IMG/VR virus record: IMGVR_UViG_3300009149_000208
Location: 1 to 28,352 of that record
Length of the DNA stretch: 28,352 nucleotides
Direction: 5' to 3' (one strand)
Source: a virus
Shown: in pieces, positions 1-28,352 of the stretch
Layout: the number at the start of each line of letters is the position of its first letter
Numbering within the stretch: position 1 is the first letter of the stretch
Program-made: the position numbers and the translations under genes
The notes under the pieces: model-generated
The model's input: the letters and a program-made list of their open reading frames with translations, nothing else
What the model was told of the DNA's origin: nothing
The model's database searches: none

Positions 1-216
1 CACAAGGGGGGTTCGTTCTATAAACGAGACCGATTCGGAATCTGGGGATGGTGGGAGGGATGGTGCCTGTGTGATTTAAACCCTGACTGGATTAAGAATC
101 CCAACTGGATGCAGGGGCTTTCGCTTGTGCACTTCAAGGGTAAGCGATTCTGGGTAGAGCAGTGCCAGGTCATAGACCACGCCTTTATGTATGGAGGGAA
201 ATTATATGGGGAGTAG
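1..216 (+). CDS. C-terminal part of a calcineurin-like phosphoesterase (5' end outside window)
   Basis: The frame is open from the first base to a TAG at 214-216, so only about 71 residues are visible. The fragment starts with His-Lys-Gly-Gly, is very rich in Trp and ends with an NWMQG...VHF...FWVEQ...YGG pattern. I associate this with the C-terminal part of phage metallophosphoesterases, where a late GHxH metal-binding motif is followed by a QG-[FL]-x-VV strand. The catalytic N-terminal half is not in the window, so the family call is recognition of the tail only. The next gene starts inside its 3' end, as in a translationally coupled operon. It could alternatively be an unrelated phage hypothetical protein. 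Confidence 0.5.
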   Translation, partial: HKGGSFYKRDRFGIWGWWEGWCLCDLNPDWIKNPNWMQGLSLVHFKGKRFWVEQCQVIDHAFMYGGKLYGE

Positions 217-430
217 CTATCCCAAGATACCGGAGCCAGATTATAGAAAGTGTGTTGGGCAGTTCCGTTTACAGCTCAATGATGTCTTCGCCCCCTTACG
301 GCAGTATGGGCAGGGTATATATGTAGATGGGGCGATAGAAGAAGTGGTGGAATTGACCGAGATGTTTGCTATGAGGGTAAGGGGAAAGGCAATCCCAATT
401 AGATTAAAGAACAGGAGAAACAGTAGGTGA
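206..430 (+). CDS. small phage protein of unknown function
   Basis: A 74-residue product, not recognised. The frame also has an ATG at 191, but the SD-like GGAGGGA at 193-199 lies just upstream of the in-frame ATG at 206, which is therefore preferred (product starts MGSSYPKIPEPDY). The C-terminus is basic (KNRRNSR). It overlaps the 3' end of the phosphoesterase fragment and its stop overlaps the GTG of the next gene by four bases, so it belongs to the same rightward early operon. No domain, signal peptide or membrane segment is visible. Confidence 0.7.
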   Translation: MGSSYPKIPEPDYRKCVGQFRLQLNDVFAPLRQYGQGIYVDGAIEEVVELTEMFAMRVRGKAIPIRLKNRRNSR

Positions 431-789
431 AGGTTTATATTGCCTGTCCTTACACTAAGGGCGATATAGCTCAGAATGTCCACAATGCTATTAAAGTTGC
501 CGATATGATAGCTGAGATGGGGCATATCCCTTATGTCCCCGTTCTGGCGCATTTCTGGCACTTGGTTTCACCGCATCCTTGGGAATTCTGGATGAAGATA
601 GACGAGGAATTTCTGAAAGTATGCGATTGTGTGTTTAGAATGGACGGTGAATCTACTGGAGCGGACAGGGAAGTGGAATTGGCACGGTTATCCAGCAAGC
701 CCATTTTCTACAACTTAGGGGATTTAGAAGACATAGACAAATTCATACCCAAAGTCAGGGCTAAATTCAGTATTTCAGGTGAACTATGA
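427..789 (+). CDS. DUF4406-like / nucleoside 2-deoxyribosyltransferase-fold protein
   Basis: A 120-residue protein beginning MKVYIACPYT, followed by an N...A...A..M...GH.P..P...H repeat of helix and strand and a late GESTGADREVELA motif. The PY start strand plus S-x-GA-x-x-E near the C-terminus are typical of small phage proteins related to nucleoside 2-deoxyribosyltransferases (DUF4406 group), which act on or bind nucleotides. The GTG at 427 is used, with AGGAG at 413-417 nine bases upstream. It overlaps the preceding and following genes by four bases (GTGA and ATGA junctions). Substrate and activity are not deducible. Confidence 0.75.
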   Translation: MKVYIACPYTKGDIAQNVHNAIKVADMIAEMGHIPYVPVLAHFWHLVSPHPWEFWMKIDEEFLKVCDCVFRMDGESTGADREVELARLSSKPIFYNLGDLEDIDKFIPKVRAKFSISGEL

Positions 790-1331
790 AAAGAGACCTA
801 GCAAATAGACGCTTTGGAAGGCTTACGGTAATCCGCCAAGCATCCATCGACCGTTTTGGTCATAGGAAATGGCTTTGTCAGTGCGATTGTGGGAATACAA
901 AGGTGGTTAGGGCTCAGTCCCTACTCAGTGGGCATACTAAAAGCTGCGGTTGTCTTAATAGAGAAGAAGCAGCAAAGCGTCTCATGGGACACGGCTTACA
1001 CACAAAGCACGGCTTGCGATACACTCGTCTTTATAGAATTTGGGCAGATATGAAAGCTCGTTGTTATAACCCCAATTCTACCGTTTATCGTTACTATATG
1101 GAACGTGGTATAAAAATATGTTCCGAGTGGTTGCACGACTTCCTTGCTTTTTATAGGTGGGCAATGGCTAATGGTTATGAGCCGAATTTATCAATAGACC
1201 GTATCAACAACAATGGCGGCTATGAGCCAAGCAATTGTCGCTGGGCAACCTCTGCTATGCAAGCCACCAATAGAAAATTCAGTATTAAACAACGGCTTGA
1301 TAATTTACCTGAAATAAGGAGGGCGAGATGA
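786..1331 (+). CDS. zinc-ribbon plus HNH/AP2-like homing-endonuclease-type protein
   Basis: A 181-residue protein. Residues 8-57 have the GRLTVI...W.CQCDCGN...V....L.SGHTKSCGC arrangement, a four-cysteine zinc ribbon with a G-x-T-x-SCGC ending. Residues 80-165 have LYRIW..MK.RCYNPN...YRYY..RGI.IC..W and then LSIDRINNNGGYEPSNCRWAT..MQATNRK. The IDR-x-NN-G-x-YEPSNCRWAT block is common in phage proteins annotated as HNH- or AP2-type DNA-binding/homing nucleases. The start ATG overlaps the previous stop (ATGA) and has AGGTGA upstream. Whether it still cuts DNA cannot be judged. It is co-directional with its neighbours, unlike the leftward HNH genes further on. Confidence 0.7.
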   Translation: MKRDLANRRFGRLTVIRQASIDRFGHRKWLCQCDCGNTKVVRAQSLLSGHTKSCGCLNREEAAKRLMGHGLHTKHGLRYTRLYRIWADMKARCYNPNSTVYRYYMERGIKICSEWLHDFLAFYRWAMANGYEPNLSIDRINNNGGYEPSNCRWATSAMQATNRKFSIKQRLDNLPEIRRAR

Positions 1332-1663
1332 AACCTGAACAATGGATTGTAAACGGTGAAGTTGGGACATCTTCAAAGACAATCTGGGCAGTAATGATGA
1401 ACGCTGTTATTAAAAATGGGAACTCTTGGTGGAATTATGATGTTCCTCATGACCCTGATGATTTCAGTAGATGTTGGAAACTACTCATGCTAATTCCCGA
1501 ATGGCGCAAGCGACTACCAGAGGTTGCTGAGATATTCCCGAAATGGAAACCCTTTGTAAGGGAATGGGATAAATTAACTAAGATGTATGAGCAAAATCTT
1601 ATAGATAACCTTTATGGATATAGCCACGAAATGATGGACTTTATGAGTCAGTTGGGGCAATGA
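1328..1663 (+). CDS. conserved phage hypothetical protein
   Basis: A 111-residue protein with a GTSSKTIWAVMMN segment near the N-terminus and a Trp- and Pro-rich middle (WWNYDVPHDPDDFSRCW). This N-terminal G-x-SS-x-TIW pattern recurs in small phage early proteins of unknown role. The ATG at 1328 follows a strong AAGGAGGGCGAG SD and overlaps the preceding stop by four bases. It is predicted soluble; no catalytic motif is visible. Confidence 0.7.
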   Translation: MKPEQWIVNGEVGTSSKTIWAVMMNAVIKNGNSWWNYDVPHDPDDFSRCWKLLMLIPEWRKRLPEVAEIFPKWKPFVREWDKLTKMYEQNLIDNLYGYSHEMMDFMSQLGQ

Positions 1664-1701
1664 AGCTGAATGTAGGATGAGATGATTTACTATCAAGATG
1701 A

Positions 1702-2061
1702 ATGGGTAACAATATGAAACCTGAACTATCTCAAGAGCCTTGGGAAATGACTAGGGAGGAAATGGCTCAAGCTATTATTGATGGTAAATATGATTTCCCT
1801 ACATTGGGAGGCGACCATCACCCAGCCTCAAAAGAAGCTTGGACAATAAAGAATCCCAATATGCCCAATTATGATATTGCCAAAGAGCGATGGGATAAAA
1901 TGATTTCAGGGGAACATGAGGCGATTGTTAGCATAGCCGTGGTAGAAGGTAAGCCAGTACCGCTAGGGGTATTGAAATACTATCCTGAATTAGAGAAGTA
2001 TTGCGAAATAGCAGCCAAAAGATGTTCTCAGTCTGTATTTGATTTTAGTGAGGTAAGATGA
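1702..2061 (+). CDS. hypothetical phage early protein
   Basis: A 119-residue product with an acidic, helical N-terminus (EPWEMTREEMAQAIIDGKYDFPTLGGDHH) and no recognised domain. Two in-frame ATGs compete: 1702 and 1714. Neither has a strong SD, so the start is uncertain by four codons. The short gap of 1664-1701 holds no other gene. The stop overlaps the next ATG (ATGA). Confidence 0.6.
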   Translation: MGNNMKPELSQEPWEMTREEMAQAIIDGKYDFPTLGGDHHPASKEAWTIKNPNMPNYDIAKERWDKMISGEHEAIVSIAVVEGKPVPLGVLKYYPELEKYCEIAAKRCSQSVFDFSEVR

Positions 2062-2372
2062 ACGAAGATTATACGCAACCCTTTTATCTGGGAGCTGGAA
2101 AAGCAAAGCGTATCCCCTGGCTCAATGGGCGGGTTTACTTACCCCCTCTAGAACCACCGGAAGAAGCAAGGCTCCAACCTTTTGATATATTCTCCAACTC
2201 TTCCTCTCTTAATAATAATTATTTATTAGGGGGGGGGAGGGGGAATAATGATACGCTTTACGCTCAACTGCTTGATAGGATAAAGAAACTTGAGGCCTTA
2301 ACCAATTACCACCACATAAAGCTAACAGAACTAAGAAGTGAGCATAAAACGAGAAGGAGAAGGCCCTATTGA
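2058..2372 (+). CDS. hypothetical protein with poly-G tract and flanking iteron copies
   Basis: A 104-residue product, unrecognised. GAGGT precedes the ATG at 2058. The middle encodes SSSLNNNYLLGGGRGNN, from an AT-rich stretch abutting a run of nine G, A, five G. The C-terminus is strongly basic (EHKTRRRRPY). The gene carries two extra copies of the AAAGCGTATC repeat seen downstream (direct at 2105-2114, inverted at 2247-2259), so it overlaps a likely replication-control region. The protein may bind nucleic acid given its basic tail, but that is inference. Confidence 0.55.
   Translation: MNEDYTQPFYLGAGKAKRIPWLNGRVYLPPLEPPEEARLQPFDIFSNSSSLNNNYLLGGGRGNNDTLYAQLLDRIKKLEALTNYHHIKLTELRSEHKTRRRRPY
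2229..2243 (+). repeat. G9-A-G5 homopolymeric tract
   Basis: Nine G (2229-2237), one A, five G (2239-2243) inside the coding frame of the preceding gene, in an otherwise AT-rich context. Such tracts slip readily during replication or transcription and are also hard to sequence. Confidence 0.8.
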
Positions 2373-2456
2373 AAAGCGTATCATTTCCGTATCATTTTCG
2401 TATCATTTCGTATCGTAGCGTATCAACCGTATCAATCGTATCATTCTGTATCATTG
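2373..2456 (+). repeat. iteron cluster, eight GTATC repeats at about 10-bp spacing (candidate origin or operator)
   Basis: Directly repeated CGTATCA-type units begin at 2377, 2388, 2399, 2409, 2419, 2428, 2437 and (as TGTATCA) 2447, with steps of 11, 11, 10, 10, 9, 9 and 10 bases, so all lie on one face of the helix. The fifth unit reads CGTATCG. The 13-mer AAAGCGTATCATT at 2373-2385 recurs exactly inverted at 2247-2259, and AAAGCGTATC recurs direct at 2105-2114. The array fills the gap before the P-loop ATPase gene. Iterons of this kind are bound by initiator or repressor proteins in phage and plasmid origins. The binding protein is unknown. Confidence 0.8.
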
Positions 2457-2465
2457 GAAGGAATT

Positions 2466-3404
2466 ATGGCAGAGAGAAAACTACCGCAAGCTAAAGTGGA
2501 GGAGTTTCTCCAGTTCGTAACTGGGGTGTTTACCTTAAGGGATATGTGGGGTGAGCTTGGCATTGATAGTGAGGAAAATAAGGCATATCTCAGGGTAATA
2601 ATGAGAAGGTTAGCCGGAGCTGGGATTATTGAATCTACGGGTAAAGACGGCACATATAGGAAAAAGAACACGACCATTGACAAGATTGACTGGGTGTCTG
2701 CTAACCCTGATGACATTCTTCCCTTGAGATGGCCCAAGGGTGGCGATGGGACATCCTTCAAATTTGAGAATATGAAGGTTTATCCCAAGACAATCATAGT
2801 GGTTTCGGGGCAAAGCAATCTTGGCAAGACAGTAACAATGTTGAACTTTTTGGTGGAGAATATGGATGATTTCCCCTGCCTATATATGAGTAATGAACTT
2901 GGAGCGGAGGAATTGGCCGGAAGACTTAGATACTTTGATTGGGTTAGCCTTGTTAAAGATGATGGTAGCCCTAAATTTGAATCAATAGAAAGAGATGCTG
3001 ACCACGAAGACATATTACTCCCGGATGGGGTAAATATCATTGATTACCTAGACCCTGGAGAAGACTTTTACAAAGCTGGCCCGATGATAGGCAGGATATG
3101 GTCAAAGTTAAATAGAGGCATAGCTATAATCGCTTTGCAGAAAGGCGGCAGAAGGTATTACAGCAAGAAAGACGGGCAGATGCACTACAGTCCGAATGAA
3201 TATGGGGTTGGTGGGCATTCTACCGAGTCTAGGGCTCGCTTTGTTTTACATATTGATAAGACAGACCAGGGGAATAGTTTATTTATTAAAAAGGCTAAAA
3301 GCTGGCAGAAGGAAAACCCTAACGGCAAAAGGTTTTTGTTTGATATTAGCCAGCATGGGGCGATGATAACCAACATAAGGGAAATAGCTGATGATGTTTA
3401 TTAG
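2466..3404 (+). CDS. RecA/DnaB-like P-loop ATPase, probable replication helicase or loader
   Basis: A 312-residue protein. Residues 1-65 look like a winged helix (LRVIMRRLAGAGIIESTGKDGTYRKK). Residues 110-122 hold the Walker A strand-loop VVSGQSNLGKT, followed by MLNFLVENMDDFPCLYMSNELGAEELAGRL as in the RecA fold (AAA_25/DnaB/KaiC group). A hydrophobic strand GIAIIALQKGG near 218-228 fits the Walker B/sensor region. It is much shorter than DnaB and lacks the DnaB N-terminal domain. ATG 2466 is chosen over TTG 2454 because GGAAGGA at 2456-2462 is correctly spaced for it. Lying immediately after the iterons suggests a role in replication initiation; the exact role is inferred. Confidence 0.75.
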   Translation: MAERKLPQAKVEEFLQFVTGVFTLRDMWGELGIDSEENKAYLRVIMRRLAGAGIIESTGKDGTYRKKNTTIDKIDWVSANPDDILPLRWPKGGDGTSFKFENMKVYPKTIIVVSGQSNLGKTVTMLNFLVENMDDFPCLYMSNELGAEELAGRLRYFDWVSLVKDDGSPKFESIERDADHEDILLPDGVNIIDYLDPGEDFYKAGPMIGRIWSKLNRGIAIIALQKGGRRYYSKKDGQMHYSPNEYGVGGHSTESRARFVLHIDKTDQGNSLFIKKAKSWQKENPNGKRFLFDISQHGAMITNIREIADDVY

Positions 3405-3412
3405 GACGGATA

Positions 3413-3557
3413 ATGGCAATAGCAACTAAAAAGAGAAGATACCAAAGTTCCTGCTGACAAGAAACTCCATCCCAAAAATATGCAATGGTCTTTTGTCTAC
3501 GAGGACGAGGGGACGAAATTCTTAAATATTCAAAGGTCTTATGAGAGTGAGTGGTGA
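3413..3557 (+). pseudogene. possible short gene with a +1 frameshift at an A5 run
   Basis: From ATG 3413 the frame reads MAIATKK... and stops after 14 codons. If one A of the A5 run at 3428-3432 is removed, reading continues as KREDTKVPADKKLHPKN then MQWSFVYEDEGTKFLN to a TGA at 3555-3557, about 47 residues. The second part looks like a protein. This could be a sequencing or assembly error, a decayed gene or a frameshifted gene. A 25-codon ORF from ATG 3480 is the unshifted alternative. It overlaps the start of the next gene. Confidence 0.3.
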
Positions 3558-4011
3558 TATGAACTCTAAGGACAGAAAAGTTAAAGCAATACCCAAACCC
3601 AAGAAGAAGCGCAATATCAGCGATGAAGTATTAGACGGGCTGGTAAGGAAGTATATCCGTTTAATCTCAGGAGGATATTGTAAGCGGTGTGGTAGGTATG
3701 TGGGTATTGAGAATATAGAGGTAGCCCATATGTATCGGAGGCGCAGGAAAACGGTGCGGTGGGACTTACGGAACGTCTATCCGTTGTGTAGGGATAATCC
3801 AGCTACAGGCAAACAAGGGTGTCATTCTATAGTTGATAATAGCGAGACGTTCCACAAGGCATCGTTTTTGCGAGATGTTATGACCGAGGCAGAGATAGCC
3901 GAATTAGACAGAATCGCCAATATGACCCTTAAAGAGTATCCCATAGACAGGGAGCAGATTAAAACCGAACTCAAAGAGAAGATAAAAATGCTAGAGGGTA
4001 ATAGGACATAA
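3541..4011 (+). CDS. HNH-type / NinG-like nuclease-fold protein
   Basis: A 156-residue protein with a basic N-terminus (KPKKKR) and a treble-clef core: CKRCGRY....IEVAHMYRRRRKTVRWDLRNVYPLC, then GKQGCHSIVDN. Pattern C-x2-C ... AH ... R-x-R ... N-x-x-PLC ... GCH fits HNH/treble-clef nucleases such as phage NinG and recombination-associated HNH proteins. Two starts are possible, ATG 3541 and ATG 3559 (product from MNSKDRK); neither SD is strong. It follows the replication ATPase, consistent with a recombination or repair role, which is inferred. Confidence 0.7.
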   Translation: MRVSGDMNSKDRKVKAIPKPKKKRNISDEVLDGLVRKYIRLISGGYCKRCGRYVGIENIEVAHMYRRRRKTVRWDLRNVYPLCRDNPATGKQGCHSIVDNSETFHKASFLRDVMTEAEIAELDRIANMTLKEYPIDREQIKTELKEKIKMLEGNRT

Positions 4012-4053
4012 AAAGGAATGGAGTTATAAGTAGTGAGAAAATGGGGGTAAGAA

Positions 4054-4251
4054 ATGAATACAACTGCTGACGAATCAATTTATAACAATCTTGAAAATGG
4101 CTTCGTAGTAAAGTATGAAAATCCTAATCCTGCATATAAACTGTGGAAACCAATGCCCTGCGGACATTTGGGATTATGGATAGGTAATAAATGGGTATGC
4201 CAAACTTGCTGGGGATATGAAAAGCCCTTCAATGAACAAGAAGAAAGATAG
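4054..4251 (+). CDS. small zinc-ribbon protein
   Basis: A 65-residue protein with CGHLGLW...WVCQTC, a C-x-H ... C-x2-C arrangement likely to bind one zinc ion. It lies in the early operon, just after an untranslated gap of 42 bases with a weak GGGGTAAG SD. Function not recognised. Confidence 0.65.
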   Translation: MNTTADESIYNNLENGFVVKYENPNPAYKLWKPMPCGHLGLWIGNKWVCQTCWGYEKPFNEQEER

Positions 4252-4263
4252 AGGAGGTAAACA

Positions 4264-4677
4264 ATGATAGATAAAGTAAAGGAAATATTGGGGAGGCAAT
4301 TAGCTCACTACGGAGTTTCAAACAGAATAGTGAGTATAGTTGCTTACGAAGTTTGTCAACTCTTCCCCAAATCCCCTGATAATCCAGAGGGGGAGGAATT
4401 GGCTATTATAGATAAGGCTATGGCTGAGACCGGGAAAATTGATTTGGGTTCATTCGCTAAGTATGTTGATGAGAGTGGGTTACTGACAGACTATAAATTA
4501 TACTTTCGTGGCTTCAACCTACACATCAGCGATATTTACAAGAAGCACATTTTTGATGATATAGTCAAAGACCAAAGAGACCTGACCGCCTCAATCGAGA
4601 ACGCTTCATTCCTGCAGTGGCTAGAACATCACGGGAATAAAGGGCAAGTGGAGCTATTTAAGGAGGGGATTAAATGA
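4264..4677 (+). CDS. hypothetical early protein
   Basis: A 137-residue acidic, mainly helical protein (starts MIDKVKEILGRQLAHYG) with no motif I recognise. GAGGAGGTAAAC directly precedes ATG 4264, an excellent SD. The stop overlaps the next gene's ATG (ATGA), indicating translational coupling. Confidence 0.7.
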   Translation: MIDKVKEILGRQLAHYGVSNRIVSIVAYEVCQLFPKSPDNPEGEELAIIDKAMAETGKIDLGSFAKYVDESGLLTDYKLYFRGFNLHISDIYKKHIFDDIVKDQRDLTASIENASFLQWLEHHGNKGQVELFKEGIK

Positions 4678-5048
4678 GTAAGTCAGGTAACGCATTTGTA
4701 GCAAGGACACAAGGAACGCAATTTACCTTATATGCCGTAATGAAGGCCTTAGGGATTCCTCTCAGTAAAGGGCAGGAGGATTTTCAGGGACACCTTGAAA
4801 GGCATTACCCACCTGTGGTTGGTAATGAAGTGAGTGAAGAGATTAAGCTCTGTGAGCGTTGCCGTAAGAAACACGGAGTTGCGGGTTATACCAGAGACTG
4901 TCGTAACTGTGAGGGATGGGAATCTTGTCTGCACCGGATATGGCAAGGGGACGAGCCAGCCGAGACTGTAGAGAGAGCTAAGAATTGTCGGTATTTTGCT
5001 CTGATGGGCAGCCATTACTATTTAACCTGTAGGAAAGCAATTTATTGA
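4674..5048 (+). CDS. cysteine-rich hypothetical protein
   Basis: A 124-residue protein. The first half is unmarked; residues 59-119 hold CERC..KHG......CRNCEGWESCL and two further cysteines near the end (NCRYF, TCRKA), suggesting a zinc-binding fold. AAGGAGGGGATTAA precedes ATG 4674. Unrecognised; co-directional with and coupled to its upstream neighbour. Confidence 0.65.
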   Translation: MSKSGNAFVARTQGTQFTLYAVMKALGIPLSKGQEDFQGHLERHYPPVVGNEVSEEIKLCERCRKKHGVAGYTRDCRNCEGWESCLHRIWQGDEPAETVERAKNCRYFALMGSHYYLTCRKAIY

Positions 5049-5066
5049 TGTATCTAAGGAGGAATT

Positions 5067-5402
5067 ATGAGCAACATAGATGAGATGAAGGAGAAGATGG
5101 CACTTATAGTATCAGAGGTAAAACGAGGAAACATCAGCGTATTTGAGGGTGTCGACCAACTCCTCAACCTCAAAACCGACACCTGCCATATATCTATCTG
5201 TAAGAATGAGCCAGAATATCCAGAAAATCCTTATCCTAAAGAAATCTTCCCAATGGACGTTAAGGAAGCCGGGCAATTCTTACGAGAGACTATTGGCGAT
5301 AGCAAAACAACGTCCGTAAGTGGTGCTATTGGCCGCCACGTTTATAATTTCTGTCAGCAAAAAATGTCAGATGCAGGCTTTGAACAGAGGACAGATGAAT
5401 AA
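5067..5402 (+). CDS. hypothetical early protein
   Basis: A 111-residue protein preceded by AAGGAGGAATT. The N-terminus is helical (MKEKMALIVSEVKRGNISVFEGVDQLLNL), the rest has no known motif. The downstream zinc protein starts inside its last codons. Confidence 0.65.
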   Translation: MSNIDEMKEKMALIVSEVKRGNISVFEGVDQLLNLKTDTCHISICKNEPEYPENPYPKEIFPMDVKEAGQFLRETIGDSKTTSVSGAIGRHVYNFCQQKMSDAGFEQRTDE

Positions 5403-5556
5403 CAGAGATAAATTCCCGGGGGTCAAGAATATAAGAGTCTGCCCCGAATGTAAAGGTAGGGGATGCTCTAAGTGCAAAGCAGGTTGGGTAAATTCAGACA
5501 ATAATCACCCTATCATCAAACCGTATGTTAGGGGAATATTAGGGAGGTTAAAGTAA
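5395..5556 (+). CDS. 53-residue DnaJ-type zinc-knuckle protein
   Basis: Product MNNRDKFPG... with CPECKGRGCSKCKAGW, the C-x2-C-x-G-x-G-C-x2-C signature of DnaJ-like zinc knuckles (often RNA or protein binding). The frame is open further upstream to 5320, but ATG 5395 with GAGGAC just before it gives the usual short overlap (8 bases) with the previous gene. The stop lies immediately before the next ATG. Confidence 0.6.
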   Translation: MNNRDKFPGVKNIRVCPECKGRGCSKCKAGWVNSDNNHPIIKPYVRGILGRLK

Positions 5557-5817
5557 ATGGAAAAGGAAGCAGTAGAGAAGCACATAGCCGATGTATTGCT
5601 AAACGAGGGGGCAATGCGCAGTGAAGTTGCTGCCGATATGGTAGCCTTCAAGATAAGACAAAGACTGGAAGCCCATAGCTTGCTTCGCAAAGTAACTGAA
5701 CCGCCATTATTGAGTGATGAGGCAATACAAAGGATAAGCCATTCAAGGGTGATGGGCAGATATAAGGAAGTAGCCGAAGCCCAGCGTCAAGCAGATATTA
5801 AGCACAATGAAGGGTAG
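5557..5817 (+). CDS. hypothetical helical protein
   Basis: An 86-residue, charged, mostly helical protein starting MEKEAVEKHIADVL. SD GGGAGGT sits at the end of the preceding gene. No recognised family. Confidence 0.65.
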   Translation: MEKEAVEKHIADVLLNEGAMRSEVAADMVAFKIRQRLEAHSLLRKVTEPPLLSDEAIQRISHSRVMGRYKEVAEAQRQADIKHNEG

Positions 5818-5819
5818 AG

Positions 5820-5987
5820 ATGGAGATAAAGAAAACCTGTAGCGGTTGCACACATAGGGGGATTTGTAAACTACTTAAAGGTGAACAGGACTTACGATTT
5901 GGGACTAAGAGCGGAAGCATTAGCCAGATAGAGGCATTGTGGGTGGAGCTGGCTTTAAAATGCGGGTTTTTTAAAGAGGAGCGATGA
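5820..5987 (+). CDS. 55-residue small zinc-binding protein
   Basis: An ATG at 5820, two bases after the preceding stop, opens a frame to TGA 5985-5987. The product begins MEIKKTCSGCTHRGIC and has a fourth cysteine late (LKCGFF), so C-x2-C ... C ... C zinc binding is likely. The stop overlaps the ATG of the methyltransferase-like gene (ATGA). It is under 60 codons and easily missed, but spacing, SD (AGGGTAGAG) and coupling support it. Confidence 0.65.
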   Translation: MEIKKTCSGCTHRGICKLLKGEQDLRFGTKSGSISQIEALWVELALKCGFFKEER

Positions 5988-6550
5988 GAGTGAATGAGGA
6001 TAAGATAATACTGGACTTGTGCGGCGGGACTGCTGCGTGGAGCCGACCTTATGCCGAGGCTGGCTATGATGTCAGAATCATTACTACGCCTGATTATGAT
6101 GTGCGGCTTTATCAACCGCCCAATAATGTTTATGGAGTGTTAGCGGCTCCGCCTTGCACCTATTTCTGTCGTATGCGGATGTGTAGAGGTAGACCAACAG
6201 ATGAGCAGTTCAAGGAAGGATTGGCAATAGTTGATGCTTGTCTGCGAGTTATATTAGTGACTGCCCCTAAATTTTGGTGTCTGGAAAACCCGCAGGGATA
6301 CCTAAAGAGATGGTTAGGTGAGCCTATTTTTAAGTTTCACCCTTATCAGTTCGGCGACCCTTGGACAAAAAGGACTTGGCTATGGGGGAATTTTGTTGTG
6401 CCACGCCCCTTGTTTACGGGGATAATCCCCACCGAGGCTAAGTATCAATGGGTGAATGATGGAACTAACGATGGCTTATCAAGAACGGTTGAAAAGAATG
6501 CCATCACGCCAAGCGGTTTTGCCCGTGCGTTTTTTGAAGCCAATCAGTAA
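5984..6550 (+). CDS. short cytosine-C5-methyltransferase-like protein
   Basis: A 188-residue protein. The N-terminus IILDLCGGTAAWSRPYAEAGYDV is a SAM-binding motif I. AAPPCTYFC near residue 45-53 matches motif IV (PPC, with the catalytic cysteine in true C5 enzymes), and WCLENPQGYL matches motif VI (ENV replaced by ENP). GDPWTKRTWLWGNF follows, as in phage C5-methyltransferase-like proteins. It is about half the usual length and lacks an obvious target-recognition domain and the C-terminal motifs IX-X, so either a partner supplies specificity or it is a divergent enzyme. AGAGGAGCG is the SD. It lies next to a second methyltransferase, suggesting phage DNA modification against host restriction (inference). 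Confidence 0.7.
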   Translation: MRVNEDKIILDLCGGTAAWSRPYAEAGYDVRIITTPDYDVRLYQPPNNVYGVLAAPPCTYFCRMRMCRGRPTDEQFKEGLAIVDACLRVILVTAPKFWCLENPQGYLKRWLGEPIFKFHPYQFGDPWTKRTWLWGNFVVPRPLFTGIIPTEAKYQWVNDGTNDGLSRTVEKNAITPSGFARAFFEANQ

Positions 6551-6599
6551 TGGAGTTATAGGGGTTTTTAGAATGGAGATAAAGTTTAAGAGAGACACG

Positions 6600-7205
6600 C
6601 TATACCAAATTTGGCTGGATGGGGATTTTGTTGTAGGTGAGCAAGGGGTGGCAATGGTTACAGGCACACGCCAGATTTGTGGATTTGTTAGCCTCTTCTG
6701 CCGATGCAAATTCTCTAAATGCTATAATATGATGAACGGGAATATTCTTTCGTTTTCTTCTGCAAATTCTACAGCGGTAGCCATCCCTAATTCTAATTTG
6801 CTCTGCGATTTTCTTCCAATTCCTACCTCTATAAGTAAGTTCACCTCCGATGTAATAGGGACTATTATTGCCACTGGCAAACTCTTTATTCCAAAGACGA
6901 TAACAGGCAAGACTACAAAAGCTATGGTTGTTTTGTTTGGCGTATTTACGCCTATTAAGTTCAAAGGGTTTCTGCTTGAATTCTTCACCGCAATAATCGC
7001 ATTTAAGAACAACTGGCTCTTTCCAGTTATGGCTATCCCTGCCTCTGTAATGGGGCAAACTTTGAGGGTTTCCCTTGCCCGCTGGCGGGAAGCCTTGATG
7101 TTCATACCGCCATTTAGCCATACAAGAACGGCTACAAAAACGACCCAATTGGTTATTCCTAGCCTTAAAGGTTTTCCCACAATATTCACAAACTCTATTT
7201 ACCAT
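6600..7205 (-). CDS. leftward HNH homing endonuclease with zinc fingers
   Basis: A 201-residue protein. Two N-terminal zinc-finger-like units (CEYCGKTFKA...FCSRSCMAKW and CDYCGEEF...FCSLACYRLW) are followed by W..IAEQIRIRDGYRCRICRRK...VHHIIAFREF...NLACACNHCH, a complete HNH motif (HH, N, H). This is the architecture of free-standing phage homing nucleases. It runs against the operon between two methyltransferase genes. Its own promoter overlaps the start of the next gene and places the transcript start almost at the ATG, with no SD (see promoter entry). Downstream, at 6573, the plus strand carries MEIKFKRDT, resembling the MELKFKVDT start of the methyltransferase. Confidence 0.85.
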   Translation of the reverse strand: MVNRVCEYCGKTFKARNNQLGRFCSRSCMAKWRYEHQGFPPAGKGNPQSLPHYRGRDSHNWKEPVVLKCDYCGEEFKQKPFELNRRKYAKQNNHSFCSLACYRLWNKEFASGNNSPYYIGGELTYRGRNWKKIAEQIRIRDGYRCRICRRKRKNIPVHHIIAFREFASAEEANKSTNLACACNHCHPLLTYNKIPIQPNLV

Positions 7206-7211
7206 ACTTTA

Positions 7212-7240
7212 ATGGTAGCACAATGTAGGTGATAAGTCAA
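7212..7240 (-). promoter_or_regulatory. sigma-70-like promoter for the HNH gene, apparently leaderless
   Basis: On the minus strand: -35 TTGACT (7240-7235), 17-base spacer, extended TGC, -10 TACCAT (7217-7212), then six bases to ATG 7205. The predicted transcript start coincides with the start codon. No SD is present, which agrees with leaderless translation. Confidence 0.5.
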
Positions 7241-8461
7241 ATGGAATTGAAATTCAAAGTAGACACGAAACATCGCAAAGATTGGTTTACGGGAGTATCA
7301 TTTAGCCACCCAGCCAAAATGTCGCTACCGCTTCAATTATGGCTAATAGAAAACTATACAAAGGTTGGCGACACAATTTTAGACCCAATGGCGGGGAGTG
7401 GCACAGTGTTGGTTGCCTGTTCGCTGGGTCGTAATGTGGTAGCCGTAGAATTGGAAAGCAAATTCATTGATATTATGGAGGGCAACTCTGAGAAGATTAA
7501 GCAACGGGGACCCCAACTCGGTTATGATATGGGCTGGTGCGAGATTATACAGGGTGATGCAAGGAACTTAGATTTACTGGCTGATACGGTTATTAGCTCA
7601 CCGCCTTATGGCAACAGATTATCAGATACCGAAGTGAACGATGGCGACCCGCAACGGATGTCTTATAGACAAGCATTGGGGAAACTTGATACTGCTATAT
7701 TTAGCCCACCTTATGCTCTAACTGTGCAAAGTGGACACGAGGGAGTTCAGGCGTGGAAGGTAATTGAAGGGTTGAAAAATGCCGATACGAAAACCTTGAG
7801 AGCAAAATCTAAAGAATTGTCGGAGCAAGGCAAGATAGTCAACCAATATGGGAATTCAAAGGACAACATCGGCAACTTAAAGTATGGAGAAATAGATGCA
7901 GTAATATCATCTCCGCCTTACTCTGATATTGAGAGGCGGGATAGGTCAAAGGAAGATTGGTGGGATGAAGAGCGAGAAAAGAAATTTAGTGGCGGTTCAG
8001 CAAAGATAGCAAGGGGGTATCAGGCAGACGCAGTAATCACTAGCCCACCGTATGAGGGGAGTATGGATGGCGGGAGTCGGCATACAAAAGGCGATATTCC
8101 AGAACGAGATAAGGCAATGAAGCGGATAGGCTCTTACGATACAACCAACCAAGCCAACATAGGAAATCTCTACAAGGATACTTACCTGGAAGCTATGCTA
8201 CAAGTTTATCAACAGTGCTATAAGTGCCTCAAACCCGAAGGACTTTTAATTCTGGTCCTTAAAAACTTCATCAGGAATAAACAGGTAGTCAGGTTAGACC
8301 TTGACACACTTAAGCTGTGTGAGCAGGCGGGGTTTGTTTTCAAAGAGAGCCATCAACGCAAACTACCCGCTCAATCGTTCTGGCGGGTAATCTACCACAG
8401 ACAATATCCGTCTGTGCCTATGATAGAGTATGAGGACATTCTAATCTTCGGTAGGGGTTGA
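7241..8461 (+). CDS. N6-adenine/N4-cytosine DNA methyltransferase with four SPPY motifs
   Basis: A 406-residue protein. Residues 22-75 (SHPAKMSLPLQLW...GDTILDPMAGSGTVLVAC...VVAVELE) hold SAM-binding motif I. Catalytic-type motif IV, SPPY, occurs four times: residues 120-123, 155-158, 224-227 and 268-271. The C-terminal part (LEAMLQVYQQCYKCLKPEGLLILVLKNFIRNK, then LCEQAGFVF) completes the Rossmann fold. Motif I precedes motif IV, unlike beta-class enzymes. Multiple SPPY copies occur in a phage/metagenomic methyltransferase subgroup; which copy is catalytic is unknown. ATG 7241 is preferred to GTG 7229 because TAGGTGAT is well placed. Confidence 0.85.
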   Translation: MELKFKVDTKHRKDWFTGVSFSHPAKMSLPLQLWLIENYTKVGDTILDPMAGSGTVLVACSLGRNVVAVELESKFIDIMEGNSEKIKQRGPQLGYDMGWCEIIQGDARNLDLLADTVISSPPYGNRLSDTEVNDGDPQRMSYRQALGKLDTAIFSPPYALTVQSGHEGVQAWKVIEGLKNADTKTLRAKSKELSEQGKIVNQYGNSKDNIGNLKYGEIDAVISSPPYSDIERRDRSKEDWWDEEREKKFSGGSAKIARGYQADAVITSPPYEGSMDGGSRHTKGDIPERDKAMKRIGSYDTTNQANIGNLYKDTYLEAMLQVYQQCYKCLKPEGLLILVLKNFIRNKQVVRLDLDTLKLCEQAGFVFKESHQRKLPAQSFWRVIYHRQYPSVPMIEYEDILIFGRG

Positions 8462-8463
8462 CA

Positions 8464-8643
8464 TTGTCAGAAAAAGAAGTAGAATTAAACAAGGAACAGG
8501 TACTTGAAGACCTTGACCATATTTTGAAGGTGGGACACGGTACGCTTACTGTCCAGGTGGCTGACCACCAGATAGTGAACATTGACTGTGATGCTCGCCG
8601 ACAGATGAGTAAGAAGGAGAGACAATTAAATAAGCTGACCTAG
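8464..8643 (+). CDS. DUF2292-like small protein
   Basis: About 59 residues: MSEKEVELNKEQVLEDLDHIL then GHGTLTVQVADHQIVNID. The pattern [helix]-x-G-x-[GS]-x-[LV]-T-[LV]-x-[VI]-x-[DH]-x-x-[IV]-V-x-I matches small Firmicutes/phage DUF2292 proteins (function unknown). There is no ATG. TTG 8458 overlaps the methyltransferase stop (TTGA), but AGGGG at 8453-8457 is better spaced for TTG 8464, which I use. Last gene before the terminator at 8678. Confidence 0.6.
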   Translation: MSEKEVELNKEQVLEDLDHILKVGHGTLTVQVADHQIVNIDCDARRQMSKKERQLNKLT

Positions 8644-8677
8644 CTCAGAGGCAATAGCTGACTGGGCATATATAGGA

Positions 8678-8722
8678 GGCAAACTTTTGGGAGAAATCCC
8701 GGGGTTTGCCTTTTGTTTTATT
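8678..8722 (+). terminator. intrinsic terminator closing the early operon
   Basis: Outer stem GGCAAAC (8678-8684) with GTTTGCC (8704-8710), inner stem GGGA/TCCC capped by a GAAA tetraloop, followed by TTTTGTTTTATT. The 5' arm overlaps the AGGAGG of the next frame, so the same hairpin could also hide that SD. Confidence 0.75.
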
Positions 8723-8929
8723 ATGGAAAATAGATTTACAATGCCACTCTGGTTCTGCCTGGGCAATGAAGCACAGCAGGTTTTGCTGAAGTATCAGAAG
8801 CAGCACCATCATGTGCACGTCCAGCTTCCCTCGTATCCTTCACCCCGTGTCTATCGCGAACCTCATTATCCTTCCTTGGATGAAATTTCCAGAGAAATGA
8901 GAAAACGCCCACATTTAGGATATCATTAA
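8687..8929 (+). CDS. hypothetical protein, His- and Pro-rich; start uncertain
   Basis: TTG 8687 is seven bases after AGGAGG (8674-8679), giving 80 residues, but this start lies inside the terminator hairpin. ATG 8723 (68 residues, MENRFTMPLWFCLG...) or ATG 8741 are alternatives without SD. The body is rich in His, Pro and Tyr (YQKQHHHVHVQLPSYPSPRVYREPHYPS). Its TAA is directly followed by the next ATG, which supports a real coding frame. No family recognised. Confidence 0.45.
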   Translation: MGEIPGFAFCFIMENRFTMPLWFCLGNEAQQVLLKYQKQHHHVHVQLPSYPSPRVYREPHYPSLDEISREMRKRPHLGYH

Positions 8930-9415
8930 ATGCTTGATTACTGGTTTGATTATGGAACATTCGGCTTCACCTCCAAACAAAATATATGGGCTATTCAAAA
9001 TTTAGAGTTCTTTGAAAGAGGAGAATGGCCGCCGTTAATTGGTGATGAACGGGGAGAGTATTTAACTGACGAATGCAACAATGGGAAGTGGATTGAAGTT
9101 GTCCGTCAAGTGGGGACGTACACTGAGATACCCATTAGAAAGCGTATGGTCAACGCTGAGGCGTATTTCGTCAAGCCTTGTATAATTACAGCTGAGATAA
9201 AGACAAGACTCAAATCTACTAAAAAAGATGGTGAAACCTTAATCTGGGAAGTCCAGCACGGATTAACAGATATTGAACTATTGAGTCCATCAGCCAGGAG
9301 TGCCTTATTTTACATCTCCGGAATAAAGCGCCGGGGCGATTCATACCCAAAGTGGCTTGCTGACAGGAAATACCGGATAAAGCACGATAAAAACGCCGTC
9401 ATTGCTCACGCCTGA
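8930..9415 (+). CDS. hypothetical protein
   Basis: A 161-residue protein. N-terminus MLDYWFDYGTFGFTSKQNIWAIQNLEFF; the middle is beta-rich (AYFVKPCIITAEIKTRLKS...TLIWEVQHGLTDIELL); the end is basic (KRRGDSYPKWLADRKYRIKHDKNA). I do not recognise the family and see no nuclease or transposase signature. The ATG directly follows the previous TAA, with AGGA nine to ten bases upstream. It is the last protein gene before the structured RNA. Confidence 0.6.
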   Translation: MLDYWFDYGTFGFTSKQNIWAIQNLEFFERGEWPPLIGDERGEYLTDECNNGKWIEVVRQVGTYTEIPIRKRMVNAEAYFVKPCIITAEIKTRLKSTKKDGETLIWEVQHGLTDIELLSPSARSALFYISGIKRRGDSYPKWLADRKYRIKHDKNAVIAHA

Positions 9416-9427
9416 TTAGCTTTAGTA

Positions 9428-9456
9428 TTGACAAAGTTTTAAGAAAAGATTATGAT
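9428..9456 (+). promoter_or_regulatory. strong sigma-70-like promoter for the structured RNA
   Basis: TTGACA (9428-9433), exactly 17 bases, TATGAT (9451-9456): perfect -35 and five of six -10 bases, in an AT-rich leader. No protein frame of note follows; the structured RNA starts about 7 bases downstream. Confidence 0.75.
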
Positions 9457-9462
9457 AAGATT

Positions 9463-9615
9463 ACCAAAAGGTGTAAATGCCAGCTACTCGAAAGGGCGAC
9501 CAGTGAAACTGTGTCTATACCGTCTCGTAAGGTGACACGATGTCGGTAGCCGTAAGCTACGAGAAACTGGTTACTAGCTGGTAAAGAGAAAGCCCGTCGT
9601 TTAGGCGAGCTCTCT
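9463..9615 (+). ncRNA. candidate structured small RNA, about 150 nt, family unknown
   Basis: Nested complementary arms are visible: CCAGCTA (9480-9486) with TAGCTGG (9575-9581); ACCAGT (9499-9504) with ACTGGT (9566-9571); inside these TACCG (9518-9522) with CGGTA (9544-9548) closing TCGT/ACGA (9525-9528/9537-9540); and GTAGC (9546-9550) with GCTAC (9556-9560). A 3' hairpin GCCCGTC-GTTTA-GGCGAGC (9592-9610) is flanked by AGAGA/TCTCT. A GGGC (9494-9497) could form a pseudoknot with GCCC (9592-9595). A near-consensus promoter sits just upstream. The 3' hairpin resembles both IS605/TnpB right ends and the phage's own terminator at 16900; no TnpB or IscB gene is near. Read on the minus strand the same hairpin is followed by TTTCTCTTT and may also end the leftward operon. 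Confidence 0.6.
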
Positions 9616-9628
9616 TAATTAGAGGGGG

Positions 9629-9892
9629 TTATTTAGCTTTGGAGAGGGCATCCTGAATATGGATATGGATGCTATGCAGTTGCGGGTCATCGCTAACATC
9701 GGGATTATCAAGAAGCCAGCGGTCAATTTCTAGCAATGCCTCGTGTTGGTTAGGAGCTGCGGAGATAAGGCGGGCATTGGCTCCTCTCATAATGAAATGC
9801 AATGGTGTTTGGTATGGGCATTCAGCAACAATTAGGTCGCCAGCCCATACTTCATAATCTTTTGCCATCCATTCTCCTTTAGTATATTCCAT
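9629..9892 (-). CDS. conserved small phage protein (NARLIxAAP type)
   Basis: An 87-residue protein: MEYTKGEW..KDYEVWAGDLIVAECP...ANARLISAAPNQHEALLEID. The combination YTKGEW ... ANARLI-[AS]-AAP-x-x-x-EALL is frequent in small phage and prophage proteins of unknown function. SD GGAGG is encoded inside the upstream overlapping gene. Third gene of a leftward three-gene operon. Confidence 0.75.
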   Translation of the reverse strand: MEYTKGEWMAKDYEVWAGDLIVAECPYQTPLHFIMRGANARLISAAPNQHEALLEIDRWLLDNPDVSDDPQLHSIHIHIQDALSKAK

Positions 9893-10025
9893 CTCTACAC
9901 CTCCTTCGTTCTTTATTCCAGTAGGGACTTTGGCATTTTGGACATCTAACAGGTTCTTCTTCGGACTTGGGGAACCAAATATGCCCGCATCTCAAACAGG
10001 TAAGTTTAGTTAGTTTTATTTTCAT
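9879..10025 (-). CDS. 48-residue rubredoxin-like zinc-ribbon protein
   Basis: Read leftward from ATG 10025 (AGGAG SD just upstream) to TAA 9881-9879: MKIKLTKLTCLRCGHIW then P...EPVRCPKCQSPYWN. The two C-x2-C pairs, the H-x-W after the first and the S-x-x-W after the second are characteristic of small stand-alone zinc ribbons. It overlaps the next leftward gene by 14 bases and supplies that gene's SD. It is shorter than most ORF cut-offs, but motif, SD and coupling make it convincing. Confidence 0.75.
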   Translation of the reverse strand: MKIKLTKLTCLRCGHIWFPKSEEEPVRCPKCQSPYWNKERRRCRDGIY

Positions 10026-10087
10026 TGTTTAACTCCTTTTATTTATCTCCTATGGTGCTTATTCCTTAACCTCTTAATAGAGCCTTA

Positions 10088-10315
10088 TCAGTAGGGGAGA
10101 TACCTAGTAGCTATTCTCCACTTATCGTTCTTGTTGCACTTAGGACAAACTTCCGGTATATCCTTGCCACCTTCATTGACATAATGCCTTTTACAGAAGC
10201 CACAATACATAGTAACATCGGCTACAGTGCCATCTCGGTTGTAGGTAATATCCCTTACGGCAGTTCGCTTTGCTCGCTTGGTAGTTAATCCCAAACTACT
10301 AAATATGTTAGCCAT
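10088..10315 (-). CDS. small zinc-ribbon protein, first gene of the leftward operon
   Basis: A 75-residue protein from ATG 10315; GGAGG six bases upstream decides this start over an in-frame TTG at 10321. The C-terminal half has YCGFCKRHY...EVCPKCNKNDKWRI, two C-x2-C pairs of a zinc ribbon; the N-terminus (SSLGLTTKRAKR) is basic. It may bind nucleic acid. Driven by the promoter at 10367-10339. Confidence 0.7.
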   Translation of the reverse strand: MANIFSSLGLTTKRAKRTAVRDITYNRDGTVADVTMYCGFCKRHYVNEGGKDIPEVCPKCNKNDKWRIATRYLPY

Positions 10316-10338
10316 CTTCAACCTCCCTATTTACCTAC

Positions 10339-10367
10339 AGACTAGCACACTTACTTGTGTTTGTCAA
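10339..10367 (-). promoter_or_regulatory. leftward promoter with embedded dyad (operator)
   Basis: Minus strand: TTGACA (10367-10362), 17-base spacer ending TGC, -10 TAGTCT (10344-10339). The spacer contains an inverted repeat CACA-6-TGTG. It closely resembles the promoter at 14397: both end the spacer in AAGTG(TG)C-TAG. It would drive the three leftward genes 10315 to 9629. Confidence 0.6.
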
Positions 10368-10492
10368 GTGATATATCTAGTCCTTTAGATTGATTTTAAT
10401 TAACTATCTCTTAAATGCTCGTTATTTTGAACTTATGCTCACTAATATGTTAAGGATGATATTGGAATTACTAATCTGTTTTATGCTTTGTG

Positions 10493-10521
10493 CCATCGGG
10501 TGTCATCTTCTACACCGGTGG
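10493..10521 (+). promoter_or_regulatory. hairpin in the leader of the packaging operon
   Basis: CCATCGGGTGT (10493-10503) can pair with ACACCGGTGG (10512-10521) around an 8-base loop. It lies 25 bases before the first gene of the terminase operon, without a U tract. The rest of the 10368-10545 gap is AT-rich and I see no convincing rightward promoter in it. Confidence 0.4.
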
Positions 10522-10545
10522 GAGAATTCGGGGTGGAGGAATTAG

Positions 10546-10746
10546 ATGGACCCATATTATGAAGCAGGAGAACCTACTGAAACGGAGAACGACCTGGAAG
10601 AACGATTAAAGACAACCAAGAATAGGGCTGAAATCGGGCTACTTTTAATTAAGAATAAGAGGGAAGACTTATTGCCGACAATCCTTGAAGACTTATTCTA
10701 TGGCTGCCATATAATTCTTGATAAGTATTGTGTGAAGGAGCGGTAG
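10546..10746 (+). CDS. small acidic hypothetical protein before terminase
   Basis: A 66-residue protein, MDPYYEAGEPTETENDLEERL..., with a helical end (GLLLIKNKREDLLPTILEDLF). GGAGG lies eight bases before ATG 10546. Unrecognised; position suggests a packaging-module accessory gene. Confidence 0.6.
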   Translation: MDPYYEAGEPTETENDLEERLKTTKNRAEIGLLLIKNKREDLLPTILEDLFYGCHIILDKYCVKER

Positions 10747-10829
10747 CCGGCTTATATAAATGAATACTAGAGATGAAGAGATGAAAGCGTGGCCCAAATA
10801 AAACATTCTTACTTATTACAGGAAAAGAT

Positions 10830-11384
10830 ATGAATAATAGATTAACACAAAAAGAAGAGACCTTTGCTCTTCTCGTATTCTCTGGTGTAATTCAAAGAGA
10901 GGCATGGGGGCAGGCCGGCTATTCCACAAAATATTCCATTGAACACATAGACCACAATGCCTCTGTTTTGGCTAACTCAAACAAGGTTCAAACAAGACTA
11001 AAAGAACTCCGCCAGGCAGCAGAGGATACTACTGTTGCTACTGTTCTTGAGAGGAAACAAAGATTATCTGAGGTTGTCAGAGCCAATGTACCTGACTTTG
11101 TAGCCGACGGTGCCATAGCCGTAGAGAAACAATCGCCTAACGTTGGGGCAGTTTCCGAGATCACCACTAGAACAAGGGTCTTCCGTAAAGGTGGGGAGCC
11201 AGTTAATATCACTAACTTGAAATTACATTCCCCCATTCAAGCCATAGCTGAACTCAACAAGATGGAACGGGTGTATGAGCCTGACGGTGGGACGACCATT
11301 AACAATCAGATAGTGAATATAATCGTAATGAGCGAAGAAGATAAAAAGAACATTGAGCGGGTAATGGAAGGGGAGGGGACTTAA
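10830..11384 (+). CDS. terS: terminase small subunit
   Basis: A 184-residue protein: LTQKEETFALLVFSGVIQREAWGQAGYS (helix-turn-helix, DNA recognition), then a helical NASVLANSNKVQTRLKELRQAAEDTTVATVLERKQRLSEVVRA block typical of Terminase_2-type small subunits, and a C-terminal beta/helix end. It recognises the packaging site and recruits the large subunit. Its stop overlaps the next ATG by one base. Its place one gene before the large subunit supports the call. Confidence 0.85.
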   Translation: MNNRLTQKEETFALLVFSGVIQREAWGQAGYSTKYSIEHIDHNASVLANSNKVQTRLKELRQAAEDTTVATVLERKQRLSEVVRANVPDFVADGAIAVEKQSPNVGAVSEITTRTRVFRKGGEPVNITNLKLHSPIQAIAELNKMERVYEPDGGTTINNQIVNIIVMSEEDKKNIERVMEGEGT

Positions 11385-11716
11385 TGGCACTCAGGGGTAC
11401 GGCGAAGACAGACTACCAACGAGAGTATATGCGTATGAGGCGCGGGTCTAACGCTTTTGTTAGACCCCCTGTTAGACCCCCTGTTAGACCCCCTGTTAGA
11501 CCCATTGATAATCTGCGCCAGGTGATAAAGAGTATAGAGAACAAGGACAAAGCCCATCAGTGTCCACCTGGTGAAGTCTCATTGCCTCTGTATGACCCAG
11601 CCATACACAGACCTGGCGACAAGGTGATGGTGAAGCCGGTGTATGGGAAGAAGCTGATGCCTGTTGTGCTGCCTGAGCTGGATGCCGGTGGACAGCCGAT
11701 ACCCAATTATGATTGA
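11384..11716 (+). CDS. small protein with VRPP tandem repeats between terminase genes
   Basis: A 110-residue protein: MALRGTAKTDYQREYMRMRRGSN is followed by VRPPVRPPVRPPVRP encoded by a 12-base tandem repeat and then a mixed C-terminal part. Phage proteins starting with a (K)TDYQREYMR-x-RR block and carrying Val-Arg-Pro repeats are found next to terminases and are of unknown role. The repeat makes a rigid, basic polyproline-like segment. Overlaps terS by one base. Confidence 0.7.
   Translation: MALRGTAKTDYQREYMRMRRGSNAFVRPPVRPPVRPPVRPIDNLRQVIKSIENKDKAHQCPPGEVSLPLYDPAIHRPGDKVMVKPVYGKKLMPVVLPELDAGGQPIPNYD
11444..11503 (+). repeat. 12-bp tandem repeat with a perfect 9-bp inverted arm
   Basis: GTTAGACCCCCT occurs three times (11459-11470, 11471-11482, 11483-11494) plus GTTAGACCC (11495-11503). 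Immediately upstream GGGTCTAAC (11444-11452) is the exact reverse complement of GTTAGACCC, with loop GCTTTT, so a hairpin can form with any of the four arms. Confidence 0.9.
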
Positions 11717-11819
11717 CCATAAAAGGACTGGATGCCACATCTCAGGCGTGGATTTGGACAAGGCAGGGATAGGAGATGTGGGGTTTAGGTTCTTGAGTCT
11801 AAGTTCCCACGCACTATAG
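11709..11819 (+). CDS. possible 36-residue ORF before terminase large subunit
   Basis: ATG 11709 overlaps the previous stop by eight bases and runs to TAG 11817-11819 (MIDHKRTGCHISGVDL...). No SD or family. It is the only sizeable frame in the 108-base gap; it may be chance. Confidence 0.25.
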   Translation: MIDHKRTGCHISGVDLDKAGIGDVGFRFLSLSSHAL

Positions 11820-11824
11820 TTATT

Positions 11825-13021
11825 ATGTCTATTAGAGATGTTAAATATACTCATATCTTTGGGCTTAACAATGAAGCATGGCTAGGTGGTAAAAGAAGAG
11901 CATTAAACGAAGGGGGGACTTACTCGAGTAAGACGTGGTCAATCCTTCAGCTCCTGGTGTGGATAGCTCGATATGCCAAGCACCCTCTCATTATTTCAGT
12001 GGTTAGTGAATCACTGCCTCATCTTAAACGGGGAGCGATTAGAGACTTCTTCAAGATACTAAATGAAAGCCCGGACAATAACCCTCGATACAACAAGACT
12101 GAGCATATTTATTCGGTTGGCAATGGGGCGATTGAGTTCTTCGGGGCGGATGAAGCCGACAAGGTGCGGGGGCCAAGAAGGGATTTACTCTTCATCAATG
12201 AGGGGAATAACGTACCATGGGAGACGGCCCGGGGTCTGGATATAAGAACTGCTAAATTCACCTTTGTTGACTGGAATCCCGTCTCTGAATTCTGGGCACA
12301 CGAATACTGGATAAAGCAACCCGAAAACGCTTATATTCACTCGACTTATTTAGATGCTGTTGGAGTTCTACCGGCTGAAGTTATAGCGAATATAGAATCT
12401 AACAAGAACGACCCCAACTGGTGGAACATCTATGGATTGGGCAAATTAGGCAAAGTAGAAGGCTTAGTTTATCCCTTCTTCGGGCAGGTTGATACAGTAC
12501 CATCAGGTAACGAGTTTTACGGGCTAGATTTTGGCTACAGCAACGACCCAACGGTCTTGGTGAAGTGTTCTCTAAGAGATGGGCTTTACTGTCAGGAACT
12601 GATTTATGAGAAAGGTCTGACCAATGATATGATAGCCCGCCGGATGGAAGAGCTCGGAGTAAAGAGAAATTATGATGAGATATATGCCGATTCTTCCGAG
12701 CCGAAATCTATAGAGGAGATTTACAGATATGGCTTTAATATCAAGGGATGCCCGAAAGGGCCGGGTAGCGTGGAATACGGGCACCAGAAGGTAAGACAGT
12801 TTAGGCAGTTCTGGACCCAAGATTCCTTGAGTTGTATTAAGGAGCAGAGAAACTTCAGATACATAGAAGATAAGAACGGCAAGCTTACCGACAAGACAAC
12901 CCACGCTTTCAGTCACGGTATGGATGCCAGGAGATACGGGGTTATGGGGCGATTTGAACCACAGGAAGAAGAAAAAATAGTTATTTATGATGCTATGAGT
13001 GAGGTCAATTTAGACTTATGA
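11825..13021 (+). CDS. terL: terminase large subunit (ATPase/nuclease)
   Basis: A 398-residue protein. Walker A is LNEGGTYSSKT at residues 28-37, followed by an adenine-binding-type helix; Walker B is RRDLLFINEGN around 117-127 with the catalytic glutamate; the coupling segment is FTFVDWNPVSEFW. The nuclease domain has GLDFGYSNDPT, YADSSEPKSI and HGMDARRYG, the acidic residues of the RNase H-like fold. It packages DNA into proheads and cuts concatemers. ATG 11825 has no SD, although TATAGT lies four bases upstream; translation may be coupled. Confidence 0.95.
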   Translation: MSIRDVKYTHIFGLNNEAWLGGKRRALNEGGTYSSKTWSILQLLVWIARYAKHPLIISVVSESLPHLKRGAIRDFFKILNESPDNNPRYNKTEHIYSVGNGAIEFFGADEADKVRGPRRDLLFINEGNNVPWETARGLDIRTAKFTFVDWNPVSEFWAHEYWIKQPENAYIHSTYLDAVGVLPAEVIANIESNKNDPNWWNIYGLGKLGKVEGLVYPFFGQVDTVPSGNEFYGLDFGYSNDPTVLVKCSLRDGLYCQELIYEKGLTNDMIARRMEELGVKRNYDEIYADSSEPKSIEEIYRYGFNIKGCPKGPGSVEYGHQKVRQFRQFWTQDSLSCIKEQRNFRYIEDKNGKLTDKTTHAFSHGMDARRYGVMGRFEPQEEEKIVIYDAMSEVNLDL

Positions 13022-14400
13022 ACAAAGAGGAAAAGAGACTAAGAGAATCTGCGCCGCGAGATGAGTTAGCAGTTATAATCCGTGAAGCCATTGCCAGCGT
13101 TGAAGCTAGTTTATCCTTAGAAGATGAAGGGTGGATAAATCTAAGTGCTCAGACTGGCGATGTTATTTCTTCCAGCGAAAGGATAACGAATCTACAATTA
13201 TCTCGTTTGTATGCTGTTAAAGACCCGTTGGGGAAGCAGGCTATACGATTATGGACTGATTATACCTTCGGAACGGGTATGACATGGAGCGCAGACGACA
13301 AAGGGGTGAAAAAGGTTCTTGATGGGTTCTGGGATTCCAAGTCCAATCAGAGCGTATTGTCGGCCAGGGGGCAAAGGAAGTCTTCCAATAAATTATTAAT
13401 AGATGGTGAGATATTCTTTGCTATTTTCTTAGGTGCGGATTCAGCTAAAATCAGATACATCGACCCGTTAGAAATCACGGAGATAATCACCGACCCGGAC
13501 GATAAAGAAGACGTGAAATTCTACAAGCGAGACTGGTCCGATGCGCAGGCCAAACCGCACACGGACTTTTACTGTAGTGTAACTAATATTAAAAATGAAT
13601 CAGCAAAAGATTCAGCCGGGGCGAATGTAACCAAGACACAAGATGCCCTGGTTTATCACGTTAATAATAGTGAAAGTCAGAGAGGCTATCCTTTATTACT
13701 ACCCGCCCTTGATTGGATTAAATATTATCGAAGATTTCTTGCTTCGAGAATAGCGGTTATGTTAGCCCTAGCAAGGTTCGCATTGAAGACGAAGGTCAAG
13801 GGTGGCCAGGTTGTAGTAGATGCCATTAAAGCTAAGACTCAGGGGCAGGCAATACCCGCCGGTTCTCAGCTAGTTGAAAATCTTGGCTCTGATACCACAA
13901 CCATCAAACAAGAATCGGGTGCCTCGGCTGCTTATCAAGATGGTAGGATGATTAAATTACAAGTCTGCGCTGCGGTAGGTATTCCAGAGCAGTATTTCGG
14001 TGATATATCCATCGGAAATTTAGCGACTGCGAAAACAGTTGAACTCCCAATGATGAAGATGTTTCAATCCTATCAGTCAACCTGGCAGGATACCTACAAG
14101 GATATAAACGAACTCATCCTGGAACACGCTGGCATTTCACCTGATAATTGGTATGTAGATATGGACTTCCCGGCAATAGCACCGGAGGATGTTCTTCAGG
14201 CAGCGACAGCGCTTACTCAGATTCTACAGGTAATGCCCGAACTTGCCTATGCCGATGATGTCAAGCAGATAGCACTTTTAACACTGGGGATAAACGACCC
14301 CCAGGAAGTATTGGATGCCTTGGGGAAACAAGAAGAAAGCGACCCCACTATAAAATTAACAAAAGCCTTGAAACAGTTTCGGGAGAGTCTAAAGACTTGA
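13018..14400 (+). CDS. portal protein
   Basis: A 460-residue protein, typical portal length. It overlaps terL by four bases (ATGA). Residues around 60-100 (SRLYAVKDPLGKQAIRLWTDYTFGTGMTW) and 140-165 (LLIDGEIFFAIFL...IRYIDPLEITEI) match SPP1/Gp6-type portals, with the helical stem/wing region near NYKDINELILEHAG in the second half and an acidic tail. Forms the dodecameric DNA channel at one prohead vertex. The promoter of the next gene overlaps its last codons. Confidence 0.9.
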   Translation: MNKEEKRLRESAPRDELAVIIREAIASVEASLSLEDEGWINLSAQTGDVISSSERITNLQLSRLYAVKDPLGKQAIRLWTDYTFGTGMTWSADDKGVKKVLDGFWDSKSNQSVLSARGQRKSSNKLLIDGEIFFAIFLGADSAKIRYIDPLEITEIITDPDDKEDVKFYKRDWSDAQAKPHTDFYCSVTNIKNESAKDSAGANVTKTQDALVYHVNNSESQRGYPLLLPALDWIKYYRRFLASRIAVMLALARFALKTKVKGGQVVVDAIKAKTQGQAIPAGSQLVENLGSDTTTIKQESGASAAYQDGRMIKLQVCAAVGIPEQYFGDISIGNLATAKTVELPMMKMFQSYQSTWQDTYKDINELILEHAGISPDNWYVDMDFPAIAPEDVLQAATALTQILQVMPELAYADDVKQIALLTLGINDPQEVLDALGKQEESDPTIKLTKALKQFRESLKT

Positions 14401-14425
14401 CACTTTGCTAATAAAGTGCTAGCAT
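14397..14425 (+). promoter_or_regulatory. promoter with palindromic operator, driving the RHH gene
   Basis: TTGACA (14397-14402), 17-base spacer ending TGC (extended -10), TAGCAT (14420-14425), then six bases to ATG 14432. The spacer holds the perfect dyad CACTTT-GCTAAT-AAAGTG (14401-14418), well placed for repression of this promoter by a dimeric regulator. Confidence 0.65.
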
Positions 14426-14431
14426 TGTAGT

Positions 14432-14566
14432 ATGAAAGTTATATATATCAGGATAGACCCCAAGGACAAGAATGCTTTAGAAATTAAGGCAAAGATGCTG
14501 GGGATGAAACTAACCACATACTGCAGGATGATTCTACTGAAGTCTTTACAAAAGGAGCAGAAATGA
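14432..14566 (+). CDS. 44-residue ribbon-helix-helix-like regulator
   Basis: Product begins MKVIYIRIDPKDKNALEIKA and continues KMLGMKLTTYCRMILLKSLQ. A short N-terminal strand with alternating hydrophobics followed by two helices is the Arc/MetJ/CopG (RHH) pattern; these dimers bind operator DNA by the strand. No SD is present: predicted transcription starts at or next to the ATG. The palindrome in its promoter is a plausible autoregulatory site (inference). Its stop overlaps the next ATG. Confidence 0.6.
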   Translation: MKVIYIRIDPKDKNALEIKAKMLGMKLTTYCRMILLKSLQKEQK

Positions 14567-14763
14567 GGTGTGAACTACGTTGTCCAAGGTGTGGCGGTAC
14601 TCCCACTTTCAAACTATACCCTATAAGACCACAGGGACTTGGATGGTTGCCGCATTGGCGTAGTAGGGATTGTGGCTCGTTGGTGTGTGCCTTAATTAAC
14701 TACTTGGGATACCCGATTAAAAGGACAATCTGTCTCGAAATGGTTGCAGCCGAAAAGGAGTAA
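14563..14763 (+). CDS. small zinc-ribbon protein
   Basis: A 66-residue protein, MRCELRCPRCGGTPTFKLYP...SRDCGSLVC. The RCPRCGG start and the later DCG/C give a four-cysteine zinc site. AAAGGAGCAGAA precedes ATG 14563. Unknown function; co-transcribed with the RHH gene. Confidence 0.6.
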   Translation: MRCELRCPRCGGTPTFKLYPIRPQGLGWLPHWRSRDCGSLVCALINYLGYPIKRTICLEMVAAEKE

Positions 14764-14767
14764 GTGA

Positions 14768-14950
14768 ATGGATATTGCGGTTATGGATTGTCGCAGATAT
14801 GGGAAGCAAAAGAGATACTATGTGCTTAGACAAGGTGCTAGCAATGACAGCTTTCTACCCGAACCACCACCAGCAAATTGGAGAGAGGTTAAACAAGAAG
14901 ATTTTGTTTCTGAATCCACAGAAGCATATTTGGAAAGGAGTAAATTATGA
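14768..14950 (+). CDS. hypothetical protein
   Basis: A 60-residue protein (MDIAVMDCRRYGKQKRYYVL...PANWREVKQEDF). AAGGAG lies seven bases before ATG 14768, which selects this frame over a competing ORF starting at 14775. Unrecognised. Confidence 0.55.
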   Translation: MDIAVMDCRRYGKQKRYYVLRQGASNDSFLPEPPPANWREVKQEDFVSESTEAYLERSKL

Positions 14951-15165
14951 AATGTCTTAAATGTGCAGGTAAAGGATTTATCGAACTTGAACACGGTCTT
15001 ATAACGGTGGAGTGTGCTGACTGTTGTGGAACAGGAGAAATACTAGATGTCATTAATAGCGGAACTGGACAGCCTGATAAATCTATTAGAAGCAAAAATA
15101 CCAGCAAACCCAAACAGTCCCGTAAACCAAAGATTAGAAAAGGGACTGCAAAAAGAGCTGACTAA
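14947..15165 (+). CDS. DnaJ-type zinc-knuckle protein with basic tail
   Basis: A 72-residue protein: MKCLKCAGKGFIELEHG...CADCCGTGEI, a pair of C-x2-C-x-G-x-G-like knuckles, followed by a Lys/Ser-rich tail (SKPKQSRKPKIRKGTAKRAD). AGGAG is seven bases upstream of ATG 14947. Its tail overlaps the first 119 bases of the MuF gene in another frame, so the true C-terminus could be functional or just permitted. Confidence 0.55.
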   Translation: MKCLKCAGKGFIELEHGLITVECADCCGTGEILDVINSGTGQPDKSIRSKNTSKPKQSRKPKIRKGTAKRAD

Positions 15166-16618
15166 ATATTTCAAAGCTCTTGAAGATGCCTTTCCCTACA
15201 GTGAAGTGGAAAGGCTTTATTATGCCTATGTGAAAGAGAGTCTGGGGGCTGAAACGGGGAATACTCTAGACCCATTATTAGCCACTTTTAGAACTACTTT
15301 ATTTCAACAGCTCAATAATCAGTTATTGGCAGTTTATCTTTCGGGGTCAGCCGAGATGGTAACTTGGGGTAAGACTAAGGCTGGTATCCCAATAGCTTAT
15401 GAGGGGCCGCCGATTGAGCAGGCTATAACCTGGGCGGATAAATACTGTGCTAAATTAGTAACTCAGATGGATGAGGAAACCAAACGGCGACTGGCAAAGG
15501 TTGTCAGTGATGGCATTAAGAATAAACGAGGTGTCCCCGGACTGTCTAGGGACATTAAGAAGCAATTTACTAATATGAGCAGGTATCGCAGCCAGATGAT
15601 AGCCCGGACAGAAACGGCAAATACCTTATCACAGGCAAGCCTTGATAATATGATGGATATGGGGATAGAGGGCAAGGAATGGGTTACTGGCGGTGAACCC
15701 TGCGAGATATGTGAGGGGAATGAGGCTGAAGGAGTTATCTCTGTAAATCAAGCCTTCTCTAGTGGACATATGAACCCACCAGCTCACCCAAACGCAGTAT
15801 TTGAGGGTTATGGATTCTTTCCATATGGCTCACTTCAGCAAATGCTTCGTTCTCGATATGACGGCCCCTCGATTTCGATTGAGGCTGAGCGATTTGACGA
15901 TAGATTCCAACTGGCGTCTGGGAATTCCGCATATATGTCCGATATCTCTCATAGAGACATTCTGAGAGAAAAGGAACTTGCATCTTTCAATTTGACTGCT
16001 GGAAATAGGAGTAGGGGCTTTATTACTATATTTCCTCAAAGGATACAACTCACCATTGGGCCTAATCACCCTGTGTTGACCAGACGTGGTTTTGTTGATG
16101 CACAATTCCTCAATGAAGGCGATGAGTTGCTTTATGACATTAGGAGTGAATTCACGGCAAGTGGTATTACCCCTGATTTCGAGCAAGTTCATTCTGTCGA
16201 GGGTGTATTTAAGTCTATAAGGTCTCTCGCGGACCACATAGGAATTCCCGCTGCCAAAAACTATTTCCACGGCGACGAGTCCTTCTGCTATGGTGAAATC
16301 CAAGTTGTAAGGCCCCAAGGGAACCTGTTGCCTATAAAGAATTCTGGCATCATCGAGCATTTGAGCAAATGCAACCTCACGGAAGCCTATGCCGATACTG
16401 AGCATGTGGCGAGTTGTGGTTCTTGCCAATTTCGTTTCAATAGTATCTTTCATTCCCCTCCGTGCTATATGTGCTGCTTCCGTATTAACTCTATTCATAA
16501 AACCTCCTTCAGTGGGTGGGCCTTCGATGCCTCTACCTCAACTGAATTATACAATATAGGCGGTGTGGTGGTCAAGAACTGTGTCTGTGCCTTAGCCCCC
16601 GCTAGATTAAATAAATAA
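15047..16618 (+). CDS. MuF-type minor head protein interrupted by an intein (Hint) domain
   Basis: A 523-codon frame. Residues 1-249 and 512-523 are a phage Mu gpF-like head morphogenesis protein: helical N-terminus, RSQMIARTETANTLSQASLDNM, EWVTGGEPCEICEGNEAEG (C219, C222), then PPAHPN. The normal MuF ending HPN-CxC is split: HPN (247-249) is followed by 262 foreign residues, then CVCALAPARLNK (512-523). The insert has Hint features, described in the intein entry. Splicing would give a 261-residue protein with HPNCVC restored. MuF proteins attach to the portal inside the prohead. CAGGAG is the SD for ATG 15047. An antisense gene lies within the intein part. Confidence 0.9.
   Translation: MSLIAELDSLINLLEAKIPANPNSPVNQRLEKGLQKELTKYFKALEDAFPYSEVERLYYAYVKESLGAETGNTLDPLLATFRTTLFQQLNNQLLAVYLSGSAEMVTWGKTKAGIPIAYEGPPIEQAITWADKYCAKLVTQMDEETKRRLAKVVSDGIKNKRGVPGLSRDIKKQFTNMSRYRSQMIARTETANTLSQASLDNMMDMGIEGKEWVTGGEPCEICEGNEAEGVISVNQAFSSGHMNPPAHPNAVFEGYGFFPYGSLQQMLRSRYDGPSISIEAERFDDRFQLASGNSAYMSDISHRDILREKELASFNLTAGNRSRGFITIFPQRIQLTIGPNHPVLTRRGFVDAQFLNEGDELLYDIRSEFTASGITPDFEQVHSVEGVFKSIRSLADHIGIPAAKNYFHGDESFCYGEIQVVRPQGNLLPIKNSGIIEHLSKCNLTEAYADTEHVASCGSCQFRFNSIFHSPPCYMCCFRINSIHKTSFSGWAFDASTSTELYNIGGVVVKNCVCALAPARLNK
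15830..16498 (-). CDS. antisense homing-endonuclease-like gene nested entirely inside the intein
   Basis: A 222-residue protein on the opposite strand, wholly within the intein DNA. Residues 56-110 (RQQVPLGPYNLDFTIAEG, then LVAVEI, RPYRLKYTLDRMNLLEIRG) follow the pattern of DUF559/Vsr-like PD-(D/E)XK nucleases: Asp67 in LDF, Glu78 in VEI, then a basic helix and a final L-E-I strand. Residues 139-155 (SGQHRVIRPNGE) and a helix-turn-helix-like SMRDIGHICGIPRRQLESIV (182-201) follow. AAGGAGG is four bases before ATG 16498 and TTGACC-18-TATAAT lies just upstream. Its codons are in register with the sense codons. Catalysis is inferred; the third residue of the ExK motif is not obvious. Confidence 0.8.
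   Translation of the reverse strand: MNRVNTEAAHIARRGMKDTIETKLARTTTRHMLSIGIGFREVAFAQMLDDARILYRQQVPLGPYNLDFTIAEGLVAVEIVFGSGNSYVVRERPYRLKYTLDRMNLLEIRGNTTCREFTPNVIKQLIAFIEELCINKTTSGQHRVIRPNGELYPLRKYSNKAPTPISSSQIERCKFLFSQNVSMRDIGHICGIPRRQLESIVKSLSLNRNRGAVISRTKHLLK
16503..16509 (-). promoter_or_regulatory. perfect SD of the antisense nuclease gene
   Basis: AAGGAGG on the minus strand (16509-16503), four bases before ATG 16498. On the plus strand the same bases are intein codons (Thr-Ser-Phe region just before FSGW), so a consensus SD is maintained inside a conserved protein block. Confidence 0.8.
16546..16575 (-). promoter_or_regulatory. antisense promoter embedded in the intein C-terminal splice block
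   Basis: Minus strand: -35 TTGACC (16575-16570), 18-base spacer, -10 TATAAT (16551-16546, perfect). Predicted transcript start near 16539, giving a leader of about 40 bases with the SD. On the sense strand these bases encode ELYNIGGVVVKN; the -35 box covers the VVK codons next to the splice junction. Confidence 0.65.
16592..16618 (+). repeat. direct repeat of the MuF gene 3' end (second copy 16853-16879)
   Basis: The last 27 bases of MuF (encoding LAPARLNK-stop) recur at 16853-16879 with 22 of 27 identical by my alignment; the second copy reads IAPTRLKR-stop. The gene 16633-16836 lies between the copies. Confidence 0.6.
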
Positions 16619-16632
16619 AAAAGGAGCAATAG

Positions 16633-16836
16633 ATGGTAAGAAAAGTGCGGGTAGAAAGATATAGTTTAACTCCAGAGGGATATAGAGTGGCACGGCACCT
16701 CCTATTTTTGAGCCATTTCCCTAAGTTTATCAAAATCTTCTTTGAGTGGTTTGATGACGCCAAATTGTTTATCTCCTGTGCGAAGGATGTTTATAGGGGA
16801 ATCTATAATGAATGGAAACAAGAACATTCAAAATGA
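16633..16836 (+). CDS. small basic hypothetical protein
   Basis: A 67-residue protein, MVRKVRVERYSLTPEGYRVARHLLFLSHFPKFIKIFFEWF..., basic and aromatic with a hydrophobic centre. AAAAGGAGCAATAG gives a good SD for ATG 16633. It lies between two copies of the MuF 3' end, so it was probably inserted there. Function unknown. Confidence 0.6.
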   Translation: MVRKVRVERYSLTPEGYRVARHLLFLSHFPKFIKIFFEWFDDAKLFISCAKDVYRGIYNEWKQEHSK

Positions 16837-16899
16837 GCAAGACCTAGAAGCAATAGCTCCCACTAGATTAAAAAGATAACAATTTCAGATGGCAATTTG

Positions 16900-16927
16900 A
16901 GCCCGTCTAAATGGCGGGCTTTTTATT
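16900..16927 (+). terminator. intrinsic terminator before the protease/scaffold gene
   Basis: AGCCCGTC (16900-16907), loop TAAAT, GGCGGGCT (16913-16920), eight pairs with one T-G wobble, then TTTTATT. It is followed by ACCCAAAATCAAGGAGG and the next start. The stem matches the 3' hairpin of the small RNA at 9591-9611. Confidence 0.8.
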
Positions 16928-16950
16928 ACCCAAAATCAAGGAGGTAAATT

Positions 16951-18645
16951 ATGCCGTATAAGACAGTAGATGAACTACCGGATAATATTAAATCACTGCC
17001 TGCCCATGCAAAGGAAATCTACATGAAAGCATTTAACTCAGCCTTTGAACAATATAAGGACAGAGGCGGCCAAAGGGAAGCCCTAGCCCATGCCACCGCT
17101 TGGGCTGCCGTCAAAAAGGTCTATAAGCAGGTAGACGATAAGTGGGTAGCCAAAGAAGCTAAGGAGGTAACTATGGCAAATACTGAGGAATTACAGTCTA
17201 CATATTCAGAGATTATACAGGAAGTTGGCAGACGAAATGCTAATTTAGATTCTGCTCGGATAAAGAAGATTGTGGCACTATGCCAAGAATTATTGTCATC
17301 CGAAGGAGAACCAGAGGAAGAGAAAACTAAGGAAGCCTTAAAAGAGGCTACTTCGATTCTAACTTGGCTTAAAGAACAGGAGAATATGAAGACCGAGGAC
17401 GGAGTGAAGTTTCCCGCTGCTGCTTTCGCTTATGCTCCAGACCCTGAAAAACCTTCGGAGTGGAAACTTAGAATTTGGGAAGACCCAACCAAGAAAGTAA
17501 CCCGCGCTCAGTTGGGACGGGCTGCCGCTGCTTTAAGTCCCGGTGGATTCAGGGGACAGAAAGTAGCCATACCCACCGCCGATTTGCCTGCTGTAAAAAG
17601 GAAAATAAGGGCTGAATATAGGAAATTGGATGTTGAAGACGAAGAGATACCGAGATGGGTAAAAGAGACGGAGACACGGGAATTGATAAAGAGCTTTACC
17701 CCTCTTACTGAAGCCAAGTTTGAAAAGGGTAGGGCGCAGGTAGTCGTTATTAAGGCTGGGTTCAATGCTACCGAAGATAGGTATTACCCAGCAGAAGTTT
17801 TGAAAAGAGATTACGGCATATTTGAAGGTATGAAGATGTATGCCGACCACCCCACGGAAGAAGAAGACAAAAATCGTCCCGAACGGTCGATTAGGGACTG
17901 GGTTGCCACGCTGTCTGAAGTTAAGTGTGATGATAACGGTGTTGTTACCGGTATTGCCGAGGTTATTGAGCCCTGGTTGATGCAGAAGCTAGCTTCACTG
18001 CGAGATAAAGATATGCTTTCAGAAATGGGCATATCCATCAATGCAGTGGGCAGTGCTTCAAAAGGCACCATCGATGGCAAAGAGACCTTAGTAATAGAGA
18101 AACTTGTAGCTGCCAGGTCAGTTGATTTTGTAACTGAACCTGGAGCCGGCGGAGTTGTCACATTCTACGAATCAGACAGAAACGATATTGACCTGATAGA
18201 ACTATCGACCCTAAAGGAGAAACGCCCTGATTTAGTTAAGGCCATAGAAGCTAGTGTCAGGGCAGAAATAACCAAGGAGGTTAAGAAACACATGGAAAGC
18301 GAAGAGAGAATCACCGAACTCGAAGGTCAGATAACAACTCTGACTACGGAGCGAGATGACCTCAAAATCAAGATGGAAGAAGCGGTAAAGGAGAAGGCAA
18401 AAGCCGAGGCACAAGCCGTCATAAAAGAGGCTGTAGATAAGGCCGAGTTGCCCGATGCTGCTAAAGAACGTCTTACGGAGAGGTTCAGGGATGCCGAGTC
18501 TGCTGACGGAATAGAAGAAGCGATAAAGTCCGAAGTTGACTATATTGCCAAACTATCCGAAAGCGGGAAAGTGAAGGGCTTGGGAGGTTCGAAACCTAAT
18601 CCCGAAAGGATAGGGAAGCTCTTAAGGAATCCTTCAAAAAACTAA
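16951..18645 (+). CDS. ChaB - prohead protease - scaffold fusion protein
   Basis: A 564-residue protein. Residues 1-70 are a ChaB-type domain (MPYKTVDELPDNIKSLPAHA, then AFNSAFEQYKDRGG...AHATAWAAVKKVY). Residues 75-220 form a helical linker and a FPAAAFAYAPDPEKPSEWKLRI...LSPGGFRG block seen in phage protease-type proteins. Residues 245-400 resemble a prohead maturation protease (GFNATEDRYYP, MYADHPTEEE with candidate His, GISINAVGSA with candidate Ser). Residues 440-490 are a coiled coil like scaffolds. It guides capsid assembly and then digests the scaffold. AAGGAGGTAAATT precedes the ATG. Two internal in-frame starts are listed separately. Confidence 0.8.
   Translation: MPYKTVDELPDNIKSLPAHAKEIYMKAFNSAFEQYKDRGGQREALAHATAWAAVKKVYKQVDDKWVAKEAKEVTMANTEELQSTYSEIIQEVGRRNANLDSARIKKIVALCQELLSSEGEPEEEKTKEALKEATSILTWLKEQENMKTEDGVKFPAAAFAYAPDPEKPSEWKLRIWEDPTKKVTRAQLGRAAAALSPGGFRGQKVAIPTADLPAVKRKIRAEYRKLDVEDEEIPRWVKETETRELIKSFTPLTEAKFEKGRAQVVVIKAGFNATEDRYYPAEVLKRDYGIFEGMKMYADHPTEEEDKNRPERSIRDWVATLSEVKCDDNGVVTGIAEVIEPWLMQKLASLRDKDMLSEMGISINAVGSASKGTIDGKETLVIEKLVAARSVDFVTEPGAGGVVTFYESDRNDIDLIELSTLKEKRPDLVKAIEASVRAEITKEVKKHMESEERITELEGQITTLTTERDDLKIKMEEAVKEKAKAEAQAVIKEAVDKAELPDAAKERLTERFRDAESADGIEEAIKSEVDYIAKLSESGKVKGLGGSKPNPERIGKLLRNPSKN
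17161..17175 (+). promoter_or_regulatory. internal SD and in-frame ATG after the ChaB domain
   Basis: AAGGAGGTAACT followed by ATG 17173 (codon 75, product MANTEELQ...). This is as good as any SD in the operon and would yield a 490-residue protease-scaffold without ChaB. Confidence 0.6.
18292..18645 (+). CDS. possible nested scaffold protein (internal start)
   Basis: ATG 18292 is in frame (codon 448) and is preceded by GGAGG at 18276-18280, 11 bases upstream. The product would be 117 residues: MESEERITELEGQITTLTTE followed by more coiled coil and a short C-terminal domain. Lambda encodes its Nu3 scaffold in the same way inside gene C. The long SD spacing makes use uncertain. Confidence 0.4.
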   Translation: MESEERITELEGQITTLTTERDDLKIKMEEAVKEKAKAEAQAVIKEAVDKAELPDAAKERLTERFRDAESADGIEEAIKSEVDYIAKLSESGKVKGLGGSKPNPERIGKLLRNPSKN

Positions 18646-18707
18646 ATCCAGGTTGGACGGATGCACAAGTAGAAACCGCCGTCACTGGGAGATAAGGGAG
18701 TTATATT

Positions 18708-19193
18708 ATGGCTGGTGGGCCGAGTCAGGGAACAGAAATAGCTGCCAACTACTACTACGACCCTAACCGTGAAGCAGGGGAGCAAGTCTCTTCTACTTTT
18801 GAAGGTCGGCACGTCTATGTACAAGAGATTGTACTCATTCATGCAGACCCTGGTGATGGTCTAGTAGATAAGGGGCAGCCCGTAGCCTTTTGGGATGGTG
18901 TAGGGATAGCTTTGAAATCTGCAACATCGACATCAGAGAATATTCCTATTGATACCGAAGGGATATGGAGGCTTTCAGTAGTTGCAGTATGGCCAATAAT
19001 GGTAGGGCAATCACTGTTTATAACTGCTGGTGGAGTGGTTACTGATAACCCGGCTTTTGCCTGGGCTGTAATAGGCTATTCCTTGCAAGCCATCACAGGA
19101 GCTGGGACTGAAATCATAGCAGTCAAGGTTCACTGGATGGGCGTGCCGTGGATTTGGTTCTGGTGGAATTGGTGGAATCAACCACCAACATAA
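18708..19193 (+). CDS. DUF2190-like capsid decoration protein
   Basis: A 161-residue beta-rich protein with GEQVSSTFEGRHVYVQEIVLIH, VDKGQPVAFWDGVGIALKSAT, IPIDTEGIWRLSV, VGQSLFITAGGVVT and a final TEIIAVKVHW, the successive strands of DUF2190 capsid stabilising proteins. The end is unusually Trp-rich (WIWFWWNWWNQPPT). It lies between scaffold and capsid genes and is paralogous to the next gene. Confidence 0.7.
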   Translation: MAGGPSQGTEIAANYYYDPNREAGEQVSSTFEGRHVYVQEIVLIHADPGDGLVDKGQPVAFWDGVGIALKSATSTSENIPIDTEGIWRLSVVAVWPIMVGQSLFITAGGVVTDNPAFAWAVIGYSLQAITGAGTEIIAVKVHWMGVPWIWFWWNWWNQPPT

Positions 19194-19216
19194 AAATAAA
19201 CTAGGAGGAAATTAAA

Positions 19217-20254
19217 ATGCCAGGAGTTGGAATAGGAGTATATACTGGTTATGAAGGCGTTATCAACGCTGGAGACGAGGTGTCTTCTACGTATGAGGGA
19301 AGACATATAACCGTATTGGAACAAAATCTTATACACCCGAATCACTTAGCAGTGGGACTTAATCTCGTGCAGAAGGGTGACCCCGTTATAATCTGCAATA
19401 CTGTAGCCCTTGGAGGTTCTGCAAATTATGGCAATGCAGTTGGTGTGGCACTAGCAACCGCTACAGCCATTACTGACCTGATTGCCGTTGACACTGAGGG
19501 TATTTGGCAGCTACCCGTCTCATCTTATACCGATGGTGCTGCAGGTAGTGCTATTGTAGCTGGTGACCCACTTTTCATTCACGATGAGTCATTAGCTATT
19601 GCTGGTGCTCTTGGTTTGGGCGATGCCTTGATTAGCAAAATCACAAACTTAGCCACACAAGTCCCCTTTGGCTATGCTCTGGGAACTATGGTTGCTGCAG
19701 GCACAGGCACGATTGCCGTCAAAGTCCACTTCGACCCATCCGTAGATAATGCCTTGGTACGGTATAACACGGTGCTTACTGGAGCTTCAGGTAAAGAGAC
19801 AGTTGGCATACTAGCCGCTGGTCATTCTGAGAACATTACTCAAAAGTTCACAAGCCAAGTCGATGGTCAGCAAGACGGCTTAACCTATGGTGCTGGTAGT
19901 TGGATGGAATTGGGTGCAAACTTTATAGCCACTGGAACTGTCACTACGCCTTGGGATGCGGGCATTTATAGTGGTGCAGGTGCTGACCTTACTGCTGCTC
20001 GACTAATCTTCGGTGCACAGTATATGGCAATACTAGACTCTGTTCCTTTGTCGTATTATCCCTGGAGGATAAATGTATCTGCTGGTTCTGGTAGTATCAC
20101 CGCTTTGATTCAAGCAGGCAACATCCAGTCAGTAGGCTATATAGCGGCTGTTACCGAAGCGGTTGCGCCAATAGGATACATTCCCCTCGCCTTCATTGCT
20201 GGTATCGCAGCAGCTCAACCGTGCTATGTCAGAGTCTATACTGGCACAGCATAA
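19217..20254 (+). CDS. larger DUF2190-type structural protein, paralogue of the preceding gene
   Basis: A 345-residue protein. Residues 1-175 repeat the plan of the preceding gene (GDEVSSTYEGRHITVLEQNLIH; VQKGDPVIIC; IAVDTEGIWQLPV; AGDPLFIHD; GTIAVKVHF). Residues 180-345 are an additional beta-rich domain, possibly exposed on the capsid. AGGAGGAAATTAAA is the SD. Likely a head decoration or fibre protein. Confidence 0.65.
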   Translation: MPGVGIGVYTGYEGVINAGDEVSSTYEGRHITVLEQNLIHPNHLAVGLNLVQKGDPVIICNTVALGGSANYGNAVGVALATATAITDLIAVDTEGIWQLPVSSYTDGAAGSAIVAGDPLFIHDESLAIAGALGLGDALISKITNLATQVPFGYALGTMVAAGTGTIAVKVHFDPSVDNALVRYNTVLTGASGKETVGILAAGHSENITQKFTSQVDGQQDGLTYGAGSWMELGANFIATGTVTTPWDAGIYSGAGADLTAARLIFGAQYMAILDSVPLSYYPWRINVSAGSGSITALIQAGNIQSVGYIAAVTEAVAPIGYIPLAFIAGIAAAQPCYVRVYTGTA

Positions 20255-20285
20255 GTAAGACTAAATTAAAAGGAGTAAAAAGAAG

Positions 20286-20630
20286 ATGCGTAAATTAAAC
20301 TTAAAAGACTACACGGTGAAAGTCGATGTCCCTGACCAAATGAATCCGGGACAGTTGATAAAGACAGAATTCCCCTACCATGTCAAGGATTCTATTCTAA
20401 ATCTATTGTTCATTCGTGAATTGCAGCTGAACGGTGCTGAACTGGTCAAGCAGAATGTGCTGGCTATGAAGCTAGAACAATGCAAGGAGGATGAAATCCT
20501 GTTGGAAGATGAAGAATATAGCAGGATAAAAAGGGCAATAGATACCTTCAAGGGGTTTGGACGGAACGATGTAGAACTTGTAACACGCATTAACGAGGCG
20601 GAAGTGGTGGAGGTGGAATCTAAAAAATAG
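20286..20630 (+). CDS. hypothetical protein upstream of the major capsid gene
   Basis: A 114-residue charged protein beginning MRKLNLKDYTVKVDVPDQMN, with helices LLFIRELQLNGAELVKQNVLAMKLEQCK. Short acidic proteins of this type are common directly before phage capsid or tail genes, but I cannot assign a role. Followed by a terminator. Confidence 0.6.
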   Translation: MRKLNLKDYTVKVDVPDQMNPGQLIKTEFPYHVKDSILNLLFIRELQLNGAELVKQNVLAMKLEQCKEDEILLEDEEYSRIKRAIDTFKGFGRNDVELVTRINEAEVVEVESKK

Positions 20631-20653
20631 ACTAGACTGAGGCAATGTCTAAC

Positions 20654-20673
20654 CCGCCTTATGGCGGTTTTTT
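20654..20673 (+). terminator. intrinsic terminator before the major capsid gene
   Basis: CCGCC (20654-20658), TTAT, GGCGG (20663-20667), then TTTTTTG. Followed by TTGCCCGAAAATAAATATAGGAGG, a close match in layout to the sequence after the terminator at 16900. Confidence 0.75.
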
Positions 20674-20706
20674 GTTGCCCGAAAATAAATATAGGAGGAA
20701 ACTCTA

Positions 20707-21807
20707 ATGGAACTTATGAAGTTAATGGAGGACTGGGATGGTTATGTCTCTCTGAGCGGTAGACATAGTGATGCTGAGATAAGTGCATTTGTTGACCTAC
20801 TCAGTAATGCCCAAAACGTTCCAGCCCATCTACACGAATACCGAATAAGGGAAGCATTGACTACTTCTGACTTCCCTCATCTGTTTGGCGATGTCTTAGA
20901 CAGACAGGTCTTGGCTTCTTATAAAGCTGTAGACCCAGTCTGGAAGGCATTTGTCAAGATGTCTACTGTAAGGGATTTCAAGGTATCAGACCGATATGCT
21001 ATCACTGGTGGAGACCAATTACTTGCCCTGGTAGCTGAAAAGGGAGAATATCTGGCAAGTGAAAGGAATGAGGATAGATACCACCTTTCCGTCTTGAAAT
21101 ATGGACGCCAGTTTGACATCTCCTGGGAAGCTCTAATCAACGATGACCTGGGAGCTTTGAAGGATACGCCGGAAAGGTTTGCTAGAGCTGCGGTAAGAAC
21201 TGAGCATAACCTAGTTACTTCTACGTATGCTGGGAATGTAGCTCTTTATGGTGGTGGCTTCGGCAATACCACTGGTGCTGCGTTAACCATAGCCAGCCTT
21301 GAGGCAGGAGTAGCTGCAATGGCATCTTTCTTGGATGCCAATCTTCAGCCAATCATGAACAGGGCTAAATTCTTAGTAGTACCCCCGGTTCTGGAAATGA
21401 CGGCTCGCCAAATCCTGACTTCGGCAACCAAGCAATGGCTACAGACTGCCGGTGTTGTGGCAACCGTAGCCTATCCAACAACCAATGTCATATCTCAGTA
21501 TGGCTTGCAGTTGATAGTCGACCCATATTTGGCGATATACGCTTTTGGTGCTGAGCAGGCAACTCAATGGTTCCTATTCGCTGACCCACGAGACATTGCT
21601 GCTCTGGAGTTTGCTCATCTCGCAGGACATGAGAGACCAGAGATTTGCATGAAGGCAAGCGATAAGGTAACTGTTGGCGGTGGACCTATTGGTCCGATGA
21701 GTGGCGACTTCGCTACCGACAATGTGCTATACCGAGTAAGGCACGTCTTTGGTGGAACCACACTTGATTGGAGAGCTACTTATAAGGGTGGAACTGCCCA
21801 AGTATAA
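20707..21807 (+). CDS. major capsid protein (HK97 fold, GpT-like)
   Basis: A 366-residue protein. The N-terminal arm is followed by ALTTSDFPHLFGDVLDRQVLASYKAVDPVWKAFVK, a pattern typical of major capsid proteins of the Mu GpT-like group, then YHLSVLKYGRQFDISWEALINDDLGAL, a long spine helix region (FARAAVRTEHNLV), and a C-terminal HVFGGTTLDWRATYKGG. Forms the icosahedral shell. AGGAGG precedes ATG 20707, which follows a terminator, so expression may be adjusted by read-through or an unseen promoter. Confidence 0.9.
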   Translation: MELMKLMEDWDGYVSLSGRHSDAEISAFVDLLSNAQNVPAHLHEYRIREALTTSDFPHLFGDVLDRQVLASYKAVDPVWKAFVKMSTVRDFKVSDRYAITGGDQLLALVAEKGEYLASERNEDRYHLSVLKYGRQFDISWEALINDDLGALKDTPERFARAAVRTEHNLVTSTYAGNVALYGGGFGNTTGAALTIASLEAGVAAMASFLDANLQPIMNRAKFLVVPPVLEMTARQILTSATKQWLQTAGVVATVAYPTTNVISQYGLQLIVDPYLAIYAFGAEQATQWFLFADPRDIAALEFAHLAGHERPEICMKASDKVTVGGGPIGPMSGDFATDNVLYRVRHVFGGTTLDWRATYKGGTAQV

Positions 21808-21816
21808 GTTAGACAG

Positions 21817-21862
21817 CTAGTCGGGGTGAGGGGGTTGCTCCTTTCCTCCTTGCCTCGGCTAG
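21817..21862 (+). repeat. long hairpin between capsid and following gene
   Basis: CTAGTCGGGGT (21817-21827) pairs with GCCTCGGCTAG (21852-21862) over 11 positions with three wobbles; inside, GAGG (21828-21831) can pair with CCTC (21845-21848). No U tract follows, so it is more likely an mRNA stability or processing element than a terminator. Confidence 0.5.
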
Positions 21863-21877
21863 ACATGGAGGTGAAAT

Positions 21878-22177
21878 ATGCCAGACCCTAGAATATATCC
21901 AGTAGATAGCGTCAATGATGGGAGTGTTACTGTTGGGGCTGTGAGCACGCTTGTCTTGGCTGCTAACCCTAAACGAGTCGATTTGGAGCTTGTAAATGAT
22001 AGCGATACCGTTATTTATCTTGCTCGAGGAAACGCTGCCGTTATGAATAAAGGAATTCCACTTACTGTAAAAGGGAGTTCCTATGGCATGAATAGCCTAA
22101 ATCTATTTTTAGGAGCGATTTACGCCATTGGCGCCGGACAGCAAAATCTATGCTATAGCGAAGGGGAGCGGAGATGA
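21878..22177 (+). CDS. small beta-rich structural protein
   Basis: A 99-residue protein with VSTLVLAANPKRVDLELVNDSDTVIYLARG...NKGIPLTVKGSSYGM...GAIYAIGAG, which reads like a small beta sandwich. Such proteins occur beside capsid genes of many phages and may be accessory head components. GGAGGTGAAAT is the SD. Stop overlaps the next ATG. Confidence 0.6.
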   Translation: MPDPRIYPVDSVNDGSVTVGAVSTLVLAANPKRVDLELVNDSDTVIYLARGNAAVMNKGIPLTVKGSSYGMNSLNLFLGAIYAIGAGQQNLCYSEGERR

Positions 22178-22668
22178 GTCATGTAAATAATCCTACTGAT
22201 ATCTCTGTCATAGAGACGAACATCGGCAACAATGATGACGACCATAATGGATTGACATTGTTTGGTCGGCATCAGCAACAGATAGAACATATCCACTCAG
22301 CACAGAAGGTCTATCCTACTTTAGCTGATGGTGTTGCATTAGCTACTGCTGCTGGTGATTGGGCTTTGGGAACGATTACAGAGATTGTGCCGATTGATAC
22401 AATAGTTAATGAGTTTGATATACACGAGGTGCTTGTTGAAGATGTGAACACTCAGGACAAGACGTATGAATTAGTCTTATATTACGGTGCTGATGACATT
22501 GAGTGCGGTAGGACTAGATTTGCCGCTGGTTCACTCAAGGGCGGAGTGCCTGCAGTAGCGATGCAGACGATTTTAATACCAGCCAATAGCAGGATTAGAG
22601 GGCAACTAGCCATAGAAGACGGCGGTAGCAAAACAGCCAAAGTGTCTCTTAGATATCATGTGTATTAA
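22174..22668 (+). CDS. hypothetical structural protein
   Basis: A 164-residue protein. The N-terminus is polar with NDDDHNGLTLFGRHQQQIEHIHSAQKVYP; the rest is beta-rich (DTIVNEFDIHEVLVEDVN...YELVLYYGADD...RGQLAIEDGG...KVSLRYHVY). A short helical anchor followed by a beta domain would suit a capsid-attached fibre or decoration protein (inference). GGGGAGCGGAG is the SD. Confidence 0.55.
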   Translation: MSHVNNPTDISVIETNIGNNDDDHNGLTLFGRHQQQIEHIHSAQKVYPTLADGVALATAAGDWALGTITEIVPIDTIVNEFDIHEVLVEDVNTQDKTYELVLYYGADDIECGRTRFAAGSLKGGVPAVAMQTILIPANSRIRGQLAIEDGGSKTAKVSLRYHVY

Positions 22669-22678
22669 GGAGTAAATT

Positions 22679-23002
22679 ATGACAGATATCCAGAAGGTAA
22701 GGCTTTTAATCGCAGATTCTACTCTTCCGTATCATTTCACCGATGCCGAGATACAGGCGTTTCTTGATATAGGCGGTTCAATACTCCCGGCTGCTGCTTA
22801 CGCTCTTGAAAGTTGGGCGGCTTCGCTTACTGGAAGTCTTACGTCTGAACATATAGGTGATTACTCTTATACCAAGAAGGAAGCTGAAACTAAACGGGCT
22901 CTAGCTAAAGAATACAAAGAGCAGGATGCCAATAATCCCTACCTAACTTGGGCTGAAATGGATTTGACAAGTGTACCCGATGGCATAGAAATGGGTGAAT
23001 GA
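22679..23002 (+). CDS. head-tail connector (gp6/gp15-like adaptor)
   Basis: A 107-residue protein: MTDIQKVRLLIADSTLPYHFTDAEIQAFLDIGGSILPAAAYALESWAASL... The start V-R-x-L-I-x-D ... F-T-D-x-E-I-x-x-F-L followed by A-A-x-x-L-E-x-W-A matches the helical adaptor proteins below the portal. Correct position in the connector gene block. Confidence 0.8.
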   Translation: MTDIQKVRLLIADSTLPYHFTDAEIQAFLDIGGSILPAAAYALESWAASLTGSLTSEHIGDYSYTKKEAETKRALAKEYKEQDANNPYLTWAEMDLTSVPDGIEMGE

Positions 23003-23355
23003 TGTCCTATGATACTTTGTTGATAAATTCGTGTACCATCCTTGAAGATACTGGAGTCGGCCCAGATGCCTATGGAAATAGAACTCCTGACTGGACGAAT
23101 GTAGCGGGGCTGGTAGATATTCCCTGTCGTTTGATGGCTAGTGGTGGGCGTGAGGTAATGGTAGGAGCCGAGGTCGTTGTTGCTGATTATAAACTCTTCT
23201 TAAAGAATATAACTATTAGCGAGCAGAACAGGGTTGATGTATATGATAACGATACGTTGTTATGGGGAACGATATACGAAATCCTGTTGGTAGAAACAAA
23301 GCAAGACAGTGCAATTAGCCACCACAAAGAATGTTTTATGAGGACAGTCCGTTGA
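22999..23355 (+). CDS. head closure / head-tail joining protein (SPP1 gp16-like)
   Basis: A 118-residue beta-barrel-type protein: NSCTILEDTGVGPDAYGNRTPDWTNVAGLVDIPCRLM...DYKLFLKNITISEQNRVDVYDNDTLLWGTIYEIL. The pattern D-x-Y-G-N-x-x-x-x-W and a middle D-R/NRV-x-x-x strand are typical of head completion proteins. Overlaps the adaptor gene by four bases. Confidence 0.75.
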   Translation: MMSYDTLLINSCTILEDTGVGPDAYGNRTPDWTNVAGLVDIPCRLMASGGREVMVGAEVVVADYKLFLKNITISEQNRVDVYDNDTLLWGTIYEILLVETKQDSAISHHKECFMRTVR

Positions 23356-23678
23356 AACTAAAAGTAGAGATAATTACGAACCTCAAGACTAAAGAGGTAG
23401 AGGATAAGGTTAAGAAAGCCACAGAAAAAGGACTAAAGGAAGTAATTGTGGATATTGCCAATGACGCTATCAAGGGAAGTCCTGTATTAACCGGCAATAA
23501 TCGGCGGTCAATTATGTTCGAAGCCAAAGAGACGGAGGGTTCTGTCTATTCTACGTCAGGTTACGGCGGCTTTCTGGAAACGGGAACAGTTAAGATGCCA
23601 GCCCAGCCTTACTTCAAACCCGCATTAGATAAGAATATTAAAAATCTACCCAAGAACATAAAGGCGCATTTAGGATAA
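23352..23678 (+). CDS. HK97 gp10-like head-tail/tail completion protein
   Basis: About 108 residues: MKLKVEIITNLKTKEVEDKV... then SPVLTGNNRRSIMFEAKETEGSVYSTSGYGGFLETGTVKMPAQPYFKPALDK. The S-P-V-x-T-G-x-x-R-x-S and Y-x-x-x-x-E-x-G-T ... AQPYFxPA pattern is characteristic of HK97 gp10. I prefer TTG 23352, overlapping the previous stop by four bases with GAGG eight bases upstream; ATG 23331 would add seven residues. Confidence 0.85.
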   Translation: MKLKVEIITNLKTKEVEDKVKKATEKGLKEVIVDIANDAIKGSPVLTGNNRRSIMFEAKETEGSVYSTSGYGGFLETGTVKMPAQPYFKPALDKNIKNLPKNIKAHLG

Positions 23679-24133
23679 TGGCTATAGATGATGTAAACAG
23701 TATCATAAGAACTTATTTAACCACTGCTTCACCAGCGACTAATCCCTTGATAGCTCTGATAGGTGCTCAGATTTATTGCCCTAGATTGCCTGAGAAGATA
23801 AAGCTGGTTGCTGCGGGGGTTTCTACACCAGCTATTAGTTTCTTTTCTCGCGGTGGGTTTTCTAACCCCCATATTCCCCCGATTGTTACCCCCTCGGTTC
23901 AGTTCGACTGCTGGGCAACTGACTCCGTTTTGGAGGCGGGGGCGATAACTGCCCGAAAAGTTTATCGTGCCTTATATGATGCACTTCAGGGAATACAGGA
24001 TGTCACAGTGGGGGCGTTTAAGATTTTAAGTGCGATAGAGGAGGTTCAGGGTCAGGATTTAGTAGATTCCGAAATTCCTAATTACTTTAGAGTCTTGACC
24101 TTTTTCTCAATTATGATACGGGCGGGACTTTAA
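23678..24133 (+). CDS. tail completion protein (DUF3168-like)
   Basis: A 151-residue protein: IIRTYLTTASPATNPLIALIGAQIYCPRLPE, PAISFFSRGG, VQFDCWATDSVLEAGAITARKVYRALYDALQGI, then a final strand. The layout [L-x-x-L-I-G-x-R-I-Y]-[P-x-I-x-F]-[V-Q-F-D-C-W]-[A-x-x-l-x-x-x-L] is that of tail terminator/completion proteins. Overlaps gp10 by one base. Confidence 0.8.
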   Translation: MAIDDVNSIIRTYLTTASPATNPLIALIGAQIYCPRLPEKIKLVAAGVSTPAISFFSRGGFSNPHIPPIVTPSVQFDCWATDSVLEAGAITARKVYRALYDALQGIQDVTVGAFKILSAIEEVQGQDLVDSEIPNYFRVLTFFSIMIRAGL

Positions 24134-24166
24134 AACGCCTTTTTAATAAAGTATAGGAGGTAAATT

Positions 24167-24529
24167 ATGGCTTACACGACATTACCGGTATTGGATGCAG
24201 TCAAGGCGGGGACAGAAATTGACGGTCTGGAAGTTGGGGCAAACACTCAAGGTGGAAACGGATTTGAATTCGCCAATGATGGGAAAACCATACTAAAGGT
24301 CATTGAGGGCACTGGCGTTGCCGAAGGAATCACCTTTGAAGCTATCCTGGATAGATTTGGGAGAGCAGAAGATGTTTTGACCAGAGTGGTTACAGCGAGC
24401 AAGAGCTTTATTTATGGACCGTTTATGCCCGAAATCTGGAACATAAACGGCAAGCTCAGGTTCAAGTTTACCGGGGCTGCTGGTGCAGCAACCACTTGTA
24501 TGGCGATAAGAGTATCGCATCCAACATAA
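24167..24529 (+). CDS. small structural protein, tandem paralogue 1
   Basis: A 120-residue protein with GNGFEFANDGKTILKV, EAILDRFGRAEDVLTRVV, and FIYGPFMPEIWNINGKLRFKFTG. It is clearly paralogous to the next gene in all three blocks. AGGAGGTAAATT is the SD. Found between tail completion and tail tube genes, so probably a virion protein, but the role is unknown. Confidence 0.65.
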   Translation: MAYTTLPVLDAVKAGTEIDGLEVGANTQGGNGFEFANDGKTILKVIEGTGVAEGITFEAILDRFGRAEDVLTRVVTASKSFIYGPFMPEIWNINGKLRFKFTGAAGAATTCMAIRVSHPT

Positions 24530-24549
24530 AAATATGGGAGGTAATTTAG

Positions 24550-24918
24550 ATGGCTTATGTAACTTTAACTGTATTAGGGGCGGACAAACTGGGGGACGAG
24601 TTAATAGCTTTAATGGTAGGTGCAGATGACCAGGGGGCTGGCGATGGATTTGAGTTTTTGAACGATGGCTCCACCGTCTTACTGGTATTAGACCAACTCG
24701 CTCTTGGGGCTGGGGACGATTTTACCCTTGAGGCTGTCTTAGACCAGTATGGAAGGGCCGAGGATGTGTTACTGCGCACTATTAATGCGAAAAAGATATA
24801 CATTTACGGACCGTTCCTACCGGAGATTTGGAACATTGATGGTAAAATCAGGTTCAAGTTCACTACACACGATATCAAAACTCAATTGATAGCAATTAGC
24901 GTAAAGAACCCGACTTAA
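24550..24918 (+). CDS. small structural protein, tandem paralogue 2
   Basis: A 122-residue protein sharing blocks GDGFEFLNDGSTVLLV, EAVLDQYGRAEDVLLRTI and IYIYGPFLPEIWNIDGKIRFKFT with the preceding gene. The two have diverged strongly at the DNA level and most in their N-terminal thirds and last 20 residues. GGGAGGTAATTTAG is the SD. Confidence 0.65.
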   Translation: MAYVTLTVLGADKLGDELIALMVGADDQGAGDGFEFLNDGSTVLLVLDQLALGAGDDFTLEAVLDQYGRAEDVLLRTINAKKIYIYGPFLPEIWNIDGKIRFKFTTHDIKTQLIAISVKNPT

Positions 24919-24939
24919 TAATAAAGAGGAGGTAATAAA

Positions 24940-25431
24940 ATGCCGAATGTAGCTGCAAATGTAATGGTAGGTGTTGCGGTTTTGTCGTTCAAGTATCCAC
25001 TGGGTGGTGTCTGGACAGAAGTGGGTTATACCGAAGATGGTGTTACTCTTGAATATGCCACGGATACTGAAGACATCTATGTGGAAGAAGAAACAGTCGC
25101 CATCGACCGGGTGGTAACAAGAGAAGTAACATCCATCACTTGTAATATGGCGGAGAGTTCACTGGCCAACATTGACAAGGCAATACCTGGTAGTGCTTTA
25201 GTGGGTGCCACTATCACGGTTGGTCCGACTGGTGGCGGGAAAATCAAGAAGATGGGTGTCAAGGTGGTAGGAGTGCCGCCTGCCGGAGCTTCCAGGACTA
25301 TTGAAATCCCATTGGCTACTGCCGTAGGTAGTGTTGGGATGCCCTATAAAAAGGGTGAGAAGACTGTTGTACCCGTAACATTCCAAGCCCTGAAGGGCGC
25401 TGCCCCGGCTTGCACTATCATAGATAGTTAA
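24940..25431 (+). CDS. major tail tube protein
   Basis: A 163-residue protein: VGVAVLSFKYPLGGVWTEVGYTEDGVTLEYATDTEDIYVEEETVAIDRVVTREVTSITCNMAESSLANIDKAI. A G-x-T-x-x-G-V-x-x-x-Y start followed by E-V-x-x-E-x-x-x-x-I-D-R and T-x-L/N-A-E is typical of long-tail tube proteins. It lies directly before the frameshifted chaperone. GAGGAGGTAATAAA is the SD. Confidence 0.8.
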   Translation: MPNVAANVMVGVAVLSFKYPLGGVWTEVGYTEDGVTLEYATDTEDIYVEEETVAIDRVVTREVTSITCNMAESSLANIDKAIPGSALVGATITVGPTGGGKIKKMGVKVVGVPPAGASRTIEIPLATAVGSVGMPYKKGEKTVVPVTFQALKGAAPACTIIDS

Positions 25432-25444
25432 AAAGGAGTTTTTT

Positions 25445-25837
25445 ATGGAACGAACAGAAGAGGATAAGCTTTCTCAGGCTGGAATCAAGGTAATCTTGGG
25501 GGGCAAGGAATATGGAATTGCTCCCCTGGTTATTCGGGACTCAAGGATATGGCGCAAGAAGTTTATTGATTTAATCGTACCCTTGCCCAATCTGGTCAAT
25601 ACCATATTTGATTCCGAAAATCCACAGTCATTTACTGATGCTTTGATTACTATGCTCGTGACAAATGCTGATGCTGTATTGGATTTATTCTTTGACTATG
25701 CTCAAGACCTTAACAGGGAAGAGATAGAAGGCACGGCAACGGACAGCGAATTGGCTAAGGCGTTCGAGGAGGTTATGAAAATAGCTTTCCCTTTAGCGGA
25801 GAACCTCCCCAAAGCACTGAAGCATATTTATCAATAG
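25445..25837 (+). CDS. tail assembly chaperone G
   Basis: A 130-residue protein with a beta start (GIKVILGGKEYGIAPLVIRDSRIWRKKF) and an alpha-helical remainder, ending LPKALKHIYQ. Gene position between tail tube and tape measure, size and the slippery site near its 3' end fit the G part of the lambda-type G/GT pair that coats the tape measure during tail assembly. Confidence 0.8.
   Translation: MERTEEDKLSQAGIKVILGGKEYGIAPLVIRDSRIWRKKFIDLIVPLPNLVNTIFDSENPQSFTDALITMLVTNADAVLDLFFDYAQDLNREEIEGTATDSELAKAFEEVMKIAFPLAENLPKALKHIYQ
25786..25795 (+). promoter_or_regulatory. double -1 ribosomal slippery site
   Basis: Two overlapping canonical X-XXY-YYZ heptamers in the right phase: T TTC CCT (25786-25792) and C CCT TTA (25789-25795). 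The -1 frame is open from 25759 to the stop at 26053-26055, so a shift here fuses G to the T region. Confidence 0.75.
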
Positions 25838-26055
25838 GGGGAGCGTATGAGTTTATGTTGTCTGAATGGCATCTGTCACCCGACTACATAATAAATAACT
25901 GGACAGACGAACTATTGAACTTAATGATTGAGAAGTTGGCGGAAAGGAAAGGCCCGAAAGAGGATACAAAAGATAAACCAGATACCAAAGTATCCGACAC
26001 TGCTTTATTCCATGCTATGGGTGACAATGTTGAGGTGACTAAGAAAGGACATTAG
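25792..26055 (+). CDS. T extension of the tail assembly chaperone, made by -1 frameshift
   Basis: Frame -1 relative to G. After the shift it reads FSGEPPQSTEAYLSIGG, then AYEFMLSEWHLSPDYIINNW, TDELLNLMIEKLAERK and a hydrophilic end. The Y-[DE]-F-M-L-x-x-x-W-x-L-x-P-x-x-[IV]-x-N-x-W pattern is typical of GT fusion C-termini. An ATG at 25855 exists in this frame but has no proper SD, and the open frame extends upstream of it, so frameshift expression is favoured. The GT product is about 203 residues. Confidence 0.75.
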   Translation, partial: FSGEPPQSTEAYLSIGGAYEFMLSEWHLSPDYIINNWTDELLNLMIEKLAERKGPKEDTKDKPDTKVSDTALFHAMGDNVEVTKKGH

Positions 26056-26252
26056 GATTCAGTTGTTCCCTTACTTGGGGCAACTGCTATCAGAATAAGA
26101 GCCAGAAAACCCAATATGAAACCGAGTAAACCCCATGTAATTTTATCTCTCCCTTTTTGACCTGCCAACCAAGCACATGCTAAAGCCACTACCACCCAGA
26201 CAATAATGCCTATAGCAACATAGATTGTCATAAGCAAATCCATAGTATCCAC
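26052..26252 (-). CDS. small leftward membrane protein, two transmembrane segments
   Basis: A 66-residue protein from GTG 26252 (SD GGGAGGTGA six bases before): two hydrophobic helices, IYVAIGIIVWVVVALACAWLA and WGLLGFILGFLALILIAVAP, joined by GQKGRDKIT. The AGxKGR-x-x-x-W-x-x-L-G-x-x-x-G-x-x-A-L pattern is common in short bacterial and phage membrane proteins of unknown role. It converges on the chaperone gene (4-base overlap of stops) and has its own promoter, so it looks like a moron gene that could act on the host membrane (inference). Confidence 0.65.
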   Translation of the reverse strand: MDTMDLLMTIYVAIGIIVWVVVALACAWLAGQKGRDKITWGLLGFILGFLALILIAVAPSKGTTES

Positions 26253-26272
26253 AATTCACCTCCCTTTCCTTA

Positions 26273-26301
26273 TTTCTAACACAAAGTAAATTCCCCGTCA
26301 A
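26273..26301 (-). promoter_or_regulatory. leftward promoter of the small membrane-protein gene
   Basis: Minus strand: TTGACG (26301-26296), 17-base spacer ending TGT (extended -10), TAGAAA (26278-26273), with the SD and GTG 26252 downstream. Four of six -10 bases match. Confidence 0.45.
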
Positions 26302-26324
26302 GTCGGAGGATATATAAATGGCGA

Positions 26325-27047
26325 TTAGGGGAGGTTCATTTTAGTGGCATCTAATAGCGATTGTTCTAATTCCATTACCCTGTTTTCAAGAACTTTAATT
26401 CGTTTTGCTTTTTCGGCTAAAACTTGGGAATGGGCACGAGATGGCATACCTACTAGGTTTTCAGGGCGGTTATCATTTTTAATGCCATTAAGATGGTGGA
26501 CTGTCCAGCCTTCAGGGAGGGGTATTTTATGAGCATCTTCCCAAACAAGAATATGTTCAAAAATATAGCCATTTACTCCACTGCGATGGTGGTCAGGCTT
26601 ATAAACTCGTACATAACCTGTCCGTGTTTCATATGTTCTGTAGCCATTATAGCGAGGATGCATATCACCAGTCTTATATCCCATTTGAGGATATTTGTGA
26701 TACGCCAATTTGATAGCTTCACCAGAAGTCCTCAGTTTGAGGCCATTGTCATCAAAGAGTCGTTTCAGAGTGTAAAAAGATATGCTCAATTGTTGACAAA
26801 CTTCTCCAAAGGAAAGTTCCTTATCGTAGTAAAGTTCCTTAGCTTTTGGGAGCATAACTATAATCCTATTATCCTGACCTTTACGATAAACCTCTGGAGT
26901 TTTTGGCGGGATACCATAAAGACGCATATTTCTGCGAATGGTATCCTTGCACACTCCGAGCCTGTCAGCAACTTCACGCAGTTTAAGATTCTCAGTGTGG
27001 TAAAGGTGGTTCAGCGTATTTTTATCTATAGGGATTGGTTTTGGCAT
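26325..27047 (-). CDS. leftward HNH homing endonuclease with helix-turn-helix domains
   Basis: A 240-residue protein. The N-terminal 110 residues contain two HTH-like units (LKLREVADRLGVCKDTIRRNM and LSFGEVCQQLSISFYTLKRLF). Residues 120-215 hold the HNH_3-type nuclease: YVRVYKPDHHR, NGYIFEHILVWED, WTVHHLNGIKNDNRPENLVGM, with a coiled-coil end (EKAKRIKVLENRVMELEQSLL). SD AAGGAGGT and a near-consensus promoter drive it. It sits opposite to the operon, right before the tape measure start. Confidence 0.88.
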   Translation of the reverse strand: MPKPIPIDKNTLNHLYHTENLKLREVADRLGVCKDTIRRNMRLYGIPPKTPEVYRKGQDNRIIVMLPKAKELYYDKELSFGEVCQQLSISFYTLKRLFDDNGLKLRTSGEAIKLAYHKYPQMGYKTGDMHPRYNGYRTYETRTGYVRVYKPDHHRSGVNGYIFEHILVWEDAHKIPLPEGWTVHHLNGIKNDNRPENLVGMPSRAHSQVLAEKAKRIKVLENRVMELEQSLLDATKMNLP

Positions 27048-27069
27048 TTAACACCTCCTTATATTCTTA

Positions 27070-27098
27070 ACTATAACATAAGCGGGTATATTTGTCAA
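27070..27098 (-). promoter_or_regulatory. strong leftward promoter of the HNH gene
   Basis: Minus strand: TTGACA (27098-27093, perfect), 17-base spacer ending TGT, TATAGT (27075-27070, five of six). The SD AAGGAGGT follows before ATG 27047. It lies only 17 to 60 bases from the tape measure start on the other strand. Confidence 0.7.
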
Positions 27099-27114
27099 CC
27101 CCAAACCTTATTAA

Positions 27115-28352
27115 GTGAGGTGCAACATTAGTATCTCAATCGGAGATGCACTATTAAAATTAGGTGTAGATACTAAAGATTTAGACAAAGGTCTTAAAGG
27201 TGTAAAAAACACCATTCAGAAGCACCACAAGGCTATTGGATTAGCTATGGCTGCCGCAAGTGCAGCCATTGTGGGGAGTGCCTTAAAGAGTGTTCAGGCT
27301 TATGCCAAGATGGGCGATGAAGTCCAGAAGATGGCACTGAGGACAGGTTTTAGCACTGAAGCATTGTCCGAATTGAGACACGCTGCTGAAATATCGGGGG
27401 CTGAGTTAAGCACCCTTGAAAAGGGCGTTAAGCGAATGTCCAGTACTATACTTGATGCTCAAGATGGGATGGAAACCTATGTAAGAGCTTTTGAGCATAT
27501 CGGTATTAAGGTAGAGGAACTTAAAGGGCTAAAACCTGAAGAACAGTTTATGAAGATAGCTATGGCTATTGCTGAACTTGAGGATGAGACGACAAGGGCA
27601 GCTATCGCCCAAGATATGTTTGGTCGTGCTGGTACTGAACTTTTACCCCTATTCGCTCAAGGTGCTGAGGGGATAGCACAGTTAAGACAAGAAGCTCACG
27701 AACTTGGAATCGTCTTTGACCAGGAAGCAGCCAACACCGCTGCTGAATTAACTGACGCTATGAAGAGGCTTCAGGAAGCGACACAGGGCGTTCAGATAGC
27801 TATAGCTAAGGCTCTGATTCCAACGATACTTCCTTTATTGGAACATGCCAAGGAAATGATTATTGCCTTTAGGGAATGGGCTGAGAAAAATGAAAACCTA
27901 TCTCGGGCAGTTGTTGCTCTTGGATTAGCATTGGCTGCTGGCGCTCCCTTGATGTTAGGTTTGGGGTTCTTGGCTAAAGGGTTAAAAGCAGCCACTGGAG
28001 CGATGGTAGGTTTATCTAGGGCGGTTCTAGCTTTCTTGGCAACTCCCCTGGGATGGTTGCTGCTTGGGTTAGGACTTATAGCTAGAGGACTTTGGGAATT
28101 GTGGGATATCCAGAAAGAAAATGAATACCGGCTGGAGTTGCAAACTAGGATTGTTGAAGAACACGCCAAAGCAGTAAAGGGAGAAGCCAATGAATATGCC
28201 AATTTGCTCAGGGAAGCCGAAGGCTTAGGAGCGGTATTAACGGCGGAACAGAAGGCTTATATGGCATTAACTCCCGCTGTAGAAGCAAATACGAGTGCAA
28301 TTATGGGGAATGCCACCACTCTTGCCGCTGCCCATCAAGCGGCTCAGGACTA
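27115..28352 (+). CDS. tape measure protein, N-terminal part (3' end outside window)
   Basis: Open to the end of the window, more than 400 residues: ISIGDALLKLGVDTKDLDKGLKGV..., long amphipathic helices, KMGDEVQKMALRTGFSTEALSELRHAAEISG, AAIAQDMFGRAGTELLPLFAQGAEGIAQL, then a hydrophobic stretch (VVALGLALAAGAPLMLGLGFLA; LATPLGWLLLGLGLIA). This is a typical phage tail tape measure, which sets tail length and helps DNA passage. No ATG exists at the start. GTG 27115 is the only standard start after the stop at 27112, but its SD-like GAGGTG lies inside it and is instead well spaced for ATT 27127 (product ISISIGD). Confidence 0.85.
   Translation, partial: MRCNISISIGDALLKLGVDTKDLDKGLKGVKNTIQKHHKAIGLAMAAASAAIVGSALKSVQAYAKMGDEVQKMALRTGFSTEALSELRHAAEISGAELSTLEKGVKRMSSTILDAQDGMETYVRAFEHIGIKVEELKGLKPEEQFMKIAMAIAELEDETTRAAIAQDMFGRAGTELLPLFAQGAEGIAQLRQEAHELGIVFDQEAANTAAELTDAMKRLQEATQGVQIAIAKALIPTILPLLEHAKEMIIAFREWAEKNENLSRAVVALGLALAAGAPLMLGLGFLAKGLKAATGAMVGLSRAVLAFLATPLGWLLLGLGLIARGLWELWDIQKENEYRLELQTRIVEEHAKAVKGEANEYANLLREAEGLGAVLTAEQKAYMALTPAVEANTSAIMGNATTLAAAHQAAQD

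Follow-up and report, generated by a model that had tools for sequence, protein, structure and literature searches.

The intergenic locus and its predicted transcript

The question raised by this locus is whether an intergenic stretch of an uncultivated virus encodes a structured RNA with a role of its own and, if so, of which kind. The window (the whole stretch of DNA analysed, a record of 28,352 bases) holds at 9428-9615 a region flanked on the 5' side by a plus-strand gene of unassigned family (8930-9415) and on the 3' side by a small minus-strand gene (9629-9892, phrog_1273), and the list of open reading frames contains none of at least 50 amino acids within 9416-9628. The first-pass annotation had assigned to this region a structured RNA of no recognised class, transcribed from a promoter of its own. 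The sigma-70-type promoter, TTGACA-17-TATGAT (9428-9456, plus strand), is confirmed: it agrees with the consensus at 11 of 12 positions, a match of this quality lies within 130 nucleotides upstream on the same strand for less than 1 % of positions, and the same hexamers and spacer recur at the syntenic copy of the locus in two related contigs, L094 and L118, which are identical to each other there. Judging from the position of the -10 box, transcription would begin at about 9463 with a short 5' leader (9463-9478, plus strand), and an RNA of about 155-170 nucleotides, ending at about 9616-9630, is probably made by the host sigma-70 polymerase.

The minimum free energy of 9463-9636 (174 nucleotides) is -51 kcal/mol, with a z-score of -1.3, and 23 of 200 shuffled sequences fold equally well. 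As this energy by itself is unremarkable, the question was taken to the relatives of the locus. The core at 9479-9582 has a z-score of -2.2, which is also the mean over 20 modules of the kind described below, partly because these modules were selected by their complementary ends. An unremarkable single-sequence energy would suit an ordinary short terminated transcript, composed of promoter, leader and terminator, in which the RNA itself is functionless; this reading is nevertheless very improbable, since it is contradicted by covariation, and the module is moreover conserved at non-homologous loci and detected independently by a covariance model.

Relatives of the RNA in uncultivated phages

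Using the terminase large subunit (11825-13021) as bait, 80 viral contigs were collected. One of them, L074, contains just upstream of terS an intergenic stretch of roughly 600 nucleotides with the motifs that mark the two ends of the window RNA (GCCAGCUA..CGAA..GGG and UAGCUGGU), and a stretch of 630 nucleotides there folds at a z-score of -4.4. The conserved module, termed Y, reads GCCAGCUACYCGAAAGGG...GGCUACUAGCUGGC and comprises an 8-bp outer stem (P1), a 3-bp hairpin capped by GAAA (P2), a variable interior and a conserved GGCUAC ahead of the closing strand. In the window it occupies 9479-9582 on the plus strand, as given by the covariance-model match and the family alignments.

Of 18 viral contigs recovered with a 19-base pattern, one (L095) matched by chance, and 9 further contigs came from a less strict pattern that covered the two ends of Y. 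A covariance model (CM R1) built from 13 relatives, with the window left out, returned the window module as the best match in 811 kb (35 bits, E-value 5.7e-6). These first patterns fixed parts of P1 and P2, so that sequence identity in the two helices is partly built in, and a third scan was therefore made with a pattern containing no base of Y (UUAACAAYNNAAUA followed by GCUGGUGUC). It added 12 contigs, and in five of them (L121, L126, L128, L129 and L130) Y follows directly after a second module, X, with a gap of at most 3 nucleotides and E-values between 2.8e-9 and 1.8e-5. Overall, Y is found at more than 30 places in uncultivated-phage contigs.

Narrower searches delimited the closest relatives. 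A pattern for the interior subtype of the window matched L130 only, and the true members recovered by a promoter-plus-P1 pattern were L094 and L118 only. The protein encoded at 8930-9415, used as bait among viral contigs, gave no match. Neither the window locus nor the L121 long form (see below) had similar DNA, as judged by BLASTN, among 50,697 phage records, a set that covers the cultured phages, and the same long form matched none of 72,556 plasmid records. The 19-base pattern occurs twice in the genome collection, about the number expected by chance on our own estimate. CM R1 found no match in 299 genomes of one phylum, which is weak evidence as this phylum may not be that of the hosts.

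Comparative support for the fold

Across 29 sequences the covariation score is 0.164, as against 0.080 ± 0.010 in shuffled alignments and 0.015-0.057 in slid controls, and 91 % of cells are paired compared with 85 % in the shuffles. A second set, selected by the boxA-like element plus X only, gives 0.147 against 0.085 ± 0.018. The two strands of P1, GCCAGCUA (9479-9486, plus strand) and UAGCUGGU (9575-9582, plus strand), are paired in 99.6 % of cells, with compensatory changes in L112 (UCCAGCUA/UAGCUGGA), L027 (ACCAGCUA/UAGCUGGU) and L083 (GCUAGCCA/UGGCUAGU) and, within the set collected independently of Y, in L128 (GCCAACCA/UGGUUGGC) and L126 (GCCAGCCA/UGGCUGGC). The P2 hairpin, CUC-GAAA-GGG (9487-9496, plus strand), is paired in 98.8 % of cells.

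Evidence for the interior comes mainly from the closest relative, L130, whose Y can be aligned with that of the window along its whole length. RNAalifold on the two sequences predicts 31 pairs, four of them with double compensatory changes, and the window's own fold, when compared with L130, likewise shows four double changes; in a control in which the substitutions were reassigned to randomly chosen columns having the same base, four double changes arose in 0.5 % of trials (P 0.005). These changes support an inner hairpin domain at 9505-9544 on the plus strand (UGUGUC/GACACG and ACC/GGU). The RNAalifold consensus also pairs GGUAGCCG (9545-9552) with UGGUUACU (9568-9575; family consensus GGCUACU), both on the plus strand, to form a helix, J, which competes with part of the last pair of P1. 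In the family as a whole, the five bases ahead of the closing strand fit their own interior better than swapped ones (10.57 against 9.60 ± 0.27), and none of 2000 partner swaps reached the observed value. The helix P3, which appears in the minimum-energy fold of the window (GACCAGU/ACUGGUU), fares less well: it is weaker in the partner-swap test (p 0.008), is paired in 54-65 % of cells across the family and, because it is broken in L130, is not counted as established.

On the 3' side of Y, a hairpin at 9584-9616 on the plus strand (AAGAGA..GCCCGUC GUUUA GGCGAGC..UCUCUU) has an energy of -12.5 kcal/mol, and the hairpin at the equivalent place in L094, AAAGAGCUCGGUAGAAAUAUCGGGCUUUCUU, has -13.4 kcal/mol. 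A weak terminator-like hairpin at 9608-9630 (plus strand) is an alternative for the 3' strand of the first; the two overlap and are mutually exclusive.

Covariation was thus found where the first-pass annotation had suggested looking for compensatory changes in related phages, their lack being what would speak against a structured RNA. Of the nested fold it had drawn, the outer stem (9479-9486 with 9575-9582) and the GAAA hairpin (9487-9496) are conserved, whereas the conserved portion does not include the 3' hairpin. The pseudoknot it had considered between GGGC and GCCC is rejected, as the GGG already forms the 3' strand of P2 and GCCC is not kept in L094. The fold is therefore supported by comparison of related sequences, and the initial observation is real and larger than it at first appeared.

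Stand-alone and long forms

Y without X is found in the window and in L094 and L118. The order in these relatives matches that of the window: in L094 a gene for a homologous protein (36 % identity to that of 8930-9415) is followed by TTGACA-17-TATGAT, Y, the hairpin and then terS, and in the window terS is reached after two further genes on the opposite strand (9629-10321). Y begins 22 nucleotides past the -10 box in the window and 23 in L094, so that both copies share with put RNAs a promoter-proximal position, and most copies of Y elsewhere are without a comparable promoter. A second copy of Y is present elsewhere in L094. A model for X (CM R2) found no X in the window, the record of which may be incomplete, and the window RNA is on this basis the Y-only form; Z, W and the boxA-like element described next are absent from it as well.

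Y in most phages belongs to a chain that often starts with a boxA-like element and continues with X, Y and, again often, two further modules, Z and W. X reads CUUGCUGGUGUC...CCGAGCCAGCAAG, Z reads GCCUGAGCCGAG...GGCUCAGGC, and W is a stem with one G-rich and one C-rich strand. These long forms are intergenic, lying between co-directional genes and on the strand of their neighbours as far as examined. The boxA-like UUAACAAYUNAAUA stands directly ahead of X in many members: TTTAACAA with NN[AG]A[AT] after it was counted five times in the vicinity of modules against 0.13 expected, and a related expression matched nine times in the loci collected up to that point, each time at one of these RNAs. 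In L122 the element fits GYTCTTTAANA, the gamma-proteobacterial boxA consensus (PMC5725501). Other members have the conserved part further downstream than this consensus would place it, and the identification of the element as boxA is for this reason put forward as a hypothesis.

Two members show further variation in their modules. Module X of L122 holds a tRNA-like stretch, which matches the Rfam tRNA model at 36 bits and for which ARAGORN makes no call. L128 (1208-1761) has X more than once and a tandem pair of Y modules, which suggests duplication of modules.

The position of Y ahead of genes could point to a 5'-UTR element controlling translation of the next gene, and a ribosome-binding site does lie no more than a few tens of nucleotides after Y in L085, L089, L090 and L130. 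We regard such a role as unlikely, considering that the genes downstream of Y vary from phage to phage and that in the window no gene on the same strand follows for more than 700 nucleotides.

Known RNA classes and the guide RNA reading

The description of the RNA as unassigned is borne out by the Rfam covariance search which the first-pass annotation had recommended, HEARO included. At the gathering threshold, the window and 36 related loci match no family except tRNAs, and the GOLLD and ROOL models are among those with no match. At a relaxed threshold, applied to the window RNA and the L074 and L121 stretches, matches were at chance level, again with none to GOLLD or ROOL. Among these were queA for the window RNA (14.7 bits) and a hammerhead for L121 (20.9 bits), both far under their cut-offs. 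The hammerhead match, whose cut-off is 48.5 bits, lies at 9367-9416 on the minus strand of L121, in the modules after Y, and is probably due to chance.

The first-pass annotation had also noted that the 3' hairpin resembles the right ends of IS605 elements, which would suit an orphan guide RNA of the TnpB or IscB type, and had named an anti-defence RNA as a further possibility. The conserved part of the RNA is, however, the 5' module and not this hairpin, HEARO has no match in the window RNA, and no TnpB/Cas12f1 domain (PF07282) scores above its cut-off in the window record or in 12 module-carrying phages. The TnpB guide reading was rejected on the last of these grounds, and the proposal of a guide RNA or anti-defence mimic as a whole is highly improbable; an anti-defence role through mimicry of another kind is conceivable. 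Antisense targeting within the window was likewise rejected, as no inverted repeats of at least 16 nucleotides touching the RNA were found there.

Possible function

The reading that we prefer, and to which we give about an even chance, is that Y, present in the window as a free-standing copy, acts in trans as a stable structural RNA, similar in kind to GOLLD and ROOL. The transcript would persist as a stable folded RNA and act by its shape during infection, either as RNA only or as an RNA-protein complex, and the Y-only copy would partner or compete with the long form while being dosed separately from it. This proposal is drawn from the size of the long forms, their modularity and their variable insertions, as in GOLLD and ROOL, the structures of which are known (PMC12286853). 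Like these, the RNA is phage-encoded and non-coding and combines a conserved core with variable insertions, and the tRNA-like sequence in module X of L122 recalls the tRNAs that GOLLD linkers sometimes contain (PMC12286853). It differs from them in its core sequence, in the lack of a match to any Rfam family at the gathering threshold and in the boxA-like start of the long forms. The window form differs further in that it is short, consists of a single module and has a promoter of its own.

The main alternative, which we hold to be somewhat doubtful, is a cis-acting antiterminator or late leader in the nascent RNA, modelled on the HK022 put RNA, lambda nut/boxA or the lambda 6S late leader. 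Polymerase starting at 9428 would be enabled by nascent Y to pass the hairpin or terminator into the late (terminase) genes. The order of promoter, Y, hairpin and terS in L094, which the window shares, agrees with this, as do terminators directly after Y in L086, L088 and L094 and after the L074 RNA, and, as judged by eye, after X in L122 and L123. The boxA-like element ahead of X in many members, with its fit to the consensus in L122 (PMC5725501), points in the same direction, and putL is likewise located just behind its own promoter (PMC9378689). On the other hand, the opposite-strand genes at 9629-10321 separate the window RNA from terS, a boxA-like element is missing from the window copy, most long forms lie within operons with no terminator detected after them, and four large modules far exceed the needs of put or nut. 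We favour a structural role over antitermination.

Comparison with other named systems shows similar partial likenesses. The HK022 put RNA is about 70 nucleotides long with two hairpins (PMC9378689) and shares with the window RNA a structured element close behind a phage promoter; Y, in contrast, spans about 55-190 nucleotides, has a closing stem, an inner domain and the J helix, and is mostly situated inside operons. The sequence ahead of X is similar to the rrn and lambda boxA sites (PMC5725501), unlike which the element is missing from the window copy and displaced downstream in its conserved part in most members. The STAXI motif (PMC2864571) is likewise a module with structure, which can occur in repeats and lies close to genes whose products handle DNA, but it is mainly a repeated pseudoknot, and Y has no match in Rfam.

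Taken more broadly, we tentatively propose, at a little short of even chances, that the chain of boxA-like element and X-Y-Z-W represents a new class of large modular phage RNA, widespread in uncultivated phages, with Y occurring also as a separate promoter-driven RNA upstream of terminase genes, and with a structural or transcription-controlling role unlike that of any known phage RNA. The covariation-supported family is an addition to the few large ornate phage RNAs known. Because Y is found within long forms as well as by itself after a promoter, a large RNA can here be tested in a small version, and the boxA-like start raises the question whether phages use host antitermination factors for long non-coding RNAs.

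Other features of the genome

Several further features of the window were observed. Genes for HNH-type endonucleases are located at 786-1328 (plus strand), 6600-7205 (minus strand) and 26325-27047 (minus strand). The gene at 15047-16618 (plus strand) encodes a minor head protein similar to Mu F and SPP1 gp7, with a large C-terminal insertion containing intein-like motifs. Antisense within that insertion lies an open reading frame of 222 amino acids (15830-16498, minus strand), which matches nothing in Pfam, NCBIfam or PDB; it has a nuclease-like reading and is possibly a nested homing nuclease. Tandem repeats of 12 nucleotides (TGTTAGACCCCC) at 11458-11505 give rise to a repeated RPPV in the open reading frame at 11384-11716, and the adjacent genes at 24167-24529 and 24550-24918, whose DNA is 73 % identical over 82 nucleotides, appear to be duplicated.

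Follow-up and report, generated by a model that had tools for sequence, protein, structure and literature searches.

The window analysed here is the whole of a 28-kb phage record from IMG/VR (28,352 nucleotides). In it, a MuF open reading frame of 523 aa (15047-16618, plus strand) contains an intein, and a second open reading frame, of 222 codons, lies on the opposite strand wholly within that intein (Table 1). The promoter, ribosome-binding site, reading frame and stop of this antisense gene are all inside the intein, and the stop falls near the first intein block. The preliminary description of the window, made from sequence alone, had claimed both that a 222-codon antisense gene is contained in the MuF intein and that the sense frame of the intein has no endonuclease domain. 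Both claims held: the reading frame was confirmed, and profile searches against Pfam, PHROGs and NCBIfam found no sense-frame nuclease domain in this intein. The intein boundaries are supported because intein-less relatives are available; one of them, locus L288, reads PPAHPN followed directly by CACAIAPARIKK, and the window reads PPAHPN, then the intein, then CVCALAPARLNK.

Table 1. Features of the MuF locus in the window
Feature	Position	Strand	Basis or remark
N-extein, MuF-like head morphogenesis protein	15047..15793	+	phrog_2468 (3.9e-22), TIGR01641, PF04233; ends in HPN, as in intein-less L288
Ala1-type intein, 262 aa, Hint splicing domain	15794..16579	+	profile, AlphaFold, Pfam matches of relatives
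C-extein CVCALAPARLNK, +1 Cys	16580..16618	+	begins CVC
Antisense homing-endonuclease-like gene, 222 aa	15830..16498	-	codon-aligned antisense in 182/182 relatives; purifying selection
Vsr/DUF559-like nuclease core (predicted), residues 36-138 (E41, Q58, YNxD67, VAVE78)	16085..16393	-	AlphaFold, fold comparison
C-terminal helix-turn-helix (predicted), residues 158-206	15881..16027	-	opposite the insert between intein blocks A and B
Shine-Dalgarno AAGGAGG of the antisense gene	16503..16509	-	inside sense codons T-S-F; same place in L002-L004
Sigma-70 promoter TTGACC-N18-TATAAT of the antisense gene	16546..16575	-	-35 within the last codons of the intein
Intein block B TIGPNHPVLT	16052..16081	+	opposite nuclease C-terminal motif HRVIRP; invariant H92 (alignment A4)
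Sense FHGD motif	16265..16276	+	mirror of antisense VAVE, the active-site strand

At this locus the antisense codons are exact reverse complements of the sense codons. In such a codon-aligned register antisense stops correspond to sense TTA, CTA and TCA, and none of these three codons occurs across the region of the antisense frame. Given the sense residues and the local codon usage, the probability of this openness is ~10^-5.2 for the window; summed over 180 loci it comes to 10^-608, which is not a true joint probability since the loci are related. We rejected openness as the sole evidence because two HNH genes elsewhere in the window also face long open reverse frames. An open reverse frame by itself is thus weak evidence, and the case rests on comparative data. 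Both HNH genes are free-standing and lie on the minus strand. One (6600-7205; PF01844, 2e-6) has Cys-rich motifs and sits beside a DNA methyltransferase gene, and the plus frame opposite it has 258 open codons, codon-aligned and apparently by chance. The other, an HTH + HNH_3 endonuclease gene (26325-27047; 1.3e-10), faces a 212-codon open plus frame.

The sense element meets the criteria for an intein, having blocks A, B, F and G, a Hint fold and a precise absence in other alleles; splicing itself is inferred. Its family profile matches the KlbA (MJ0781), RadA and RecA inteins, and the AlphaFold model of the sense intein superimposes on the RecA intein with a Z-score of 11.3 (rmsd 1.8, 107 aligned). 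Pfam Intein_splicing is matched by 51 of 70 relatives. The window intein ends in VVKN followed by C, with Asn262 and His92 conserved, and a +1 Cys is present in 172 of 177 loci. AlphaFold is moderately confident about the middle region of the sense intein, but we do not regard this region as a genuine domain, since the conservation there may mirror that of the nuclease. It is worth pointing out that each of the 70 host proteins with an intein that were tested matched PHROG 15127, labelled 'head protein'; since the window protein is matched mainly inside the intein, this family may rest partly on intein sequence.

For the antisense protein, a DUF559/Vsr-like core followed by a C-terminal helix-turn-helix (HTH) had been claimed, and this held by structure prediction and fold comparison. 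AlphaFold2, run with the window antisense protein and 126 relatives, gave a mean pLDDT of 87.8, with the nuclease core mostly at 88-98. The top Foldseek matches of the model are I-Bth0305I (3r3p) and Vsr (1vsr), and VIA-align Z-scores are 10.5 for Vsr, 10.0 for 3hrl and 9.6 for 3r3p. The C-terminal HTH scores 6.6 against the GcrA DNA-binding domain and 6.3 against Tc3A. At the family level, the nuclease Pfam PF18741 is matched by 69 of 126 members (best E 2e-9) and DUF559 by 10, and the family profile finds 3hrl at 8.5e-7. The window antisense protein alone had no match in Pfam, PHROGs, NCBIfam, PDB or the related-locus search. We therefore regard membership in the Vsr/DUF559/MTES_1575 superfamily as a model-based prediction, resting on the fold and on family profiles.

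Y64, N65, D67, A76 and E78 are invariant across the 126 sequences, and Y64, D67, E78 and R95 in alignment A1. No invariant His or Lys that would complete a textbook active site was seen among the aligned nucleases. As to the E-D-x-H-D signature, E41, D67 and E78 are conserved and there is no invariant His, a comparison made without residue-level alignment to I-Bth0305I. Phage members of the family carry N-terminal HTHs above Pfam cut-offs, together with weak Vsr, DUF559 and MTES_1575 matches. The nuclease of the window family has no N-terminal HTHs and instead a C-terminal one, encoded opposite the insert between intein blocks A and B. The difference between the window plus L002-L004 and the other relatives points to domain shuffling within the dual-coded region.

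About 200 relatives were gathered from phages and from bacteria of a dozen phyla. They came only through tblastn on phage records, an intein-sequence search and a DNA pattern; alignment A1 was too diverse for the related-locus search. The tblastn search against phage genomes matched 47 records, in which, wherever checked, the frame is antisense to an annotated head/minor-capsid or hypothetical gene, with the exception of Acinetobacter phage IME285 (L021). Three IMG/VR contigs have 240-aa antisense frames 67-69% identical to that of the window. The mirrored active-site pattern FHGD...YNxD retrieved at least 120 viral contigs and 69 genome contigs. According to the titles of the genome contigs, the host phyla are Firmicutes, Actinobacteria, Chloroflexi, Proteobacteria, Myxococcota, Acidobacteria, Spirochaetes, Bacteroidota, Chlamydiota, Zixibacteria, Ignavibacteria and Peregrinibacteria. 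Beyond MuF, the proteins that carry the insert are of the types Phage_min_cap2, VG15, dCMP deaminase and uracil-DNA glycosylase. The arrangement is thus larger than was first claimed, being a widespread class not unique to the window and found in deaminase and uracil-DNA-glycosylase genes as well. In Virus Rctr197k (L018) the gene concerned is dCMP-deaminase-like, and its annotation reads 'putative head morphogenesis protein'.

When the loci were scored with profiles of the nuclease and of the N- and C-terminal splicing parts of the intein, the nuclease was found in 199 of 215. The remaining 16, all from the 69 genome-contig pattern matches, have neither nuclease nor intein and were set aside as chance matches. 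Both intein parts lie on the opposite strand in 183 of the 199 nuclease loci; 15 have one part, being truncated by contig ends or weakly scored, and L021 has no intein. Wherever the strand could be judged, the nuclease was never on the intein's own strand. In each of the 182 loci with complete splicing domains, the sense frame is open through the host gene and the antisense frame is codon-aligned and open. The IME285 locus (L021:455-1345) carries the nuclease without an intact intein opposite it; its sense frames contain stops, and all that is left of the intein is a block-F-like remnant 'HVHSLM*'.

Our first pattern scan selected loci for an intact nuclease core. A scan with block B only (TPNHPVLT) is less biased, yet this motif is itself mirrored in the nuclease tail. 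It gave 71 new intein loci, 67 with an antisense nuclease, two without and two truncated. L230, one of the two that lack the nuclease, has an unidentified insert between blocks B and F, and its antisense frame contains 20 stops in 260 codons. Two of the outcomes that had been named beforehand as refuting the antisense gene were antisense stops scattered at random in homologues and the lack of any nuclease profile match. The first was not seen, with nuclease cores intact in 265 of 265 loci and the four flagged stops all upstream of the true start; nor was the second, given the PF18741 matches and the resemblance to I-Bth0305I and Vsr.

To compare selection on the two strands, we took 55 non-overlapping pairs, classed single-nucleotide codon differences by their effect in each frame relative to expectation, and bootstrapped over pairs. 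The resulting w values are approximations from single-change codons. In the non-overlapped ends of the intein, which serve as the control, w is 0.1 for the sense frame and ~1.0 for the antisense frame. In the overlapped N-splicing region it is 0.13-0.28 (sense) and 0.24-0.49 (antisense), and in the middle of the intein 0.49-0.67 (sense) and 0.19-0.26 (antisense). From this pattern it follows that the antisense gene is dominant in the middle, and the sense protein at the splicing blocks. Of the two translations, the antisense one has the higher identity in 52 of 55 pairs, and exteins show the usual third-position excess. Read on the other strand, the codons of the sense FHGD give the nuclease VAVE; in an independent sample the Phe codon of FHGD is TTC, which gives antisense Glu, in 32 of 32 cases against 18.2 expected. 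The substitution patterns of the 55 pairs show purifying selection on the antisense protein and, where it matters, on the sense splicing protein.

The expression signals of the antisense gene are embedded in sense codons as well. Its Shine-Dalgarno/start region in the window reads AAGGAGGTTTTATG. In many relatives the antisense start is at the His codon of the block F motif 'GHVYNLQT', and this codon is CAT (antisense ATG) in 107 of 127 loci, compared with 55 expected from synonymous codons. Likewise, 101 of 140 loci, against 34 expected, use CTC for the Leu codon and thereby form the GAG of GGAGGTT. Both excesses were replicated in 24-29 independent loci. A perfect TTGACA-N18-TATAAT (12/12) is found in L002-L004 at the same place as the window promoter. 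Among 166 loci, 13 have a promoter score of at least 11/12 and six score 12/12, against 1.5 and 0.1, respectively, expected by synonymous resampling. The position is mostly such that the -35 starts 5-8 nt into the extracted region, at the C-terminal end of the intein. Promoter-like sites at 10/12 or better are a minority (25 of 166 loci). Thus, a start codon, a Shine-Dalgarno sequence and, in some loci, a sigma-70 promoter are present within the sense codons of blocks F and G, and antisense transcription is inferred from them. These signals strengthen the earlier suggestion that the nuclease is expressed independently of the head gene, although expression remains an inference.

Empty alleles of the same host genes delimit the insert precisely. 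In fEg-Eco06 (Kagunavirus) it measures 894 nt, and its removal from the 1938-nt gene leaves 1044 nt, exactly the length in phage 590B, with flanks ~90% identical; of 183 records with similarity to this fEg-Eco06 gene, no more than 4 cover 80% of it or more. In KpTDp1 (Jedunavirus) an insert of 975 nt is missing from BUCT_49532, and in the window family the MuF alleles of L288 and L292-L294 are empty. Pairwise distances correlate at 0.44 between nuclease and splicing domain and at 0.12 between splicing domain and host, which is consistent with nuclease and splicing domain moving jointly between hosts. A MuF relative with a 62% identical extein, L289, bears at HPG^C an intein that differs from that of the window and likewise has a nuclease gene antisense to it; this might be an independent invasion of the same codons.

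Several alternative explanations can be considered. The one that survives best, though it is unlikely, is that the antisense nuclease is expressed but serves a role other than homing, such as competitor exclusion or Vsr-like repair. Vsr is a repair endonuclease, 3hrl is uncharacterised, and phage homing nucleases can exclude competitors too (PMC7468147). However, the nuclease is found almost exclusively inside the intein, its presence or absence is precise at conserved codons, and its HTH modules resemble those of phage homing enzymes. Homing and other nuclease functions are not mutually exclusive. Much less plausible is that the nuclease is the sole real gene and the sense intein a decayed or passive open frame. 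Weak sense constraint in the middle of the intein speaks for this, but in the splicing blocks w for the sense frame is ~0.1-0.3, every one of the 182 sense frames is open through the host gene, the +1 Cys is nearly universal and a Hint fold is predicted. Moreover, the host head genes are presumably essential, and therefore the insert must splice.

It can be all but ruled out that only the intein is real and the antisense frame a by-product of codon bias and sense conservation. Long reverse frames do occur opposite the two HNH genes, and a codon-aligned frame automatically turns conserved sense motifs into conserved antisense ones. Against this, the antisense frame is more constrained than the sense frame in mid-intein and unconstrained outside the gene, its translation shows nuclease profiles and a nuclease fold, the Shine-Dalgarno sequence, start and promoter exceed synonymous expectation, and the related nuclease-less intein L230 is full of antisense stops. 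Finally, the loci could be related to 'fractured genes', in which the halves of a split intein flank a free-standing nuclease gene. This explanation shares the nuclease superfamily and the phage setting (as reported by Dassa et al. 2009) but is practically eliminated by a sense frame that continues across the nuclease gene, with no split, in 182 of 182 loci.

Taken together, the sequences argue very strongly for a functional gene on each of the two strands: both frames exist and are under purifying selection, expression signals are embedded, a nuclease fold is predicted and the insertion polymorphism is precise. Very probably, then, we are dealing with a widespread class of mobile inteins in which the homing endonuclease is encoded antisense and expressed separately, where transcription, cutting, homing and splicing are inferred, homing in particular from fold, location and polymorphism. 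In this scheme, the Hint domain, encoded on the sense strand in frame with MuF, would splice itself out of the head protein. The antisense strand would supply a homing endonuclease of the Vsr/I-Bth0305I fold with HTH DNA-binding modules, under its own promoter and ribosome-binding site and so transcribed independently of the late head operon. The nuclease would bind and cut the conserved MuF codons (HPN^CxC here) in a co-infecting intein-less phage, recombination would copy the intein into the break, and splicing would hide the insert from the head protein. It is tempting to go further, and we consider it likely, taken as a whole, that this is an undescribed and globally distributed class of mobile inteins with the splicing protein and the homing endonuclease codon-aligned on opposite strands, that the nuclease gene together with its promoter forms an autonomous transcription unit inside the intein, and that the sense 'FHGD...VDVV' is largely a shadow of the nuclease active site.

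In textbook inteins, the nuclease is expressed solely within the host protein that undergoes splicing. Use of both strands would free nuclease production from the late head operon and still keep the insert short and splice-neutral. Evidently, a Hint domain and a nuclease can share codons over 220-300 residues; they do so across a dozen phyla of bacteria, selection can be measured in either frame, and the long-debated codon-aligned antisense (Rodin-Ohno-type) coding becomes directly testable. If true, few comparative data sets on protein-coding genes nested wholly antisense to another gene would be as large. There is also an annotation blind spot, as the only examined phage record whose annotation lists the antisense gene is that of IME285, itself without a recognisable intein. 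The preliminary description knew of no standard annotation class for the arrangement; we likewise found no prior description of an antisense nuclease in inteins in the literature searched, subscription journals being mostly outside its scope.

Canonical mobile inteins such as PI-SceI likewise combine a Hint domain, a homing nuclease between blocks B and F and conserved host codons. However, in known cases the nuclease is translated fused to the intein (PMC3943268), whereas here the nuclease is a separate opposite-strand gene with its own start, ribosome-binding site and promoter. I-Bth0305I of a phage group I intron and the EDxHD family offer the closest solved homing-nuclease fold and are also multi-domain, with separate DNA-binding modules, but they are encoded in introns or free-standing rather than nested antisense in inteins. 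The fractured genes of Dassa et al. 2009 reportedly consist of a split intein with a Vsr-like nuclease between the halves, in phages. They share with the present loci an intein and a separately translated Vsr-like nuclease in phages; in the present loci, however, no break interrupts the sense frame, and the two genes use the same base pairs. In Porphyra rDNA group I introns the endonuclease gene lies on the complementary strand (PMC2585584), so that there, too, a homing gene is antisense to a splicing element. The intron RNA extension is not protein-coding and needs no dual coding, whereas in the inteins both strands encode folded proteins. In bacteria, long genes that overlap another gene in antisense also derive two proteins from the same base pairs, but those reported are few and possibly evolutionarily young (PMC9927249), whereas the intein pair is widely distributed, with more than 180 loci, two recognisable folds and selection measured in both frames.
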